From a virus: DNA of 64,000 nt. Both the position numbers and the translations under genes were made by a program. Positions 1 through 64,000 of the stretch are shown here, one piece after another. Numbering within the stretch: the stretch's first letter is position 1; each line of letters opens with the position of its first letter. A model generated the notes under the pieces. The model had not been told where the DNA came from. It saw only the letters and a program-made list of their open reading frames with translations, and did no database searches. The stretch lies in IMG/VR virus record IMGVR_UViG_3300042554_001855, positions 1 through 64,000 of that record; one strand, given 5' to 3'.

Positions 1-13
1 TTGTATGTAAGGT

Positions 14-493
14 TCATTCTCTCAAACTATCCAACACTTGAAGAATAAAAGCAATCGAGTTAGCATACTCTCGTCCATCTTGCCCACCCATTACAATATA
101 AGCAATCTCTTTTTCGGCAAGTTCAATTCTCTCATTTCTGGTGAGTTCTTTGAGTTCAGGACGATACCAATTACCATCAGCATCTTGTTTGAAACCAGCA
201 TTCAGTTTTTCACGACGCTCTGCTTCTTCAAACATTTCATCGGGGTATGGTTCGCAATCCATTGTTTTTTCTATTTCAAGTTTAATTTCAGGTGCTTTGG
301 TTCCAAGAGTAAGAGTTTCAAGGGTTGGAGAAGGCATACGGGATGTTTCTTTACCGTTTGTATAGAAGATTAAGTCCTTGTTCATAAGTTTCCTCAGTTT
401 CTCTTTGCCGTATTCAGTGAGTTCGTGTTTTTTGTTGCGGAGTTCTTCTACTTCTTCTTGGGTGAGATTGACCCAAGGCATATCATTGTTCAT
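14..493 (-). CDS. Hypothetical protein, 159 aa
   Basis: Function not recognised. The chosen ATG at 493 forms an ATGA overlap with the stop of the gene before it (490-492). An in-frame codon 3 residues further upstream is possible but has no such coupling. The N-terminus, MNNDMPWVNLT, is nearly identical to that of the 28-aa ORF at 1850-1936, so the two share a short module. The rest is charged and mostly helical in appearance (many E, K and R), with no membrane segment. It is the last gene of the chained small-gene operon visible before the left edge. Confidence 0.7.
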   Translation of the reverse strand: MNNDMPWVNLTQEEVEELRNKKHELTEYGKEKLRKLMNKDLIFYTNGKETSRMPSPTLETLTLGTKAPEIKLEIEKTMDCEPYPDEMFEEAERREKLNAGFKQDADGNWYRPELKELTRNERIELAEKEIAYIVMGGQDGREYANSIAFILQVLDSLRE

Positions 494-672
494 TGTTCCC
501 AAGCATAAGATTTCAGAAGTTCGTTGTCCTTCTCCAGTTGCTCTATTCTATCACACAACTCGGTGATAATACAAATCAAAGAAGGATAGCAAATAGTTTC
601 AGTATCATTCCCATCCTCCATATCAATATAGCGGTGATGGCAAAGTTCTTTGGCAAAGTTGCGTTCAGTCAT
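490..672 (-). CDS. Hypothetical protein, 60 aa
   Basis: Small unrecognised protein. Its C-terminal half (residues about 35-52, CDRIEQLEKDNELL) has the heptad look of a short coiled coil. The start overlaps the stop of the upstream gene by 4 bases (669-672) and its stop overlaps the next start, so translation is probably coupled along the chain. Confidence 0.65.
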   Translation of the reverse strand: MTERNFAKELCHHRYIDMEDGNDTETICYPSLICIITELCDRIEQLEKDNELLKSYAWEQ

Positions 673-1268
673 CGTAGCATCCCCTTGATTTTACGCAAAC
701 AATCATTAAATCCATCAACAAGCAATTCAGTATCTACATTTTGACTTCCTGCTGCTGATTGTTCTTTCGGCAACCAACTCTCCACCAAATCTACAATATC
801 ATTACAGGCATCAAAATCATAACCAAGTTCATCCACCAATCTATTAAAAAGCTTTTGTGCTTGGTATTTTTTAATTAACCTATTCACAACCTCATCCATC
901 GGTTTTGGATTATCTTTCTCATCCCAATATGCTCTCACATTCCTATAAGGTTCATCAACTACATCATCATACTTCCCCTTCTTTACATCGTTGAACCATA
1001 CACCTTCAAGAAGACGATGAGTTTCACCATCACTAATATTAACCATCAGCATACCATCAACAGTATGCTTTCTCTTATACCAAGTATGACTCTTATCATT
1101 AAATTCATAACGATAATAATTCTCACCATTATAAGAGACAATCTCAAACTTTCCACCAAGTTCAAAGTTCATTCTTGGTTGAGATTTATGGTTCTCAATC
1201 TCTTTGAGGAGTTCAAGTTTCTTTTGAAGCACTTTGATTTCTGCTTTTACTTTTTCAATTTCAGTCAT
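669..1268 (-). CDS. Hypothetical protein with N-terminal coiled coil, 199 aa
   Basis: No function recognised. Residues 1-28 form a probable coiled coil (EIEKVKAEIKVLQKKLELL). The middle contains aromatic, strand-like segments (GENYYRYEF, HTWYKRK). The C-terminal about 50 residues contain LGYDFDACNDIVDLVESWLPKE, shared in shortened form with the separate 54-aa ORF at 1933-2097. This suggests a module that occurs both fused and free-standing. Both ends overlap neighbouring genes. Confidence 0.7.
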   Translation of the reverse strand: MTEIEKVKAEIKVLQKKLELLKEIENHKSQPRMNFELGGKFEIVSYNGENYYRYEFNDKSHTWYKRKHTVDGMLMVNISDGETHRLLEGVWFNDVKKGKYDDVVDEPYRNVRAYWDEKDNPKPMDEVVNRLIKKYQAQKLFNRLVDELGYDFDACNDIVDLVESWLPKEQSAAGSQNVDTELLVDGFNDCLRKIKGMLR

Positions 1269-1398
1269 TTTTCTTATAAAACTCTATTTTGAGTTGAGTA
1301 ATGAGTAAATCAACTTTATCTTCAATACGAGTAAGTCGTTCCTCAATCGTATCTATACGATACTCATCAATTGCTTCTTTTTTTATTTCGTAAATCAT
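1261..1398 (-). CDS. Small coiled-coil hypothetical protein, 45 aa
   Basis: A small ORF between two larger genes, read directly from the minus strand. ATG at 1396-1398 overlaps the stop of the CpeT-like gene as ATGA, and the stop lies 8 bases inside the start of the next gene. The product is strongly amphipathic (IDTIEERLTRIEDKVDLLITQL), typical of a short coiled coil. Gap filling and double coupling support it; function unknown. Confidence 0.55.
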   Translation of the reverse strand: MIYEIKKEAIDEYRIDTIEERLTRIEDKVDLLITQLKIEFYKKND

Positions 1399-1853
1399 AG
1401 TTTTATAAAGTGAAATTCACCATCTTGTTTTGTTTTACCCCAGAGAAATTCATTTGAATCTATATCATATCCAGCATCTCTGGAATAGTAATTAATACCA
1501 TCAAACTTCAAAAATGTGGAGACATAAGCATTTCTCTTGGGTATGATACAATTATCATTTATACCAATCCAAGAGTTATTTACATACTCAAAAACAATCT
1601 CACAAGATTTGGTATTTGTAAGATTATTATAAGGTGTCATAATAACATTCTCACCAGACACGGATAATTCCAATGTTGTTGCCCGATAAGGTTTTTCTTC
1701 CCCATCAATATCATACCAACTCTTTGAGTATAACATTCCGTCAGGAAGTTCTTCAAATTTAATATGAATATGTGCCCAAAGTGGTGGACTGTTAAATGCT
1801 TGCTGTTGGTTAGAATAATTACCAATCAATTTTACTTTGAAATCTTCAATCAT
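1395..1853 (-). CDS. cpeT: CpeT-like protein (phycobilin lyase family)
   Basis: The 152-aa product matches my memory of the CpeT/CpcT fold in motif order: PLWAHIHI (residues about 25-32), a PYRA motif near residue 55, a conserved Cys (KSCEIVFEY), the second Cys block (DNCIIPKRNAYVST), then YYSRDAGYD and a terminal LWGK...FHFIK. CpeT-family proteins attach or help attach bilin chromophores to phycobiliproteins and are known auxiliary genes of cyanophages. A role in altering host light harvesting is inferred from the family. It lies in the coupled small-gene operon, ATGA-linked on both sides. It is shorter than host CpeT (about 200 aa), which seems usual for phage copies. Assigned from motifs only. 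Confidence 0.7.
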   Translation of the reverse strand: MIEDFKVKLIGNYSNQQQAFNSPPLWAHIHIKFEELPDGMLYSKSWYDIDGEEKPYRATTLELSVSGENVIMTPYNNLTNTKSCEIVFEYVNNSWIGINDNCIIPKRNAYVSTFLKFDGINYYSRDAGYDIDSNEFLWGKTKQDGEFHFIKL

Positions 1854-1936
1854 AAGGCATCCTCCTCCACAGGAAATAGGTTAGCATACTCTTCATCAGT
1901 CAGTGTGAGATTGACCCACGGCATATCATCGTTCAT
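1850..1936 (-). CDS. Micro-ORF sharing the MN(N/D)DMPWVNLT module, 28 aa
   Basis: The product starts MNDDMPWVNLT and continues LTDEEYANLFP. The first part matches the start of the ORF at 14-493; the second resembles the C-terminus of the ORF at 2565-2741 (LTLTDEEYDEMFPYEE). ATG at 1934-1936 and stop at 1850-1852 each overlap the neighbouring genes by 4 bases. The conserved module and tight coupling suggest it is translated. Confidence 0.5.
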   Translation of the reverse strand: MNDDMPWVNLTLTDEEYANLFPVEEDAL

Positions 1937-2097
1937 CGTAGTTTCTCCCGCATAAGTTTCAGACACTCGTTCCATTTATAAGAGTTAGTATCGTGTTCTT
2001 TCGGCAACCAACCTTCTACGGCATCCACAATCTCATCGGTGCAGTCAATACTATACCCCAAGTCATCCCGTATAATGTCCCAGAGTTTTCTAGTCAT
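1933..2097 (-). CDS. Hypothetical protein, paralogous to C-terminus of ORF 669-1268, 54 aa
   Basis: Reads MTRKLWDIIRDDLGYSIDCT then DEIVDAVEGWLPKEHDT. This aligns with the C-terminal domain of the protein at 669-1268 (LGYDFDACNDIVDLVESWLPKE), including the final basic amphipathic helix (CLKLMREKLR against CLRKIKGMLR). The start lies 8 bases inside the end of the upstream gene and the stop overlaps the next ATG. Function unknown. Confidence 0.6.
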   Translation of the reverse strand: MTRKLWDIIRDDLGYSIDCTDEIVDAVEGWLPKEHDTNSYKWNECLKLMREKLR

Positions 2098-2317
2098 TGG
2101 TCTTGGAGCATCTCCCAGTATTATAACCCGTCATATATGCGGAATGCAACCACTTGGTCATCAAATCCTTACGAGTATTCACATCTTCTACTTCGCAATC
2201 ACCGAAAAAATATTCACTACGAAGTGAAAAACCACCATAAAGGTCGTGAAACCATTTCTGAAATGCGACTTCGGCAGTATCTTCCCATTCCCATTCTGAT
2301 GTAGGATGTTCAGTCAT
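2090..2317 (-). CDS. Hypothetical protein, 75 aa
   Basis: Unrecognised acidic/aromatic protein with a WLHSAYMTGYNTGR segment near the C-terminus. It overlaps the upstream gene by 4 bases and the downstream one by 8. No membrane segment or metal motif is apparent. Confidence 0.65.
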   Translation of the reverse strand: MTEHPTSEWEWEDTAEVAFQKWFHDLYGGFSLRSEYFFGDCEVEDVNTRKDLMTKWLHSAYMTGYNTGRCSKTND

Positions 2318-2568
2318 TTCAGTTCCTCTTCATCTTGCTCAATCTGAAAGATAGCATTTAGAAACTCCAGACCATACTTACCCACGACCCAGGCATCTTT
2401 ATCCTCAAAGAACCGATCACCAATAGTCCACATATCATAATACTCTTTACCTTTATTGAAGAAGGCAATCACATAACAATACTCTTTGCCTTCACATTTA
2501 TGCCACCTAACGAGTTCATACTTGTTGTTGACTTCGCACCAACGGAACTCTATGTTACGAAACCTCAT
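2314..2568 (-). CDS. Hypothetical protein, 84 aa
   Basis: Unrecognised. Rich in aromatic residues and alternating strands (FRWCEVNNKYELVRWHKC, YCYVIAFF), consistent with a small beta-rich domain. The tail is acidic. ATGA-type overlaps on both sides place it in the coupled operon. Confidence 0.65.
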   Translation of the reverse strand: MRFRNIEFRWCEVNNKYELVRWHKCEGKEYCYVIAFFNKGKEYYDMWTIGDRFFEDKDAWVVGKYGLEFLNAIFQIEQDEEELK

Positions 2569-2741
2569 TCTTCTTCCTCTTCATAAGGGAACATTTCATC
2601 ATACTCTTCATCAGTCAGAGTAAGATACTGAACATCAGCATTTTTGTGTTCTTCGGCATACACCAACTGATAGTGAGCAAAACTGCTTTCAGAAGTGCTG
2701 GCGTATTCTAAAAGACCATCAACAAAGCATAGGTAGTTCAT
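2565..2741 (-). CDS. Hypothetical protein, 58 aa
   Basis: ATG at 2739-2741 was chosen over an in-frame codon 15 bases upstream because it follows a strong ribosome-binding site (GGGAGGTGC on the minus strand) and overlaps the previous stop. The C-terminus LTLTDEEYDEMFPYEE resembles the end of the 28-aa ORF at 1850-1936. Function unknown. Confidence 0.65.
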   Translation of the reverse strand: MNYLCFVDGLLEYASTSESSFAHYQLVYAEEHKNADVQYLTLTDEEYDEMFPYEEEEE

Positions 2742-2935
2742 TAGAGCACCTCCCAATCACATTCCCAGAAGTCGTTGATATTCACCCAGAAGAAGTATTT
2801 CTGGTTCTCTGATGCGAGAAACAGCATACCATCACCCTTATCCTGCTCCACAATACAGATAGGGTTGTTGTCCATCATATTCGCAAGGCGGTTCTTAGCC
2901 TTCTTGCTTTTGGGTCTGACTGTTACTCTTCTCAT
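2741..2935 (-). CDS. Hypothetical protein, 64 aa
   Basis: Unrecognised. Basic N-terminus (MRRVTVRPKSKKAKNR) followed by a hydrophobic, strand-rich part (MLFLASENQKYFFWVNI). It overlaps the 3' end of the zinc-ribbon gene by 41 bases, longer than other overlaps here, so the start is less certain. Confidence 0.55.
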   Translation of the reverse strand: MRRVTVRPKSKKAKNRLANMMDNNPICIVEQDKGDGMLFLASENQKYFFWVNINDFWECDWEVL

Positions 2936-3152
2936 TTTGAATCTCCAGTTTCAGTTTGCGAATACCAGTAATAAAGTAAGCAAAGTCACGGGATTCAGTC
3001 ACCCGTTTTTCTTCACCACATACACCACACTTACCATTCCAGACAGATGAACAACCGACTGAATAGACACCATACTTTTGCCCACAATCCATACAGGTTG
3101 TGCCTGTCTGCTCAAGGCGTTTGAGTAGTGCCTTCTTCTCTTTGAGGGTCAT
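2895..3152 (-). CDS. Zinc-ribbon-like small protein, 85 aa
   Basis: Two CxxC knuckles are visible, CMDC (residues about 20-23) and CGVC (about 42-45), with an extra Cys between them, as in small zinc ribbons. The N-terminal helix is lysine-rich and the C-terminus polar. A nucleic-acid or protein-binding role is only an inference. It is the first gene after a 32-base gap holding a candidate -10 box at 3174-3179. Confidence 0.6.
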   Translation of the reverse strand: MTLKEKKALLKRLEQTGTTCMDCGQKYGVYSVGCSSVWNGKCGVCGEEKRVTESRDFAYFITGIRKLKLEIQNEKSNSQTQKQEG

Positions 3153-3173
3153 AGGGGCGTTTCAGATATGAAT

Positions 3174-3201
3174 ATTATAAAGCATCAGGAGGCGTCTTCA
3201 A
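3174..3201 (-). promoter_or_regulatory. Candidate sigma-70 promoter
   Basis: On the minus strand TTGAAG (3196-3201), a 16-base spacer and TATAAT (3174-3179) precede the zinc-ribbon gene. The -35 box lies in the end of the upstream gene. The -10 is perfect, the -35 partial. Confidence 0.4.
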
Positions 3202-3622
3202 CGTCCTCTGTGCCAGTTTCGGAAGTGTCCTCGTCAGGCAACTCCTCATCTAAATCCACACCGTCCAATACTTCATCTGACCATTCTTTTACTCTTTCCA
3301 ACACTTCATCCATAGAATATGTTTCTACTTTACCAAGCTCAACGTCTTCTACCATTTGTAAAAGATATTCCAGAAACTCTTTGGGATAACATTCATCTTC
3401 ACCAAGAGAAGACCAGAACCAATCTCTACATTCTTCTTCTGGATCTTCTACTGTTCTGGGGAGAGCATAGTTATCATAGTTGGAAGTCATCAGGTCAGCC
3501 CAGATGCGAAATGTGATTCGCATACTCTGCCATCCAGTCATCCAACAATGACCAATCCAATACTCCCACCAGTTCAAGGTGGTTTTCTTTTTATCAGTTC
3601 CTTTAAGTGCTTTACTAAACAT
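3185..3622 (-). CDS. Hypothetical acidic protein, 145 aa
   Basis: ATG at 3620-3622 shares its A with the TGA of the preceding gene; a GTG 6 bases upstream is the alternative. The N-terminus is rich in tryptophan (NWWEYWIGHCWMTGW), then a region DWFWSSLGEDECYPKEFLEY, and the last 45 residues are very acidic. No family recognised. The acidic tail could mimic DNA or bind basic proteins, which is speculation. Confidence 0.6.
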   Translation of the reverse strand: MFSKALKGTDKKKTTLNWWEYWIGHCWMTGWQSMRITFRIWADLMTSNYDNYALPRTVEDPEEECRDWFWSSLGEDECYPKEFLEYLLQMVEDVELGKVETYSMDEVLERVKEWSDEVLDGVDLDEELPDEDTSETGTEDVEDAS

Positions 3623-3921
3623 CAGCACTCATCCATTCCAAGATATTCAGTTTCCTTTTCATCCACTTCTTTCATATAGTCCCAGTTCCAAGTCCTAGAA
3701 AGAACATCAATATCAAATCCAAACTTATATGCCCAGAACAGAATACCTAAAAGACCATTGCTTCCCATTGTAATTTGAAGATAAGGTGAAGATGGGTAGT
3801 CATTCCAACTTACAGAAAACTGAAACAGAGACCACTGATACTTTTTGGGTCTGATGTTCAGGATCTGGACATATACTTCGTGTCCAAAGTCATAGCGATG
3901 CTTGAATTGAATTAGGTTCAT
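3622..3921 (-). CDS. Hypothetical protein, 99 aa
   Basis: Unrecognised. The sequence alternates aromatic and hydrophobic residues (YQWSLFQFSVSW), suggesting beta structure, followed by a hydrophobic stretch GLLGILFWAYKFGF (residues about 57-70) that might touch a membrane. Coupled by overlap to genes on both sides. Confidence 0.6.
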   Translation of the reverse strand: MNLIQFKHRYDFGHEVYVQILNIRPKKYQWSLFQFSVSWNDYPSSPYLQITMGSNGLLGILFWAYKFGFDIDVLSRTWNWDYMKEVDEKETEYLGMDEC

Positions 3922-4112
3922 TGTGTGAGTTCCTCTGCGAGTTGTAGCATGTCATTAACATCCAAAACTGTTAGTCCCATTTGGGCATTATAAGCCTTTA
4001 CAGACTGTGTTGCAAGAGAAAGAATTGCTGCAACTAATTTTTCTTCAGTATCAGCACCAGAGTTTCGTGCTTCCCATATTGCATTCATAAATGCTTGTGC
4101 TCGATCCGTCAT
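3918..4112 (-). CDS. Hypothetical helical protein, 64 aa
   Basis: Small, Ala/Leu-rich and probably all-helical (MTDRAQAFMNAIWEARN, then KLVAAILSLATQSV). No known family seen. Overlaps both neighbours by 4 bases. Confidence 0.6.
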   Translation of the reverse strand: MTDRAQAFMNAIWEARNSGADTEEKLVAAILSLATQSVKAYNAQMGLTVLDVNDMLQLAEELTQ

Positions 4113-4411
4113 TTATAATCATCTCCGTATTCAATATTAGAGTCTGCGTTCATAAGTTCTACAGTAGTTTGATATCCCTGTGCTACTGTAACTTCGTGTT
4201 GAATCGCAATATCACGAAGTGCTTCTACATCATATTCATGAGCAGTAATCCAACTAAATCCTTTACCAAAAGTATTATCAGGATTCACGATGTACCAGTG
4301 ACAGGCAGTGTCGGGAACAAACACGGAACATTTAGTCCAGTCATTGTCCCACTGAGGAACCTGAACAAAAGAGAGTGCCGCAAAGATGAAACCAAGAAAA
4401 CTAAAAATCAT
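4109..4411 (-). CDS. Hypothetical protein with signal-like N-terminus, 100 aa
   Basis: Residues 1-18 (MIFSFLGFIFAALSFVQV) form a hydrophobic segment like a signal peptide or membrane anchor. The rest is polar with two cysteines (KCSVFVPDTACHWY), compatible with export and a disulfide. Function unknown. Coupled to both neighbours. Confidence 0.6.
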   Translation of the reverse strand: MIFSFLGFIFAALSFVQVPQWDNDWTKCSVFVPDTACHWYIVNPDNTFGKGFSWITAHEYDVEALRDIAIQHEVTVAQGYQTTVELMNADSNIEYGDDYK

Positions 4412-4584
4412 TGTTCCTTAACAACACAAGATGTAGTGCATTTAAGGTCACCAGAAGAACCAGAGACCGTAGATGTATGGTGTGGGGTCTTTTCTGGTGT
4501 AAGATTATAAGACACCAATAGACCTACAGCAAATCCAATAACGGGCAAACAAACGTGAAGTAAAAAAGAATTACGAGTCCGCAT
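4408..4584 (-). CDS. Small membrane protein, 58 aa
   Basis: The start at 4584 (MRTRNSFLLH) gives a short basic N-terminus followed by one hydrophobic helix (residues about 7-25, LHVCLPVIGFAVGLLVSY), then a polar Ser/Thr-rich tail with two Cys. An upstream in-frame codon at 4611 would overlap the preceding gene more. Unknown function. Confidence 0.55.
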   Translation of the reverse strand: MRTRNSFLLHVCLPVIGFAVGLLVSYNLTPEKTPHHTSTVSGSSGDLKCTTSCVVKEQ

Positions 4585-4756
4585 TAGTATCCTCAAAGTC
4601 AAACCATTCATAAAGAGAGTTCATCGCACCATCCACCACACAATCAACCACAGCATCTTCGTGTGGATTCTCTACGTGTTTATGAGCACGGTTGTATCCA
4701 TAACGGACACCTTCTTCCAATGCCATTTCCAATACCTTACGGAAGTTGGGTTTCAT
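4571..4756 (-). CDS. Hypothetical protein, 61 aa
   Basis: Small soluble protein (MKPNFRKVLEMALEEGVRYG...). It resembles small conserved cyanophage ORFs in style but has no function I can name. Starts directly after the stop of the promoter-proximal gene. Confidence 0.6.
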   Translation of the reverse strand: MKPNFRKVLEMALEEGVRYGYNRAHKHVENPHEDAVVDCVVDGAMNSLYEWFDFEDTNADS

Positions 4757-4757
4757 A

Positions 4758-4961
4758 TCAATAAGGAAGAGATTTCAGACCATCCAGAACTTCCTGAAAG
4801 CGTTCAGCACGACTCTTGTGGTGCTCCACATTCTCCTCAAGCACACTCACAATATCGTCCAGGACAACATCCAGAGACGCATCGGTATCAAAGTATTGTT
4901 GGATTGCTTCGGCAAGATACCGCCGCCGACTCCATTCCATACTATAAGGTTTGTAGTCCAT
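4758..4961 (-). CDS. Conserved cyanophage-type small protein, 67 aa
   Basis: ATG at 4959-4961 (MDYKPYSMEWSRRRYLAEA) is preferred over a codon 51 bases upstream, because the upstream region is the promoter at 4984-5012 and its transcript would start near 4975. The product is helical, with an acidic middle (VVLDDIVSVLEEN). I recall similar small proteins in other cyanophages, without function. It is the first gene of the chained operon running to the left edge. Confidence 0.65.
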   Translation of the reverse strand: MDYKPYSMEWSRRRYLAEAIQQYFDTDASLDVVLDDIVSVLEENVEHHKSRAERFQEVLDGLKSLPY

Positions 4962-4983
4962 AATAATGGGTGTATATGGGTGT

Positions 4984-5012
4984 ATTATAGGGTATTTACT
5001 ACGGGTTGTCAA
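4984..5012 (-). promoter_or_regulatory. Consensus sigma-70 promoter
   Basis: Minus strand TTGACA (5007-5012), exactly 17 bases, then TATAAT (4984-4989). Both boxes are perfect. It lies just downstream of a hairpin terminator, so it starts a new transcription unit covering the small-gene chain towards position 14. Host RNA polymerase should read it, implying early expression. Confidence 0.85.
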
Positions 5013-5016
5013 GACT

Positions 5017-5039
5017 AAAACGGGGGGATTTCTCCCCCC
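5017..5039 (-). terminator. Intrinsic terminator
   Basis: GGGGGGA (5022-5028) pairs with TCCCCCC (5033-5039) around a 4-base loop. Read on the minus strand the stem is followed by G then TTTT (5017-5020). It ends transcription of the 59-aa gene just before the next promoter. Confidence 0.65.
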
Positions 5040-5045
5040 AATAAC

Positions 5046-5225
5046 TCAATGTGAATGATCTAACAAACTTCTACATATCCTTTTACACACTTGTTTTTCA
5101 TCATCACATTCAATCAGACAATTAAAATAATCATTAACTAAATCCAATTCATCATTGCATCGATCTACAGTTTCTTCAAAATGGTTCCATTCAGCCAGTT
5201 GATTGTAAGAAATTAAGTTGTGCAT
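5046..5225 (-). CDS. Hypothetical protein, 59 aa
   Basis: ATG at 5223-5225 (MHNLISYNQLAEW) follows a good ribosome-binding site (TGGAGGT), which decides the start against one 18 bases upstream. Acidic, with four Cys in the C-terminal half (RCNDEL, CLIEC, VCKRIC). Flanked by its own promoter region and a terminator, so it may be a single-gene transcript. Unknown function. Confidence 0.6.
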   Translation of the reverse strand: MHNLISYNQLAEWNHFEETVDRCNDELDLVNDYFNCLIECDDEKQVCKRICRSLLDHSH

Positions 5226-5274
5226 AATAACCTCCATGCACAAAGAACATCATAATAATGGAGTTTTCGCTCAT
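5191..5274 (-). CDS. Possible 27-aa leader ORF
   Basis: An ATG at 5272-5274 sits behind AGAGGTGAT and opens 27 codons ending inside the start of the 59-aa gene (overlap 5191-5225). The ribosome-binding site is strong. It may be a translated leader that couples to the downstream gene, or chance. Confidence 0.3.
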   Translation of the reverse strand: MSENSIIMMFFVHGGYYAQLNFLQSTG

Positions 5275-5311
5275 TTGTATCACCTCTCATATTGTAACAC
5301 TATCTAGACAA

Positions 5312-5340
5312 ATTATGTTCAGATAATAACATTTCCGCAA
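5312..5340 (-). promoter_or_regulatory. Candidate promoter
   Basis: Minus strand TTGCGG (5335-5340), 17 bases, CATAAT (5312-5317). It lies in the 93-base gap between the 5368 gene and the leader ORF. Matches are partial (3/6 and 5/6). Confidence 0.35.
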
Positions 5341-5367
5341 CAAAAATTTATGCCTACGAGTTTATAC

Positions 5368-5520
5368 TTACTCTTCTTCAAGTTCTGCCAGATAATCAAT
5401 CCACCACTGAGGATCTTTTTGCATCTTCCAGTTGGGAACCTCTTTACCGTGCTCAAAATACCATTTCCAGATTGCTTCGTCAATCACTTCAGCAATCTCA
5501 ATCCTCTTCATTCTCACCAT
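5368..5520 (-). CDS. Hypothetical protein, 50 aa
   Basis: The frame is open to 5583, but the start at 5520 (MVRMKRIEIAEVIDEAIW) is favoured: it follows GGAG at the right spacing and reduces overlap with the membrane-protein gene. Tryptophan-rich (WKWYFEHGKEVPNW, PQWWIDY). Similar small ORFs are common in cyanophages; function unknown. Confidence 0.6.
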   Translation of the reverse strand: MVRMKRIEIAEVIDEAIWKWYFEHGKEVPNWKMQKDPQWWIDYLAELEEE

Positions 5521-5689
5521 CAACGTCTCCATATGGGTTTTCCACATAGGGTCCGTGCTCTCGTTTGGAATCTTCTCGGACATAATTGACTTCTGATACG
5601 CTAGAGGACAACCAGACAGACACTTTCATTATAAGATATATAACCGCCAGTGGAAGAAAACAAAGTGAAAGTATTACAGCGTGTTTCAT
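5498..5689 (-). CDS. Small membrane protein, 63 aa
   Basis: One N-terminal membrane helix (residues about 5-28, VILSLCFLPLAVIYLIM then VSVWLSS) followed by a charged soluble tail ending ENEED. Overlaps the upstream gene by 4 bases. Function unknown. Confidence 0.6.
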   Translation of the reverse strand: MKHAVILSLCFLPLAVIYLIMKVSVWLSSSVSEVNYVREDSKREHGPYVENPYGDVDGENEED

Positions 5690-5901
5690 TCTTCTATCTC
5701 AAAACACTTTTCAAACTTATCCCTCAACTCATTAAGTTTCGTTTGCTCTTGAAACTCCATAATATGTGCATTGATTTCTTTTTCTGCTTCAGTGAATTCC
5801 ATACGATACTTTTGTTTAATATCAATCAAGCGCACCATATCCATATAGTGCTCTGGACTTTTATTAACAAACTCTTCGTAAGTCAATCCCGAGTCCTCCA
5901 A
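5686..5901 (-). CDS. Hypothetical helical protein, 71 aa
   Basis: Charged and helical (YMDMVRLIDIKQKYRMEF, EKEINAHIMEFQEQTKL), with coiled-coil character. Overlaps both neighbours. Not recognised. Confidence 0.6.
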   Translation of the reverse strand: MEDSGLTYEEFVNKSPEHYMDMVRLIDIKQKYRMEFTEAEKEINAHIMEFQEQTKLNELRDKFEKCFEIEE

Positions 5902-6200
5902 TCGGTTTCGTCTTCATCACGTTTAAACCAATCATGCAGTTCATCTGGGCTGTCAAAACCTCTTCTACCAAATCTTTCGTGCCCTAAACCACCAATATCC
6001 ATTGAGTTTAGAAAATCATCCATTTCGTCCATATTAGGATTTTCTGCTTTACGTCTTGCCTGACGGAGCATTGTACCAGCAGAGCGATTTGCTTTCGCAA
6101 GTTTCTCTGCCCAAATCATATCTTCAAGACTCACTTCTTCGTGAAGGACAATCTTTTCACAGATTGCTTCTAACCGAAGACGATATTGTGTAGATAACAT
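5883..6200 (-). CDS. Hypothetical protein, 105 aa
   Basis: Unrecognised helical, basic N-terminal half (LSTQYRLRLEAICEKIVL, LRQARRKAEN) and acidic C-terminus (RDEDETDW). It starts after AGAAAG and lies 20-30 bases downstream of a TCTAAATA late-type element (6222-6229). First gene of a short coupled run 6200-5368. Confidence 0.65.
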   Translation of the reverse strand: MLSTQYRLRLEAICEKIVLHEEVSLEDMIWAEKLAKANRSAGTMLRQARRKAENPNMDEMDDFLNSMDIGGLGHERFGRRGFDSPDELHDWFKRDEDETDWRTRD

Positions 6201-6220
6201 ATCTTTCTCCAGATATAGGG

Positions 6221-6781
6221 TTATTTAGATTCTGCTTGAATCAGATTGAATGCCAGGGCAACTCGCCTAACATCCGATCTATTTGGAAGGGTATGGTGGA
6301 GTAATGCTGATGGAAAAAATAGAATGGAGCCCTCAGTTACATTTTCTGGATTATATTCAACCATGCTACCATCAAATAAATCTGTAAAGGGAGCTATGAA
6401 TCGAACTGGTGTATGTAGTTCTGGATTATATTCCAAATAACATACAGCAGCAAATCCTGAGTAATGATTATGTACAGGATGTGACATGTATTTTTCTTGG
6501 ATTTGAAACCAAGACGAAGAAATTTTACACATTTCAACCTTAAAAGTTTCCATGAAATAATATATCTCTTCGTTCAAAATTTCATGAACAGAGCGATTCA
6601 AGTTATTCATTTCATCGGAATTTTCATCCCGAATAGAACTATAAAAAGTGGTATGTAAATGAATTTGATTTTCAAAATTACTGGATTGTGTTTCCATCAA
6701 ATCGAGTAATTTTTTCTTTTTACTTTCCCAATCATGTACCTTTAGATGAAGCAAAGGTACGTTAAACATACTAATTAGCAT
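6221..6781 (-). CDS. Putative 2OG-Fe(II) oxygenase (TIGR02466-like)
   Basis: The 186-aa product has the core of a small phage/marine 2-oxoglutarate, Fe(II)-dependent oxygenase family. HxH-type residues at 104-106 (HPVHNHYSGF) begin the double-stranded helix; a later GSILFFPSALLHHTLPN (about 151-167) supplies the distal His; Arg172/173 could bind 2-oxoglutarate. Such enzymes hydroxylate proteins, nucleic acids or small molecules; the substrate cannot be told from sequence. ATG at 6781 overlaps the upstream gene by 11 bases; a second ATG at 6769 is equally possible. It ends just before a late-type element. A second, different oxygenase is at 46256-46855. Confidence 0.65.
   Translation of the reverse strand: MLISMFNVPLLHLKVHDWESKKKKLLDLMETQSSNFENQIHLHTTFYSSIRDENSDEMNNLNRSVHEILNEEIYYFMETFKVEMCKISSSWFQIQEKYMSHPVHNHYSGFAAVCYLEYNPELHTPVRFIAPFTDLFDGSMVEYNPENVTEGSILFFPSALLHHTLPNRSDVRRVALAFNLIQAESK
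6222..6229 (-). promoter_or_regulatory. Late-type promoter element TCTAAATA
   Basis: Minus-strand TCTAAATA at the end of the oxygenase gene and 22 bases before the ATG at 6200. It resembles the T4 late promoter core TATAAATA and the same octamer upstream of structural genes here. Confidence 0.4.
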
Positions 6782-7019
6782 CTGGATTATTTTTATTGCT
6801 GTATTCTTGTTGCAACTCTTTTGCTAGTTTCATAGCACGACGCCACATTAGATATTTTACCACAGGATTACGTGGATTATTCAATAACCACCATTTTTGT
6901 TTCTCAAAGTTAGATTTTGCTAACTTTGTAATGTAATAAAAAGCAGCAGCGACACTATCATCGGTTGCGATGAAGTATGCCACTACTGCAAATACGATAA
7001 ACCAAGCGTAATAAGTCAT
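6771..7019 (-). CDS. Small membrane protein, 82 aa
   Basis: Residues about 3-30 (YYAWFIVFAVVAYFIA and following) form one membrane segment; the remainder is basic (KQKWWLLNNP, YLMWRRAMKLAKEL) and probably cytoplasmic. It overlaps the upstream gene by 4 bases. Similar single-span proteins occur in cyanophages; role unknown. Confidence 0.65.
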   Translation of the reverse strand: MTYYAWFIVFAVVAYFIATDDSVAAAFYYITKLAKSNFEKQKWWLLNNPRNPVVKYLMWRRAMKLAKELQQEYSNKNNPDAN

Positions 7020-7186
7020 CGTCTTAAATTTTTTAAATATTCTAGCACTTGCTCACGCACTGCCATTAATTCATTATAGCACTTTTGTTCGTGTGCATCT
7101 TGTCTGAGTTCGTGATCTGGTTTATGGACGCTCTCAATAAACAAATCCAACCCTTTATTCCATTTAATTTCAGGAGTCTCTTCCAT
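7016..7186 (-). CDS. Hypothetical protein, 56 aa
   Basis: A short ORF read on the minus strand (MEETPEIKWNKGLDLFIESV...LEYLKNLRR). Its TGA overlaps the ATG of the membrane-protein gene by 4 bases, and it fills the gap between that gene and the one ending at 7219. Soluble and helical; unknown. Confidence 0.55.
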   Translation of the reverse strand: MEETPEIKWNKGLDLFIESVHKPDHELRQDAHEQKCYNELMAVREQVLEYLKNLRR

Positions 7187-7218
7187 AATCAGTATCGTAG
7201 TTATACTATTTAACGGGT

Positions 7219-7467
7219 TTAAAGAAACTTGTCTAAACTGGAAACCGATGCGCCTTTTGCGGACTTTTGAATGTAGGTTTTTGCGGACTTGTAATTGTTT
7301 GCCACATGAATTTGTTGCCCATTGTGAATGATGACAAACTTTTTAGAATTTACCATCGGAACAGCAGCCCACATACCATCTTTCGTCACATAACCTTGAG
7401 GGTCTCCTGGAGTTGGGTCAAGAATACCAGGACGATCGATAAAAGATTTTTGAAAAGATTCACTCAT
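7219..7467 (-). CDS. Conserved cyanophage-type hypothetical, 82 aa
   Basis: Soluble protein with a strand-rich middle (WAAVPMVNSKKFVIIHNGQQ) and a Lys/Ser-rich end. Starts by ATGA overlap with the 47-aa gene before it. I believe related proteins are frequent in cyanophages, but no function is known to me. Confidence 0.65.
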   Translation of the reverse strand: MSESFQKSFIDRPGILDPTPGDPQGYVTKDGMWAAVPMVNSKKFVIIHNGQQIHVANNYKSAKTYIQKSAKGASVSSLDKFL

Positions 7468-7607
7468 CCGAATACCGCAGTGACTCCCATGACCTTAGCA
7501 TTAGGATTACGGGCGAGGGCAACCTGACGTGCTTCTTGGTAGTCACGTGCCTCAACAATCTCATCAAAGACCTTGCCAGCGACATAGAGTTGGACTTTGC
7601 AGCGCAT
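7464..7607 (-). CDS. Conserved cyanophage-type small protein, 47 aa
   Basis: MRCKVQLYVAGKVFDEIVEA followed by YQEARQVALARNPNAKV: a compact beta-alpha domain. A strong AGGAGG lies 10 bases before the ATG. It resembles a small protein I recall from many marine cyanophages; function unknown. Translationally coupled to the 82-aa gene downstream. Confidence 0.65.
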   Translation of the reverse strand: MRCKVQLYVAGKVFDEIVEARDYQEARQVALARNPNAKVMGVTAVFG

Positions 7608-7642
7608 TGGGGGGATTCCTCCTGATGTGTAGGTAGTTTAGC

Positions 7643-7669
7643 AGAAAACTCAGCGTTTGACAACGCTGA
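7643..7669 (-). terminator. Intrinsic terminator built into the helicase 3' end
   Basis: TCAGCGTT (7650-7657) pairs perfectly with AACGCTGA (7662-7669) across a 4-base loop, followed on the minus strand by GTTTTCT. The hairpin contains the last six codons including the stop of the helicase gene. Confidence 0.6.
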
Positions 7670-8885
7670 TGGCAGGCAAACCCTGCTGGAACACGGTATC
7701 GACCACCGCTTGCACCTTCTTAGCGGTGCTGATGCCCACAGAAGAATAGACAGGGATGCAGACCAACCCAAAGGACTTGGTGTAGTCCTGAAGGGCACCA
7801 GGGGCGATCCTGCCGCTGCTGAGACCCTCTGCATCGTCCTTGTGCAGGCGAATCACCCGTCCGATGGTCTGGGAGATGCCGATGTAATCCATAGAGCGCA
7901 TAAACAGCACTGCCTCCAGACCAGACACGTTGATACCCTCGCTCAGGATGCTGTGATGAAGAACCACAAACTTCTTAGAGTCATCCTTGCCCCAGGCACT
8001 CAGAGTGTCGAAAAACACCTCACGATTGACCTTCTGACCATCAATCACAGCACCAGTCTTGGAAGTGATATACATCCAAGAGAACCCACGGTCTTCCAGT
8101 TGCTTACAGAAGTCAGTCTGAGAAACCAGAGAAACAATCTGCTTGGTTGCCTTAGAGCAGATGAGAACCTTGCCCACTTCCTGAGCATCGATGGTCTGAA
8201 TCAGATTCTCACAATCTACATCAGCAACAATCTGACCCTTGCTAAGAAGTTCAAACTGCTGAACAACAACCTTAGGGGGAACAATGAAACCACCCTCAAC
8301 CAGTTCTGGGGCAGGCACATTGCAGATGACATTGCCATAAACGGCAGCGTCATTCATGCCAGGTTTTGCAATAGTGGCAGAATGCTTAGGAGTAGCAGTG
8401 AAGAAATAGCAGCGGTCAGCAGCAGAAGCGAAATGCTCGGTGGCAGGGAAGAAATGACGTTGGACAGAGTTGTGCGCTTCATCAAAGTAAATGGTATCAA
8501 CGTGAATATCTGCCTGTTGCAGACGCTGCAGGGAGTTGTAGGTGGTGAAAATCAGTTGATGCTTATATGCACGACGAGACCAGTTATAAATCTCAGAAGG
8601 TTTGGTCGTGCTCTGGTGATGCGTCTCACCACTATGAACGTGAAGAACAGCAGCAGTCGTGATAAACTCAAGGAACTCGCTGGACAATTGCTCTGCCAGG
8701 ATGATTCTCGGGCAGCACACTACAATGGTCTTCGGAGCATCAGACTGAAACTCACGCAGAGCATCAAAGATGGCAATATTGGTCTTGCCGCCGCCAGTCG
8801 GAATGATCACCTGACCCTTACGATACTGCAGCAAGGCATCCAGAGCACGGTGCTGGTGAGGTCGGAGTTGAATCACAGGTCTCAT
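7650..8885 (-). CDS. DEAH-box superfamily 2 helicase
   Basis: A 411-aa two-domain SF2 ATPase. Visible motifs: Q-like LRPHQ (7-11), Walker A PTGGGKT (29-35), DEAH (135-138), TAT (163-165), and motif VI SQTIGRVIR in the C-terminal RecA-like domain (about residue 340), with the motif V-like ILSEGINV before it. It would unwind or translocate on nucleic acid. T4 UvsW and type III restriction Res subunits share this fold; whether it is the UvsW counterpart is not settled, since the accessory domains of UvsW are not evident. The gene is visibly more GC-rich than its neighbours, suggesting separate origin. Own promoter region upstream, own terminator at the end. Confidence 0.85.
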   Translation of the reverse strand: MRPVIQLRPHQHRALDALLQYRKGQVIIPTGGGKTNIAIFDALREFQSDAPKTIVVCCPRIILAEQLSSEFLEFITTAAVLHVHSGETHHQSTTKPSEIYNWSRRAYKHQLIFTTYNSLQRLQQADIHVDTIYFDEAHNSVQRHFFPATEHFASAADRCYFFTATPKHSATIAKPGMNDAAVYGNVICNVPAPELVEGGFIVPPKVVVQQFELLSKGQIVADVDCENLIQTIDAQEVGKVLICSKATKQIVSLVSQTDFCKQLEDRGFSWMYITSKTGAVIDGQKVNREVFFDTLSAWGKDDSKKFVVLHHSILSEGINVSGLEAVLFMRSMDYIGISQTIGRVIRLHKDDAEGLSSGRIAPGALQDYTKSFGLVCIPVYSSVGISTAKKVQAVVDTVFQQGLPAISVVKR

Positions 8886-8971
8886 CGCGTATAGGACTAT
8901 TATAGCAGAAAACCGCCCCTGGTGCGACCCATGGGACAGTTCTCAAAGTGTCCTAGTATTTCATCTTCAAC

Positions 8972-9012
8972 CTAGACAAAGGTAGTCTAGTGGTATTAAA
9001 GATGATTGTCAA
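8972..9012 (-). promoter_or_regulatory. Candidate promoter with overlapping palindrome
   Basis: Minus strand TTGACA (9007-9012), 17 bases, TAGACT (8984-8989). The -10 lies within an inverted repeat CTAGAC-7-GTCTAG (8972-8990). It sits in the 130-base gap between the fibre gene and the helicase; a TATAAT at 8893-8898 lacks a good -35. The palindrome may be an operator or an RNA hairpin ending the upstream transcript. Confidence 0.45.
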
Positions 9013-9015
9013 GTC

Positions 9016-11616
9016 TTATGCCCAAGATCCAGAAACATTTGCTGCTGATGCAGATCCAGCTGCGTATAGTTCAAAGAAAGTATTTGTAGATACGGTTGGA
9101 GCAACCACACTTCCTGCTACAGACTGTGCAAAATCAGGTCTAAATGTTCCACCAGTAGTTGCATTAGATACAAACCATCCTTCAAGTTCAATTACATAGT
9201 TTTCTGCTGCAGTTCCAGTTGGAGTTACAGTTGTTGCAGTTACTACTGTTGCATAACCTGAAGTTTGAGATGTAGAAGAACTTTGAGTAAATGATTTATA
9301 CTTGTATCCAATACTTTGTTGTGCATTACTAAATGTAAATCCAACTTGAAGTCCAGCTGCTGAACCAGATGCAGTTTTGGTCATTACATAAACCGCTCTA
9401 AACTTGTAGAGAGTATTTGCTAATAAAGTTGCAGTATCATTTGCGGCAGGGAAAACCGCTTCAAGTGTATTATTATTAGTTGCCTTTGTTCTATCAGATG
9501 CAATTCTTACAACTTCTGGTGATAGTAGTCCAACCCAAGCAGTTCCACTGTATCCCTGGAATTGTCCAATAGTGTTATTGAACAGAAGACCACCAGCAAT
9601 TCTATTGATTGTTGCAATGTTTGTTGTTGGGTTTGGCTCATTTGGTAGAATTGCATATGGATTGGTAACCGATGTCCCAACTCTTGCAACTCCTAAGTCA
9701 AGAACTGCTCTTGGGGAGAACGTTCCATATCCAACTCCACTATCACCATGCATAGTGACAATGTTATCAAAGAATGCAGAACCGCCTCTATGAACTTGGA
9801 AAGATGGTATGTAAGCACCTGGTGGGAAATACATTCCAGTAGTTCCAATTCCTACACCTGTACATCCAATCGTCCCTACTGCAAACAATGAATGATCAAA
9901 AAGTTCATTATAATCTGTACCAATACCAACACCAGACGTTAATACACGTCCCCCATATCTTGCATCAATTGCTACGATTGGATTGTCTGTTCCAATACCA
10001 ATCGAAGTAACACCAATTCTGTAGAATGTTGAAACACCAACACTATTGTTTAATTGAATTCCATTTAGAACATTTGGTAGTTGTATTTGCTGTGATGCTG
10101 AAGTAACAATACCAGCAACGATCAAATTACCACCAATATATGTGTCTCCAGTGATGGTCGATGTACCAACAACATGTAGTTTATATCCTGGATTTGTAAT
10201 TCCCAGACCAAGATTTCCTTGGTATGTTAGGGACATTAATTCTTGATTGCCTTGCCCATAAACCCAGTTAAACCTACCAGTATTAATTCCTGCGCCACCA
10301 GCATGAATATAATGATTTACGTTTCCAGTGTCATTGTGTCTAATTTCAAATATTTTAGATGAATAACGAAGAACTGTAGAACTGTTACCAGCACCGATAG
10401 AACTACCAAGAGATAGTCTTGTTGCACCATCTTGGCTAATAATTTCAAATAATGATTCTGTTGGTTTAATAAACTGATATTCTGATGATGGAATTGCAGT
10501 TCCAATACCAAAGCGACCATTATTTGCTAAGGTAAATAAAGTTCCACCAGTACCAACGTGGAGATATTCTGTAACTGTAGAAATTCCAGTTGTTGAAATA
10601 GATGATTTTAATTCAGTAACAGTTGTGACACCTGATACTAATACATTTCCTAATACACTAACTTTTGATGTTGGATTTGTCGTGCCTAATCCAATATTAG
10701 AAGATGCTGAAGGAATTAACGAAATATGATTTCTAGTTCCGTTTGTTTCTACTTTTAGCGGTCTATCATATGAATAAATGTTTTGATATCCATTATCAGA
10801 TGGCCCTTCACCAATCAACATACCATCAGTTGCTGTATTTCCAGTTATTGTGGAAATAAATCTTGCGTATGAATTAAAGAAGGTTAATCCATCAATTAAG
10901 GAGGAATCTCCTGTTGTTCCAATAAAAGCTCTTCCAGCACCATCGATTGCAAATGGGCTACTATCTGGAGAACCAGAGTCTTCAACCAGTAATGAAAGTC
11001 CCGATCCAAGTTGAGTAATTCTTACAAGAGGTTGTGTTGTGTTTGCAAAGATTGAAGTAACACCAGTGATTCCTGCATCAACACCAACGAATTGCAATTG
11101 TCTAGTTGTTACAATTCCAGTTGCTTTTATATTACCTGTTGAATTAATTCCAACCCCTTGCTGAGAACCATCTGGATTTCCACCAATTTGCAAGGAAAAA
11201 TTAGGATAAGTTGTAGCGATTCCAACATTACCAGATGCATAGATGCTTGTATATCCAAATCCAGGATCAACATCAACCCATTGTGATGTTGGTAGATTTA
11301 ATAATTTTCCACCATCTCCATAATATGTTATAATACCAGAAGTGGTTGTAGCAGTAATAATACCAGTGCTGCTAAACGAAGATATACCTACTCTTAAATT
11401 TCCAATAGAAGTCGTTAATCCTGAAACGTATATATTTTCTACCCAAATATTCTTAATCGTTGCTAATCCAACAACTTTTGCAGTTCCTCTAACATCTAAA
11501 AATTCAGTCGGCACCGAAGTTCCGATGCCGACCAATCCATTTGGATTTACAACGAAATTATCATCATCAACCTGAACACCATTTTTAAAATTAAAAGACT
11601 TCCTGTAATTTGCCAT
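9016..11616 (-). CDS. Fibre-like virion protein, 866 aa
   Basis: A long beta-repeat protein. N-terminus MANYRKSFNFKNGVQVDDDN is followed by many VGIGT-x-x-P modules with GIVTxxQ/SGVTT-type strands, as in other fibre proteins of this window. The last about 170 residues form a separate domain rich in Thr/Ala (from SPEVVRIASDRTKA to the end), probably a globular receptor-binding or trimerisation tip. No enzymatic motif seen. Starts 18 bases after a late-type element. T4-like cyanophages often carry several such genes near gp5; precise position in the virion is unknown. No T4 homologue is recognised. Confidence 0.75.
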   Translation of the reverse strand: MANYRKSFNFKNGVQVDDDNFVVNPNGLVGIGTSVPTEFLDVRGTAKVVGLATIKNIWVENIYVSGLTTSIGNLRVGISSFSSTGIITATTTSGIITYYGDGGKLLNLPTSQWVDVDPGFGYTSIYASGNVGIATTYPNFSLQIGGNPDGSQQGVGINSTGNIKATGIVTTRQLQFVGVDAGITGVTSIFANTTQPLVRITQLGSGLSLLVEDSGSPDSSPFAIDGAGRAFIGTTGDSSLIDGLTFFNSYARFISTITGNTATDGMLIGEGPSDNGYQNIYSYDRPLKVETNGTRNHISLIPSASSNIGLGTTNPTSKVSVLGNVLVSGVTTVTELKSSISTTGISTVTEYLHVGTGGTLFTLANNGRFGIGTAIPSSEYQFIKPTESLFEIISQDGATRLSLGSSIGAGNSSTVLRYSSKIFEIRHNDTGNVNHYIHAGGAGINTGRFNWVYGQGNQELMSLTYQGNLGLGITNPGYKLHVVGTSTITGDTYIGGNLIVAGIVTSASQQIQLPNVLNGIQLNNSVGVSTFYRIGVTSIGIGTDNPIVAIDARYGGRVLTSGVGIGTDYNELFDHSLFAVGTIGCTGVGIGTTGMYFPPGAYIPSFQVHRGGSAFFDNIVTMHGDSGVGYGTFSPRAVLDLGVARVGTSVTNPYAILPNEPNPTTNIATINRIAGGLLFNNTIGQFQGYSGTAWVGLLSPEVVRIASDRTKATNNNTLEAVFPAANDTATLLANTLYKFRAVYVMTKTASGSAAGLQVGFTFSNAQQSIGYKYKSFTQSSSTSQTSGYATVVTATTVTPTGTAAENYVIELEGWFVSNATTGGTFRPDFAQSVAGSVVAPTVSTNTFFELYAAGSASAANVSGSWA

Positions 11617-11632
11617 CTTATATGGTTTTTAG

Positions 11633-14600
11633 TTATTTATCTGATAATTTTTGCTCAAGATCACCGACTCTTGCAGAAAGTTCTTTAACTGCTTCAACTA
11701 GAAGTGGAATAATCTTTTCATATCTAACAGCGAGATAACCATTGTCTCTTGTAGTTACTGCTTCAGGTAGAACCTCTAAGATTTCTTGTGCGATAACACC
11801 AACATCATTACCTTCTTTACCTGATTTCTCATTCCAAGTGTAAGTATTACCACTAATTGAAAGAACCTTAGCAAGAGGATCATCAATTGGGGTTATGTTA
11901 TCTTTCAGTCTTTGGTCAGAAGTATAGAATGCAGTAATATCACCAGTTACATTTAGTTCTCCACTGATTGTAGTGTTGGTGCTGATTGAAACGCTGCTTC
12001 CAATCGAAGCATTGATAACTAGGTTTCCACCTCTTGTATCGATTGTTGTTGTTCCTGCAACACCAATTCTAATACCATCAATGTAAGCCTCTTCAAATGC
12101 TCCACCAACAGTACCAATATAAGCACCCTTATCAACATCAGGAATAATACCAGTGTTAATTGTAACAATATCATCGAGAGTTGATTTTCCATCAACTCCA
12201 AGACCACCGCTTACAACTAATGCACCAGTTGTCTTACTTGTAGATTCAGTAACATTGGTAATTTTAACAATTCCAGTAATTGAAGCACTGTTTCTAATTC
12301 TGACTTCTTTATTAAAGGTTACAGGTCCATCAAACTGTGATAGAACAGTTCCAGACTTGCCACCCTCAACTCTTAGACGCTCCTTAATTAGAACTTCATC
12401 AAAGATAACACTCAAACGACCACTTTCTTGTCCAGTGACAGTTGGTACTGGAACGTCAAAGGTAATTTCTTGCCCTGTTGCGGAACTAGATTTCTTATTA
12501 CCAATATAGAAATCACCATCACTATTCATTCCAGTATATACAACAACACCAGCAGATCTCTTCTGAGATTGTGCTAAGAATGATTCTTTTTCTGTTAGTG
12601 ATCTAACTTGTACTTGTGGGAGACCAGTTGAATAGTTACCAGGACCAAATCCAAGATATTCAAATGTATGACCAGATGCACGAATGATTGAAGGTCTTCT
12701 CAGTTCGATTGCTAGTGGTCTAATCTTTCTAGCGATCGATCCTGTATTATGAGTTTCTTTACTCGTTCCAAATACACCACGAATAACTACTAATTGATTA
12801 TTTGAAGATCCAGTGAATTCTGATCCACTGATTCTCATGATTTCATTATCAACTTGAATATAAGAACCAAGTGGGAATCTAGTCAGAGTTGAAAGACCAC
12901 AAATAGTAGATCCAGAAACTGTTATGCTTGACCCAGACTCAATCGTTGCACCCAAGAAGAATTTCTCATTATCATAGAAGAATGTTCCTCTAGATGCTAT
13001 ATTTTCAGTGGTAGAATCTGAAACAGCATCATTTGAAGACAGTCCATGCTTGAGAATATATTTTGCAGAACTTAATGTAGTTGAAGTTGCGACAGTAAAT
13101 GTATTAACACCTACTTTTTCATTAACAATATAATCACCAAGATTATTATTATTACTATCAATAAACTTAAATTTGGAACCAGCTGTTAAATTATGTGCAA
13201 ATGATGATGTAAATGTCGTAATTCCCAACACTGGACCAGCAACAGTTGTAACTGGAACTGATGGTCCAAGATTAATTATATAATGACCAGTATGAATTTG
13301 TGGGTCTGCAGCAGTAATCGCTACAGAAATCTGAGTTTTTGAAGGAATAGATGCAATTCTGTAATACCCATCACCTGTTGTTCCAATACCAGTAACTTGA
13401 ACAACATCTCCAAGGTTAGTCGAAATACCAGTTGAAGCGATTGTCAATCCAGCACCTACACCTACACCAATTACAGATGTATCAAAATCTAGTTCTTCAC
13501 CATCAGTATATCCAGATCCTCTGGAAAGAATCTTAACATCGGTGATTGTTCCACCACTGGATACAATAACCTTAGCAGTTGCTCCATCCCAAGTAGAAGT
13601 ACCATTGTTAAAGAGTTTTACGTTATAATGTGTTCCAGCATTGTAACCACTACCACCAGAGAATGAACTATAAGTCGTAACACCTGCAAATCCATGCTCA
13701 CGTCCAAGTGTAATCGTTGCAGTACCAGAATTTACGGAAGCAAAAGAAGTGGAAACTGCAACAATTGGTAGTCCAATTCCAAAATCTTGTGTAAATAAAT
13801 CTAGAGATTCTTTAGTAATACTCTTTTTAAGGTCATCAGTTACAACATCACCAATTGGACTTCTCTTTGCGTAAGTATTTGCAGCAAAAGGATTGTCATC
13901 TACATTATCTTTATCAAGTTGTGGATATAAATCTGTTACATTTTGTGCATATTTTAAATTTGTAAATTCTTCAGGTACGCTATTATTTGCGTTTAAGAGG
14001 TATGCATGATAGATACCATCTTGTACGTCCTTAATGTATGGACGAATGATTTCTGAACGATATACAAAATAATTTTTATTTACATCACTTCTTTCGAATC
14101 TGGGTAGATTTGTATTTCTGGTTGCAGTATTACTTGTAAATGTACCTGGACTGTGAGTTACTCCAGTAACATCAACTGTCGAATATCTAAATGTATGGTC
14201 ATCAACGATACCAGTAATTGCAAACTTACCATTATATCCCTCATTTGATAGTCCGCCAGTATTCGTGCTACTTCTAACACTCTTAATATTAACTAGGTTT
14301 CCAACTTGTAAGTTATGTGGTAATTCAGTTGTTACAGTTACGATTCCTGTAGTACCAGTAATACATGTACTAATAAATCTTGGATTTCTATGATAATCAT
14401 AGTCAGTTGCACCAATACTTACTCTACCAGGATCTCCATCATTTCTATATCCAGTAGAACTTGATTCTTGAACAATAAATGTTTCTGCAGGTGCCTTAGC
14501 ATTCTCTGCGTCTTTAGGTACAACAATTCTTATCTTATAGAGTTTCTCATCTAGACTTCTGGAATCATCAAATCTTTTTACGAAAGTGTTATCAGTTTTC

Positions 14601-16915
14601 TCACCCAGAATTCCAATACCATAAGTTGCAAATGCATTGTAAATTGGGTTGTTATGCGTACTGTGGATATACCAGTTTGAGCGGAAAGAGTCCCACTGTA
14701 CTGGATGTCCTACATCTCCAGATGCTTTGTCAGAAACTCTACTCTGAATCTTGAGTTTTGATCCACCATATACTGTAACTTCTACATTATTATCAGCATT
14801 TGCTTTTGATGAAGCTACTTTAATTGTTGTGCTGGACGAACGAATCGCATAATAAACTCTATGCGAAACAATATTTTCTGGGAGATCTCCATCATCACTT
14901 GTAATGTAAATACTTTCACCAGTTAAGATGTCATGTGCTCCGATAGTGAAAACATTACTAGTAGGACCTGAGGTTACTCTATATTCCTTATAAGCTACGT
15001 TTGTTCCTAAAGCAGTGGTTCCAATGCCAATAACATTATTAACCATGCAGATATTAGCACCAAATGTGCCAATACCACTTCCTAAATTAACATAAAGTTT
15101 GTCATCTCTTCTAGCACCAACTCGATATCCTTGAGTAAGAATAGGTGGGGAATCATCTTGGTTATTAAATCCATAAAGATAAAGATGACTTGAGATTCCA
15201 ACAGAAGTTGTAAGTCCAACGTCTAGGGATTGCCAATCAATGTCTGCCTCATCAGATTTAACTGCTCTTGGACCAACAATTGCAGAAATATAAGCCTTAT
15301 TATCCTTGTCAAATGCTTCTGCTCTAAATCCATCAGAAGTTAGAGAGAATTGACCAAAGTTTGAGTTTGAGTTGGTAATCGATGCGTCACCACCAGACTC
15401 GGTATTAAAATGGTTAGTAAATCCAATAGCAAACACAGATACAATCTGAATGATTGAATCATTCGACATTTTAATATGATTGGTTTCCCAACCTGTTCTA
15501 TAGACTGCGCTTGAATCTAAGTGATAGACTTTATCCTTATCTAAAGAAGAAGCACCTGCCGATAATTCTGCTCCCGTCTTTTTAGTAATAGTTATTGATT
15601 CGTAGTTTCTATCTACTTCATCATATTTTACAAATGCCCTATCATCTTTTTGTAGAGAAACACCTGTAAATTGTGCAACAACCATTGAACGGAAACCTGA
15701 TGCTTTGCTACCATCAGCGTACATTCCATTCATGCCATAAACTGATCTTAGCGAACAGTTGAAGACATAAGGAGAAGCACCAGAAACAGTATCCGTTTCA
15801 ATCGTAACTGTTGCACCACTAACATCTGGAAGTGTTAGTAGATTTGGTTGAACATATGGGAGAACATATGTAAAGGTATTTGCATTAATTACACTTTGTA
15901 CCTTTGTAGAAATATTGTAATCATTTACTCCATCAGCAAGACCAACACCCTTAATCTTAATTGGTGTTCCTTCATTGAACTTATGTTCTAAAACAGTAGT
16001 TACTGTAATGATAGGACCAGCAGTTCCACCACTACCAGATTCAATTCTTGCAATCGTTAATGTATCAGCAGCGAACGCACCAACAATCTCCCATTCTGCT
16101 CTTTGCTTAGCGAATCCGCCTGCGTCATCTGGATATTTTTCTGGAATATCTCTTACCGAATTGAATGCATTTGACAATTTGCTATAATACATGTCAAGAT
16201 CGGTTAAATCATAACCGACCACTTCATTTACACCATCAGCATACTCAAAGCAAGTTAGTTTATGGTGAGAAAATGTTGGGACTGAACGATTATTTTCAGA
16301 AAAATCTATATTATCGGTATAAACAGTTCCAGTCTCACTACCATCAAAAATTGTAAATTGCCAAAGATAACAAGTACCAGTTAGCCTAAAAATAGCAGAT
16401 CGAGGAACATTTGAATCTGTGGGATTTGGTACATACTTTGGTCTTATTTTTGTTTTTCTTAGGTCTAAACCAACTAATGATGTACCTCTTGGTATAATAA
16501 CTCCACCATTAACGCTGTTAAATTTGTAGAGAATATTTCCAACTTGGTTAAGGTCAAAGTTAGAATCTAAATTGAGTGCAATCTGTTCGGATGGAGTTGA
16601 GATTGTACCCGAAGGTGACTTAACTTTTACACCAAGTGCGGGGTCATTATAAATCGCAAATCCTGGTCTATTATCAATTAAATGCTCACCTGGAAAAAGT
16701 AAAATTGTAGTTTTTTCAATCGCATCATTATTATTACCTTTTAAGTATGAGAATCTTGCAGACTCTAGTAACGCCCTTTGTATTGTTTTAAATGGCTTAG
16801 CAAGAGAATTTCCTTGATTCTCGATGCTATCCGTTGCTTCAAGATCGTTTGGATTTACATATAGAATACGACCTTCAGTATTTTTAATAAAATTATCTAA
16901 TTTATTAAGAGGCAT
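11633..16915 (-). CDS. Giant structural protein with C-terminal S74 peptidase/chaperone
   Basis: A 1760-aa virion protein. The N-terminal about 120 residues (ILYVNPNDLEATDSIENQG, PFKTIQRALLE) look like the right-handed beta-helix or pectate-lyase-type start seen in cyanophage structural proteins. The long middle has Asn/Gly/Thr-rich strands and repeats. The last about 100 residues (from about 1663: TSDQRLKDNITPID...) are an intramolecular chaperone of endosialidase type (peptidase S74), which trimerises the fibre then cleaves itself before the Ser of the SDxRLK motif; the end is a coiled coil (LLVEAVKELSARVGDLEQK). A fibre or appendage trimer is likely. A late-type element precedes the gene. 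Confidence 0.8.
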   Translation of the reverse strand: MPLNKLDNFIKNTEGRILYVNPNDLEATDSIENQGNSLAKPFKTIQRALLESARFSYLKGNNNDAIEKTTILLFPGEHLIDNRPGFAIYNDPALGVKVKSPSGTISTPSEQIALNLDSNFDLNQVGNILYKFNSVNGGVIIPRGTSLVGLDLRKTKIRPKYVPNPTDSNVPRSAIFRLTGTCYLWQFTIFDGSETGTVYTDNIDFSENNRSVPTFSHHKLTCFEYADGVNEVVGYDLTDLDMYYSKLSNAFNSVRDIPEKYPDDAGGFAKQRAEWEIVGAFAADTLTIARIESGSGGTAGPIITVTTVLEHKFNEGTPIKIKGVGLADGVNDYNISTKVQSVINANTFTYVLPYVQPNLLTLPDVSGATVTIETDTVSGASPYVFNCSLRSVYGMNGMYADGSKASGFRSMVVAQFTGVSLQKDDRAFVKYDEVDRNYESITITKKTGAELSAGASSLDKDKVYHLDSSAVYRTGWETNHIKMSNDSIIQIVSVFAIGFTNHFNTESGGDASITNSNSNFGQFSLTSDGFRAEAFDKDNKAYISAIVGPRAVKSDEADIDWQSLDVGLTTSVGISSHLYLYGFNNQDDSPPILTQGYRVGARRDDKLYVNLGSGIGTFGANICMVNNVIGIGTTALGTNVAYKEYRVTSGPTSNVFTIGAHDILTGESIYITSDDGDLPENIVSHRVYYAIRSSSTTIKVASSKANADNNVEVTVYGGSKLKIQSRVSDKASGDVGHPVQWDSFRSNWYIHSTHNNPIYNAFATYGIGILGEKTDNTFVKRFDDSRSLDEKLYKIRIVVPKDAENAKAPAETFIVQESSSTGYRNDGDPGRVSIGATDYDYHRNPRFISTCITGTTGIVTVTTELPHNLQVGNLVNIKSVRSSTNTGGLSNEGYNGKFAITGIVDDHTFRYSTVDVTGVTHSPGTFTSNTATRNTNLPRFERSDVNKNYFVYRSEIIRPYIKDVQDGIYHAYLLNANNSVPEEFTNLKYAQNVTDLYPQLDKDNVDDNPFAANTYAKRSPIGDVVTDDLKKSITKESLDLFTQDFGIGLPIVAVSTSFASVNSGTATITLGREHGFAGVTTYSSFSGGSGYNAGTHYNVKLFNNGTSTWDGATAKVIVSSGGTITDVKILSRGSGYTDGEELDFDTSVIGVGVGAGLTIASTGISTNLGDVVQVTGIGTTGDGYYRIASIPSKTQISVAITAADPQIHTGHYIINLGPSVPVTTVAGPVLGITTFTSSFAHNLTAGSKFKFIDSNNNNLGDYIVNEKVGVNTFTVATSTTLSSAKYILKHGLSSNDAVSDSTTENIASRGTFFYDNEKFFLGATIESGSSITVSGSTICGLSTLTRFPLGSYIQVDNEIMRISGSEFTGSSNNQLVVIRGVFGTSKETHNTGSIARKIRPLAIELRRPSIIRASGHTFEYLGFGPGNYSTGLPQVQVRSLTEKESFLAQSQKRSAGVVVYTGMNSDGDFYIGNKKSSSATGQEITFDVPVPTVTGQESGRLSVIFDEVLIKERLRVEGGKSGTVLSQFDGPVTFNKEVRIRNSASITGIVKITNVTESTSKTTGALVVSGGLGVDGKSTLDDIVTINTGIIPDVDKGAYIGTVGGAFEEAYIDGIRIGVAGTTTIDTRGGNLVINASIGSSVSISTNTTISGELNVTGDITAFYTSDQRLKDNITPIDDPLAKVLSISGNTYTWNEKSGKEGNDVGVIAQEILEVLPEAVTTRDNGYLAVRYEKIIPLLVEAVKELSARVGDLEQKLSDK
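11634..11641 (-). promoter_or_regulatory. Late-type promoter element GATAAATA
   Basis: Minus-strand GATAAATA, 18 bases before the ATG at 11616 and overlapping the stop of the upstream gene. T4 late consensus is TATAAATA. Confidence 0.4.
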
Positions 16916-16947
16916 TGGATTATTACGACCAGAATATTTCTATGTTC

Positions 16948-16955
16948 TATTTAGC
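16948..16955 (-). promoter_or_regulatory. Late-type promoter element GCTAAATA
   Basis: Minus-strand GCTAAATA 33 bases before the ATG of the 1760-aa structural gene, overlapping the stop of the 101-aa gene. Confidence 0.35.
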
Positions 16956-17256
16956 TGGTCAAATCCTCCTCATCATGTTCATATTCTAAATCATCTGGTA
17001 AGTCTTCTGGGTTTTCTAAATCCACTGCGAAGAAGCAAGGATGTACCTCTTCATCAATTAGATAGAAAGAGTTCCTGTACAAGTCTTCTGGCTCAAAAGA
17101 CCTTTCTTTATCTGCTAATCTACAAAGATCTTGGTCATATAAATGTCCGTCTGGAAGTTCGTCGAATGTAAATGGAACGTGATTAATAAAGTACATCTTC
17201 ACGATCATACTGCCATTATTGTACCAGCAGTATGCGTGATCGATACGATAAGACAT
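16951..17256 (-). CDS. Hypothetical protein, 101 aa
   Basis: Unrecognised. Strand-rich N-terminus (MSYRIDHAYCWYNNGSMIVK) and a very acidic C-terminus (DLPDDLEYEHDEEDL). The stretch FDELPDGHLYDQ recalls FEELPDGMLYSK in the CpeT-like protein, but the rest does not match. It lies between the tRNA genes and the large structural gene. Confidence 0.6.
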   Translation of the reverse strand: MSYRIDHAYCWYNNGSMIVKMYFINHVPFTFDELPDGHLYDQDLCRLADKERSFEPEDLYRNSFYLIDEEVHPCFFAVDLENPEDLPDDLEYEHDEEDLTS

Positions 17257-17287
17257 TGGGTTTTCCCATATCTTATATTTATTTTTA

Positions 17288-17360
17288 TACCCGTGAGTGG
17301 ATTCGAACCACCGCTTGGAACATTTTAAGTGTTCTGCCTCTTCCGCTGGGCTACACGGGC
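17288..17360 (-). tRNA. tRNA with anticodon UAA (Leu by anticodon), short variable loop
   Basis: Minus-strand cloverleaf: acceptor GCCCGTG/CACGGGT with discriminator A (17288), short D-arm, anticodon stem GAACA/TGTTC with loop CTTAAAA (anticodon UAA), 5-base variable loop and T-arm GGTGG-TTCGAAT-CCACT. No encoded CCA. The UAA anticodon predicts Leu, yet Leu tRNAs normally have a long variable arm, which is missing. Confidence 0.8.
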
Positions 17361-17458
17361 GTGTATTTTTTGTTTGATGCCGTGTGTTTGTGAGACTAAA
17401 TCAAAACCGTTTGATAGATGCCCCACTGGATTCTATCATAAGTTTTGAACCACGACAA
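17361..17458. other. Spacer between tRNA genes
   Basis: 98 bases without a convincing gene. No cloverleaf and no coding ORF were found. It probably holds tRNA processing sequence. Confidence 0.4.
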
Positions 17459-17534
17459 GTGCAGGTTGCGAGGATTGAACTCGCCTTCGCCGCTTTATGA
17501 GAACGGTCCATTCACCAGATTGGTAAACCTGCAC
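17459..17534 (-). tRNA. tRNA with anticodon CAU (Met or Ile2)
   Basis: Minus-strand cloverleaf: acceptor TGCAGGT/ACCTGCA, extendable by one more G-C pair; D-loop with GG; anticodon stem CCGTT/AGCGG with loop CTCATAA (CAU); T-arm GCGAG-TTCAATC-CTCGC. CAU could be elongator Met or, if lysidine-modified, Ile reading AUA. The D-stem is imperfect. Confidence 0.75.
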
Positions 17535-17536
17535 GA

Positions 17537-17624
17537 TACGAGTGCCTGGATTCGAACCAGGTCAAAGCCGCTAATCTGGCGGAAAGAGTTTATAAGACTC
17601 CTCTGACTACCAAGTCTCACTCGC
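17537..17624 (-). tRNA. Class II tRNA with long variable arm, anticodon apparently UAU
   Basis: Acceptor GCGAGTG/CACTCGT, discriminator A (17537), T-arm CCTGG-TTCGAAT-CCAGG and a variable arm with stem CCGC/GCGG. The anticodon stem GGAGT/ACTCT encloses CTTATAA, giving UAU (Ile, AUA). A long variable arm is typical of Leu, Ser or bacterial Tyr, so body and anticodon disagree. The D-arm is short. Confidence 0.7.
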
Positions 17625-17632
17625 TTCTGCGT

Positions 17633-17806
17633 TTATGATGCCTCGTTGTTTAACTCAGTGTGTATTCGTATGAGGTCATCATCCACAGGTATCATAACCG
17701 CTGCTTGCCCATTCTCGTTAATTATACCTAAATGCTCTCCATTTTCAACTCGTTCCATCAGTTCATCAAACCTCTCTTGAAACTCTTCCACAGTGAAAAC
17801 TTCCAT
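17633..17806 (-). CDS. Phd/YefM-like antitoxin, orphan
   Basis: 57 aa, MEVFTVEEFQERFDELMERV then GEHLGIINENGQAAVMIPVD. This is the compact Phd/YefM N-terminal fold: an initial strand, EF-x-x-x-F-x-E helix, and the G-x-x-x-I-x-x-x-G-x-x-x-x-V-x-x-P hairpin. These proteins neutralise toxins such as Doc or RelE/YoeB and bind their own operator. No toxin gene is adjacent: neighbours are tRNAs and a 69-aa ORF. It may counter a host toxin; that is inference. It lies downstream of the consensus promoter at 18056-18084. The C-terminal toxin-binding tail is short. Confidence 0.65.
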   Translation of the reverse strand: MEVFTVEEFQERFDELMERVENGEHLGIINENGQAAVMIPVDDDLIRIHTELNNEAS

Positions 17807-17820
17807 TTTTGTGTTTTTAT

Positions 17821-18030
17821 TTAGTTGTTATCCTGACCATAAATTGCCAGGTCAGCATACTCAATCTGCTCAGGGTCAAGTTGAGCGGTGACAACTTCCA
17901 ACACGTTCATAAACTCTTGAACAGTCTCACACTCCACCAGACGCTCACTACCCTGGTCGCTGAGAAGAAGGAAGGTGCGGGTGCAGACATCAATCACAAT
18001 GCCTTGAACGGTCTCTTGTGCAATGCTCAT
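17821..18030 (-). CDS. Hypothetical protein, 69 aa
   Basis: Unrecognised (MSIAQETVQGIVIDVCTRTF...). Strand-rich N-terminal half, helical middle, Gln/Asp tail. First gene of the promoter at 18056-18084, followed by the antitoxin-like gene and tRNAs, so probably an early-expressed accessory gene. It does not resemble a known toxin. Confidence 0.65.
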   Translation of the reverse strand: MSIAQETVQGIVIDVCTRTFLLLSDQGSERLVECETVQEFMNVLEVVTAQLDPEQIEYADLAIYGQDNN

Positions 18031-18055
18031 TTGGTGTTCCGTTGATTACCCCCAT

Positions 18056-18084
18056 ATTATAGGGCAGATGGGGGCGGGTGTCAA
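18056..18084 (-). promoter_or_regulatory. Consensus sigma-70 promoter
   Basis: Minus strand TTGACA (18079-18084), 17-base GC-rich spacer, TATAAT (18056-18061). Perfect boxes. It should drive the 69-aa gene, the antitoxin-like gene and the tRNAs. Confidence 0.85.
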
Positions 18085-18105
18085 GTGTGCCAGTTTAAAA
18101 AGTGG

Positions 18106-18651
18106 TTACAGATCTAAAAGAACTCTTAAATCTTCTACAGTCAGACCAAGATTTCTCAGTTTTTCTTGAGGAGTAACTGGATTTGCTTCAACAACAGACC
18201 AACCAGACTCAGAACTTTCTGATGCTGCAGAAATAGTATCTCCAGTTTCAGCATTCCAAACTAAAGTATAATTTTCTGTATGAAATGGTGGTGGAGTTCT
18301 AGTTGCATTTTCTGGAGCAACTACTGGATTTGGATTGGCGATAACTGTTCCCAGAGTATCTGGATTTGTTGAATAATACATTCCACTCAGGTCATCAACC
18401 TGATTCCAGACTTGATTTTCTTCATCAAAAACTCGAACTTTACCCAATTCTGGTTCAGGAGCTTCAATACATGTGGAATGTGCTGGAGCAAGATACATAT
18501 TATGCTCTAGTGGGTCCTTTTTAGCTTCAGTTTTTGATATGAAAAATTTAAAATCAGCATCATAATTATAAATTGGGCAACTGTTTGCATAGGGCAAATC
18601 AAAAATATGCTCAACACCATCTGCGGTTCTACATGTGACAGTATAAGACAT
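18106..18651 (-). CDS. Tail-fibre-associated hypothetical protein, 181 aa
   Basis: Sits directly after the collar fibre gene and behind a late-type element. The C-terminal TPQEKLRNLGLTVEDLRVLL resembles the helical end seen in XkdW-like and fibre-assembly proteins; the rest is Pro/Asn/Thr-rich (NPNPVVAPENATRTPPPF). A fibre assembly or attachment role is plausible from place and motif, not proven. Confidence 0.6.
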   Translation of the reverse strand: MSYTVTCRTADGVEHIFDLPYANSCPIYNYDADFKFFISKTEAKKDPLEHNMYLAPAHSTCIEAPEPELGKVRVFDEENQVWNQVDDLSGMYYSTNPDTLGTVIANPNPVVAPENATRTPPPFHTENYTLVWNAETGDTISAASESSESGWSVVEANPVTPQEKLRNLGLTVEDLRVLLDL

Positions 18652-18679
18652 CTTTAATATAAAATAGTATCTTTACGAT

Positions 18680-18687
18680 TATTTATG
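18680..18687 (-). promoter_or_regulatory. Late-type promoter element CATAAATA
   Basis: Minus-strand CATAAATA 29 bases before the ATG at 18651, overlapping the stop of the collagen-like gene. Confidence 0.4.
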
Positions 18688-21298
18688 TCTTTATACAGGG
18701 TAGTAACGCATAGTTTCTTGGTCTTGTTTCATTACCAAAGTTACCGCCATTTGTAGCATTGGGAGATCCACTCTCAATATTTGTTAGTGTTCCTGTCAAT
18801 GTCGCAGTTCTTGGAATAGCATTAGTTCCACTATTGCTATACGTTGGAATATTATGAGTGTGAGTTTGATATTGGTGATCTTGGAAACTAGCAAAAGTAC
18901 GACCAGTATCAACAGATGAAGTATTTGCCCAACCTCTGATGAAATTTCCTCTTAAATCTGGAATATTAAAAGTGCTCACTCCGTTTCCCGCACCCCAGGT
19001 TGTTCCAATAGCAGTAAAGAGAACATTATAAAGTCCTCTAGAAACAGCAGATCCGTCACACTCCAAATATCCACTTGGAGCAGTGTTTTTTGCAAACCAA
19101 AGAACAACTCCAGCGGCGACTGTTCCAGACCCAGCTTCTGTACCTTGAATACCTTGAATGCCCTGGATACCTTGAATACCTTGACCACCAACGAATCCAC
19201 TAATTCCCTGGTTTCCTTGCAAACCCTGAACACCCTGAGGTCCAATATTACCCTGAATACCTTGGTTTCCAGTTCCATTAATACCCTGGATGCCTTGCTC
19301 ACCCTGGATACCTTGAATTCCCTGGATACCTTGAGAACCTAGGTCACCTCTAATTCCTTGGACACCTTGACGACCTTGAATACCCTGAGTTCCCTGAGAT
19401 CCTACACCATTGTCACCTTGAATACCTTGGCGACCTTGAATACCTTGCTCACCTTGAAGTCCTTGAGCCCCTTGATTTCCATTATTACCTTGGATACCCT
19501 GACGACCTTGAATACCTTGAATACCTTGGAGACCCTGAACACCCTGAACACCCTGGAGACCTTGTTCCCCCTGGACTCCCTGAAGACCCTGGTTACCTTG
19601 TGGTCCAAAGTCTCCCTGAATACCCTGCAAACCTTGCCCACCAGTTCCACCAGTAGCACCTCCAGTTCCCTGGAAACCTTGAATACCTTGTCTTCCTTGG
19701 TTACCCTGCGCTCCAGTTTCACCTTGAACACCTTGGCGTCCTTGAATACCTTGCTCACCCTGGATACCTTGAACACCCTGGATTCCCTGACGACCCTGAA
19801 CACCTTGATATCCCTGAATACCTTGAATACCCTGGATACCTTGAATACCTTGATTACCAGCACCACCTATCTGTCCGCTGATGCCTTGAATACCTTGAGC
19901 GCCTTGAGCACCGTCATTACCCTGAATACCTTGACGACCTTGAATACCTTGGTTACCTTGGTTACCTTGGAAACCTTGAAGACCTTGGTTTCCTTGAGGT
20001 CCTTGAGCACCTTGAGTTCCTGGACCACCACCAATACCTTGAAGACCTTGGAATCCTTGGAATCCTTGGAATCCTTGTGGTCCCGCTGTTCCCTGAGTTC
20101 CTTGACGACCCTGAGAACCCTGAACACCTTGGTTTCCTTGAATACCTTGGACACCCTGGAAAGATGCATCATTAATACTGATTTTCTTTACATCATCCGC
20201 AGAAAAATCATAAACTAGTAATAAATCTTGAAGTCCATCAGCACCAGTAATGAGTTGTTGCTCAGTAATTGCTTTTTTACTTACTCTTCCATCAAACAAA
20301 GTCGCCGTAATAATTCCAGAAGAAAATGTGTTTCCATAGATGGAAAAGTCTGCTCCAACTCCTAAGGTTGAAGTTCCAATACCAACTTTGCGGAAGGTTG
20401 AAATTCCAAGGAATGTAGAAACACCTGTTACTAACAATTCTTTGATTGTAACTGGTCCAGCAAATCCAGAACTACCTACAACGTCAAAAACAAATCTTGG
20501 AGTTGTTGAACCTAGACCAACTCTTTGATTTGTATAATCATACCAAAAATTAGTTGCACCATCTACTAATCCAGCAGTTCCATGAAACTGAATTTGTCCG
20601 ATTGTACCACCAGCACCAGATAGTGTTGCAGATTGAGATTGCCATTCAATACCAGTGATTGTCCTAATTAAAACCTCTCCTGGATTTCCTGGGTCATTGG
20701 TTGAGTCATAAATTGTTCCAGAAACTCTTACATCACCTTGAACGTGCAACTCCTGTGATGGGCTGGGAGTATTAATTCCAACATATCCCTCGGCAGTTGT
20801 CTTAATGATTGTTCCACCAATACCAACATGGAAGTAATGCCCGATGGTCATTATTCCAGTTACATTGTCAAAAAGCAAATATGGAGAAGCAGCAAAGGAT
20901 CCATCATTATTAAAGATTATCTCATTATCATTCCCTGGAGGACTAATTGTAATTGTAGAAATTGTCCCGAAGTTATTTGCAGTTACATTGACAATATTTC
21001 CGACAAAATTTAACTTATTAATACTATTTCCTGTACCAACAATCGATCCTTCTTCAAAAACTGAAATACCTGTAACAATTCCAGCAGGAGGAACTTGCCA
21101 ATATCTATCATATTGACCGCCATTTTCAAAAGTTACAAGATTATAATAGTAATCCTTTACAGGCAAAGCCCTCTCACCTGGATATCCAAGATTGGGTTCT
21201 GCCTCTTCTGGACTAAGAAATACGTGTCTATCTGTACTTAATCCAGAGAAGGGTGTTAATTTTTGCTTCCCGCTTAAATATCTTTGCTTATTCCCCAT
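18683..21298 (-). CDS. Collagen-like tail fibre with tail-collar domain
   Basis: 871 aa. Residues about 1-375: beta modules with VGIxTPxPSQELHV motifs as in other fibres here. Residues about 379-720: an uninterrupted collagen-like run of Gly-x-Gln triplets (GIQGIQG, GRQGVQG), with little proline. Residues about 735-871: a phage tail collar domain (APSGYLECDGSAVSRG, FNIPDLRGNFIRGW, HTHN, ending RPRNYALLPCI), as in T4 gp12 and many distal fibres, where histidines bind metal along the trimer axis. Expected to be a trimeric, extended, receptor-reaching fibre. Gene repeats make it prone to length change. Confidence 0.85.
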   Translation of the reverse strand: MGNKQRYLSGKQKLTPFSGLSTDRHVFLSPEEAEPNLGYPGERALPVKDYYYNLVTFENGGQYDRYWQVPPAGIVTGISVFEEGSIVGTGNSINKLNFVGNIVNVTANNFGTISTITISPPGNDNEIIFNNDGSFAASPYLLFDNVTGIMTIGHYFHVGIGGTIIKTTAEGYVGINTPSPSQELHVQGDVRVSGTIYDSTNDPGNPGEVLIRTITGIEWQSQSATLSGAGGTIGQIQFHGTAGLVDGATNFWYDYTNQRVGLGSTTPRFVFDVVGSSGFAGPVTIKELLVTGVSTFLGISTFRKVGIGTSTLGVGADFSIYGNTFSSGIITATLFDGRVSKKAITEQQLITGADGLQDLLLVYDFSADDVKKISINDASFQGVQGIQGNQGVQGSQGRQGTQGTAGPQGFQGFQGFQGLQGIGGGPGTQGAQGPQGNQGLQGFQGNQGNQGIQGRQGIQGNDGAQGAQGIQGISGQIGGAGNQGIQGIQGIQGIQGYQGVQGRQGIQGVQGIQGEQGIQGRQGVQGETGAQGNQGRQGIQGFQGTGGATGGTGGQGLQGIQGDFGPQGNQGLQGVQGEQGLQGVQGVQGLQGIQGIQGRQGIQGNNGNQGAQGLQGEQGIQGRQGIQGDNGVGSQGTQGIQGRQGVQGIRGDLGSQGIQGIQGIQGEQGIQGINGTGNQGIQGNIGPQGVQGLQGNQGISGFVGGQGIQGIQGIQGIQGTEAGSGTVAAGVVLWFAKNTAPSGYLECDGSAVSRGLYNVLFTAIGTTWGAGNGVSTFNIPDLRGNFIRGWANTSSVDTGRTFASFQDHQYQTHTHNIPTYSNSGTNAIPRTATLTGTLTNIESGSPNATNGGNFGNETRPRNYALLPCIKT
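19137..20165 (-). repeat. Collagen-like coding repeat (9-base Gly-x-Gln unit)
   Basis: About 1 kb made of 9-base units coding Gly-x-Gln, read on the minus strand. Units vary by synonymous changes and by the middle residue (Ile, Val, Leu, Phe, Thr, Arg, Glu). Explains spurious long ORFs on the other strand. Confidence 0.9.
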
Positions 21299-21300
21299 AA

Positions 21301-21963
21301 TTATGATGTACTATTCTCTAGGATACTTGCAATAAATTCCATTTGAAGTGGGGCAACCAATCCACCACTAACATATGTATGTACGATTCCATTAGCACTT
21401 CCTACTGTAGTGGTAAATGTTCTAGAAGTACCAACACTATTCACAATACTATCAACGACAAATGATGATTGGGGGGATGGGAAAATTGTTGTAGTGATTC
21501 CAGACCCTGAAGGGCATGTCATAGCAATACCTGACATGGTAATTGGGTCATTTGGAGAGAACCCATGAGGAGTTAGTGTAGTAACCGTTGCAACTCCTGT
21601 AGGTTCGTAGTACTGAACATTTGTAATTGTTACAATTCCAGTTTGAACTGCATTAATGTAAAGTGAATCTAGTTTAATTGCGTCTTTTTCTAAAACTAGA
21701 CGACCATCAACCAAAACAACTGCATCATTTGGAGGAATTTGAATATCTTTAATGATACGAATATCTCTCGTGTTACCTGTGCTTCTTGATTCTCGACGAT
21801 GCCAGAAAGTTACGGTTGGATATGTTGCACCAATACCAACATTCGAAACTTGAGCAAACAAAAGAATGGAAGAAACTCCAGTTGGAACTTCATATAACTT
21901 TTGAGTCCCTGGAGCAACAGGAACTGCAACTGTTAAAAACTTATTGACTGGTGCGACTGCCAT
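21301..21963 (-). CDS. Virion structural protein, 220 aa
   Basis: Mostly beta protein (FLTVAVPVAPGTQKLYEVPT, VVLVDGRLVLEKDAI). A similar protein lies between large fibre genes in cyanophages, as I recall; no T4 name fits. It is set between the collagen fibre (2-base gap) and the 1407-aa gene, so probably a fibre junction or baseplate periphery protein. Confidence 0.65.
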   Translation of the reverse strand: MAVAPVNKFLTVAVPVAPGTQKLYEVPTGVSSILLFAQVSNVGIGATYPTVTFWHRRESRSTGNTRDIRIIKDIQIPPNDAVVLVDGRLVLEKDAIKLDSLYINAVQTGIVTITNVQYYEPTGVATVTTLTPHGFSPNDPITMSGIAMTCPSGSGITTTIFPSPQSSFVVDSIVNSVGTSRTFTTTVGSANGIVHTYVSGGLVAPLQMEFIASILENSTS

Positions 21964-21964
21964 A

Positions 21965-24900
21965 TTATCTTAACGCTAGAATGAGTGGGGTAACTTCTGC
22001 TTGAATTGCTCTACTAAAATCTCGACCTCTAATTGTTGATGTTGTTTGGTCAATTGTGATTCCTTCACCAATTTTAAAGTTTCCTGCCTGGTCAGTACTC
22101 GTAAATGGTATTCTTGCACCATTAATAGCTACGATTTCATTCTCAGGTATTGGAATTCCACCTTGGAATGGGTTCGCTCTATTTATGTTAACACCTGTAC
22201 CAATATATTCAAATGAGTGAGTACTTGTTAAAATTCTGCTAATTCTAAAAGTTTCAATTGAAGTGCCAGCACCAATACTGTAGGGAACAAACTGACTCAA
22301 AGTAATTGTTGTAATCCCACTAACTGGTATTGGTTCTGTTGCTTCGGCAACATCATAGAAAATTGGTTCACTAATTGCAGTTGCAATTGCTCCTCCTCCA
22401 CCACCAATTGTAATTACAATTTCTTGATTTGGTAGATAATTTCTACCACTGTTTGTAACATCAATTGAAGTTATTGTACCTGCAGCACTTACGTTTGCAC
22501 TACCTTCAGCAGTAATTCCTTCTGGACCAAGAGGCGAAGAAATCGTAATAGCTGGTGGAGAAGCTGGAGTGTATCCACTTCCTCCATTGAGAATACCAAT
22601 TCGAGAAAGTGTTCTTAATGGCGCAGTAATAATTCCAGTTGCAGGGGTATCGTTATAATCATCAAGATTAATCTTGAAGAAAATTGCTTGTCCATTATAT
22701 GGTCTTCTAGTATTTCCTAAGGTATCAGCAATACCAGCGACTACAAATTGGTCAGTATCTCCACCAATTGTTGATACTGTTGTAACTCCAACGAAATCTA
22801 ATGAACCGACACCATCCGCATAAAGTCCGTATATACCAAATGATGAGTTAGAGTTTGTAAGGTCACATGCACCGCCACTTGCTGCATAAATTGCAATCTT
22901 ACAGTTAATTGTAAAGATGGAAACCAACTGTGCATATCCATTATTAGTGATTGAAACTCCAATACCATTTTCATTATATTGCGTAAAGGAGTCACAAACC
23001 ATACACTTGAGGTCTTGTCCTGGATTATTGACTCCAGTAAATGCTGCACCAACATGCTTCCCATCAATCTTCATGCCAATACTATCGGTCATGAAGTTAG
23101 TGCAGTTACGGATATATGGGGACCTCCATCTTCCGCTTGGACCTTCGTTACATGGTCCTGGATCTAAGAATCCAGACCTTGCACTTGCAATACCTGCTGG
23201 TGGTGGGAATGCTACAGCAGCACCTCTAATTGTCAATGGAGCATTATCATCAAAAGGATCTGGAGCATAAGCAAAGTTGATGTTCTCAATTAAACATCCT
23301 CTTCTTACATAGAAAACATCATCATCATGTTGTGGATAGATGGTAACAAGACGTAAATCCTGCCCACTAACACTTACATCTGTTCTAAGACCAATAGGAT
23401 TGTTCTCAGCATAAACTCCAGAACGAATATAAATTGTATCTCCTGGGTTTGCTACTGCTGCTGCAGCACCAATGGTTAGTTTGGCATCACCCTCGGTTCT
23501 TCCGCTATTTTCATCATTACCATACTTCGAAACATATACAATATTCTTCGAATCTGCACCTCTAGGAGCCCAAAAGACTCTACCATTTGGATAAGTAACT
23601 TTTGGAGAAGCAGCAGGACCAACACCAATAATTGTTGTAACGATTCCAGCACAAACATTAATTGCAGAAACAACGTTTGCACACCCATCAGGATCACTAT
23701 TACTACCTCTTTGAGAATCTGGTAGAAGAGAGAAGTCCCTGATTTGTGGAAAAGGTATTGTATAAGAAAGGGTTCTTGTTGCTGGTAGTTGAGTATTTCC
23801 AATACCAGTTGTAACTATTCCAATAAATGATGTAATAGCAGATGCCTGACTTGCACAAGTTGGTGATATTGGATCTGGTAATACGGAACCATCAATATAC
23901 TGAGTAAATGTATTTCTTATGCCAGATATTTTGGTAACAACTTGATTTCTCATTACCTGAATAGCAACATCTCTTGCTTGTTGATAAGCATAGATTGATT
24001 GCTCTTGCTCACCTGCTAATAATCCTGCATTATCAATATAGTATTTGGTTGCGTCATAAACTCTTTCATTACCACCATATGACAAGTTATATGCAATAGC
24101 ATCTAAAATTAACTTGATATCATCAATGCAACTTTGATTACTATTTGGTATGCTAAACAGAGGATAATTATTTAAAACTCTATCAACTGCTTCTGCCGCA
24201 ATAAAATCTTTGTTTAAGAAAATCAAACGAGAAGCATCGGCATATGTTCCATTGATGGGCTCCATCTGATAAGATAGAGGATACAAGGAATTATTAATGA
24301 CATATCTAGAAATTTCCGCTGCTTTTTGAATTGCAGTAATAGATGCTTCTTTAATTGAATATCCATTCACATCAGTCCCAGTGATATGAATTAATGTATT
24401 GCCATTATAATATGATAATCCAGCACCAACCGATCTAGAATTACCACCTCTAGTAATGTCAAAACAAATGGACCTTAGAATATCTTTGATGTCATCTCGA
24501 CAAGAACTATAATTAGAAGTTGATAGTGAAAATGGGGGGTCTTTGTATGAAGTGCTTGTTATGAATCCAACTGCTTCTCCAGCAAGATACTCTAGATTCA
24601 AGCGAATCATATTCGCAGCATCAAAGAATCTAGCAGGAATAACTTGCCCTGTAGTTCCAACACCAACTTGTGTTAATACACTTCTGAAGACTCTGTATTC
24701 ATCAGTTGTATTTTCAGATGTGAATCCTACTTGATTATTTGCATCATATATTGCACCTTGATTGAAGTATATGTCTTTTCTAAAAAGATCGACATCGCGT
24801 GATGGATCTGCAGTTCCTATACCAATTGAACCGATTCCAGTTGTTGTAAATACTGTTCCACCAGCACCAACACCTAACGTTGTCTGTAAAGTTGTTGCAT

Positions 24901-26188
24901 CATCTACATTTAGTGTTGAATCAAACTGAACTGCATCAACAACATCTAAAGTAGATTGCAGATCTGTTGCACCTGTTACATCTAATGTGTCTAATAAATT
25001 AGTTGCACCAGTTACTTCTAAGGTATCAAACAATTCAACAGACTGAAGCACGTCCAATGTGCTGAGTAAAGTTGCTGCTGCACCAACTTGTAAAGTTCCA
25101 AATAAAGTTGTACCAGCACCAACAAATAAGAATTTTTGTATGGATACTCCAGCTCCAACAAAAACATTATTTTGGAACGTCGAGACTCCAATAACTCTAA
25201 AACTACCTGCCATCGTGGCAGCAGCACCAACGTATAATTGATTATCAATTTCTAAGTTTTCTTCTACAAGAACATTTTTTTCAAAAGTTACATCATCTTT
25301 AAATGTAACAATTTGTTCAAATGTTGCTACTCCAACTACACTTAATGGACTTAAGATAGTAGATCCAGAACCTATAACATCAAATCCATCATAAAATACA
25401 CTTCTTTCAAAGAAAGTAGAAACTCCAGATACAGTTAATCTACCATTTAATTTAGTATCACCAGTTACTTCTAATTGATTTTGTGGGTTGGTAAGACCTA
25501 TGCCAACATATGCTGAAGTATTAAGTCCAGCAGGTCTCTTTTCCCAAAAATCTTTAATAACAATATCAGCAATATTGGGGTTATCTACATTAACTTTACC
25601 CTCTACCAATTCAAAAAGACTTCCACCAGAATTAGTGATAAAGTTTAATCCACGGAATGATGATGGTCCAACTAGAACGCCTTCATTATAAACAAAGATA
25701 CCTTCAGTAAAAGATGGTTCAAATTCTACCCATTTAATTCCTTCAGCATCTTTTGATAAGAATCCACCAATAACACCAGGACTATTAGAAGCATCATAAA
25801 GATTTCCATCAATTCTAGCATTACCAATAATATCTAGATTTTGAGTTGGGGCTGTTGTGCCTATTCCAACCCAACCAGCATAGGGTCCATAAGTTACAAC
25901 ATTAAAAACATTATCTCCTGGATTATTTCCAATATAAAATTCTTCAGTAACTGTTAGAATTCCAACTTGAAGTTGTTCTAGTTCTTGTTGAATATCAACA
26001 GGACCAGCAAAAGTTGTTATGCCAGAGAAAAATGCATTTCCAGTAATTGAAATGTCACCGAAAGTTTCTGTTGCTCCTGCTTCAAAATCATAATAAATTT
26101 TGCCATAGACGTATAAGTCCTTATACATCTTGACATCTTCATTAAAGATAGATGGTTTTCCAATAATTGAAAAATCTTCTCCTTCCAT
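21965..26188 (-). CDS. Giant baseplate/fibre structural protein, 1407 aa
   Basis: N-terminal third: beta modules (VGIGTTAPTQNLDIIGNA) and a run of near-repeats of the type LDVxxAxxLxxTLxV (about residues 300-460). Middle: a helical, Tyr-rich region (about 510-800). C-terminal half: parallel beta-helix segment of pectate-lyase look (DTIYIRSGVYAENNP, IENINFAYAP, CDLTNSNSSFGIYGLYADG). Similar giant proteins follow the spike genes in cyanophages. It may be a fibre anchored at the baseplate rim. The beta-helix hints at polysaccharide contact; no catalytic residues can be assigned. Confidence 0.7.
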   Translation of the reverse strand: MEGEDFSIIGKPSIFNEDVKMYKDLYVYGKIYYDFEAGATETFGDISITGNAFFSGITTFAGPVDIQQELEQLQVGILTVTEEFYIGNNPGDNVFNVVTYGPYAGWVGIGTTAPTQNLDIIGNARIDGNLYDASNSPGVIGGFLSKDAEGIKWVEFEPSFTEGIFVYNEGVLVGPSSFRGLNFITNSGGSLFELVEGKVNVDNPNIADIVIKDFWEKRPAGLNTSAYVGIGLTNPQNQLEVTGDTKLNGRLTVSGVSTFFERSVFYDGFDVIGSGSTILSPLSVVGVATFEQIVTFKDDVTFEKNVLVEENLEIDNQLYVGAAATMAGSFRVIGVSTFQNNVFVGAGVSIQKFLFVGAGTTLFGTLQVGAAATLLSTLDVLQSVELFDTLEVTGATNLLDTLDVTGATDLQSTLDVVDAVQFDSTLNVDDATTLQTTLGVGAGGTVFTTTGIGSIGIGTADPSRDVDLFRKDIYFNQGAIYDANNQVGFTSENTTDEYRVFRSVLTQVGVGTTGQVIPARFFDAANMIRLNLEYLAGEAVGFITSTSYKDPPFSLSTSNYSSCRDDIKDILRSICFDITRGGNSRSVGAGLSYYNGNTLIHITGTDVNGYSIKEASITAIQKAAEISRYVINNSLYPLSYQMEPINGTYADASRLIFLNKDFIAAEAVDRVLNNYPLFSIPNSNQSCIDDIKLILDAIAYNLSYGGNERVYDATKYYIDNAGLLAGEQEQSIYAYQQARDVAIQVMRNQVVTKISGIRNTFTQYIDGSVLPDPISPTCASQASAITSFIGIVTTGIGNTQLPATRTLSYTIPFPQIRDFSLLPDSQRGSNSDPDGCANVVSAINVCAGIVTTIIGVGPAASPKVTYPNGRVFWAPRGADSKNIVYVSKYGNDENSGRTEGDAKLTIGAAAAVANPGDTIYIRSGVYAENNPIGLRTDVSVSGQDLRLVTIYPQHDDDVFYVRRGCLIENINFAYAPDPFDDNAPLTIRGAAVAFPPPAGIASARSGFLDPGPCNEGPSGRWRSPYIRNCTNFMTDSIGMKIDGKHVGAAFTGVNNPGQDLKCMVCDSFTQYNENGIGVSITNNGYAQLVSIFTINCKIAIYAASGGACDLTNSNSSFGIYGLYADGVGSLDFVGVTTVSTIGGDTDQFVVAGIADTLGNTRRPYNGQAIFFKINLDDYNDTPATGIITAPLRTLSRIGILNGGSGYTPASPPAITISSPLGPEGITAEGSANVSAAGTITSIDVTNSGRNYLPNQEIVITIGGGGGAIATAISEPIFYDVAEATEPIPVSGITTITLSQFVPYSIGAGTSIETFRISRILTSTHSFEYIGTGVNINRANPFQGGIPIPENEIVAINGARIPFTSTDQAGNFKIGEGITIDQTTSTIRGRDFSRAIQAEVTPLILALR

Positions 26189-26198
26189 CTACTTTACC

Positions 26199-26795
26199 TC
26201 AATTTCCATTGAAAGAGTCTTTTGCAGCATTAAAAAGAAATACTGCTGCCCCACCAAGAATTCCTGCTAAAACATCTGCCCCAACGAAACTACCAGCGAA
26301 GACTTGATTACAAAAATCAATTTTCAATCCTTCAGCAAGATTTCCCTGTTTTGCATTCAGATTAACTTCATTACCATCAAGCAGTGTTTGACCACCAACT
26401 GATTTTAGTGTTAGGTTTCTTCCCGCTTTAATGTCAATATCTTCGGTTGCTTCAAGAGTTATATTTGTTGCTTTAATTCTTACCGCACCATTTCCATCTG
26501 CTTGAATTACAACTTCACCAGTTTTAGATGCAATTAAAACGTCTTGACCTTTAGAACTTTCATTACCATCTCCACCAACTATTTCAATCGTTCTATCATT
26601 ATAAATTGAAAACGTGCCATCCTGTGCAAGGGAAATAGAAGACTTATCTTTATTATCTGTTGTAGAGTAAATTAGATAACTTAAATTTCCCTTATTTCCC
26701 ATTCTAGGATTGTTTGCGTCAATCCTAAACTTTGGTCCAAGACTAATGTGTCTTCTTGCTTCCCAGTTACACTTTTGGGCGGGTCTTTCTGCCAT
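26199..26795 (-). CDS. gp5-type beta-helix spike (separate gene)
   Basis: 198 aa with a run of short strands typical of the VgrG/gp5 C-terminal beta-prism (GEVVIQADGNGAVRIKATN, EDIDIKAGRNLTLKS). In T4 this needle is the C-terminal part of gp5; here it is its own gene directly after the OB-fold gp5-like gene (1-base gap). A hydrophobic Gly/Ala end (ADVLAGILGGAAVFLF) could touch membrane. It should pierce the host outer membrane when the sheath contracts. Confidence 0.7.
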   Translation of the reverse strand: MAERPAQKCNWEARRHISLGPKFRIDANNPRMGNKGNLSYLIYSTTDNKDKSSISLAQDGTFSIYNDRTIEIVGGDGNESSKGQDVLIASKTGEVVIQADGNGAVRIKATNITLEATEDIDIKAGRNLTLKSVGGQTLLDGNEVNLNAKQGNLAEGLKIDFCNQVFAGSFVGADVLAGILGGAAVFLFNAAKDSFNGN

Positions 26796-26796
26796 G

Positions 26797-28776
26797 TTAT
26801 TTCGTAATACAATCTATTTGCTGTTTAACTTCATCTTGATATTCAGGAATGCCCAGGATTGGTCGTATTAATGCTCCCGATCCTGTATCACTAATAACTC
26901 TTATAATTGGTAAGTCGGTAGTTATATTGGTATTTATCGGAGTAGCCTGAACAATTCCTCCCTTATCAATTACTAGATCATATTCTGTGCCGAAATTATC
27001 AGTTGCTATATCACCAACTCGATATCCAGTTCCAGGATTATCAATAACTGTATTAGTTACTGCATAATTTGCAATATCACCAACAGGATAATTTTCACCC
27101 TCAGATACAAGATAAATGGCACTCACTTCTCCAGCATCATTAATTAATGCTCTAGCAACTGCACCATATCCCTGATTACAATTATCTTGAATGGTAACAA
27201 ATGGTGGGAATTGATATCCCGATCCAGGATTAGTGATTTGCACTCCAATGCAACTTCCAGTTGCTTCTGCGCCAAGTCCAACAATTGTTCCCATAAGTGG
27301 CGTAGCTGCTGCGCCAGTCCCACCACCACCAAAAATATTGATAGTAGGAGCACCACAAACTAATGGCGGTCCAGTATAACAACCACCCAAAGCACTCAAT
27401 GGATTACTTACAGCGTCAATAACTTGACCTGTAGTTGATTTAAAGATATCATAAGCATCTGTGAAACTACCTGTCATATCTTGCAAGGTAGAATTGGCAG
27501 TGTTCATAATATTAGAAATCTGAGTAAATGGATCTGCCCCAGACATCATTGGACCACCACCAATCACATATGTTGTTGCAAGATTTGTACATTTGTCTTT
27601 ATTTTGATTACATCCAAAAATAGAACCAATACCTTTAATTGCATCAATTGAACTTCGAATTAAATTGGCAATATTAAGACCTGCAGTTAAAATCTTAGCA
27701 ACTCCACCAATGGCAGCACTTAGTGCATCAGCAATGCCATCAACAATATTATTCAAAAGTGCTCCAACAAATTGATTAGCAGCACAAGAAACAAAGTTTT
27801 TAATATTATCTACTGCAGAATTAACCATCTGCTCAATAACACCCTTCAATCCTTCAATTACTTTTCCAACAACACACCCTAGTGCTTTTTGGAATGCTTT
27901 CACTGGTTTTACCATTGCAGTCTGAGCTGCAACCCCACCCAAGTGAGCTGCTACGGGGTTGCCAGTTATCGCTAAAATTTTTCCAAATACATCTTTATAT
28001 AAAAAGTCTAAACCAGCCTTCATCAATTTGACCATCTCATCACCCAACCATTTGACCGCATTGCCAATCATTTCGTTGCAGTCTTTTAGAATTCCATTAA
28101 TTGCCTCTTTGATTTTTGCTTTTTTCTTCTGTATATTATTCTGTAACTTTCTAATCTTTTTAAGTAGGTTTTCAATTCTGGCAGTTATTTTATCCACTGT
28201 AGTATTCTTACAGGGATTTGCCATAACAATTTTGTCACCAATAACAGAACTTACTGAAACATCTCCAGTTGAAGAAGATGTATCATCTGTTCTAGCAACA
28301 GGAGAAACTTGAGATTTAGGATTGCCAGATTCATTTGATTCATTCGGAACAAGAGTTCCATCTGGTTTAGGAATATTCTCAGTATATCCCGTGAATGGTT
28401 GAAATGGTCCTTTATAATCTTTGCTTACTACGTCCGATGTTTTACCAAATGTTGCTAATATGACGGGGATTTGTGCATTATCACCATCCATAAAGAACCC
28501 GAAAACCACATCACTAGGTTGAAGTGCAACATCTGTAGATTGATTTGCTGCGCCACTTCCAGACGTGGTTGGTATCAGAACTTGAGCCCATGGAAGGTCT
28601 TCATTTTTTAATTCAGATTCATAGAATGGATGATACCCCATAATACGAACACGGTATCTATTACCCCAACCTTCAGCACCTTGTCTATGATAAGGAGCAG
28701 GGGGAATCTGACCAATCCACCAACGGAATCCGTCTCTACCTAGAAAATTACTTTTAAGTAATGATTCATCTATCAT
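26797..28776 (-). CDS. 5: gp5-like baseplate hub/spike protein without lysozyme
   Basis: 659 aa. The N-terminus (FRWWIGQIPPAPY, NRYRVRIMGYHP, VLIPTTSGSG, DVVFGFFMDGDNAQIPVILA) matches the OB-fold of T4 gp5/VgrG. T4 gp5 next has a lysozyme domain; here residues about 190-260 are instead a Lys/Asn-rich coiled coil (KITARIENLLKKIRKLQNN) and about 260-420 a hydrophobic Ala/Gly/Val helical part. The C-terminus (about 470-659) has strands with GSGYQFPPFVTIQD-type repeats. It overlaps gp27 by 4 bases. Role: central spike base on the gp27 trimer. Confidence 0.75.
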   Translation of the reverse strand: MIDESLLKSNFLGRDGFRWWIGQIPPAPYHRQGAEGWGNRYRVRIMGYHPFYESELKNEDLPWAQVLIPTTSGSGAANQSTDVALQPSDVVFGFFMDGDNAQIPVILATFGKTSDVVSKDYKGPFQPFTGYTENIPKPDGTLVPNESNESGNPKSQVSPVARTDDTSSSTGDVSVSSVIGDKIVMANPCKNTTVDKITARIENLLKKIRKLQNNIQKKKAKIKEAINGILKDCNEMIGNAVKWLGDEMVKLMKAGLDFLYKDVFGKILAITGNPVAAHLGGVAAQTAMVKPVKAFQKALGCVVGKVIEGLKGVIEQMVNSAVDNIKNFVSCAANQFVGALLNNIVDGIADALSAAIGGVAKILTAGLNIANLIRSSIDAIKGIGSIFGCNQNKDKCTNLATTYVIGGGPMMSGADPFTQISNIMNTANSTLQDMTGSFTDAYDIFKSTTGQVIDAVSNPLSALGGCYTGPPLVCGAPTINIFGGGGTGAAATPLMGTIVGLGAEATGSCIGVQITNPGSGYQFPPFVTIQDNCNQGYGAVARALINDAGEVSAIYLVSEGENYPVGDIANYAVTNTVIDNPGTGYRVGDIATDNFGTEYDLVIDKGGIVQATPINTNITTDLPIIRVISDTGSGALIRPILGIPEYQDEVKQQIDCITK

Positions 28777-30143
28777 GACTTATTAGCCTCTGGATTTATA
28801 CCAAATGTATCTCTAACTAATTTCATAGAAGTATAAGATGATTCTGTATCAAAGTGATGACACAGTTCTTTAATCATATATAGACCGCTTGTTTCCTCGT
28901 CCAATTCGTTTCCATCTTGAGAAGATATCTTTGGAAAATTGCATTTAATGACATCCCCTGCACTTAGATTTGTATTCAGAGGAACAACCATACTTAAAGT
29001 TTGAGTGAAAAGTATATTATACCTCATAATAGACTGAGATTGATACTTTTCTGGACTTGCATTCACTTCTTTAGATGGTTCTTTATTCAGAGTACCAACA
29101 TCAAGACACATTGTGAAGATTCTAGTTGGAGTTTCACCAAGATCTTTTGAACTACCAGAAGTTATTTTAGGAAGTTTTATTTTTTCGCCAAGATTACTTG
29201 TCTTATTAACATAGTCATTTAACTTAAATAATCCCTTTTGGGGATTTGTAAATTCAAACGTTAATGGATTAAAAAATATTCTGTAACTTGAATATGTGCC
29301 TAACTTAAGTTTCTCAATTAAGTTTTGATTCTTCTCTGTAGTATATTTCAAGATTTTAAAGTCGTTCTTTACAGCGTCACCCTTTTCATCATATGTTTCA
29401 ATGCTTTGACTATAAAGATAAACTGCTTTTGGTTTTTGTTTAATCAAATTATCAATTGACCTGAAATTAAAACCATCCTTGGTTTGATAGAATACAAATC
29501 CAGCGGTAGCATCACCTGAAGTAGCAGGAACACCTTTTGATGCTAGCCAGATTAAGACAGTAAATGGCTTACGCATATTACCAATAAATCCATACTTATT
29601 TGTTGTCCTCTCTATTGAATCATTAGTAAATTTGTCAGTCTTAAGGATATTTTTAAGAATTTGTTTTACAGAAGTATCAATACTATTGTCTGGGGCAAAC
29701 TTTTTTCCTACTCTTACTGTTTCATTTGTGATTGCTTCTCTTGAAGTAAGATGTAAAGTAAAAGCTTCTCTTTGAGATTCTGCAATCACATCAGTAATAC
29801 TTGAGACATACAAGTAATCTTTTGATGACTTGGAAAAATCAATGGCAATATTAGACTCGGTGTTAGGAGAAATTTTCAATCTAAGTCTCTCCCCACCCCT
29901 AAGAGGAAGACCATTATAAACAGACTGGGGATTCTTATCTGTGCTCCCATCAGGGTTAGCAGAAGGTATGCTATCACCAGTATTAATCATCTTCAAAGTC
30001 GCAGTGATTGTTGGCGAAAAGATATCTTCATAATAGTCAAAAGAAACTATTGAAGGCGTGATATCAACTGTTCTTTGCTGATCATTTGATTCTAGAATTG
30101 CTTCTTCAAACTTGGATGGGGATTGTGCTACTACTTGTGCCAT
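28773..30143 (-). CDS. 27: gp27-like baseplate hub protein
   Basis: 456 aa, located next to gp5 as in T4. N-terminal beta domain (TVDITPSIVSFDYYEDIFSP, ATLKMINTG) fits the tube-like fold of gp27; the C-terminus has a second tube-like domain (LSAGDVIKCNFPKIS, SGLYMIKELCHHFD). gp27 trimers adapt the threefold spike to the sixfold tail tube. It starts by sharing a base with the upstream stop. Assignment rests on order and overall pattern. Confidence 0.7.
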   Translation of the reverse strand: MAQVVAQSPSKFEEAILESNDQQRTVDITPSIVSFDYYEDIFSPTITATLKMINTGDSIPSANPDGSTDKNPQSVYNGLPLRGGERLRLKISPNTESNIAIDFSKSSKDYLYVSSITDVIAESQREAFTLHLTSREAITNETVRVGKKFAPDNSIDTSVKQILKNILKTDKFTNDSIERTTNKYGFIGNMRKPFTVLIWLASKGVPATSGDATAGFVFYQTKDGFNFRSIDNLIKQKPKAVYLYSQSIETYDEKGDAVKNDFKILKYTTEKNQNLIEKLKLGTYSSYRIFFNPLTFEFTNPQKGLFKLNDYVNKTSNLGEKIKLPKITSGSSKDLGETPTRIFTMCLDVGTLNKEPSKEVNASPEKYQSQSIMRYNILFTQTLSMVVPLNTNLSAGDVIKCNFPKISSQDGNELDEETSGLYMIKELCHHFDTESSYTSMKLVRDTFGINPEANKS

Positions 30144-32023
30144 TATAGATACGCTAAATCAGTTAAGAACTTTTGTTTGATAAAATTATTTAACACACTT
30201 GATGGTGGGCTTTGTGTGGTTTGTGATTCTTGTTCAAGAGAACGAGATCCAAACGATGCAGCGGCAGAATTCAATAATTGTGCTAATCCACTCAAATCCA
30301 TTTGTGGTCGTGTATCAACCACGCTTACAACATCTGGAGACATACTTGGTGTAATTCCAGATGCAACATCCATTGATGGAACACCAGATACAGAACTTGC
30401 TGTTGAACCTGCTGCACCATGAGAAACAGTAACTCCCCCCGTTCCAATAATTTCTGCTTCTCTACCATATCCACCACGATAATACACTGCACCAACTGCA
30501 AAAGGAAACTTAGTTGCCGATCCTACTTGAGATGGGAATGTTTGTTTTACTTTAGAATTGATTTCTTGCATATCAACAGCGGCACTACTTCTTCCACCAT
30601 GGGCTCTCTGCTCTGCAGCAATTAATCTTCTGATATTATCATCACTACCAGATGCATATTGTTTTATATTTCCATAAAATACAGTTGAACCTCTTGCAAG
30701 CATTGCTTTTGTTGCATGGAAAGCAACTTCACGAATACTTGCAAGTTGCTCTGCCGTTGGATTTGCTCCTTTATAATCTAAGTGGAAGTGAGTCGCATAA
30801 CTAGCCTCCCCTCTACCAGATCCACCCTGAATAAATCCCCCTGGTCCAACTTGTGGTATTAAACTCATTGTTCCAGTTGATACTGCAGGTGCTTGTTGTA
30901 GATTTGCAGATTGCTGCCCAGATGCATATGCTGCTGGAGATACATTTGCTGCTTTTTGTGCTTCTGGTAAAAATGACCTATATTTTCCAGACTTATAAAC
31001 ACTCCAAGGATTAAAATTAGAACCACCAGACAGAATGAATGCTGCCCTTGCATTAGTTAGAGGGTCTTTTAATTGCTCATAGGATGTTATTCCAAATTTT
31101 TTCAATCTTTCTGGGCCAAGGGACCCAATCATATTAATTTGCCATAAACCATAAGATAAGTCACGAGTCCTTGGATTGTCATTTACTACACCAGATCTTC
31201 CACCAGACTCTGCTTTTGCAACTGCTGCTGCAGTAACTGCATTTTGTTGACTAAATCCAGCTTGTTTTGCAACAGCAACTAATTGTTCAGTGGATAATGT
31301 TTCTCCAGCTCCTGGAAATTGAGATTCGCGTTCTGAGAATTGAGATTCTCCCTGAGTGCCCAATGGTGGTGCATTTTGACCACTTGCAATCCCTTCATTG
31401 AGAGATGTTGTCATCAATCTCAATGCGTCATCGATTGATGATGACATATCAGATAGATTTTGATTGAGTTGTCCAAATGTATCTTTTACTCTATTCGATG
31501 TGTCAAAGAAATCAAATGACATAATGTTTTGGGCAACGGCACCAAGAAGATTGAACATATTACCAACAAATCCAATTGCACCCATAAAAAACTGTTTAAT
31601 AATTGCCACTCCCTTATAAATTCTGGCAACAAATTCTTTTGCCATTCCAATCCAAGTTGGTAAGTTTCTTAGTAACCATCCCACTCCCAAATATGCAATC
31701 GCAGATAAAATCCTTCCCAAAAATCCTTTACCACTGTTGAGGATAGATTTCTCAGTAGCAAATCCTGGAGAAAGGATAGAACCTAGACTTGATGCTTCAA
31801 GTTGATCTTCTGCTTCTTTCTTTCTTAAATTATCCTGTCTTTTTTGAAAGAGACCTTTACTTCTGAATACTGCTTCACTTTTTATCTTAGTTCTATTTAA
31901 AATAACTCTTTTAGTATCACTAATTACTGTTCTTGTATTAGAAAGACTTCTTCTCATGTTTATAAACGTGGAAGAAATCTTATTGATTGAACTAGTTCCA
32001 GCAGATAAACTTAAAACTGCCAT
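30143..32023 (-). CDS. Tape-measure/hub protein with lytic transglycosylase domain
   Basis: 626 aa. Residues 1-75: basic coiled coil (TRTVISDTKRVILNRTKIK). About 95-180: hydrophobic helices (LSAIAYLGVGWLLRNLP, FFMGAIGFVGNMF), as in tape-measure proteins that insert into the host membrane. About 245-360: a soluble lytic transglycosylase-like domain with catalytic Glu in AKAESGG (about 272) and YGLWQINM. C-terminal part has THFHLDY and AHGGRSSAAVDM, perhaps a second peptidoglycan-active module. Position (after gp26, before gp27) is that of T4 gp29. It likely supplies the murein-degrading activity that gp5 lacks here. Confidence 0.7.
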   Translation of the reverse strand: MAVLSLSAGTSSINKISSTFINMRRSLSNTRTVISDTKRVILNRTKIKSEAVFRSKGLFQKRQDNLRKKEAEDQLEASSLGSILSPGFATEKSILNSGKGFLGRILSAIAYLGVGWLLRNLPTWIGMAKEFVARIYKGVAIIKQFFMGAIGFVGNMFNLLGAVAQNIMSFDFFDTSNRVKDTFGQLNQNLSDMSSSIDDALRLMTTSLNEGIASGQNAPPLGTQGESQFSERESQFPGAGETLSTEQLVAVAKQAGFSQQNAVTAAAVAKAESGGRSGVVNDNPRTRDLSYGLWQINMIGSLGPERLKKFGITSYEQLKDPLTNARAAFILSGGSNFNPWSVYKSGKYRSFLPEAQKAANVSPAAYASGQQSANLQQAPAVSTGTMSLIPQVGPGGFIQGGSGRGEASYATHFHLDYKGANPTAEQLASIREVAFHATKAMLARGSTVFYGNIKQYASGSDDNIRRLIAAEQRAHGGRSSAAVDMQEINSKVKQTFPSQVGSATKFPFAVGAVYYRGGYGREAEIIGTGGVTVSHGAAGSTASSVSGVPSMDVASGITPSMSPDVVSVVDTRPQMDLSGLAQLLNSAAASFGSRSLEQESQTTQSPPSSVLNNFIKQKFLTDLAYL

Positions 32024-32024
32024 C

Positions 32025-33635
32025 TTACATCACCACATTATAACTTAATTGAGAGTACATAGTGTAAAAATTATTAGGATTACTCGAAGATATATGGGGA
32101 ACATTGTTAGAAGAATTTCCTTTTCTTAATGATGGTGCTGGTGGTTTTTGCTTCATCTCTGGTTGTGTCAAAATAACCTGAGGAGCTGGTTTAGTTAAAG
32201 GTCCTAATGGTGCATTTTCTGTTTGCTTTTGTGATATTTTTGCTTCTGGAGACACTGGAGTAACAGAAAGAGCTCTTTCTTCAGCAGTTTCTCCTGGAAG
32301 TAAAGGTCTCATTGTTGGTATATTTTTATATAAGTCTAAGTATCCTTTTTCTTCTTCTGTTGGAGTTACTTCTGGTGCAGCGGTTCCAACATTCATATTA
32401 AGATCTCCATTTACCCCTGGAGTCATTGGAAGCATAGGTGTTGCTGCTGGAGCTTCTGGTGTTTGTGAAGTTGAACCTGGTGGTGGAATATTTGGTTTAT
32501 TTGGCTTTAATTGTTGCTGTGGAGTTGAAGAAGTTGGAGTTTGTTTTTGTTCTTGTCCCCCACCTGCCATTCTAGATAATTCAAGTCCAACTCTTCCAGC
32601 GGCTGCAAATCCTCCGATTACTGGAAACATAGATAACGCACTAAGAGCTGCTCCTGGCAAATCTCCTTGACTCAAATCATAACCTGTCGAGACTGCACCA
32701 AGAGCAGTTCCAAGACCAGGGGTAAAACCACCAGCAACTCTCCCACCTCCAGCTGCTGCAGCACCGCCACCTTTCATAAAATTAAAGAACTTAGTCATTA
32801 AGTTCGTGCTACCTGTTACAGTAGGTCTTGCACCTCTGGCAGCGGCATTGGCAGCGGCAGGTGCTCCTCTACTGAATAATCCAGCAACACCTCTACCTAA
32901 AGCACCCAGACCTCTGAATGGCAGTAAAATCAGTTTAGCAATTAAACCACCAACTTTAAAAACTACACCATTGAGTAATCTTAGGAAAACAGCAAATCCA
33001 ACATTAATCGCTAATAAACCAGCACCAGCATAAAGTAAGTTCTTGAGGATACTATTCTTAATCTCATCAAAAACTTTAAAATTTTTATCCTTGTATGCCC
33101 TTAATAATTCTATTCCTTGAAGTGTGAACCACCCACCAAGAAGAGTGAATATTGCGCTCTTAATCCTATCAAATATACCCTCAGTCTGCTCAATAACTTT
33201 TTTTACTGGACTGATAAGAGCATTTTGTATTTTCTTTTCTAATTCGTTTTCACGACCTCTTTTTATATCTCTATCAACTATCTTTTGCTCATTATCTTGT
33301 TCTGTTTGAATTCTTTTTTGCTCAGCAATAGTTTCTCCTCTGAGAAGTCTAGCAATATCTCTAACACCATTGGTTAAATTTAAAACTTCTACACGAACAA
33401 ATTCAATCTGCTTTGAAATTGTTCCAAGAGAAGATTGATTTGCCTTTACAATTGCTAAACTTTGAGTGCTTGCTAAATCATTTCCATCTTGCCTAACTAA
33501 AGCACCACCACGACCACGAAACACAGAACTGGAAACAGTTGCTCTACGGAATAGTGCTTTTCTGGCTTCAGCAGACAGGTAAGATCCTGTTCTAGGATCT
33601 ACACCTGTTTGTGCTATGGTTATTGCATCAGCCAT
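32025..33635 (-). CDS. Tape-measure-like hub protein, 536 aa
   Basis: N-terminal third is helical and charged (LGTISKQIEFVRVEVLNL, then a long Glu/Lys coiled coil). Residues about 150-260 contain several hydrophobic segments (SAIFTLLGGWFTLQGIELL, LLYAGAGLLAINVGFAVFL), followed by Gly/Ala-rich linkers and a Pro/Gln/Thr-rich C-terminus. This is a tape-measure or internal hub profile. It overlaps the frameshift ORF at 33628-33804 by 8 bases, giving chaperone-then-tape-measure order. Counterpart of part of T4 gp29, or a cyanophage-specific companion. Confidence 0.6.
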   Translation of the reverse strand: MADAITIAQTGVDPRTGSYLSAEARKALFRRATVSSSVFRGRGGALVRQDGNDLASTQSLAIVKANQSSLGTISKQIEFVRVEVLNLTNGVRDIARLLRGETIAEQKRIQTEQDNEQKIVDRDIKRGRENELEKKIQNALISPVKKVIEQTEGIFDRIKSAIFTLLGGWFTLQGIELLRAYKDKNFKVFDEIKNSILKNLLYAGAGLLAINVGFAVFLRLLNGVVFKVGGLIAKLILLPFRGLGALGRGVAGLFSRGAPAAANAAARGARPTVTGSTNLMTKFFNFMKGGGAAAAGGGRVAGGFTPGLGTALGAVSTGYDLSQGDLPGAALSALSMFPVIGGFAAAGRVGLELSRMAGGGQEQKQTPTSSTPQQQLKPNKPNIPPPGSTSQTPEAPAATPMLPMTPGVNGDLNMNVGTAAPEVTPTEEEKGYLDLYKNIPTMRPLLPGETAEERALSVTPVSPEAKISQKQTENAPLGPLTKPAPQVILTQPEMKQKPPAPSLRKGNSSNNVPHISSSNPNNFYTMYSQLSYNVVM

Positions 33636-33804
33636 TCGTTATGCCGTTTTTAAGATTTTCTTCTTCTATAAACTGCTGAAGAAGAGAGATATAAATTTCT
33701 CTCTCCCAAGGTATCATATTTTCTAACTCTGTCAATGAATATTTATGATGCTGTATGAGGGCAAAATTTGTTTTGTAGTATGACTCAAGGGAATCATGAG
33801 CCAT
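33628..33804 (-). CDS. Small ORF in the -1 frame after gp26, candidate frameshift extension
   Basis: 58 codons (MAHDSLESYYKTNFALIQHH, later MIPWEREIYISLL). The IPWEREIY pattern resembles the extension part (T) of G/GT tail chaperones. It can be read alone from its ATG at 33802-33804, 2 bases after the gp26 stop, or fused to gp26: the -1 frame is open from the slippery site through Arg-Val-Gly into this ATG. A fusion would be about 298 aa. By place it corresponds to T4 gp51, which acts in hub assembly. Confidence 0.65.
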   Translation of the reverse strand: MAHDSLESYYKTNFALIQHHKYSLTELENMIPWEREIYISLLQQFIEEENLKNGITNG

Positions 33805-33819
33805 CCCTACGCGAAAAAA
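33781..33819 (-). promoter_or_regulatory. Candidate programmed -1 ribosomal frameshift site
   Basis: Minus strand T TTT TTC (33819-33813), with TTT and TTC as zero-frame codons of gp26, then GCG and TAG. After a -1 slip the reading is CGC GTA GGG ATG GCT, entering the 58-codon ORF with no stop. Nine bases after the heptamer a 7-bp stem can form, 33803-33797 with 33787-33781 (one G-U pair), loop 9. Spacing fits known stimulators. Confidence 0.6.
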
Positions 33820-34523
33820 CTTGTTAGACCCTCCAAAACAACTTCACTTTCAACTTTTGTTTCTGGATTTTTGATTTTGATTGTATGAGAAAGTTTGGGC
33901 ATTGTTTCAAAGAAAGTCTCAATCTCTTTGAATTGTTTCGAACTCAATTGATCAACAAATTCAAATAATTCTTTCTTAGTACAATCAGAAGCAGACCAAG
34001 ATTCTTCTTCAGAATAGACTTGCTCAATACATCCACTAATCAACTCAAAAGTATCATCAACCGTTACATCAGTAATATTAAAGTTGTTTTTAATAAACTG
34101 ACTCAATGAAGGATATCTCATCCTCATTGTTAGATTATCATCTAACTTAATATCTCTGGTATGATTTGGATTGGTTTGAACTTGGATTTCGTCCAAGTTA
34201 ATTGACACTGGAACTTGAGTAACTTCATCATCAGGGCAGGTGATTAGAACATCTACTGTCTCACCTACTGACTTTCCTCTGATGTTAAGGAACAGATACT
34301 CAATATCAAAAGTAGCCAGGTCTTCTACTTTTACACCTTTTGTCAAAATGCAATTTGAGATAACTGTTTTAATTGCATTTGTGATTTGCTTATCATCTTG
34401 ACTTTCCATTGCGATGATAAGAATTTTTTCTTCTTTAACAAGAAATGGTCTATATTTAATTGTTTTTTTAGAAGATGGTAATGTCAACTCATAAGTCGGA
34501 GTTGCAATTGTTGGTAAAGGCAT
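33807..34523 (-). CDS. 26: gp26-like baseplate hub assembly protein
   Basis: 238 aa. The N-terminus (TYELTLPSSKKTIKYRPFLV, KEEKILIIAMES) and the DDNLTMRMRYPS segment fit the T4 gp26 family (T4 gp26 is 208 aa). T4 gp26 is needed for hub assembly but its structural role is unclear. Its last codons carry a slippery heptamer, so it may be the G-like half of a tail-assembly chaperone pair. It is followed by the tape-measure-like genes and preceded by a late-type element. Confidence 0.8.
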   Translation of the reverse strand: MPLPTIATPTYELTLPSSKKTIKYRPFLVKEEKILIIAMESQDDKQITNAIKTVISNCILTKGVKVEDLATFDIEYLFLNIRGKSVGETVDVLITCPDDEVTQVPVSINLDEIQVQTNPNHTRDIKLDDNLTMRMRYPSLSQFIKNNFNITDVTVDDTFELISGCIEQVYSEEESWSASDCTKKELFEFVDQLSSKQFKEIETFFETMPKLSHTIKIKNPETKVESEVVLEGLTSFFA

Positions 34524-34549
34524 AATAACCTATAATATTGTCAGTAATT

Positions 34550-34557
34550 TATTTATG
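34550..34557 (-). promoter_or_regulatory. Late-type promoter element CATAAATA
   Basis: Minus-strand CATAAATA 27 bases before the gp26 ATG, overlapping the stop of the gp54-like gene. Confidence 0.4.
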
Positions 34558-35422
34558 AACCAAATCCTGGTGGATATTGTCCAATTTCTCCAGCAACAAA
34601 GTCAGGTTTTTGATTCCAATCAATACTACTCCCAGTAGTTGCCGCACCCTCTCCTCCATAAATTGGATAAGATTGTGATAATCTAATAGCGTTCGCTTCA
34701 TCCGCACTCAGTGGTGCGACTTTACCAGATGCATACAGTAAAGATGATTCTCCAGTTTTATTATTATCAACTCCTCTTTTTTGGTCAATGGCAGAAATTG
34801 GCCCACAAACATAGCGAGTGAATTCAAAAGTTGCAGATGCAGTCAAAGTTCTAGAGCTATCATATGAAACATTAATATTACCAACATTAGAGGGGAACAT
34901 TCCAAAAAATGTGTATTCAATATTTTTACGATAGTCTCTATCAAACTTAACGATTTTTGTCGATTCCATCTTATAGTATTCGGGGTATTGCATTCTGATA
35001 AAATAATTCTTTCTTCCTTGACTGACAGCATCAGCATTTGTTCCAACTGGATTATGAGATCCGCTTGCAATAAATTCTGCCCAGTGCTCTAGAAATTTCA
35101 ATACTTTATAATCACTATCAATATAGAACCCTAAATTAACTTGCCCATAAATTCTACTATGGGCAATCTTTTCTTGAATGCCCATGTAGTTTCCTGCAAT
35201 ATTTGCAGTTGCCAAACTTCCATATGGAAGTTCTGCAGAGTAACATAACAATCCAACATCACCGCTTATAAATCTAGAATCAACACCTCTGTTAGCCAAA
35301 TAAGATGATAACGCACCATCTTTTGGTGGTGCTCCAAACTTGACTTCATAATGTGAGGTTTGAGCTAGATTTGTTAATACTCTTTTAAATTCTGATATTT
35401 TTCTTGGTCTAGGTGCTGGCAC
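34553..35422 (-). CDS. 54: gp54-like baseplate-tail tube initiator
   Basis: 289 aa with a GTG start at 35420-35422 (MPAPRPRKISEFKRVLTNLA). The pattern AQTSHYEVKFG, KFLEHWAEFI, MQYPEYYKM, KFDRDYRKNIEYTFFGMFP and FEFTRYVCG matches the cyanophage gp54 family, which shares the tail-tube fold with gp19 and gp48. gp54 caps the baseplate and starts tube polymerisation. T4 gp54 is 320 aa. Diverges from the gp4 gene; a late-type element at 35453-35460 lies upstream. Confidence 0.7.
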   Translation of the reverse strand: MPAPRPRKISEFKRVLTNLAQTSHYEVKFGAPPKDGALSSYLANRGVDSRFISGDVGLLCYSAELPYGSLATANIAGNYMGIQEKIAHSRIYGQVNLGFYIDSDYKVLKFLEHWAEFIASGSHNPVGTNADAVSQGRKNYFIRMQYPEYYKMESTKIVKFDRDYRKNIEYTFFGMFPSNVGNINVSYDSSRTLTASATFEFTRYVCGPISAIDQKRGVDNNKTGESSLLYASGKVAPLSADEANAIRLSQSYPIYGGEGAATTGSSIDWNQKPDFVAGEIGQYPPGFGS

Positions 35423-35430
35423 TCTAAATA
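35423..35430 (+). promoter_or_regulatory. Late-type promoter element TCTAAATA, plus strand
   Basis: TCTAAATA 30 bases before the gp4 ATG at 35460. It faces the minus-strand copy 22 bases away. Confidence 0.5.
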
Positions 35431-35452
35431 CCTATATTATGAGTCTTTTAGT

Positions 35453-35460
35453 TATTTAGA
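35453..35460 (-). promoter_or_regulatory. Late-type promoter element TCTAAATA, minus strand
   Basis: Same octamer on the minus strand, 31 bases before the gp54 GTG. It overlaps the first base of the gp4 start codon. Confidence 0.5.
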
Positions 35461-35897
35461 TGTCTTATAAGGGAAAATATCAACCATCTTATCCTGAAAA
35501 ATACAAAGGAGATCCAACAAATATCATTTATCGTTCCCTCTGGGAAAGAAAATTTATGAAATACTGCGATCTCAATGAAAATATTTTAGAGTGGGGAAGT
35601 GAAGAAATTGCCCTTCCATATCGTTCCCCAATTGACCGCCGCATTCATAGATATTTTCCAGATTTTTATATTAAAGTAAAAGAATCAAATAATGTTATTA
35701 AAAAATATTTGATTGAAATAAAACCCAAAAGACAGACTATTCCCCCACAAAATCCAGGCAGACAAACTAAAACATACATCCGTGAAGCATATGAGTATGC
35801 AAAAAATCAATCAAAGTGGGCTGCTGCAAAAGAATTCTGTGCTGACCGTGGGTGGAGTTTTAAAATTATAACAGAAGATGAGTTAGGTATTAAATAA
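35460..35897 (+). CDS. 4: gp4-like head completion protein (TnsA-like fold)
   Basis: 145 aa (T4 gp4 is 150). The sequence has a nuclease-like core: YRSLWERKFMKYCD (residues about 25-38), a conserved acid in FPDFYIKVKE (about 64-73) and YLIEIKPK (about 81-88), i.e. the E/D-xK pattern of TnsA/PD-(D/E)XK folds. gp4 (also called gp50/gp65 in older maps) finishes filled heads before tail joining. First of a four-gene plus-strand unit; it shares a base with the next ATG. Confidence 0.85.
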   Translation: MSYKGKYQPSYPEKYKGDPTNIIYRSLWERKFMKYCDLNENILEWGSEEIALPYRSPIDRRIHRYFPDFYIKVKESNNVIKKYLIEIKPKRQTIPPQNPGRQTKTYIREAYEYAKNQSKWAAAKEFCADRGWSFKIITEDELGIK

Positions 35898-36307
35898 TGC
35901 CGAGAAAAACTCTTAAAGACAAACAAGAGAAGCAACAAAAACTTCAACAAAATAAAGCAGTCAAAAATAGGGTTTTGCCACTTGTAGAAAGTATTAATGG
36001 CACTGAAGACCCTGATGATTTGATGCAGGAACTCATGGGACTTTTATCTGAGTCAAGCACTGCACCACAAGTAGGTAAATACTATACTTTTGTTTATTCG
36101 CCAAAAACATCTGGAATTACTTATGATGAATATCCTTTGGTTGCAGTAACTGAAGTTTTAAAATGGGGATTCAAAGGATTTAATTTTCACTGGAATGATG
36201 GAAGGCAATATACCTGGAAAGAAATCATTGGTGGTGTGTATAATATTCTAGATGAAGAAATAACTGATGTACGAAAGATACCTTTTGGAAAAATACGATC
36301 TAAATAG
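35897..36307 (+). CDS. Conserved cyanophage structural/assembly protein, 136 aa
   Basis: Between gp4 and gp48, as in other cyanophages as I recall. Basic, Gln/Lys-rich N-terminus (KDKQEKQQKLQQNKAV), an acidic helix (DPDDLMQELMGLL), then a beta domain with VGKYYTFVYSPK, EVLKWGFKGFNFHW and RQYTWKEI. No T4 gene matched. Likely neck or baseplate role by neighbours. Confidence 0.65.
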   Translation: MPRKTLKDKQEKQQKLQQNKAVKNRVLPLVESINGTEDPDDLMQELMGLLSESSTAPQVGKYYTFVYSPKTSGITYDEYPLVAVTEVLKWGFKGFNFHWNDGRQYTWKEIIGGVYNILDEEITDVRKIPFGKIRSK

Positions 36308-36321
36308 TTAGAAAAAGATAA

Positions 36322-37344
36322 ATGGTAGTTAAGCCCTGGGAAGTCCAACGAAGCTCAACAACAAGTAACCCACCATCTTCTTCTGCTGGGTCATCTGCCC
36401 CAGCTAAGCCAGATAAACAGCAAGCTCAAAAATCCAATAAGAAGACAGCATATAGATATCCATTTGATAGAATTGATGATGGTGATGACTACTTATTAAT
36501 AGAAGTTATTGATTTTGTTCCTGGTGGATTACAAAGACAAGGTGCCGAGTCTTTAGCATTAGTTACAACAGATCAAACTCTAGCAAAAAACAAGCAAAAA
36601 GTACTTAGTCGAATTATTTTACCTATTCCAGAAGGTGTTGGAGATACCAATAATGCAGACTGGTCAAATAGTAACGTAAATCCATTTGATGCTACTTTGA
36701 TTGGAGCATTCAATCAATTTTTGGGACAATCTGCTGGGGGAAATCTTCCAGGTGCTTTTGGTGACATGGCTAAAAATCTTGCTGGTTCTGGATCTGCTTT
36801 AGCACTATCTGCAGAAGGAGGAAAGGCATTTATGGCATCAATGTCTGCTAAAGCAGCCGCAGCGATAACAGGAAATGCTAACGCCCAGGGACTAATTAAT
36901 AGAGCACTTGGTGCAACATTAAACCCAAATAGCCAACTCTTATTTAACAGTGTGGCTCAAAGATCTTTTGGATTTAGTTGGGACTTAGTTCCAAGGTCTA
37001 AAAAGGAATCGGATGAAGTAAAAAATATAATAAGAATATTTAAATCCTACATGTCTGCAAGAAAAGGTGCTCAGGCTCAACCAGGTGGTGGATTCTTTAT
37101 TGGGTCTCCAAGTGTATTCCAATTAACTTACATGACAGGTCAAAAACCACATGCATTTTTGAACCAGTTCAAACCAATGGCATTAACTGGGATGTCAGTT
37201 AATTATACAGGATCTGGAACTTATGCAACATATGGTGATTCAACACCAGTTCATATGCAATTAACACTTAATATGAGCGAACTTACACCAATTTATGCTG
37301 AAGATTATGATACAAAAGAAGGAAAAGATGGAGTAGGATACTAA
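36322..37344 (+). CDS. 48: gp48-like baseplate tail tube cap
   Basis: 340 aa (T4 gp48 is 364). N-terminus Ser/Pro/Lys-rich, then YRYPFDRIDDGDDYLLIEVI (about 45-64) and a C-terminal tube-fold part (SFGFSWDLVPRSKKESDEV, HMQLTLNMSELTPIYAEDY). A Gly/Ala-rich hydrophobic middle (NLPGAFGDMAKNLAGSG) is present. gp48 sits on the hub and under gp54. Followed after 1 base by gp53. Confidence 0.75.
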   Translation: MVVKPWEVQRSSTTSNPPSSSAGSSAPAKPDKQQAQKSNKKTAYRYPFDRIDDGDDYLLIEVIDFVPGGLQRQGAESLALVTTDQTLAKNKQKVLSRIILPIPEGVGDTNNADWSNSNVNPFDATLIGAFNQFLGQSAGGNLPGAFGDMAKNLAGSGSALALSAEGGKAFMASMSAKAAAAITGNANAQGLINRALGATLNPNSQLLFNSVAQRSFGFSWDLVPRSKKESDEVKNIIRIFKSYMSARKGAQAQPGGGFFIGSPSVFQLTYMTGQKPHAFLNQFKPMALTGMSVNYTGSGTYATYGDSTPVHMQLTLNMSELTPIYAEDYDTKEGKDGVGY

Positions 37345-37345
37345 G

Positions 37346-38002
37346 ATGGCATACTTTAGAGAACTACCAGATTTAGAATATCAATCACCATTCTCGGATA
37401 GAAACTCTTCATTAGATTATGTAAGGGCAAAAAATATCTTTAGAAGAGTAAAAATCAGAGACGACTTACAGAAAGTTTTTACAATATTCAACAAATATAC
37501 CATTTCTGATGGTGCAAGACCTGATACAGTTGCAGAGGCACTATATGGAAAGTCAGAATTTGACTGGGTTGTACTCATCAGTGCTGGGATAGTTAATGTA
37601 AGAGATGAGTGGCCACTCTCAAACTATGATTTGTACAATTACAGTTATGAAAAATATGGAGATAATCTCAATGACACTAAATTTTATGAAACAATAGAAG
37701 TCAGAGATCCTAATGGAAGATTAATTCTCCCTGCTGGAAAAGTTGTTGATGCTAACTTTACAATTCCAGACCCAGCGAATAAAGTTCAAAATTTACAACA
37801 ATCTAAAGTTGTTGTAGCAATTAATAATTATGAATATGAAGTTCGTAAGAATGAGGCAAAAAGAAACATTTATGTATTAAAATCAGAATACTTACCAAGT
37901 TTCTTAACTGATATTAGAAAGATTATGACATATACAGAATCATCTCAATTTATTGATTCTAAGTTAATTAAGGCATCTAATACTAGAATCAAGTCACCAT
38001 AA
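37346..38002 (+). CDS. 53: gp53-like baseplate wedge protein
   Basis: 218 aa; T4 gp53 is 196. Strong match to the family start (MAYFRELPDLEYQSPFSDRN) and to RPDTVAEALYGKSEFDWVVL, a LysM-like core, and the WPLSNYDLYNY motif. gp53 clamps neighbouring wedges in the baseplate. Its stop runs into the A tract of the convergent terminator at 38001-38022. Confidence 0.9.
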   Translation: MAYFRELPDLEYQSPFSDRNSSLDYVRAKNIFRRVKIRDDLQKVFTIFNKYTISDGARPDTVAEALYGKSEFDWVVLISAGIVNVRDEWPLSNYDLYNYSYEKYGDNLNDTKFYETIEVRDPNGRLILPAGKVVDANFTIPDPANKVQNLQQSKVVVAINNYEYEVRKNEAKRNIYVLKSEYLPSFLTDIRKIMTYTESSQFIDSKLIKASNTRIKSP

Positions 38003-38022
38003 AAAAGGGGGCATATGCCCCC
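38001..38022 (-). terminator. Intrinsic terminator between convergent genes
   Basis: GGGGGCATATGCCCCC (38007-38022) is a perfect palindrome followed on the minus strand by six T (38001-38006). It ends the gp32 transcript. On the plus strand no T run follows, so effect on gp53 is weaker. Confidence 0.85.
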
Positions 38023-38028
38023 AGTGTA

Positions 38029-38952
38029 TCAGTCTTCGGCAAGACGGGCGAAGTAGGACAGAGCATCATCATCCTCATCTTCTTCAACCGCAGCAGCACG
38101 ACGGGTGGGTTGAAGATTGTTGAGTTCAGTACGAAGATCCTCAGTTAGTTCGCGGGTCGAACCACGGGTGTTGTCCTCATCAAGATCTTCGGGGTCCTGA
38201 TAACGAGGAGTACCTTTGGAACCAAGCACATAGTCAAGACGCTTCTTCAGTTCATCATAGGTCTTGAATTGGTCGGCAGCAACGAGTTCGGCAAGCGAAT
38301 ACTGCTTCTTCCACACTGCTTCCATTGCATCATCATCGTCCAGCAGAGGAGCAGCAGCAGCAAACTCACTAGAATCATAGTTACGATAACCAGCAACGTT
38401 CTTCGCCTTCAGTTTGAAGTTGGCACCTTGCCAGAAGTCAAACGGATCGATTGCTTCCTCATCTTCAAACTCGGGTTGCATCGCAGCAGTCAGTTTGTCG
38501 AAGATCTTTTTACCGAACTTGAACAGGAAGACCTTACCTTCGTTCGCAGGGTTGGCAGGATCTTTCACAACGTAAATGTTGCTCACATAAGTCAGTTTGC
38601 GCTTCTGCTTACGTGCCAGTTCCTTACCAGCATCAGTACCATTGTTCCACAGTTCAGAGTTGTACTCAGACACTGGATCCTTCTGACCCAGAGTAGTCAG
38701 AGAGTTCTCAATATACCAACCACCAGGACCTTGGAATGCGTGACTGTAGAGTTTCACGAACGGAAGGTCCTCACCGTTCGGAGCAGGGAGGAAACGGATT
38801 ACGGCATAACCATTGCCGCTCTTATCTACATCCAGTTTCCAGATGCGGTCATCACTAGAACCGCTACCAGTATTCATTTTTTCAACTTCTTTGACCAGTT
38901 TAGCGGTCAGAGAGCCCAATTTAGATTGCTTCTTAAGGTCAGCAAAAGACAT
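38029..38952 (-). CDS. 32: gp32-like single-stranded DNA-binding protein
   Basis: 307 aa (T4 gp32 is 301). Visible: basic N-terminus (FADLKKQSKLGSLTAKLV) for cooperative binding, OB-fold motifs RFLPAPNGEDLPFVKLYSH (53-71), IYVVKDPANPANEGKVFLFK, FGKKIFDKL, WQGANFKLKAKNV, and an acidic tail (EEDEDDDALSYF) that in T4 recruits gp59 and other partners. The T4 zinc site keeps only the His (His71); the three Cys are replaced and the whole protein has no Cys. Perfect sigma-70 promoter upstream, terminator downstream. Confidence 0.9.
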   Translation of the reverse strand: MSFADLKKQSKLGSLTAKLVKEVEKMNTGSGSSDDRIWKLDVDKSGNGYAVIRFLPAPNGEDLPFVKLYSHAFQGPGGWYIENSLTTLGQKDPVSEYNSELWNNGTDAGKELARKQKRKLTYVSNIYVVKDPANPANEGKVFLFKFGKKIFDKLTAAMQPEFEDEEAIDPFDFWQGANFKLKAKNVAGYRNYDSSEFAAAAPLLDDDDAMEAVWKKQYSLAELVAADQFKTYDELKKRLDYVLGSKGTPRYQDPEDLDEDNTRGSTRELTEDLRTELNNLQPTRRAAAVEEDEDDDALSYFARLAED

Positions 38953-38996
38953 TTGGATTACCTCGGATAGTTTGGATTCGGGGGATTTACTTGGAT

Positions 38997-39025
38997 ATTA
39001 TAGCGAAGATTGAATCACCTGTCAA
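38997..39025 (-). promoter_or_regulatory. Consensus sigma-70 promoter of gene 32
   Basis: Minus strand TTGACA (39020-39025), 17 bases, TATAAT (38997-39002). Both boxes perfect. The -35 lies in the end of the DUF1825 gene. A GAGGT ribosome-binding site precedes the gp32 ATG. Confidence 0.85.
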
Positions 39026-39347
39026 TGAATTGTTTGAGGGATTCAATGGTCTTATTCATACTACTGAACAGTACTTGCATATCAGTCTCTGGTGGAAAAC
39101 CCATCAATGCGACTGATTTGCGTAGGTTCTCTTTCATCTCAACCGCTTGTGGATCATCTGAAAGAGACAGTCTAGTATACATCACTCTCTGCTTTTCTAG
39201 CAAGAGTTCTAACTTTTCAATGTGTTCCAGTTTGGTCTCACGGGGCATCATACCAAAAGTGAGAATACTTCCGTATATCTCCTCTTGTAACTTATTGATT
39301 TCTTTCAGTTCATCTTGAATAATATCGGAGTCAAAAAAGTTACTCAT
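39015..39347 (-). CDS. DUF1825-like protein
   Basis: 110 aa. MSNFFDSDIIQDELKEINKL, then ETKLEHIEKLELLLEKQRVM and YTRLSLSDDPQAVEMKENLR match the cyanobacterial DUF1825 family, as I remember it; related proteins occur in cyanophages. Mostly helical, no catalytic residues. It sits between gp59 and gp32, so replication, recombination or transcription-related work is suggested by position. Whether the phage took it from a host cannot be seen here. Confidence 0.7.
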   Translation of the reverse strand: MSNFFDSDIIQDELKEINKLQEEIYGSILTFGMMPRETKLEHIEKLELLLEKQRVMYTRLSLSDDPQAVEMKENLRKSVALMGFPPETDMQVLFSSMNKTIESLKQFIDR

Positions 39348-39392
39348 CTATGATTTCCCTTAAAATCTTCTTGTACTGGAATACGTCAATAT

Positions 39393-39698
39393 TTATGAAT
39401 TATTCTTTAATGCTCTTTTTCTTTCTCTTGCCCGTTCCTTACGGTTTTCCCTATCTTTTTGATTTTCCCAATATCTCTTTTTCTCCCTAGCTCGTCTAGC
39501 TAAAACTTGCTCCTCAGTCAAACCTTTTGCCCATCTCTTCTTTTCATAATCTGGATTTTTATCTCTCCACTTTTTTCTAGATTGTTCTTTTTGAACCTCT
39601 CTAGATGGAAAATTTTCCCAATTTTCGTCCTTTATATCTTCTATAAAATCAGGACCATCAATATTAAGAGCAAGATTAATACTCGATACATTTAACAT
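39393..39698 (-). CDS. Hypothetical basic protein, 101 aa
   Basis: N-terminal half acidic and hydrophobic (SINLALNIDGPDFIEDIKD); C-terminal half extremely basic with Arg/Lys/Glu repeats (KERARERKRALKNNS), like tails of small DNA-binding or homing-endonuclease proteins. No HNH or GIY-YIG catalytic motif is present. It interrupts the gp59-gp32 order next to a palindromic spacer, so it might be the remnant of a mobile gene. Confidence 0.5.
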   Translation of the reverse strand: MLNVSSINLALNIDGPDFIEDIKDENWENFPSREVQKEQSRKKWRDKNPDYEKKRWAKGLTEEQVLARRAREKKRYWENQKDRENRKERARERKRALKNNS

Positions 39699-39707
39699 AT
39701 TCTTTTA

Positions 39708-39774
39708 GTAGGGGTAATATTATTTAGGCGGGACTTACGCAAGTCAAATACCCCTACCCGACTTTGCTGCCCGC
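39708..39774. repeat. Nested inverted repeats between gp59 and ORF101
   Basis: GTAGGGGTA (39708-39716) pairs with TACCCCTAC (39749-39757). Inside, GACTT-ACGC-AAGTC (39732-39745) is a small perfect hairpin. GCGGG (39728-39732) and CCCGC (39770-39774) can also pair. No coding sequence. It could be an operator, RNA processing site or end of an inserted element. Confidence 0.5.
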
Positions 39775-39777
39775 ACT

Positions 39778-40371
39778 CTATGAAATTATTTCTCTAAGAA
39801 TTTTTTTATAGTTAAAAATATCTATTTGAAGAAATGGTGAATATTTTTTAATTTTAAGAGAAACACACTCCCACACTGGGTCCAAAAGTTTTTCATCAAA
39901 CGTCTTCCCGAACAGGAATATTTTATCATATATGACCAGTGTTTCAAGGCTAATCTTCCCGCTCAGGAATTTTTTTAGAACGGGTGGATGTCCTTTGGAA
40001 CAATTCAACGCATCCTCTAATTTTGTTTCCGAGAACAATTCGTTGCTTTGCTCTTTGAACAAGTAAGTCAAACTCTGCTGTCGTCTCATCCATTCTTGAT
40101 ATGTTCTTTCTCCTTCGTTTATTAAAGAACCAATCCATAAATTACTCGGGTTGTCTGCTTCTACAAAGTTTGATACTAAGAAATCTACGACTTCTTTATC
40201 AGAATATTTGCGACTTGTCTTCTCGAACCAGTATTTGTCCTTGCGTTTGTTGAAGGATGTCATACTGGCACGGGTCTTCGCACCATATTTAAAGAAATCG
40301 TATTTTGGGTTTGTGAAATGATTTTTAAGTGACAAATAATGTTGATAAGTTTCAAAGGGTGTCACGATCAT
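39778..40371 (-). CDS. 59: gp59-like helicase loader
   Basis: 197 aa (T4 gp59 is 217). Matching features: KYDFFKYGAKTRASMTSFNK (about 23-42), KRDKYWFEKTSRKYSDKEVV (T4 KRRDKYFFQKLSEKY) and the all-helical C-terminus (KKFLSGKISLETLVIYDKI). gp59 binds gp32-covered forks and loads the gp41 helicase. Coupled to gp33 by ATGA overlap (40368-40371), as in the T4 33-59-32 order. Confidence 0.85.
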   Translation of the reverse strand: MIVTPFETYQHYLSLKNHFTNPKYDFFKYGAKTRASMTSFNKRKDKYWFEKTSRKYSDKEVVDFLVSNFVEADNPSNLWIGSLINEGERTYQEWMRRQQSLTYLFKEQSNELFSETKLEDALNCSKGHPPVLKKFLSGKISLETLVIYDKIFLFGKTFDEKLLDPVWECVSLKIKKYSPFLQIDIFNYKKILREIIS

Positions 40372-40628
40372 AAAGGCAATCTTGCTCTTGATGTTTTCTT
40401 CATAAAGTTAAGACGAGTGGCATCCCACTTGAGTCTTTCTTTTAAAGGTTTTGAAATGAGTTTCGTAACTGATTCTACCTCAAGACTATTGACTTCGCAA
40501 TAGTGACAAATAGCATCAATATAATTCAGATTTTCTTCAGCAACAATTTTCTCAATCTCAAGAGCAAACTTGGAAGGGGTTAAAAATTTACTTTCTATTG
40601 CCTGTTCTAATTCTTTATTTGGTTCCAT
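40368..40628 (-). CDS. 33: gp33-like late transcription coactivator
   Basis: 86 aa from the ATG at 40626-40628 (MEPNKELEQAIESK). A longer frame reaches 40733, but it would overlap the nuclease gene by about 120 bases, and T4 gp33 is also short (112 aa). The core EIEKIVAEENLNYIDAICHY and the segment after it align with T4 gp33 (IIEKMVEEFGMSYLEATTAF). gp33 bridges host RNA polymerase and the sliding clamp gp45 at late promoters, which fits the TAAATA elements here. Confidence 0.8.
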   Translation of the reverse strand: MEPNKELEQAIESKFLTPSKFALEIEKIVAEENLNYIDAICHYCEVNSLEVESVTKLISKPLKERLKWDATRLNFMKKTSRARLPL

Positions 40629-41295
40629 AGAGTTCCAGTTTATCTCTAACAAACTTTCTAATGTATTCTGTGAGAAGTTTGATGTATTTTGATTTGTCTC
40701 GTTCTTCATAGACGACGCATTCTCCATTTTCACAAGCCATAATGATTACAAGTTTTTTGACTGAAATACCAGTCAGTTCGTAGAGCATACAACCATATGC
40801 CATACACTGAACAAAATAATGTTCAATCCACTCGCGTGGTTTTGGTTTTTTAGAAGTCTTAAAGTCGATTATCGCTAACTCGCCGTCATATTCGGCAATA
40901 CAATCAACTGTCCCAGCAATGCCTAGTTGCTTACTATATAGGGACCCTTCAAGGGCGTAAATATTATTTATACGATTTAAATCAGTTTTTGCAATCTTAA
41001 AAAGAAAATCAGAGATTGGTTGAACTTCTGGTAGTTCTTCATTTTTGAGATGATGTTCCACAAGAAGGTGCATATCAGTTCCACGACTTGTTGCCGCTTT
41101 TGTGACACGCTCTGCTTCTTCTTCACCAACTTTTTTACGCCACTTAATAAAGATTTCTTTATTAAAATGACTGGTCACCGAAGTGATGGAGACCAGTCGT
41201 ACAAGTTCTTCTTCGTCAGGAACTTTATAATAACGAACACCATCTATAGTCTCCCTTTCAAGTTCAGGGAGCGTCACATCAACATGTTTGAACAT
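40615..41295 (-). CDS. PD-(D/E)XK exonuclease (MGME1/RecB-like)
   Basis: 226 aa. Motifs in order: RGTDMHLLVE (71-80, His76), GTVDCIAE with Asp131, IIDFKTSKKP with Asp144 and Lys146, and QCMAY (163-167). These are the catalytic pieces of RecB/Cas4/MGME1-type metal-dependent exonucleases. Probably used in recombination or degrading host DNA. Shares a base with the PhoH stop and overlaps gp33 by 14 bases. Confidence 0.8.
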   Translation of the reverse strand: MFKHVDVTLPELERETIDGVRYYKVPDEEELVRLVSITSVTSHFNKEIFIKWRKKVGEEEAERVTKAATSRGTDMHLLVEHHLKNEELPEVQPISDFLFKIAKTDLNRINNIYALEGSLYSKQLGIAGTVDCIAEYDGELAIIDFKTSKKPKPREWIEHYFVQCMAYGCMLYELTGISVKKLVIIMACENGECVVYEERDKSKYIKLLTEYIRKFVRDKLELYGTK

Positions 41296-42053
41296 TACAT
41301 ACCTGCTTCCATTTTTGCGATGATGTATTCTTTAACAAGTCCAGAACGAACAATATCTTCTACACCAAATTCAATTATATCAAAAGAAGGCATTTTACGC
41401 AAGATGTTCATAAAATCTACAATACCATTACGTTCATTTGTTTTTTGCAAGTCTGATTGAGTAGCATCACCACAGAAACAAATTTTGGTATTTTCACCCA
41501 CACGAGTAATAATAGAATCGAGTTCGTGGAAGTTTAGATTTTGGAATTCATCAACAATGACGATAGCATTATCAAGAGTTGTTCCACGGAGGAATGAAGT
41601 GCTCCAGAACTTAATAGTTTCTTGTGACTTCAAATTGCCATAGAGCATTTCAAAGTCAGCATCAGAAGGCATCTGGAACATATACTTCACCATATTCTTA
41701 TAAGGAATCTGGTAAATGTCTGCTTTATCTTCATGAGATCCAGGAAGGAATCCAATCTCACGAGTTGCTACAAGAGAACGAACGATATAAACTTTTTCAT
41801 AAGGGGTTCTTTCATCAAGAACATCCATTAAAGCATTATAAAGAGTAATAAAAGTTTTACCAGTTCCAGCACATCCATAAGCAACTAAATGCTTTTCATC
41901 TTGATAGGAATCAAAAAACTTTTTCTGATTATCTGTAATTGGTTCAATATCGACCAAGTAATCAGAACTTAGAGGCTTTCTCCTCTTCATTTGCTTTGCA
42001 GTCAAACCAACACCAATAGGTTGGATGTCATTGCCTCTTTTTCTTCTTGCCAT
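41295..42053 (-). CDS. phoH: PhoH-like P-loop ATPase
   Basis: 252 aa. Basic N-terminus, Walker A GCAGTGKT (60-67), Walker B IVIVDEFQN (164-172), and GDATQSDL after it: the PhoH/RecD-like NTPase core. In cyanophages phoH is one of the most common marker genes; its function (RNA or DNA remodelling, perhaps phosphate stress) is unsettled. Chained to the nuclease gene and to the 82-aa gene before it. Confidence 0.9.
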   Translation of the reverse strand: MARRKRGNDIQPIGVGLTAKQMKRRKPLSSDYLVDIEPITDNQKKFFDSYQDEKHLVAYGCAGTGKTFITLYNALMDVLDERTPYEKVYIVRSLVATREIGFLPGSHEDKADIYQIPYKNMVKYMFQMPSDADFEMLYGNLKSQETIKFWSTSFLRGTTLDNAIVIVDEFQNLNFHELDSIITRVGENTKICFCGDATQSDLQKTNERNGIVDFMNILRKMPSFDIIEFGVEDIVRSGLVKEYIIAKMEAGM

Positions 42054-42301
42054 TAGAGTTTCTTTACAGTAGAACCAGGAGCTTTTGCTGCTTTTGCAAG
42101 CACATCATTCCATCCAGGATTGCGATTGATAAGTTTGTCCCTCCACTCACCAACTTCTCCAGCGCCAGGACAAGTTGATGGGTCAGACCAATCTCTGTCC
42201 CAATCTGGATTATCTTTTTTCCACTGGTCCCAGGCGTGGATACTCATTTCCACTTCTTTCTGTTCGCCAGTGGTTTTGTTAATAACAGGATAAGTCGCCA
42301 T
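42053..42301 (-). CDS. Conserved small cyanophage protein, 82 aa
   Basis: MATYPVINKTTGEQKEVEMS then HAWDQWKKDNPDWDRDWSDP. The start recalls FmdB-like zinc-ribbon proteins common upstream of phage replication genes, but the usual CxxC pairs are absent (one Cys only). It shares a base with PhoH and follows a TCTAAATA element. Confidence 0.65.
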   Translation of the reverse strand: MATYPVINKTTGEQKEVEMSIHAWDQWKKDNPDWDRDWSDPSTCPGAGEVGEWRDKLINRNPGWNDVLAKAAKAPGSTVKKL

Positions 42302-42324
42302 AAAGTTACGAAATCAAGATAATT

Positions 42325-42332
42325 TATTTAGA
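42325..42332 (-). promoter_or_regulatory. Late-type promoter element TCTAAATA
   Basis: Minus-strand TCTAAATA 24 bases before the ATG at 42301, in the 40-base gap between two genes. Confidence 0.4.
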
Positions 42333-42341
42333 ATGAAAGTT

Positions 42342-42716
42342 TTACTCTTCTACTGTTTCCACATCAACAACTTCTTGAGATTCCCAAGGTAAAGTATCAT
42401 ACTTTTCGGTTGTTGATGCTGATTTTTGAGCATCAATTATAGAAGATAATCTGAATTGCTTATTCGCAATCTCTTCTTCCCCAATTAAAGTCTCAACCCA
42501 AGAAATAATTTGTTCCTCAGTTAAATCAGAATACTCAGTAAAATCATCTTCAGCAGCTGAAGGCAATTCTAGAGTACCTCTTTCATCAGCAGTAAAAGTA
42601 GTTTCATTCACTTTTTCTGTAGCAGTGTAAATCCATTCTACAGAACTAACTGCACCAGATAATCCTGCAGTATTATAATTCAATGCATGAATTTTCCAAG
42701 AATATTTGACAGACAT
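42342..42716 (-). CDS. Conserved cyanophage hypothetical, 124 aa
   Basis: Begins MSVKYSWKIHALNYNT and has EYSDLTEEQIISWVETLIGE, the pattern of a small family found repeatedly in cyanophages (I recall it as DUF7936-like, uncertain). N-terminal beta domain, C-terminal helix. Isolated by gaps with an AATAAATA element (42740-42747), so late expression and a structural role are possible. Confidence 0.6.
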   Translation of the reverse strand: MSVKYSWKIHALNYNTAGLSGAVSSVEWIYTATEKVNETTFTADERGTLELPSAAEDDFTEYSDLTEEQIISWVETLIGEEEIANKQFRLSSIIDAQKSASTTEKYDTLPWESQEVVDVETVEE

Positions 42717-42738
42717 CTTTGAACATTTAAGAGTAAAA

Positions 42739-43377
42739 TTATTTATTCCACTCTAACGCTTCTGAGACTGATGGAAATTGTTCGGTAAATATTTTCTTAC
42801 ACTCAAGAGCAATATCCATGTGTTCTTTCTGAGTTCCATTTGCAGAACGAAGATTGATATAATGAATCCATGACCTGCATGATCCCGACATATAAATGCG
42901 TGTAGGCGTCGCTAAGGGCAGTACAAACCTTGCACACTCCTTTGCTACTCCATGAGCAAGAAGTTCCTTATAGAGTTGCATAGAGTGTGCAAAATGGTCT
43001 TGAATCTTACTCTGTAGAGTCAGTTTCTCATACTCAGAAATGTCGTCAATAGAGTTCTGACGATTCTTGGTATCTTGACGACGAAGTTCAGGTACAGGAA
43101 TATAATCGCTCAACAAAGAAGAATCTGCATAACGCTGCGAAAATTCTTGATATGTGAAAGAACGGTGCCTCAAAATTTGAGCTGCGATACCACGATTTGT
43201 TTCGATCTCAAGAGTCATAAAAGACTGCTCAAAAACAGACCAATGATTATGCTTAATGCAATAAGCAAGCAACTTGGCATAGTTTTCGTTGTCTTGATTC
43301 GCAGGGTTGCTAACTCTAGCAACATATGCCATTGTTTTTTCTGCATCTGGGGTCACGCTAATGAGTTTTACTGTCAT
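42739..43377 (-). CDS. thyX: Flavin-dependent thymidylate synthase ThyX
   Basis: 212 aa. The ThyX signature RHR-x7-S is complete (Arg70-His71-Arg72 to Ser80, followed by QRY). Other family blocks: NHWSVFEQ (44-51) and the C-terminal SGSCRSWIHYINLR. The enzyme makes dTMP from dUMP using FAD, NADPH and methylene-tetrahydrofolate. It replaces T4's ThyA-type td enzyme and supplies thymidylate for phage DNA. ATG at 43377 overlaps the 55-aa gene by 4 bases. Confidence 0.92.
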   Translation of the reverse strand: MTVKLISVTPDAEKTMAYVARVSNPANQDNENYAKLLAYCIKHNHWSVFEQSFMTLEIETNRGIAAQILRHRSFTYQEFSQRYADSSLLSDYIPVPELRRQDTKNRQNSIDDISEYEKLTLQSKIQDHFAHSMQLYKELLAHGVAKECARFVLPLATPTRIYMSGSCRSWIHYINLRSANGTQKEHMDIALECKKIFTEQFPSVSEALEWNK

Positions 43378-43541
43378 TTCTTTCCAAATCCTTTTGATGT
43401 TTTTGCTTCGAGTTCTGAAAGTTCTTCTTCCAGAATCCTTAATTGTGATTTCATTTCAATCAATTGCTCAGCAGAATATAAATGCTCTTGTTTAATCAAT
43501 CTACGGAGCAATTTCATCATTTTTCTTGCCCTATTAGTCAT
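43374..43541 (-). CDS. Small coiled-coil protein before thyX, 55 aa
   Basis: MTNRARKMMKLLRRLIKQEH then IEMKSQLRILEEELSELEAK: a basic helix followed by a coiled coil. Similar small genes precede thyX in cyanophages, as I recall. ATGA-coupled to thyX and overlapping the 57-aa gene by 8 bases. Confidence 0.6.
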   Translation of the reverse strand: MTNRARKMMKLLRRLIKQEHLYSAEQLIEMKSQLRILEEELSELEAKTSKGFGKK

Positions 43542-43707
43542 CTAAATCAGAATCCTCAAAAATTTCGTCGTAATCTAACATTGGTCTTTTTCTGACTTCT
43601 GGATTTGTATAAGAATATGCAGATACATCAGAATAAACTTCTGCTTTCAGAGAATCAACCAAGAGTTCTAGATTACGGACAATAAGTTTTAGTTTGTCTT
43701 TATCCAT
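43534..43707 (-). CDS. Small hypothetical protein, 57 aa
   Basis: MDKDKLKLIVRNLELLVDSL followed by an acidic tail (YDEIFEDSDLDD). Helical N-terminus. It starts 28 bases downstream of a terminator, so it may begin the thyX transcription unit. Confidence 0.55.
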   Translation of the reverse strand: MDKDKLKLIVRNLELLVDSLKAEVYSDVSAYSYTNPEVRKRPMLDYDEIFEDSDLDD

Positions 43708-43738
43708 AAGATACTATTCTCTTTCAATATTTTAACAT

Positions 43739-43766
43739 AAAAAAAGGAGGGAATCAACCCTCCTTT
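43739..43766 (-). terminator. Intrinsic terminator
   Basis: AAAGGAGGG (43743-43751) pairs with CCCTCCTTT (43758-43766) across a 6-base loop. On the minus strand the stem runs into seven T. It closes the 44.5-43.8 kb unit. Confidence 0.85.
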
Positions 43767-43769
43767 ACT

Positions 43770-43871
43770 TCAAGCAACTTGTGGTTGCTTCGCCATATTC
43801 AGTTGTGCGTTATGAAGGAGTTTTTCCTTTTTTGCTTTGAGTTTGAGATAGCGAACGAAGTAAGTGTTCAT
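43770..43871 (-). CDS. Micro-ORF, 33 aa
   Basis: MNTYFVRYLKLKAKKEKLLH...QPQVA. Ribosome-binding site GGGAGGTGC and ATGA overlap with the DUF4278-like gene support translation. Very basic. Ends 4 bases before the terminator stem. Confidence 0.55.
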   Translation of the reverse strand: MNTYFVRYLKLKAKKEKLLHNAQLNMAKQPQVA

Positions 43872-44032
43872 TTTGCACCTCCCTTAGTTTTAGACATAGA
43901 GAGTTTGTTTCCATTTTCATCAACGTAAAACATAGTACCACGATAAATTTCTACGTGGGGTTCAATTTTAAACGTTTGATTTGGACGTTCTGCGGTATCA
44001 TATTCGACACCACGATATACGACTTTAGACAT
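43868..44032 (-). CDS. DUF4278-like small protein, 54 aa
   Basis: The start VVYRGVEYD matches the YRGVxY signature of DUF4278, a small cyanobacterial domain; a second YRGTMF copy is near residue 30. AAGGAG precedes the ATG. Function unknown. Confidence 0.6.
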   Translation of the reverse strand: MSKVVYRGVEYDTAERPNQTFKIEPHVEIYRGTMFYVDENGNKLSMSKTKGGAK

Positions 44033-44071
44033 TAGGTTTTCTCCTTAATTTTGAGGCTAAAGAGCGTTCCT

Positions 44072-44224
44072 TCAGTCGGCTTTTGCGTCTATGAATTTAC
44101 AAGTTCTTGGAGATCCTTCTTTAAAGATCTGAATAAGTTCAGATCTTGCAGGCTCATCCATTTTTAGTTTTACATTACTAATAAGTCTTTGAGCCTCAAT
44201 GCAAGTCCAGAGAATTGTTTCCAT
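44072..44224 (-). CDS. Small hypothetical protein, 50 aa
   Basis: METILWTCIEAQRLISNVKL...SPRTCKFIDAKAD. Similar small proteins seem common in cyanophages. The ribosome-binding site is weak. Lies between the signal-peptide gene and the DUF4278-like gene. Confidence 0.5.
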   Translation of the reverse strand: METILWTCIEAQRLISNVKLKMDEPARSELIQIFKEGSPRTCKFIDAKAD

Positions 44225-44270
44225 AGATGAACGATCCGTTCCGAGTCGGCTTACTTCCGTCCTATTCAGT

Positions 44271-44477
44271 TTAGCACTTAAGTCTTATAACGTCCTTTCG
44301 GAGTTCTGATAGCAATCGGTCTTCTTTTCTTTGGTCTACTACATCGTCGTTTTTAACGATGTCCATTAGTTCCCACGCTGCGTCGCAACTTATAGTCACT
44401 TGATTAGATTTGGCAAGTTGAGGCGTAGAAATAGAAAGAAGTGGAACCCATGCTAAAAGCAAAAGTGCTTTAGTCAT
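44271..44477 (-). CDS. Small secreted-like protein, 68 aa
   Basis: Residues 1-22 (MTKALLLLAWVPLLSISTPQ) look like a cleavable signal peptide. The mature part is charged with two Cys (SCDAAWELMDIV and the final Cys), possibly a disulfide in the periplasm. First gene after the promoter at 44498-44527. Confidence 0.6.
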   Translation of the reverse strand: MTKALLLLAWVPLLSISTPQLAKSNQVTISCDAAWELMDIVKNDDVVDQRKEDRLLSELRKDVIRLKC

Positions 44478-44488
44478 AGGATGAACGT

Positions 44489-44527
44489 TAGGGGATTATT
44501 ATACCCCTATTCACACTATATAGTCAA
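44489..44527 (-). promoter_or_regulatory. Sigma-70 promoter with palindrome over the -10 box
   Basis: Minus strand TTGACT (44522-44527), 18 bases, TATAAT (44498-44503). TAGGGG (44489-44494) and CCCCTA (44504-44509) form an inverted repeat that flanks the -10 box, a good place for a repressor. Confidence 0.7.
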
Positions 44528-44551
44528 GTTTTATTTTGAAATAGTAACAAT

Positions 44552-44569
44552 AGATACAAAAATGTATCT
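44552..44569. repeat. Small perfect hairpin upstream of the promoter
   Basis: AGATACA-4-TGTATCT (44552-44558 / 44563-44569). No T run follows on either strand. It lies in the 176-base gap 44478-44653, which has no gene; a second TATAAT box (about 44572-44577) lacks a clear -35. Confidence 0.4.
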
Positions 44570-44653
44570 CTATTATACTAAAAGGCGTGAAGATTTATGA
44601 AAACCTTCGCGCAAGAAAAATTTTGGCGGAAATTTTTTACCCCAAAAAGAAAA

Positions 44654-45007
44654 TCACTTTCGCTTTTTGGTTTTGGGTGCTTGATAACCCCATAACTTTG
44701 GATTGATTCTTCCATACCCAAAGTCAATACTCTTTAGATTTTCACGAAACTTGTCCCAGTACATATCAAACAAACGAATTCGTGATCCTCTAGTTAAATC
44801 AAAACAAATTTCCTCATCAACAATATACTTTACGATGTAAGCATCATTCGGTGCTTCTTTAGTACAGACATCAGCATATGAACCATTTTCAATTAAAATA
44901 TCACAACCATAGCGTGACTTACAGGTTTCTTTTTCTGCTGGTGTCCAATAGTCCATATGCTTTTCCGTATTGTGGGTTTCTTCAACTACATCACGAACCT
45001 GACTCAC
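44654..45007 (-). CDS. Conserved cyanophage-type hypothetical, 117 aa
   Basis: GTG at 45005-45007 is chosen: it follows GGGAGG at good spacing and gives a GTGA overlap with the DUF6433 stop. A second GTG 15 bases upstream lacks this. The protein has charged helices, three Cys in CKSRYGCDIL and VCTKEA, and a basic end (APKTKKRK). Function unknown. Confidence 0.6.
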   Translation of the reverse strand: MSQVRDVVEETHNTEKHMDYWTPAEKETCKSRYGCDILIENGSYADVCTKEAPNDAYIVKYIVDEEICFDLTRGSRIRLFDMYWDKFRENLKSIDFGYGRINPKLWGYQAPKTKKRK

Positions 45008-45603
45008 GAACGACCTCCCCACTTAATATCAGGATAAGCTTGTGAAACTACTTCCCTGGTGAGTTTGTATTTGTCTGTCAGTTTTTTATCCTTAGTAAGA
45101 ATAACAATTTCTGCTTCAAGAGGATGAAGACCTTGAAGAATGTTAATAAACATTGTTTCTCTACGAAGAGAACTCAATCCATCGTTACCACCCTTTACAA
45201 AATTATAAAACTTATTATATTCCTTACGAATTGATGAGCGTCCCTGGTCCTGAGAACCTAAAGAACTACTTCCCAACTCACCCATCTTAGAAACAGCATC
45301 TGTAATCTTTCCAGACAGAGTTCCGCTGAATGAAGTTTGTTCATCAGTACCTGCATAAGGTACATCTCCTGGGGGAAGAATAGAAACAACCGTCTCATCA
45401 AAGTTCCAAATAAAAAGAGTCTTCAGAGCAGGATGAGAATACTTTTGAAGTACTTCTACCTTTTTTGCTGTACTTTTTTGCTTACATGCAAGACTTAAAA
45501 TCTCAAAAATAAATGGATTTGAAGGAAGATCGGGAATAGGAGATTCCTTCTTAACCGTAAATTTTGATTCAGTCTTCTTCGTCGCCGTTGTCTTCGTAGT
45601 CAT
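45004..45603 (-). CDS. DUF6433-like protein
   Basis: 199 aa from ATG 45601-45603 (an ATT/CAT-type upstream extension would overlap the membrane gene more). The pattern SNPFIFEILSLACKQKSTAK, KVEVLQKYSHPALKTLFIWN and LHPLEAEIVILTKDKKL matches a family widespread in cyanophages and pelagiphages, which I recall as DUF6433. Role unknown; neighbours suggest DNA replication or host takeover time. Confidence 0.7.
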   Translation of the reverse strand: MTTKTTATKKTESKFTVKKESPIPDLPSNPFIFEILSLACKQKSTAKKVEVLQKYSHPALKTLFIWNFDETVVSILPPGDVPYAGTDEQTSFSGTLSGKITDAVSKMGELGSSSLGSQDQGRSSIRKEYNKFYNFVKGGNDGLSSLRRETMFINILQGLHPLEAEIVILTKDKKLTDKYKLTREVVSQAYPDIKWGGRS

Positions 45604-45796
45604 GATAGTTCTCAAAGTTAAATGCAATCACCTCATCTGGAATTAGATTTCCTTGTCCATCAAACATTTCGGGGTGAGGTCGTGGAATTTCCCGATAGTT
45701 CATCATATATTCTCTTGCAACCCATCCTCCCATTATTCCAACTATAAAAAATAATACGGTTAAAAAAGAACCGAAAACTAAACTAGTTGCTAACAT
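45569..45796 (-). CDS. Single-span membrane protein, 75 aa
   Basis: Residues about 5-27 (SLVFGSFLTVLFFIVGIMGG) form one membrane helix. The soluble part has PHPEMFDGQGNLIPDEVIAF, a motif I recall from cyanophage relatives. Strong GAGGGAG before the ATG. Overlaps the DUF6433 start by 35 bases. Function unknown. Confidence 0.65.
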   Translation of the reverse strand: MLATSLVFGSFLTVLFFIVGIMGGWVAREYMMNYREIPRPHPEMFDGQGNLIPDEVIAFNFENYHDYEDNGDEED

Positions 45797-45818
45797 AGTT
45801 TTTCTCCCTCGGGAACTA

Positions 45819-45992
45819 CTACTTTTTCCTTACTTTAATGGAAAACTCAAAGTAGATGGTTACTTCCCGTCTCAGAAAGCAAACCAACTTCTCGAATATA
45901 ATATGAAAATCTTTGGGTTGCTTTCTTTTTCCTCCATTAAGAATAAATTCAACTCCACGATTAATGTGGATGTCTTTATTTATGTCCGCCAT
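45819..45992 (-). CDS. Small basic hypothetical protein, 57 aa
   Basis: MADINKDIHINRGVEFILNG...IKVRKK. Its ATG shares the A of the glutaredoxin TGA, suggesting coupling. Strand-rich and basic. Not recognised; the ORF could be chance, but fits the tight packing. Confidence 0.45.
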   Translation of the reverse strand: MADINKDIHINRGVEFILNGGKRKQPKDFHIIFEKLVCFLRREVTIYFEFSIKVRKK

Positions 45993-46228
45993 CAAACAAT
46001 TTTTTGCTCTTGTAAAAACTTAACTGTATCAGTACATCCTCCTAATTTTTTATCATCAACAACAATTTGGGGAAATGTACTCCCCTCACCAAACTCGGAG
46101 TAAAATTCCTCTGCGGTAAAGTCCTTGTCAAGAGTATACACCACATGTGTCATCTTTGTCAACTTCATTACGCTTTTAATTTTGTCACAATATGGACAAC
46201 CTGGTTTTGAATAGATTGTAAAGTTCAT
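45992..46228 (-). CDS. grx: Glutaredoxin
   Basis: 78 aa with the active site CPYC (11-14, SKPGCPYCDKIK), TFPQIVVDD (cis-Pro turn) and LGGCTD. A typical small glutaredoxin, reducing ribonucleotide reductase or other disulfides with glutathione; T4 has NrdC for this job. No NrdA/B gene is in the window. Confidence 0.9.
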   Translation of the reverse strand: MNFTIYSKPGCPYCDKIKSVMKLTKMTHVVYTLDKDFTAEEFYSEFGEGSTFPQIVVDDKKLGGCTDTVKFLQEQKIV

Positions 46229-46255
46229 ATTTCTTTATAATTTTTGTATAAGTAT

Positions 46256-46855
46256 TTAATCAAAAAAGAACATGTGCCACAAGCGGCAGTTTTGAAGGCA
46301 GTCTCCAAAATATTCAGATGCTGAGTGAATATTTCCACCACTAAAAAGAACTAATCTGTTATAGACATTTCCTGCAACATCTACTGGTTCATATGGAGTT
46401 CTATCAAGAAATGTTCTTTGATTAAAGACTTTAAGACCTTGACCTGCTGCCCAATCAATTTGAGAATTATGGTGAATCTTAGTTTCTTTATGCCTCCACA
46501 TGGTAGTTCCACATTGTGGTGGAGCATCGGGTGTTAGATAAACCATACCAGCCCAAGTCTGGTCATCGCAGTGATAAACAAGTTTTTCCCCAGACCAATT
46601 ATGCTGAAAGCGACCATTCATTCCATGGTCTTCCCACTTGATAATTGGTTGTCCAAGAAGATCTTCAAATGCTTCTTTTGTTCCAGGAATGAAAAATTGC
46701 TTACGAGTTCTCCTGCCAATGTATCCAGCATCATCAAAGAAATCTTGCTCTAGAGCAAATTTTCTTACAGCATCTGGATCTCTATAGAAATTATCAACAA
46801 TGATTACTCTCTGAGATTTTCTATATTCAGGATTAACACTTAATAGTTGATTCAT
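46256..46855 (-). CDS. 2OG-Fe(II) oxygenase-like protein (DUF6445-like)
   Basis: 199 aa. Jelly-roll oxygenase signature: His95-x-Asp97 (YHCDDQTWAG), distal His177 (GGNIHSA) and Arg191 (CRLW). N-terminus (QRVIIVDNFYRDPDAVRKFA) is typical of the DUF6445-like family. It could hydroxylate a protein side chain or sugar. It ends a cassette with a glycosyltransferase (1-base gap), a methyltransferase and a GH130-like gene, beside fibre genes, so fibre modification is a guess. Confidence 0.7.
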   Translation of the reverse strand: MNQLLSVNPEYRKSQRVIIVDNFYRDPDAVRKFALEQDFFDDAGYIGRRTRKQFFIPGTKEAFEDLLGQPIIKWEDHGMNGRFQHNWSGEKLVYHCDDQTWAGMVYLTPDAPPQCGTTMWRHKETKIHHNSQIDWAAGQGLKVFNQRTFLDRTPYEPVDVAGNVYNRLVLFSGGNIHSASEYFGDCLQNCRLWHMFFFD

Positions 46856-46856
46856 A

Positions 46857-47639
46857 TTAGAATCCTAGGTGCTTACTACGAACAAAATCCAAATCAAATG
46901 TTGTTGCAGAAATAAATTGTTCTTTACCCTCAAATGGCAATTCAGTTGGACCACAAATCCTCCAATCTTTACCCCACTTTTCAGTAAGGTAATCAATATT
47001 CATTGCATTAGATGCTTCAAGTTTTTCTTTCAGAGATGGATCATTCTTTTTAGTTTGACTTCCATGGGTGTAATACTCTTGCTTCTCACCAAACCCATGA
47101 TAGTACATACTATTCAATTCCATAACTTTACGAATTGGTCGATGCATGAAACGCATAATCATATCAGCATCTTCACAATAGGCAGGATATAGATTTTCAT
47201 CAAAAAGACCAAATGCCCTAATGATATTTTCTCTAATCAGGAATAAATCCCAACTACCAACACCATAGTCACCTTTGTTACCATGAACCATTCCGATCAT
47301 TTCATCAGAATTGACAGTATTCACCATCTCTTCTAAGAATCCTGGACCAAAGGATACGTCATCATTGCAGATAATCCAGTAGGGGGACATCAGATAACAC
47401 TTGATAATCAAGTTCCAAGATCCAGCAACTCCAAGATTGCCAGGAAGGTGGGCAACCTTAACTTTTTTCACATACTTATGCTTGATACTTGCCAGTTTAT
47501 CCAAGTCTTCATCAAGTTCTCCTCGACCATTATTATTAACAATGAATACTTCATCGACAGGATAGTCGATGCTCATGAGTAAACGACTAACCCAGAATGT
47601 ACTATTAACAACAGGTACTCCAATTACAGGTATAGACAT
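46857..47639 (-). CDS. Family 2-like glycosyltransferase
   Basis: 260 aa GT-A fold. Nucleotide-binding start (IPVIGVPVVNSTFWVSRLL, then VDEVFIVNNNG), GNLGVAGSWN (67-76), metal motif NDD (92-94), and CEDADMIMR (155-163) as the catalytic ED-type motif. It would transfer a sugar from a nucleotide sugar. No membrane segment, so cytoplasmic. Substrate unknown: phage fibre, phage DNA or host glycan. Confidence 0.8.
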   Translation of the reverse strand: MSIPVIGVPVVNSTFWVSRLLMSIDYPVDEVFIVNNNGRGELDEDLDKLASIKHKYVKKVKVAHLPGNLGVAGSWNLIIKCYLMSPYWIICNDDVSFGPGFLEEMVNTVNSDEMIGMVHGNKGDYGVGSWDLFLIRENIIRAFGLFDENLYPAYCEDADMIMRFMHRPIRKVMELNSMYYHGFGEKQEYYTHGSQTKKNDPSLKEKLEASNAMNIDYLTEKWGKDWRICGPTELPFEGKEQFISATTFDLDFVRSKHLGF

Positions 47640-47643
47640 AAGA

Positions 47644-49521
47644 TTACAGAGAATTTAACATGTACTTTTCAGCTTTTTTAGTTTCACCATCAACGCAAAT
47701 CATTTTCTGAATGATTTTTTCATCAACCAATTCTGGATGCACCCACCAGTCTTCATAAGGTCTATTATCATCGGGTGAAATATTATCTACAACTAATTTA
47801 TAACCAAAAGACTCAAGGTACTTTCGAGACTTATCTCTGAAAGATTTTGTCTCATCACAATAGTAGTCATGCTCATAAGTAATGACAGCAAAGCGATGAG
47901 TCTCAAAAGGCATCGTCAGGAGTATCTTGTAGGTGACCTCAGGAGGGTCGCAATCAAGTTGTAGGTAGTCGATATCGGTTGGCATGTCTAACCCATTCAG
48001 GAACCGCTCGTAATTGACTTTGAGGGCATCTTTGAGTAAGCATGTATGCTTTCTCTCCTGATTATGGGCATTAACAAAGTTTTCATCAATATCAAGGGCA
48101 ACACCGTTCCATCCATATTTTGTTTCTAATAATGCAGTATTGTTTCCATAGAAAGCATTGCCTGCTCCAATTTCAAGGTATGTTCCATTCTTCTTACCAT
48201 TGAGCATGGAAAGAACAAACATATCCTGATAAGATTCTGCATAGTTCTTTTCAACCTCTTTAGAACCTTTAAACTTAAATCTTAATTTACCATGATTCTT
48301 TTTAGAATACCAATTCAACTTTGGTAATCCAGATGATTTATCACCAGTGAGTTTTTCAAGATTAGAAATAACTGCTTGGCGATGCACTTCATCAAGTTCA
48401 TAGTTGTCAAGCAAGTCCTGCAACATATCACGAGACTCATCACATAGACCACACCACCAAGATGATATGGCTTTCTCAAATAGAATTCCATAAAATCCTG
48501 GATAATCTACCTTAGTGCGTAGTGGTGGTGGATTCCTATCACAAAACTCTTCAGCAACACAAGCAGTTAGATAACAATCTTTCCAACTTCCATCCTGATC
48601 AGAGCGTTCATAGTATCTCGCAAGAAGAAAATGACCTTCAGGGCGAGATGGGATAACTGTGATTGCATTCTGAATCAAACCCTTAACAGTAAATTTACGA
48701 GTTCCTTGTTTGTCATAACACATCGAAGCACGAATAAGGCACTCATACTGAAGTAGTTTATCATCAGACCTTTCAGTAGTTCTCAGATAATATGACATTG
48801 CAGCAGCAGTCTGCCCAATTTCATCATAGAAAATAGCCAACTCATAGTTAATCTCAGGATCATCTGGATTTTGAATATAAGTTTCCAGAAGATTGATTAG
48901 ATATGACTCATCAACAATATCGTTTTCTGTGTTTTTCATTAATACTTTCGATGCAAACTGGTCAGGAGTAATTAAATTCAACCACTTCTTTCTATTTCTA
49001 GAAAAATTAGCAAAGTCTAATTTCTGAAATGCATTATCAAAAACTAACTTTTCTTGTTTGCCAACTTGAATGACTCCACATCCATAATCAGCATCCACAA
49101 CGCACATAGAAAGATCATCTCTTTCTTGTCTCAGAGTTACAAATGCTTTCCAACAATCTCCGTTCCAAATCCCACCACGGAAGGGAATAACCTGATGCTC
49201 TTCCAGTTCTGGGTTCATATCGTGGCAGACAATGTATCCACCAGGATTCAAAATCTTTAGTGAATTTATTATGTCACGATATACTTGGTCAGCATGATGC
49301 AATCCATCGATAAAAATTACATCAAAGTTCTCAGTATTTTTTTCAAAGAAATCATCTGAAGTTGCAAAAATTGTAGCTGGAGAAGTCAGTTCAGGATCGA
49401 CACCAACCTTATAATCGCATTTGATTTCCCTGAAATTCTCTCCTGCAGAGACACCAATCTCAAGATACTTTTTTGCTTTAACTTTATCAATTAGGGATTG
49501 AATAATATCAGTTCTCTTCAT
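47644..49521 (-). CDS. Two-domain methyltransferase (SAM MTase + FkbM-like)
   Basis: 625 aa from ATG 49519-49521; a TTG 15 bases upstream is the alternative. Domain 1 (about 15-150): class I methyltransferase with KYLEIGVSAG (18-27), DVIFIDGLHH and GGYIVCHDM. Middle (about 205-380): helical, TPR-like repeats (YELAIFYDEIGQTAAAMSYY). Domain 2 (about 440-600): FkbM-like methyltransferase, GTYLEIGAGNAFYGNN, GVALDIDEN, DIDYLQLDCD. FkbM enzymes often O-methylate sugars. Such triple architecture with GT2 and oxygenase neighbours suggests stepwise modification of a glycan. Confidence 0.75.
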   Translation of the reverse strand: MKRTDIIQSLIDKVKAKKYLEIGVSAGENFREIKCDYKVGVDPELTSPATIFATSDDFFEKNTENFDVIFIDGLHHADQVYRDIINSLKILNPGGYIVCHDMNPELEEHQVIPFRGGIWNGDCWKAFVTLRQERDDLSMCVVDADYGCGVIQVGKQEKLVFDNAFQKLDFANFSRNRKKWLNLITPDQFASKVLMKNTENDIVDESYLINLLETYIQNPDDPEINYELAIFYDEIGQTAAAMSYYLRTTERSDDKLLQYECLIRASMCYDKQGTRKFTVKGLIQNAITVIPSRPEGHFLLARYYERSDQDGSWKDCYLTACVAEEFCDRNPPPLRTKVDYPGFYGILFEKAISSWWCGLCDESRDMLQDLLDNYELDEVHRQAVISNLEKLTGDKSSGLPKLNWYSKKNHGKLRFKFKGSKEVEKNYAESYQDMFVLSMLNGKKNGTYLEIGAGNAFYGNNTALLETKYGWNGVALDIDENFVNAHNQERKHTCLLKDALKVNYERFLNGLDMPTDIDYLQLDCDPPEVTYKILLTMPFETHRFAVITYEHDYYCDETKSFRDKSRKYLESFGYKLVVDNISPDDNRPYEDWWVHPELVDEKIIQKMICVDGETKKAEKYMLNSL

Positions 49522-50500
49522 CGTACTTTCCAGCAATAAAATCTTCTACAACCTGAGGAGAAACTCTCAGCACATAAGCGGCATTATCTTGGAATCCAAA
49601 AGTCATTAGTAAGTCACCTTTATAGTAGCACATGCCCGTACAAAATTCAACATGGGCATCCATGAAAGAAAAGTCTTTAGAGAATCCTTGTATCTGCCAA
49701 TTTTTATCCCATACAAGAAATCTGTGACGATACAATCCATCCTTTCTACCAACTTCACTCTTAAACAAATCAACTTCGTGTGTAAGAGCGAAGTAATAAT
49801 TGTCTCCAAGGGGAAGCACATGAGAACCACCACGTACATCTCTGGGGATATCCACCATTTGAGTGAGAGCAATAGTCTCAGAAGTCCCTGCAGTAGGATT
49901 AACCTTGACAACTTCGGTAGGATTTGACCACTTTACATAGTGCCAATCCATATCGGGAATGGGCATCCAATTCTTTTCACAATAAGAATTAGGATCTTTG
50001 GGTGGTTCAATACGAACTCTTGAAACCTCTTTGACATAATCTTCTCCAACAACAATCTTGGACAGTTCCATTCTTCCCTGACCATTTGTTGTTGTATCCC
50101 TTCTTACACCAGAAATATACAAGTCTCCTCCCCAACGGAAAAGTCTAGCATCTTCTAGACCAACAAAATCCCAAAGAGGTTCTTTATCTAACTCAGAAGT
50201 ATCAATCTTATTGACTCTCGTTATTTTTAAACTATCATCCAACTCCAAATAATAATTCGTAGTCCTTAGGTGCATATCATTTTCAGGATGCACATAAGTC
50301 AAAGGACCCCACTGATGCTGAAAAGTTTTCTTTTCAGAGTGGTAGAATGTATAGTTCACATGGCGAAGATTTACCATTAACTTACCATTATCATTGTAAA
50401 TGGAAGGATTCATTAATCCCGTGCCATTTGTAAGATAAGAAGGAATGATTAAAGGATGAATACTACCACCATTATCTAAAGCAATTTTTGCAAAATGCAT
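49508..50500 (-). CDS. GH130-like beta-propeller glycoside phosphorylase/hydrolase
   Basis: 330 aa from ATG 50498-50500. Motifs of five-blade propeller enzymes: GLMNPSIY (near 30), GLEDARLF (about 113-120), EKNWMP, GGSHVLPLGDNYYFALTH and FGFQDNAAYVLRV. GH130 proteins cleave beta-mannosides with phosphate; related non-catalytic propellers also occur with glycosyltransferases. Catalytic role not certain. First gene of the sugar cassette, 56 bases after the RCC1 fibre gene. Confidence 0.65.
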   Translation of the reverse strand: MHFAKIALDNGGSIHPLIIPSYLTNGTGLMNPSIYNDNGKLMVNLRHVNYTFYHSEKKTFQHQWGPLTYVHPENDMHLRTTNYYLELDDSLKITRVNKIDTSELDKEPLWDFVGLEDARLFRWGGDLYISGVRRDTTTNGQGRMELSKIVVGEDYVKEVSRVRIEPPKDPNSYCEKNWMPIPDMDWHYVKWSNPTEVVKVNPTAGTSETIALTQMVDIPRDVRGGSHVLPLGDNYYFALTHEVDLFKSEVGRKDGLYRHRFLVWDKNWQIQGFSKDFSFMDAHVEFCTGMCYYKGDLLMTFGFQDNAAYVLRVSPQVVEDFIAGKYDEEN

Positions 50501-50556
50501 ACACTTCAACTAAGGTTATTATCAATTATACCAAATATATATGGGTTTTACAAGTA

Positions 50557-52731
50557 TCAGGTTGCAACCCTGGATAAGTTATAAGAATGTACGGACGATT
50601 GAGTGGAGTATCTTCCAGGATCGAATGAAGCAGGCCAAGTTTGGTTACCAACATAAAATAGTCTATCATCCTGACAAATTGCCCACCATCCATCACCCTG
50701 AGATCCTTGTATTGATGCAATGGCTGAGAACCAGTTTGCTTGCAAGTTGCCTGCGGACTGAGTAGCATCAAATTCCCATGGAAGTTTGTTTCGGTTATCC
50801 ATTGTTTGACGGCCACTTCTAAAACTGACACCCTTTGCTCTACCTGGATCTGTTGTGGTATTACCACCGATAGTAAGACATCTTTGGTTAGAAGTTAGGA
50901 ATAATCCAAGTCTCCATTCATCATTTCCAGTACCAACTCTACTAATATCAATAACATCATTAGAACCACTATAAACTGGAACTGGGTATTGAAGATTTGT
51001 GTTTGACCATGGAAAATCACCAGTATTTTGGTTTTCTGCCAGGAGTTGATCAAGTGAAGTAAATCTATGGTAAGATTGCACACCAACACCATAAATCATT
51101 CCCGTACTTCTCTGTTTAATAAACAATCTTGGATTATTCTGGTCATTACTTAGCCAAAAATCTTCAACATCATTGTATAAGTCTGTAATATTCCATAAGC
51201 TCCTAAGACCAGATCCTGACACCTCAAGAGATCTAGCTCTATCCCACCAAACTTTTTGCATTGGAGAAAATCCTGTTCCACCATTTGGCTCATCCCCATC
51301 GTATGAACCAGAACTATAAAGGTTGGAACCAATCCAATTAAGAAGTCCAGCCATGTGCAAAACACCATCATTTGTAAGGACAACTGTAGTATAGTAAGTA
51401 TTATATCCAGCAGTTGCTATTTTTTTAATTCCGCCATGCTTTTCCCAATTATATAAAACTTTTCTTGGAGCACCAGTGTATTGGTCATTACCAACACCAA
51501 GTTGGTCATTACCATTCCATCCCCAACCCCATAGATTGCCATCTTCATCTTGAGCAAACCCATACTGATAGTTACCACCAGCTAACCAAAAATCTAAAAG
51601 TTTTCGGTTATCAAAATATTGCTGAGGAATTCTAGCTGGAACATAGCTATTAAACCAGTTATTATTATACCTAAAGTTTCTACCTAGTCCAGAGTATCCG
51701 TTATATCCCCAAGTCCATAGCCGACCATCAATATCCAGAGCACCATTAACACTACTTGAGTTGTTAGCATTAGACGAAGAACTTGTTCCAATCTTAATTG
51801 CCTGAATATCCCTTAAAAATCCCTGACCTCTACTCCCTTGAGAAGCCTGATACTGTTGAATTTGTTGGTTATAATCGAAACCACCACCAGTATTGTTTGT
51901 TCGACCAACTCTTCTCGAATAATATCTGTTAGTTGTTCCACCATCACCATGCTCCCCTGAACCCATCCAACCAGCCCAGAAAACTTCTCCATTATCAAAT
52001 AAGAATCCATACATGTGTTGGTCATCACCAACGATTTGAATACATCTTGGTCTTGACCAAGTTGTACCCTGAGTTACACTAGAGTTTCTATAATTATCAT
52101 AGTGGTCCCACCACTGGAATGTTGATTCAGCTGGATTATGTTGAGACGCACCAACTCCATATTCAGACCCACCATATCCATAGCTACTATGGCGACCTAT
52201 ATGAACTGCTTCAAACTCACCATTAATAAACGAATATCCCTGGTTAGATAAAGCACCATTATCTATTCTTCCAGGAATATGCCCCATATTTCTATCATTC
52301 CAACCCATAGGGTTGCGATTATTAAATTGTAGGATTCTATTTTCTTTATTCTGATTTGAACTAGCACTAATTCTTTGCCAATATGTTGTTGCTGATGTTC
52401 TTTCGTAGATAGGATGAATCATCCTACCATGCTTCATACAAACATAACGATCGCCATTATAATTTACTACATCTCCTGGATAGTAAGTTCCATTCTCCAT
52501 CCACTGACCAGTCCACATATAACCAGAGGAATATCTATCCCATCCCTGCGTATCATTTTCTGGTTTATATTTTTCACCATATAAATTATTTTCAGCATAC
52601 TTATCGGTTTTACAAATATAAGCGGCACCATTAACTCTTATAACATCATTTTTAGTATAAGAAACTCCTTCTCTCCACTCTCCACGGTAATTTAGAGTTA
52701 AATTATTAGCAAGACTAGTTAGCTTTTCCAT
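50557..52731 (-). CDS. RCC1-repeat tail fibre protein, 724 aa
   Basis: N-terminus: two carbohydrate-binding-like modules (YRGEWREGVSYTKNDVI, TGQWMENGTYYPGDVVNYNG), like chitin-binding CBM5/12 repeats. Then RCC1 blades: LFDNGEVFWAGWM, LWTWGYNGYSGLGRN, LWGWGWNGNDQLG. RCC1 folds are seven-blade propellers; in cyanophage virions they seem to act as fibre or receptor-binding parts. One of three paralogues. Rich in Asn, Gly, Trp and Tyr, low in Lys. Confidence 0.75.
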   Translation of the reverse strand: MEKLTSLANNLTLNYRGEWREGVSYTKNDVIRVNGAAYICKTDKYAENNLYGEKYKPENDTQGWDRYSSGYMWTGQWMENGTYYPGDVVNYNGDRYVCMKHGRMIHPIYERTSATTYWQRISASSNQNKENRILQFNNRNPMGWNDRNMGHIPGRIDNGALSNQGYSFINGEFEAVHIGRHSSYGYGGSEYGVGASQHNPAESTFQWWDHYDNYRNSSVTQGTTWSRPRCIQIVGDDQHMYGFLFDNGEVFWAGWMGSGEHGDGGTTNRYYSRRVGRTNNTGGGFDYNQQIQQYQASQGSRGQGFLRDIQAIKIGTSSSSNANNSSSVNGALDIDGRLWTWGYNGYSGLGRNFRYNNNWFNSYVPARIPQQYFDNRKLLDFWLAGGNYQYGFAQDEDGNLWGWGWNGNDQLGVGNDQYTGAPRKVLYNWEKHGGIKKIATAGYNTYYTTVVLTNDGVLHMAGLLNWIGSNLYSSGSYDGDEPNGGTGFSPMQKVWWDRARSLEVSGSGLRSLWNITDLYNDVEDFWLSNDQNNPRLFIKQRSTGMIYGVGVQSYHRFTSLDQLLAENQNTGDFPWSNTNLQYPVPVYSGSNDVIDISRVGTGNDEWRLGLFLTSNQRCLTIGGNTTTDPGRAKGVSFRSGRQTMDNRNKLPWEFDATQSAGNLQANWFSAIASIQGSQGDGWWAICQDDRLFYVGNQTWPASFDPGRYSTQSSVHSYNLSRVAT

Positions 52732-52740
52732 AGATTATTG

Positions 52741-53469
52741 TTATTCTGGAGATGAAGTTGGAGACCATCTAGTAAAGTTAATCATATCATTAGGATCAGA
52801 TGGTGGTGGTATATCTTCTACTTTTGTTATTTGTAAAATAGTTTGCTCTTCACTGGAAGGAGTTGTTGATATACCCAAGTAGTTTAGATATTCTGGGTCT
52901 TCAAAGTATTTATCCCTAATATTAGGATTACGCTGTAGTATTCTACGACAATAATCATCACCTAAAGATTCAGATAGTGACTCTGAAGTTTCAAATCTTA
53001 TATCAAATAATTCTTCTTCAGTTGTATTAGAAAGTATTTCCAAATCACCACTATATCTTTCTTGTTCTGGATTATCTGGATCCATAATCGCATCCACATC
53101 TGGAATATAAAATGCGGTTTTCAAAATATCCATTGTATAGTTTGGATGAATCGAATAATAACTCCTTTGTTCTGTATTTGGAGATGTTTGTGCAACGATT
53201 GTTGTATTAGCAACTCCAATCATGTTGCCAGATCTAAGTAATAAAATAACCTCAGGCTCAATCTGAAAATCTGGGTCTCTGACTTCAATTTCAGTTTTTT
53301 GCATTTCTTCTCCAATCTTTTCACCACCCTCATCAAAAATATAACAACATACATAATCGGTTCTGATACCAATAATAGGAGGTTCCTTTGGAAGACCAAT
53401 ATCGGGCCAGTTCATTGCATCATATGCTGAATTAATGGATATAATTTTTCTTTCAGTATTGATAGCCAT
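52741..53469 (-). CDS. Fibre-associated hypothetical protein, 242 aa
   Basis: Lies between two RCC1 fibre genes with 9- and 12-base gaps, so co-expressed. Acidic, with many Pro/Glu/Asp; strand-rich first half (IGIRTDYVCCYIFDEGG, EVILLLRSGNMIG) and a helical acidic second half (LESLGDDYCRRILQ-type). No family recognised. May be a fibre chaperone or connector by position. Confidence 0.55.
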   Translation of the reverse strand: MAINTERKIISINSAYDAMNWPDIGLPKEPPIIGIRTDYVCCYIFDEGGEKIGEEMQKTEIEVRDPDFQIEPEVILLLRSGNMIGVANTTIVAQTSPNTEQRSYYSIHPNYTMDILKTAFYIPDVDAIMDPDNPEQERYSGDLEILSNTTEEELFDIRFETSESLSESLGDDYCRRILQRNPNIRDKYFEDPEYLNYLGISTTPSSEEQTILQITKVEDIPPPSDPNDMINFTRWSPTSSPE

Positions 53470-53481
53470 TTTGTTTCCTCC

Positions 53482-55986
53482 TTAACCTGCCCAATTCAAT
53501 GATGGAACTGTCCCATAAACGGTTCCACGATAAGAAGCGAATCCCCAGTCATAGTTACGTCCTGTTTGCATTACTTCTCCATTATCAAATAAGGTTTGAC
53601 TTCTAACATTATGATTCACTCCAAGAGTTCCCTCATAATCTCCTGTGCTACTTATATCTATACAAGCGGACCCACCCCAAGGATGAGAATCATATGCTGT
53701 CATTGGATTTGCCATATAATATGGAGCATGGATTTTTCTTGCAACAGCGTATTGTGATTGTCCATTTTGTTGGTGCCTTGCATTATTGTTTGCGATTGTA
53801 GAATCTCTACCAATTCCACCAACACCATATCCATTCCAACCTGTTGCATAGACATAACCCTTTTGATCAAGGAAGTGTTGTGTCGTGCCACCCGATCTAC
53901 CAGCAGAAGACATACAAACAATATTTGTAAGTGCTTGTGTTGAAGTATTTCCTGGACCAAGAATAATGTTTGGAGATGTTCTAGAAGATGGTGCAGAACC
54001 TGTAGTTAAATTGTAATGACCATCATAACCAACACCATAAGTATTTCCATTCTGAGTTCTATACCAAATATGCCCATATCCACCATCATCAATATCTACC
54101 CATACATTTACAATTTGTGCAGCACCAGTCCATGATGTTCTTCTTGTAATTGTTGAAGAGTTACTGTTATTCGTTGTAGTGCCATCACCCAATTGACCAT
54201 ATCCATTGTATCCACATGTCCAAACGTATCCTTGACCATCAAGAAGTGCGATGGTATAAAGATTTTCTGAAGAAGCAACAACAAGTTTTTGAATACCACC
54301 ATAAGTGTTCCAATTGACGGGAACTTTGAGAGGAGTATATGAGCGGTCAGAATCCCTGAATCCACTGTTTGTTGGATACATCAATTGACCTTGATGATTG
54401 TATCCCCAAGACCAAAGGTTTCCTGCTTCATCAAGTGCGTATGAAGTTCTATGTCCAGCCCAAATATCTACGATTCTATTTCCACCGAAGAAGAAATCTT
54501 TATTCATTGTATGAATCAACCAGGCACGGTTGTTCACACCCATACCATTATCTTCAAAATAATAAATGTCTGGAGAATTACCACTACCAGAAGTGGTTCC
54601 AGAGTCAGAAGAAATACCACACTGACCTGTATCGTTTCTACCCCAGCAGTGAATCTCACCATATTCATCAAGAGCAATACAATGGGCATCACCGTCTCTA
54701 GATTGATGTCCACCAGTTACAAGTTTTACGATTGAACGATTCTTGAATGCTTTTCTAGGAATTGTAAATGCAGCTTGAGTTGCCTGACCATCATCGTTGG
54801 AGTAACCGTCACGACCATGGTTTGACTGACCTGAAACATGAACTCCGCCATCAGAAGTTAGGTGCCACCTATTATCATTCCAAGCTTGCATAGATTGGAT
54901 AATTCTAGGTGTTCTTCTCGTCATATGGAATGGGTTATTTCCAAAGTTTGCCCATTCACCACTGTTAAAATCAATGTGATATGGTACATCATTTTCTTGA
55001 GCCTCGATGTGAGCACCACCATCACTATGCATATAAGCATTACTAGTTCCACTCTCAGCCATAATGACGCCCTCGCCATTAATAAACTGCTCAGAGTTTC
55101 TATATGACATATGACCTTTATTCCATCCTGGATTCCATCTCCAGGCATGGACTGAAGTTGATCCGATTCCTAAAGATGTATTCCAAGGAATATTTCCATT
55201 CCATCTATTAACCGTTCCCCATTGTGGTCCAAGAATATATGGATGACCTTTCCATCCAAAAGGTTGGTTATTGACAAATCCAAGGCAACGGTCTGATGGC
55301 ATTAAGTCATCACCTCTTGAAAATACTTCCCATGCGCCAAGATGATCAAATAAGGGATCAACGTTTGAATGTCCTACACCACAAATGTAAGATGAATTCC
55401 TTCTCTTAACAATATCTCCAGGATAATATGTGGTTCTTTGTGACCATGTTCCAACATGAGCTGTTCCATCAGAATATAAGTCCCAATCAACTTCATTGGT
55501 TGCAATCTCATATTGACCCATCATTCTTCTTGGTCCAAGAACAATTGGGTCATTAGTTACAACTGCAGTATTGAGCCCAACACTCGTTAGATATAGGACA
55601 GCAGTTGTTGAGGTAACTGTACCAATTGAGGTAATCCCAGCATAAGTATCAAAGTGTTTTGAGTAAAGTCTTAAACCTGTTCTAGGAGACTGATTCCATG
55701 GACCTTTTGGTGCCTCGGGATAATATGATGTTACAATTCCTGCTGTTTGAGTTTGAGGATTAAATCCTGTAAAAGTAACAGTAACAATGCTTGTTTGAAT
55801 CCCCAAACTAGCAATTGATCCATTTAAAGTTGGAAGTACAATTGGAGCATGTGCTTTGGGGACATCATTTTTGTAGATATAAAGTCTATCTTCAAAGGTT
55901 ACAATGTCACCTTTGCTATAAGTTGTAGCAGGAACGTATGCTCCTCTATGAACAAATTTAACTTTTCCTAGTGTTACGACGGCCAT
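53482..55986 (-). CDS. RCC1-repeat tail fibre protein, 834 aa
   Basis: N-terminal modules RGAYVPATTYSKGDIVTFED and GTWSQRTTYYPGDIVKRRN, then a long His/Asn/Trp-rich part and RCC1 blades (EIHCWGRNDTGQCG, LWSWGYNHQGQLM, VWTCGYNGYGQLGDG, MQTGRNYDWGF). Start preceded by AAGGAGG. Paralogue of its neighbours; the different blade surfaces may give different receptor specificity. Confidence 0.75.
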   Translation of the reverse strand: MAVVTLGKVKFVHRGAYVPATTYSKGDIVTFEDRLYIYKNDVPKAHAPIVLPTLNGSIASLGIQTSIVTVTFTGFNPQTQTAGIVTSYYPEAPKGPWNQSPRTGLRLYSKHFDTYAGITSIGTVTSTTAVLYLTSVGLNTAVVTNDPIVLGPRRMMGQYEIATNEVDWDLYSDGTAHVGTWSQRTTYYPGDIVKRRNSSYICGVGHSNVDPLFDHLGAWEVFSRGDDLMPSDRCLGFVNNQPFGWKGHPYILGPQWGTVNRWNGNIPWNTSLGIGSTSVHAWRWNPGWNKGHMSYRNSEQFINGEGVIMAESGTSNAYMHSDGGAHIEAQENDVPYHIDFNSGEWANFGNNPFHMTRRTPRIIQSMQAWNDNRWHLTSDGGVHVSGQSNHGRDGYSNDDGQATQAAFTIPRKAFKNRSIVKLVTGGHQSRDGDAHCIALDEYGEIHCWGRNDTGQCGISSDSGTTSGSGNSPDIYYFEDNGMGVNNRAWLIHTMNKDFFFGGNRIVDIWAGHRTSYALDEAGNLWSWGYNHQGQLMYPTNSGFRDSDRSYTPLKVPVNWNTYGGIQKLVVASSENLYTIALLDGQGYVWTCGYNGYGQLGDGTTTNNSNSSTITRRTSWTGAAQIVNVWVDIDDGGYGHIWYRTQNGNTYGVGYDGHYNLTTGSAPSSRTSPNIILGPGNTSTQALTNIVCMSSAGRSGGTTQHFLDQKGYVYATGWNGYGVGGIGRDSTIANNNARHQQNGQSQYAVARKIHAPYYMANPMTAYDSHPWGGSACIDISSTGDYEGTLGVNHNVRSQTLFDNGEVMQTGRNYDWGFASYRGTVYGTVPSLNWAG

Positions 55987-55999
55987 GATTTATACCTCC

Positions 56000-58498
56000 T
56001 TACATGTGTGTATATCTAATGTGATTTATATTGCCTCTACCACCTTGTGATACAAGTCCTCCACAATATCCATTATTACCTGTATTACCATTTTGTGTCC
56101 CAAATACTTGACCAGTTCTAAGGTCTGCATAGAATCCATTCTTTGAAGCAGATGTTCCAGATACATCATAGAACCAGTTGCCCCATGCAGCATAAGGCTC
56201 ATACATATTATTTTTTAGTCGAAAGTTGGCATCAATTCTGTTTGGATCTTGGTCACCTCTTGCATTATAAGAATCATTTTGACAGTTGCCAGATACACCA
56301 TTATCAAATCCACCATGGAACCATTGACCAAGATTGTTCTTGGCTCTAGCAGCAAATGTTGAGTCATAACGATAAATTGCAACTTGAATGTGTGAACTGC
56401 TATGACCTTGATTAGAAGTCACAGACATTACATTTGTTGCGTTACTTCCATTATTAATTTGAACGTTTTGAAGTGTTGATTGATTGGTTGTACTGTTTTG
56501 AGAAATACTTAAATTATAATATCCATTATAACCACAAGAGTATAAAGTATTGTTGATAATCGAACTTCCCCTTGTGAGGTACATGAACATGTGACTGTTT
56601 CCACCTAGTTGCCAAACATCAATACAGTCAGTAAATGCAGTTCCTTGTCCTGTACCTTTGTTTCCTGATGTGCTAACAGGGTTTGATGCACCAGAGTACC
56701 CACTTGTTCTTACCTGAACAGGAACATATGTATTGAAGGTATGGTTGTGCCCTAGACCCCCATAACCATTATATCCCCAAGTAAAGACTGTGCCATTACC
56801 TTTGAGTAGAGCACAAGTTCCATGAGAACCACCACCGTTTATACTGAACTTTCTAACCCTACCGTTGGTTCCAGTTAATGTTCCAATATCATTGGCATCA
56901 ACACGAACGAGAACTGATTGGTTTGTTGTGTTTCCATTTCCAATTTGTCCATATCCATTGTATCCACATGCATACAAGTGGCCCAGATCAGTTAGAACAT
57001 ACAGTTGTCCATAGTTTCCACCAGTTGCCCAGATTGAAACAACTCTACCATAAACACCAGCACTAAAAGTAATCTGAGTTGGAACCTGTCTGTTAGTGGT
57101 ATCATTAAGACCTAATTGACCATAACCATTGTATCCCCATGACCAGATTTCTCTACTTCCGTCAGTGGGATTTTCAATCAGTGCATACATTGCATGGGAT
57201 TCGTTGTTATCTCCACCAGATGCAGCAGCAATACGAATTGCTCTCTTACCCCTCAAAGCAGTGGTTCCAGAAATATTAATATTGAAATATCCACATCTTA
57301 CTGGTTGTTGCGTGAAATTATTAGTATAGTTACCTCCACTATTTCCATTACCATTATATCCCATATAATGAACTTCGCCATTATTAAAAAGAACTAATGT
57401 ATTATATCCACCACTTTCAACTTGAATAACTTTTGGATATTCACCATCTGGAGTTGGTAAGACACCATCAAGATAATCAAGATTCACAAACTGAGCCATT
57501 GCCAACATATTATCGGTTGGACTCTGACCATCTGTGGAAGTGCCTCCAGATGTATAAACACTTTCTCCAATATTTACGAATTGATGTCTGCGATTTACAT
57601 ATCGCATATTGTATCTACACTGGTGCGTTCCATACGCCTTAGCAGGTCCAATACTATCACCCATTCCAACTAAAACTGTTCTTCCTGTTGCACCATCAGT
57701 TGAGTTAGTCGTGACGTTACAACCAAATGTTGGTAATGCACCACCACCATAAACACCAGTGTATCCTGTAACAGTTGTATCTACACTGATGGTTGGAGTT
57801 GAAGTATAACCACTTCCAGGATCAATAATATCACATTGAAAAACAGCTAGAGTTGCAGCATTAACATGGGCAACACCAACAAACCCACTTCCACCACCAC
57901 CAGAAGCAGTCAATCTTAACATAGCAGTGCTTGGACTTCCTGTTCTACCATTAACAGTATTTGTTTCTCTAATTAAAGACCCTGCAGTGTTGTAGAAAAC
58001 GGTATTGATTGTTCCAATAACTGACTGACTTCTTGCATTCCACAGTGGCTTGTAGGGTGGAGTATATCCCTCATTCATCCCCGCGAGGAATGCATTCTTT
58101 CGATACATTCCACCTTCAGATAATAATGCCCATTGAGTACCATCGTTTGTCAGTGGGTTATAGTTTGTATTTGCTTGCTTACAAATATAAGTATAGGTAT
58201 CATAGTATTTCCATATAGAGTTGTATGCATATTCTGGATATACAGTTACAATATCATTTAATTGATATGCCGTTCCAGAATTCCATTCGCCCCTTTCTCT
58301 TGTCAAACCAGAAAGTTTTTCCCAAATTGCTGAAGAAGCAACTCCTGGAACTTGAGAACCACTAGAGTTTGCTGTCTTACAAAGATATTGGGAACCAACA
58401 TAAGTTACGATATCATCTACGGTATATGATGATGAGGTATTATATTCACCTCTAACATTATACCTAACTTTTCCAATAATACTTGTTGTAATTGCCAT
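56000..58498 (-). CDS. RCC1-repeat tail fibre protein, 832 aa
   Basis: N-terminal modules RGEYNTSSSYTVDDIVTYVG and RGEWNSGTAYQLNDIVTVY; a Gly-rich insert (ASGGGGSGFVGVAHV); then RCC1 blades IWSWGYNGYGQLGLN, LYACGYNGYGQIGNG and VFTWGYNGYGGLGHN. Clearest RCC1 signature of the three. Follows the giant collagen-like fibre by 4 bases, so probably the same virion appendage. Confidence 0.75.
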   Translation of the reverse strand: MAITTSIIGKVRYNVRGEYNTSSSYTVDDIVTYVGSQYLCKTANSSGSQVPGVASSAIWEKLSGLTRERGEWNSGTAYQLNDIVTVYPEYAYNSIWKYYDTYTYICKQANTNYNPLTNDGTQWALLSEGGMYRKNAFLAGMNEGYTPPYKPLWNARSQSVIGTINTVFYNTAGSLIRETNTVNGRTGSPSTAMLRLTASGGGGSGFVGVAHVNAATLAVFQCDIIDPGSGYTSTPTISVDTTVTGYTGVYGGGALPTFGCNVTTNSTDGATGRTVLVGMGDSIGPAKAYGTHQCRYNMRYVNRRHQFVNIGESVYTSGGTSTDGQSPTDNMLAMAQFVNLDYLDGVLPTPDGEYPKVIQVESGGYNTLVLFNNGEVHYMGYNGNGNSGGNYTNNFTQQPVRCGYFNINISGTTALRGKRAIRIAAASGGDNNESHAMYALIENPTDGSREIWSWGYNGYGQLGLNDTTNRQVPTQITFSAGVYGRVVSIWATGGNYGQLYVLTDLGHLYACGYNGYGQIGNGNTTNQSVLVRVDANDIGTLTGTNGRVRKFSINGGGSHGTCALLKGNGTVFTWGYNGYGGLGHNHTFNTYVPVQVRTSGYSGASNPVSTSGNKGTGQGTAFTDCIDVWQLGGNSHMFMYLTRGSSIINNTLYSCGYNGYYNLSISQNSTTNQSTLQNVQINNGSNATNVMSVTSNQGHSSSHIQVAIYRYDSTFAARAKNNLGQWFHGGFDNGVSGNCQNDSYNARGDQDPNRIDANFRLKNNMYEPYAAWGNWFYDVSGTSASKNGFYADLRTGQVFGTQNGNTGNNGYCGGLVSQGGRGNINHIRYTHM

Positions 58499-58502
58499 AT
58501 TA

Positions 58503-61500
58503 TTATACCGCTGTCGTTACTTGTAAGTATCCAGTCGAACTGATGGACATTGATATGGATGCTGTAAGAGCAAAGAAATCGGCAAGGATTGGTGCTCTTG
58601 TATCACGAACAAGTGGGTTAGTGTCATTTGCTTCATAAGTATCAGAACCTGTAATTGCAGTCAATCTGAGGTTTCCATAATCAGAAACATCATTCTTATC
58701 AGTATTTATAGCCAAATAATGATAGGCGTTTGTGCCCGTATTATTTACCCAAACGGTTCCCGTTCCCGTTGAGGATAGAAGTTGTCCTGAAGTTCCTGCA
58801 CTGTTTGTTCCATCACGAAGTCTATTCTTGAGTTGGATATTTTGTTCAATAATAGTATCACCAGCATTATCCATGGTAACTGCAAGAGTTCCCCCTGGAG
58901 TTGTATTGCTTGTAATATCACTTGTGTTGTTTGTATAGAATCTAAATCTACCTCCAACTGCTGTTCTACCAGCAACAAGGTAGTTGTCACCATTATTTCC
59001 AAAAGCAATACCATTCCACCAGAAGGTTCCAGAGTAACTATTATCCGCTGAAGTATATGCGACTCTATGGAAAGATCCACCTACAGGTTGCCCAAAATTA
59101 CCAGAAGAAGTTAATAAACCAAGTGTTGTGTAAGAAAGTGATCTACCAGCAGATCCTGCAGCAGCATTATAGAATGTAAATCCTTGGTTGAATAGTAAAT
59201 ATGAGGAGGTATCGGTTCCTGGAGCAATATAAGATCCACTAGTTGTAGTATGCCTTACGTTATAACCAATACCACCATAAGAACCACCAGAATAACCAGC
59301 GACAAGACCACGACCTTCAGTGCCACCAGAACCTAAGTTAATATTGTAAGTTCCAGTGAAGTCATAGTGGTTTGATGCAGCAATGTTAGCAACACTCAAA
59401 ACATTAGTGCTTGCATTAAACGCAAATGCAGTCGCAGTTGATCTACTCTTAGGTGTTGCATTAGACCCAAGAGTTGAGACCATGACAGGATATAGAGTCG
59501 TGGTCGAAGTATCATCTATCGATAGAATTGCATTCGAAGGTCCAATTAGACCTTGAGTGCCCTGAGTTCCTTGAGTTCCATTATTACCTTGAATACCCTG
59601 AGGTCCTGTGGTCCCCTGAAAACCTTGAATTCCCTGCCGACCCTGAATACCTTGAGTCCCTTGAGGACCTGTAATTCCTTGGATACCTTGAGCACCAGTA
59701 ATACCCTGAGTACCCTGAACACCTTGAATACCTTGCGAACCCATAGGTCCAAAGGCAAGATTATTGAATGCAAGGTTTGAAGTATAAATTGAGCTATCAA
59801 GGAATAAAGCACTTCCTGGAGAGCGATTAACTTGTCTCAGTAGAGTTCCATTCAGATAATAGCGAACGGTTGTTCCATCATAAAGAACGTATGCAGTATC
59901 CGTAGCAGTGTATGTTCCTGACGAATAAACAGAAGTTCCACCCTCATAAATTGAGACTGTTCCATTATCAAAGTAGAAAGCATAATCAATCGATGAGAAA
60001 CTAGTATCAGTTGTTGGGTCTGAGTTAAGACCAAACATTGCAAAACCAGTTGTTGAAGATATTCTTGCGGTTGCATAGACACCAAGAACATATCCCTGAA
60101 CAGAATAGACTGAGGAATCCCAAGAAGCGTTTGTGCCACCAGTCTTTGTGAATGTTGAAGAGTCTGTAGTAGATTGAGTTACATTAACAAGAACAGGAGT
60201 CCAATCGGAACCACCACGAGTTCCAGTAATACCTTGTACTCCTTGAGAACCAGTGGTTCCTTGCGTTCCTTGAGAACCAGTGGTTCCTTGTGTTCCAGTT
60301 GTGCCTTGAATACCTTGCCTACCCTGAATACCTTGAGCACCCTGAGTTCCCAAAGTTCCAGAAATACCCTGAATACCCTGAGTACCTTGAGTTCCAGTCT
60401 GTCCCTGAATACCCTGAGTACCTTGAGTTCCAGTCTGTCCCTGAATACCCTGAGTTCCTTGAACTCCCTGGATTCCTTGACGACCTTGAACACCCTGAGC
60501 ACCAGTTGCACCATCAATACCCTGTCTGCCTTGTAATCCTTGAGAACCTTGGGTGCCATTTGCACCAGCAGTTCCTTGAGCACCTAAGACGCCTTGAATA
60601 CCCTGAACACCTTGATTTCCAAGTGTTCCCTGAACACCTTGAACACCCTGCTCACCAGTAGTTCCTTGTGTGCCTTGACGACCTTGAACACCTTGGAATC
60701 CTTGAGAACCATCAGTTCCCTGAGTACCTTGGCGACCTTGAACACCCTGAGCTCCAGTATCTCCAGTGATACCCTGAAGACCCTGGCGACCCTGAATACC
60801 TTGATCACCTTGAACACCTTGAACACCTTGAGTTCCTTGAATACCCTGACCACCAACTGTACCCTGAGTTCCAACTGTTCCTTGAGAACCTGTTACACCT
60901 TGGAATCCTTGAATACCTTGAGCTCCTGTGGTTCCTTGGGCACCTGTAATTCCCTGAACACCTTGCTCACCTTTAATACCTTGAGCACCCTGCTGACCAG
61001 TCGTTCCTTGGATGCCCTGAATACCCTGACCACCAGTGGTTCCTTGTGTTCCCTGCTGACCTACTGTACCTTGAGTACCTAATAGACCCTGAACACCTTG
61101 AACACCTTGAATACCTTGACGACCTTGAGTGCCTTGCTCACCTTGGATTCCTTGAGCCCCCTGTCTTCCTTGAACACCCTGGATACCTTGCTCACCTTGT
61201 GTCCCCTGAGTTCCCTGAACACCTTGTTCTCCAAAATTACCTTGAATACCCTGAATACCTTGACGACCTTGTGTGCCTTGGACACCTTGAATTCCTTGCT
61301 GACCAAGATCACCTGTTCTACTAAATTCTACAGAAAGTAGTTCATTGTTAGAAGGTAAAGTTCCAGAAATAAAGGTAACACCAATAGTATAGTAACCAGT
61401 ACTATTAGTTACTGAATCAATTTGCCATACATTAACTATTGTTCCAGTTGGAGAAGCTGATGTAATTACTAAGTATCCCTTGACAGTACTTGTTGAATCA

Positions 61501-64000
61501 TCCCAGATTCCATACCAACCAGTTTGTAAGTTTGAATAATAATCTTGGTTATCAATATAAATTGCATTTACTGATCCAATTGTTCCGCTGTTATACCTGA
61601 TGAATCCAGTGCCTGGGTCAGAATTTGTTGTAGTTGTACTAAATTGATAATTAACACCACCCTTGTTTCCAGAAATACCTTGGATACCTTGATATCCTTG
61701 AATACCTTGTGTCCCCTGTACTCCCTGCTCACCCTGAATGCCTTGAGTTCCTTGGTCTCCTACTGTTCCTTGAGTACCTTGGCGACCTTGAACACCCTGA
61801 ACACCTTGACGACCCTGAACACCTTGAGCACCATCAGTTCCTTGAGTACCTACATCACCCTGAATACCTTGGCGACCCTGAATACCTTGGCGACCCTGAA
61901 GACCTTGAGTTCCTTGTTCGCCTTGAAGACCCTGCTCACCTTGAGTTCCTTGAACACCCTGGATTCCCTGACGACCCTGAGTTCCTTGAATACCTTGAGT
62001 ACCCTGAATACCCTGAGTACCTTGCTCACCCTGAACGCCTTGGATGCCTTGAGTACCTTGAGTACCTTGAGTACCTTGAACACCTTGGATACCTTGACGA
62101 CCTTGAGTGCCTTGAACGCCCTGAACACCTTGAGCGCCAGTAATACCCTGAGTTCCTTGCTCACCCTGAATACCTTGAACACCTTGAGTACCTTGCTCAC
62201 CCTGAATACCTTGAACACCCTGAGTACCTTGGGTTCCTTGAGTGCCTTGGACACCCTGACGACCTTGAAGACCCTGCTGACCTTGAACGCCTTGAACACC
62301 CTGAACACCTTGAGTGCCTTGGACACCTTGAACACCCTGGCGACCTTGGAGAGCAACTTCTTCAATCAGCGACCAGGTTACTCCAACTCCTGTAGAGGTA
62401 AGAACTGAAGTCGTTGTTCCAACTTGATTAACAGTATCATAAAGTGGTCCCTTAAATGCAACTCCACTAAAGGCAGTAATTAATCCAGCAGAACTAAACT
62501 GTGAAGCATGTAATACTGTAGTTGTTGTAATTCCAAGAGTGCTGATTCCACTGACATTTACTCCAGTGAGTTTTGGAGTTTGAGCAACAGATACAATTCC
62601 CGAAGAAACCGTTAAATTAGTTGCATCAAATGCAGCAATACCTTTTGTAGTATCAGTTGCAAATGTATGAGTATTGCTTGTAATAACGCCAGTTACTCTT
62701 CCATAAGAATCAACATTAATTTGAGTAACAAAAGAAGTATCACCGCTTGTTAGTGAAGACTTAGAAGTTGCAACAGTTGCTAAATCAATATCGTCAGCAT
62801 TAACAACAATTCTTGATGTACTTGCTGTACCGACAGCCAGTTCAGTGACAAGACTATTATAAAGACCAGCACCAGCAAGAGTTTGAGTTGGAGCTGTGAA
62901 TTGTGTCCATTCTAATGCCGATGTACCAACACCGACATTACCCCTTGTGATATGAACCCAACCAGTGCCGCCATTAATTACACCATCACCAATGAATGTA
63001 AAGTCACCAGGAGCAATTTCAGCATCTTCATCATAATTTGCATCTCTGACTAATTCCCAAGAAGTAGATCCACTACCAGCTCTTGTGATGTTGTAAATAC
63101 CATTTTCAAATAAATTCGTTTGATCTTTAACAAGAATTCTTTCATCAAATATAGATGTAACACCATCAACTATAAGTGTTCCAATCCCAACACCCCACAG
63201 CTTTGCTCCAACTCCAGCAAAACCATTATCATAATATGAAGAAAGATTTGAAGTCGTTGCAACAGACACAGACTTCTGAATTGTAATCGCAGACTGGAAG
63301 TTGTCCAGATAGTTCTTCGTTACAAGTTCATTGGTTGCACTTGGAATGGTCTCAGTTGCAAAGAAACGATAACCATAAACATTACTTGAAATTCCAGCCT
63401 CACCATTTACGGTGAGGGTTCTGTTCATCACATTGGTTCCAACACCAACACGATTTGCTGCAGAATCATAAACAAGAGTTGCAGCACCAGCAAAAATTCC
63501 GTTATCATTATATTGGACTTGCTGGTTACTACCTGCAGCAGTGGTTGCCTGAACAGTGATTGTTGAAATATTTCCAGAAGAGCTGGCAGTAATTCCACTA
63601 CCAACGAAATTGACAATCGTTACAGCTCCAAGAGTTCCTACCTGAACACCTTCATCTTGAATTGTAATACCTGTGATTGCATTTGCAGGAGCACCATCTA
63701 CCCAATCAATGCCATCTGCAGTTGAGATAAGAACCTGACCACTTGTTCCAGCTTGATTATTCTTATCGTAAAGTGCTCCCTGAAGTCTGATTGCACCAGC
63801 AACATCTAAATGTCTAGATGGTAATGTTGTATTAATACCAACATAACCAGTCAAACCTTCAACGAATACATCATCATTTAAGTTGATATCAACATCAGAT
63901 CCATCTCCAAGTTTTACATAATCTTGTGCTCCTTCAAAAATATCAACTAATTGAACTCCACCAGCATTGATTCTGATTCTATCTTCCGTTAATCTAATAA
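58503..64000 (-). CDS. Giant collagen-like tail fibre, 5' end beyond window
   Basis: The frame stays open to the right edge with no ATG in the last 150 bases, so the true start lies outside; at least 1831 codons. Domains from the visible end: VGINTTLPSRHLDVAGAI-type beta modules; three Gly-x-Gln collagen runs; two globular inserts, one with lectin-like strands (WTPVLVNVTQSTTDSST, TAYVLYDGTTVRYYLNG); and a Gly/Ser/Thr beta C-terminus (RGLVAGYSGGSYGGIGY). A long, kinked, trimeric fibre is expected. Confidence 0.85.
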   Translation of the reverse strand, partial: IRLTEDRIRINAGGVQLVDIFEGAQDYVKLGDGSDVDINLNDDVFVEGLTGYVGINTTLPSRHLDVAGAIRLQGALYDKNNQAGTSGQVLISTADGIDWVDGAPANAITGITIQDEGVQVGTLGAVTIVNFVGSGITASSSGNISTITVQATTAAGSNQQVQYNDNGIFAGAATLVYDSAANRVGVGTNVMNRTLTVNGEAGISSNVYGYRFFATETIPSATNELVTKNYLDNFQSAITIQKSVSVATTSNLSSYYDNGFAGVGAKLWGVGIGTLIVDGVTSIFDERILVKDQTNLFENGIYNITRAGSGSTSWELVRDANYDEDAEIAPGDFTFIGDGVINGGTGWVHITRGNVGVGTSALEWTQFTAPTQTLAGAGLYNSLVTELAVGTASTSRIVVNADDIDLATVATSKSSLTSGDTSFVTQINVDSYGRVTGVITSNTHTFATDTTKGIAAFDATNLTVSSGIVSVAQTPKLTGVNVSGISTLGITTTTVLHASQFSSAGLITAFSGVAFKGPLYDTVNQVGTTTSVLTSTGVGVTWSLIEEVALQGRQGVQGVQGTQGVQGVQGVQGQQGLQGRQGVQGTQGTQGTQGVQGIQGEQGTQGVQGIQGEQGTQGITGAQGVQGVQGTQGRQGIQGVQGTQGTQGTQGIQGVQGEQGTQGIQGTQGIQGTQGRQGIQGVQGTQGEQGLQGEQGTQGLQGRQGIQGRQGIQGDVGTQGTDGAQGVQGRQGVQGVQGRQGTQGTVGDQGTQGIQGEQGVQGTQGIQGYQGIQGISGNKGGVNYQFSTTTTNSDPGTGFIRYNSGTIGSVNAIYIDNQDYYSNLQTGWYGIWDDSTSTVKGYLVITSASPTGTIVNVWQIDSVTNSTGYYTIGVTFISGTLPSNNELLSVEFSRTGDLGQQGIQGVQGTQGRQGIQGIQGNFGEQGVQGTQGTQGEQGIQGVQGRQGAQGIQGEQGTQGRQGIQGVQGVQGLLGTQGTVGQQGTQGTTGGQGIQGIQGTTGQQGAQGIKGEQGVQGITGAQGTTGAQGIQGFQGVTGSQGTVGTQGTVGGQGIQGTQGVQGVQGDQGIQGRQGLQGITGDTGAQGVQGRQGTQGTDGSQGFQGVQGRQGTQGTTGEQGVQGVQGTLGNQGVQGIQGVLGAQGTAGANGTQGSQGLQGRQGIDGATGAQGVQGRQGIQGVQGTQGIQGQTGTQGTQGIQGQTGTQGTQGIQGISGTLGTQGAQGIQGRQGIQGTTGTQGTTGSQGTQGTTGSQGVQGITGTRGGSDWTPVLVNVTQSTTDSSTFTKTGGTNASWDSSVYSVQGYVLGVYATARISSTTGFAMFGLNSDPTTDTSFSSIDYAFYFDNGTVSIYEGGTSVYSSGTYTATDTAYVLYDGTTVRYYLNGTLLRQVNRSPGSALFLDSSIYTSNLAFNNLAFGPMGSQGIQGVQGTQGITGAQGIQGITGPQGTQGIQGRQGIQGFQGTTGPQGIQGNNGTQGTQGTQGLIGPSNAILSIDDTSTTTLYPVMVSTLGSNATPKSRSTATAFAFNASTNVLSVANIAASNHYDFTGTYNINLGSGGTEGRGLVAGYSGGSYGGIGYNVRHTTTSGSYIAPGTDTSSYLLFNQGFTFYNAAAGSAGRSLSYTTLGLLTSSGNFGQPVGGSFHRVAYTSADNSYSGTFWWNGIAFGNNGDNYLVAGRTAVGGRFRFYTNNTSDITSNTTPGGTLAVTMDNAGDTIIEQNIQLKNRLRDGTNSAGTSGQLLSSTGTGTVWVNNTGTNAYHYLAINTDKNDVSDYGNLRLTAITGSDTYEANDTNPLVRDTRAPILADFFALTASISMSISSTGYLQVTTAV
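59545..62355 (-). repeat. Three collagen-like repeat tracts (9-base units)
   Basis: Gly-x-Gln coding units in tracts of about 59545-59745, 60205-61315 and 61665-62355, split by globular domains. Longer units such as G-x-Q-G-I-Q-G-V-Q recur, indicating past duplication or slippage. Confidence 0.9.

Follow-up and report, generated by a model that had tools for sequence, protein, structure and literature searches.

The gp26 gene of the cyanophage analysed here very probably yields both the short and the long tail assembly chaperone (gp26 and gp26-51), the long form being produced by -1 ribosomal frameshifting at the slippery heptamer T TTT TTC. The phage is represented by a stretch of 64,000 nucleotides (the window), positions 1 to 64,000 of the IMG/VR record IMGVR_UViG_3300042554_001855, and the features discussed below are collected in Table 1. 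The assignment rests on sequence, namely the site and its phase, their conservation, an upstream element, a covarying stem, and a pre-fused homologue in T4, together with a predicted fold. In the proposed mechanism, two phenylalanine tRNAs in the P and A sites would slip back by one base at T TTT TTC on a fraction of the ribosomes, aided by the upstream Shine-Dalgarno-like GGAGG and the downstream stem-loop. Slipped ribosomes would miss the TAG and read into the 58-codon open reading frame (ORF), giving a gp26-51 fusion of about 298 aa (TAC-NC, gpGT-like); the majority would terminate and release gp26 alone as the short chaperone (TAC-N, lambda gpG-like). During tail assembly, both would wrap the tape measure protein and recruit tube subunits. 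We infer that slippage occurs, and likewise its rate and the binding partners of gp26 and gp26-51.

Table 1. Features at the gp26 junction and in its neighbourhood (window coordinates)
Feature	Position	Strand	Basis
gp26, 238 aa, putative short tail assembly chaperone (gpG-like)	33807..34523	-	PF12322 E=5.9e-77, full profile; phrog_150 baseplate hub
Zero-frame stop TAG of gp26	33807..33809	-	sequence
Slippery heptamer T TTT TTC	33813..33819	-	in gp26 frame, codon boundaries AGT/TTT/TTC
GGAGG, internal Shine-Dalgarno-like element	33830..33834	-	exactly 10 nt 5' of heptamer
-1 frame extension, RVG + 58 aa ("gp51"), putative C-terminal part of long chaperone	33628..33813	-	phrog_634 E=1.6e-27; alignable with C-terminus of T4-type gp51
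Stem-loop 3' of heptamer	33780..33804	-	arms 33797-33804 and 33780-33787
Tail tube protein, directly upstream of gp26	34553..35422	-	PF23849 E=1.5e-13; phrog_45 tail tube E=2.9e-37
536-aa ORF overlapping gp51 end, candidate first half of tape measure	32025..33635	-	position and two hydrophobic segments
626-aa ORF carrying a lytic transglycosylase domain, candidate for the tape measure, whole or second half	30143..32023	-	PF18896 E=1e-19; one hydrophobic segment

On the minus strand, the junction reads ...TTG GAG GGT CTA ACA AGT TTT TTC GCG TAG GG ATG GCT CAT.... An earlier note on this DNA had placed the heptamer in the zero frame, two codons before the gp26 stop; the frame is correct, and the distance is right only if TTC is counted, since GCG is the single sense codon between the heptamer and TAG. 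The same note had read the -1 frame through Arg-Val-Gly into the 58-codon ORF, and this reading holds: from the heptamer the frame runs FF-R-V-G-MAHDSLESYYKTNF... (the FF-R-V-G-MAHD junction) without a stop to 33628 (-). The ORF also has an ATG of its own at 33802-33804 (-), 2 nt past the gp26 stop. Among the 56 ATG-initiated window ORFs of at least 100 aa, 2 combine an XXXYYYZ heptamer in the last 10 codons with an open -1 frame and 1 carries a T6 site, and gp26 is the only one that also has a -1 extension of at least 40 codons. One further ORF with a site and a long -1 extension appears when the cut-off is lowered to 60 aa (117 window ORFs). This ORF, of 73 codons at window positions 3168-3389 (+), has an in-frame T TTG GGA at its end and a 96-codon -1 extension, which may be chance. 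Over 19,517 codon positions, the heptamer T TTT TTC itself stands in frame twice.

Two sets of relatives were compared. The close set comprises 80 IMG/VR contigs with gp26 identities of 70 to 100%, kept from at least 595 matches, and includes one contig (L001) whose gp26 is 100% identical to that of the window. Among the matches listed, 79 of these 80 contigs have T TTT TTC in phase, and 77 have a -1 frame open for at least 50 codons; two contigs (L003 and L012) end soon past the junction. The further set consists of 33 loci from phages without the T4-type gene pair (L083-L098, L110-L116, and L118-L127), with some near-duplicates and with three loci fairly near the window (L119, L125, and L126). 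Either T TTT TTC or T TTT TTT lies in frame within the last few gp26 codons in 30 of the 33, and from there the open -1 frame of these loci runs on through a gp51-like stretch. Loci with T6Y include phages of Pelagibacter, Stenotrophomonas, Sinorhizobium, Ochrobactrum, Agrobacterium, Aeromonas, Cronobacter, Vibrio, and Nitratidesulfovibrio in addition to marine cyanophages. The heptamer and the -1 phase, on whose conservation the earlier note had made its prediction depend, are both kept in these 79 close contigs and 30 further loci, and the prediction is not refuted on this point.

Phe-Phe is invariant in a 17-row alignment of gp26, and the heptamer might simply be a by-product of this required pair near the end of the protein, meaningless for decoding. 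We give this explanation next to no probability. In the non-redundant rows (window included), the pair is written TTT TTC in 72 of 73, the one other row being L066. Codon usage would lead one to expect a mixture, as Phe codons elsewhere in the same genes are TTT in 573 cases and TTC in 193. The preceding codon is AGT, TCT, GCT, AAT, or GAT, so that its third base stays T (72/72 rows) while the amino acid changes among Ser, Ala, Asn, and Asp; Ala codons elsewhere in these genes end in T in only 27% of cases. The 73 rows of the codon tally share ancestry and hence are not independent trials. The stop codon of gp26 varies over the same number of non-redundant rows (TAG 41, TAA 19, and TGA 13), and the -1 frame past the stop is conserved as protein. 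In T4-type gp26 genes, which are without the extension, the matching Phe-Phe is coded TTC TTT in 8 of 12 loci and T6Y is found in 0 of 12; slippery coding is therefore gone where the shift is not needed. Across the 113 loci counted, the 4 without the heptamer (L066, L087, L098, and L127) have no Phe-Phe at that place, which likewise argues against a by-product.

A second explanation holds that gp51 is a separate small protein, the "baseplate hub assembly catalyst" of the T4 literature, which ribosomes re-initiating past the gp26 stop would translate from a start codon of its own. The ATG 2 nt past the stop in the window phage is in keeping with this, as are the TAATG or TGATG overlaps of some lineages (CZ01, YB07, D503, and K475) and the annotation of 21 non-T4-type records, all of which list gp26 and gp51 as two genes or omit gp51 (joined coding sequence, 0/21). 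We regard a separate gp51 as very improbable. A nearby start is lacking in some relatives. Four close contigs that are near-identical at the junction (L004, L005, L009, and L018) offer the second ORF no start codon of any kind in the 70 nt past the stop; its first TTG comes at 74 nt and its first ATG at 92 nt. In 16 of the 33 further loci, the second ORF has its earliest ATG, GTG, or TTG 23 to 89 nt past the stop or has none (SRB7757), which would cut off conserved residues. Re-initiation also leaves the heptamer unexplained, and T4 gp51 carries the fused form. In three annotated phages (Aeromonas phage G2, Cronobacter phage LPCS28, and S-CAM4; L111, L112, and L124), gp51 is missing from the annotation despite a heptamer and an open -1 frame.

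The -1 signals of the dnaX type consist of an internal Shine-Dalgarno-like element about 10 nt upstream, a slippery heptamer, and a stem-loop a few nucleotides downstream. The window site has the same three parts; it differs from dnaX in the heptamer (U UUU UUC as opposed to A AAA AAG) and in belonging to an unrelated gene. The arrangement GGAGG-N10-TTTTTTC occurs once in the window against 0.02 expected matches. Within 75 non-redundant close relatives (window included; L066 left out), GGAGG stands at exactly 10 nt in 45, and in the remainder of gp26 in the same rows it occurs at a rate of 5 per 51,450 nt. The Glu codon at this place is GAG in 64/75 rows versus 501/1786 elsewhere, and the conserved Glu-Gly forces part of the G content here. 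Exact GGAGG is absent from 30 of the 75 close rows and from most of 21 other lineages, where looser purine-rich versions are found. As an initiation signal for gp51 the element was rejected, since it lies 25 nt before the ATG and is too far away to serve, a distance that also counts against an independently started gp51.

The third part of the signal had been described in the earlier note as a 7-bp stem 9 bases after the heptamer. The stem is present, with other dimensions: 8 bp including one G.U pair, beginning 8 nt past the heptamer. Folding energy over the 60 nt past the heptamer is only moderately below that of shuffles in the window (z -2.0). In the close group, the stem starts 4 to 8 nt after the heptamer and reaches up to 12 uninterrupted pairs in some relatives (L024). 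The stem set came to 74 junctions once L066, duplicates, and loci retaining under 60 nt had been dropped; 70 of these were aligned for the covariation test, with the isolates S-PM2, Syn19, P-HM1, and S-CAM4 (other stems or a weak one) omitted. Over the 70 aligned close junctions, 92.1% of the cells are paired, a figure that holds for the close group only, and 31 cells have double-sided changes; none of 500 shuffles reaches the observed pairing, the double-sided cell count, or the covariation score. The double-sided changes are located in only 2 of 10 stem pairs (6/500 shuffles as high), and the number of pair types in the stem, with 6 further types, is not above shuffles (74/500 as high). A control structure slid by -2 has 4 double-sided pairs, more than the real stem, with 34.7% of the cells paired and 8 double-sided cells. 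RNAalifold proposed the same stem with 7 pairs.

In the main covarying pair, one base is the third of an Ala codon, which the -1 frame leaves free, and its partner is the middle one of a codon for Glu, Ala, or Val; the types of this pair are U-A in 36 junctions, G-C in 27, A-U in 2, G-U in 1, and other in 4 (n=70). Its type changes at least 10 times on the gp26 tree (76 rows, L066 left out). Independent supported pairs on this tree agree in 4 of 4 cases, a number too small for significance (p = 0.125). A different strong stem occupies the same place in S-PM2 (z -4.7), P-HM1 has another (z -2.6), and S-N03 and S-B68 have other stems as well (z -5.5 and -4.5). The stem is weak or not clear, with z from 0 upward, in L090, L094, LPCS28, SRB7757, HTVC008M, and Syn19.

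A run of six T could also act in transcription, where slippage on T6 would add or remove a base in the mRNA and the ribosome would not shift. A 5-T variant does exist in the deposited sequence of L098 (about 3250), which has one T fewer in the heptamer than the near-identical L097; this missing T is probably a homopolymer sequencing error. Six T is short for polymerase slippage, and a ribosomal shift is what the codon phase, the fixed 10-nt spacing of GGAGG, and the covarying stem are typical of; slippage in transcription needs none of them. Slippage by the polymerase is thus highly improbable, more so than a separately started gp51.

The comparison with T4 gives independent support to the G/GT reading. 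The window gp26 matches PF12322 (T4 baseplate protein) at 258.7 bits against a curated cut-off of 24.5, and phrog_150 matches gp26 over its first 232 positions and the 58-aa ORF at its end. No Pfam family matches the 58-aa ORF over cut-off, and PHROGs assigns it to phrog_634, "baseplate hub assembly catalyst" (cyanophage gp51). T4 gp51 has a PF12322 match over residues 1-201 and a C-terminal part that matches phrog_634, and the tail of T4-type gp51 is colinear with the cyanophage extension. The 58-aa ORF thus corresponds to the C-terminal end of T4 gp51, which is itself a full-length gp26-like domain followed by this tail. Two PF12322 genes are present in T4 and in Aeromonas phage 25; the 10 remaining records of the search have a single one each, as does the record from which the window comes. 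No second full-length copy was found in the latter, which has 123,211 bases and may be incomplete. The heptamer is present in 8 of the 10 single-copy records, absent from D503, and replaced by a fused gene in L066. With gp51 pre-fused and two gene copies, T4 thus uses two genes where the window phage very probably uses a frameshift: the proteins share family PF12322 and the same C-terminal tail, whereas T4 has two divergent genes, 26 and 51, with no heptamer and the window phage has one gene. In a tree of 39 domains, T4-type gp26, T4-type gp51, and the single-copy group each fall on one side of a branch, with supports of 99 and 100 for the first two and of 93 for the third, which falls short of the starred level. 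The tree is unrooted, and from the wider spread of frameshifting we infer that it came first and the duplication later.

AlphaFold2 models of the window gp26 (pLDDT 86.0) and of the in-frame fusion in L066 (pLDDT 89.9) were compared with solved structures. For the gp26 model, the highest Z, 7.9, is shared by 3fgx and the HK97 tail assembly chaperone 2ob9 (84 aligned residues, 3.8 A, tied first of 839 chains aligned); 3klu (YqbN; Z 7.2) comes next, followed by 5ir0 at 5.5 and others at 4.1 or less. The fusion model gave 3fgx (Z 7.5) and 2ob9 (Z 7.3) before a drop to 3.6. The likeness to 2ob9, 3fgx, and 3klu is one of fold over about residues 1-96 of gp26, with about 150 more residues uncovered and identities of 5-9%. 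These models support a chaperone-like N-terminal domain in gp26, at Z values below 8 that are no proof and could reflect a common arrangement. Foldseek found nothing at E 0.001 or better for the fusion model against the PDB, and the chaperone folds surfaced only with a second-look aligner; querying solved structures by sequence, whether with gp26 alone or with an alignment of gp26-51, returned no credible relative. In a viral structure library, the best 50 of 58 rows at E <=0.001 were baseplate-hub, uncharacterised, or unnamed phage proteins and pointed to no new function. The equation of gp26 and its extension with G and GT, made in the earlier note, gains from the pre-fused gp26+51 of T4 gp51, the one versus two gene copies, and the chaperone-like fold.

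That note had also called the next gene tape-measure-like; this candidate label has its basis here in the position and hydrophobic segments of the ORFs that follow gp51, and the 536-aa ORF has no Pfam or PHROGs match beyond a weak one to phrog_3405. The candidate tape measure region (30143-33635, -) consists of two ORFs of 536 and 626 aa, as against one long annotated ORF after gp51 in S-N03 and MC09.

The exceptions to the heptamer are few. In the further set, a canonical heptamer was not found in 3 of 33 loci, the Vibrio phages D503 and K475 and the L098 locus discussed above. In D503 (L087:3700-3900) and K475 (L127:2700-2905), gp26 and gp51 are in -1 phase with a TAATG and no canonical slippery heptamer; a scan of viral contigs with the D503 gp26 found no relative, and the heptamer-less lineage stays at these two phages. 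In L066 (3001-3891), gp26 and gp51 share one frame through a 2-nt deletion (TTTTTTCGG in L045, TTTTTGG in L066). This 236-kb contig otherwise has matching neighbouring genes. With a single PF12322 gene in its record, L066 can be read for the long form alone, and the short form would be missing. Poor assembly was considered for L066 and checked: 11 of 13 L045 ORF translations, taken from both strands and some of them surely not genes, match L066 in single stretches at 73-94% identity. The fusion is not obviously an artefact, as far as one contig can show.

A broader scenario can be put forward tentatively, and we hold it to be somewhat less probable than its negation. In cyanophages near the window, the ratio of short to long form might be fixed by a dnaX-like signal in three parts: GGAGG placed exactly 10 nt upstream, the heptamer U UUU UUC, and a stem kept by pairing of the Ala third base with the Glu/Ala/Val middle base. 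Gene duplication might have taken the place of frameshifting in the T4 branch, and the ratio might be controlled otherwise in at least one lineage (D503/K475).

A 2016 review (PMC5009743) describes how lambda obtains gpGT, a minor long form of gpG with a chaperone role, when ribosomes shift to -1 shortly before a small tail gene ends, and states that this type of frameshift is conserved in long-tailed phages "except T4." The proposed gp26-51 is like gpGT in both the place of the shift and the minor long form, and unlike it in that the gp26 family has no direct Pfam or PHROGs link to gpG beyond a weak match to the chaperone family phrog_11820 (E=0.021). The slippery site of lambda differs from T TTT TTC. 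Separate short and fused long genes in some T4-like phages are mentioned in the PRFect papers, and poly-T signals in TAC-N genes of T4-like phages in the Adele paper. T4 gp51 is described as required yet not in the particle (PMC3004832), and Sullivan et al. 2010 (PMC3037559) remark that cyanophage and marine vibriophage gp51 are without the first ~200 residues of other gp51. Their short gp51 would be a consequence of the frameshift.

The window phage is very probably a well-supported ordinary case of a known mechanism and not a new mechanism. Vladimirov, Gautam and Davidson (2022, Virology 566:9-15) reportedly identified these chaperone genes already; several T4-like groups are said to retain frameshifting, and T4 is said to encode its two forms, short and long, as genes 26 and 51. 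The earlier note had known of no such description for gp26, and with T4-like cases already identified its claim of novelty is not upheld. The detail of GGAGG, heptamer, and stem may be new: among the papers that it covered, a literature search found no report of the GGAGG element or the covarying stem at this site.

Collectively, the cyanophage "baseplate hub assembly catalyst gp51" is indicated as the frameshifted end of a tail assembly chaperone and not an independent gene, and record annotations would therefore need a joined coding sequence. As a modest addition to the known mechanism, the present analysis contributes the signal in three parts, the contrasting TTC TTT coding of the T4 branch, and the phages that depart from the pattern, D503 and K475 (heptamer-less) and L066 (fused in frame). 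GGAGG, heptamer, and stem together form a concrete signal that is open to mutation tests, and frameshifting and gene duplication would offer a clean contrast between two ways to the same protein pair.
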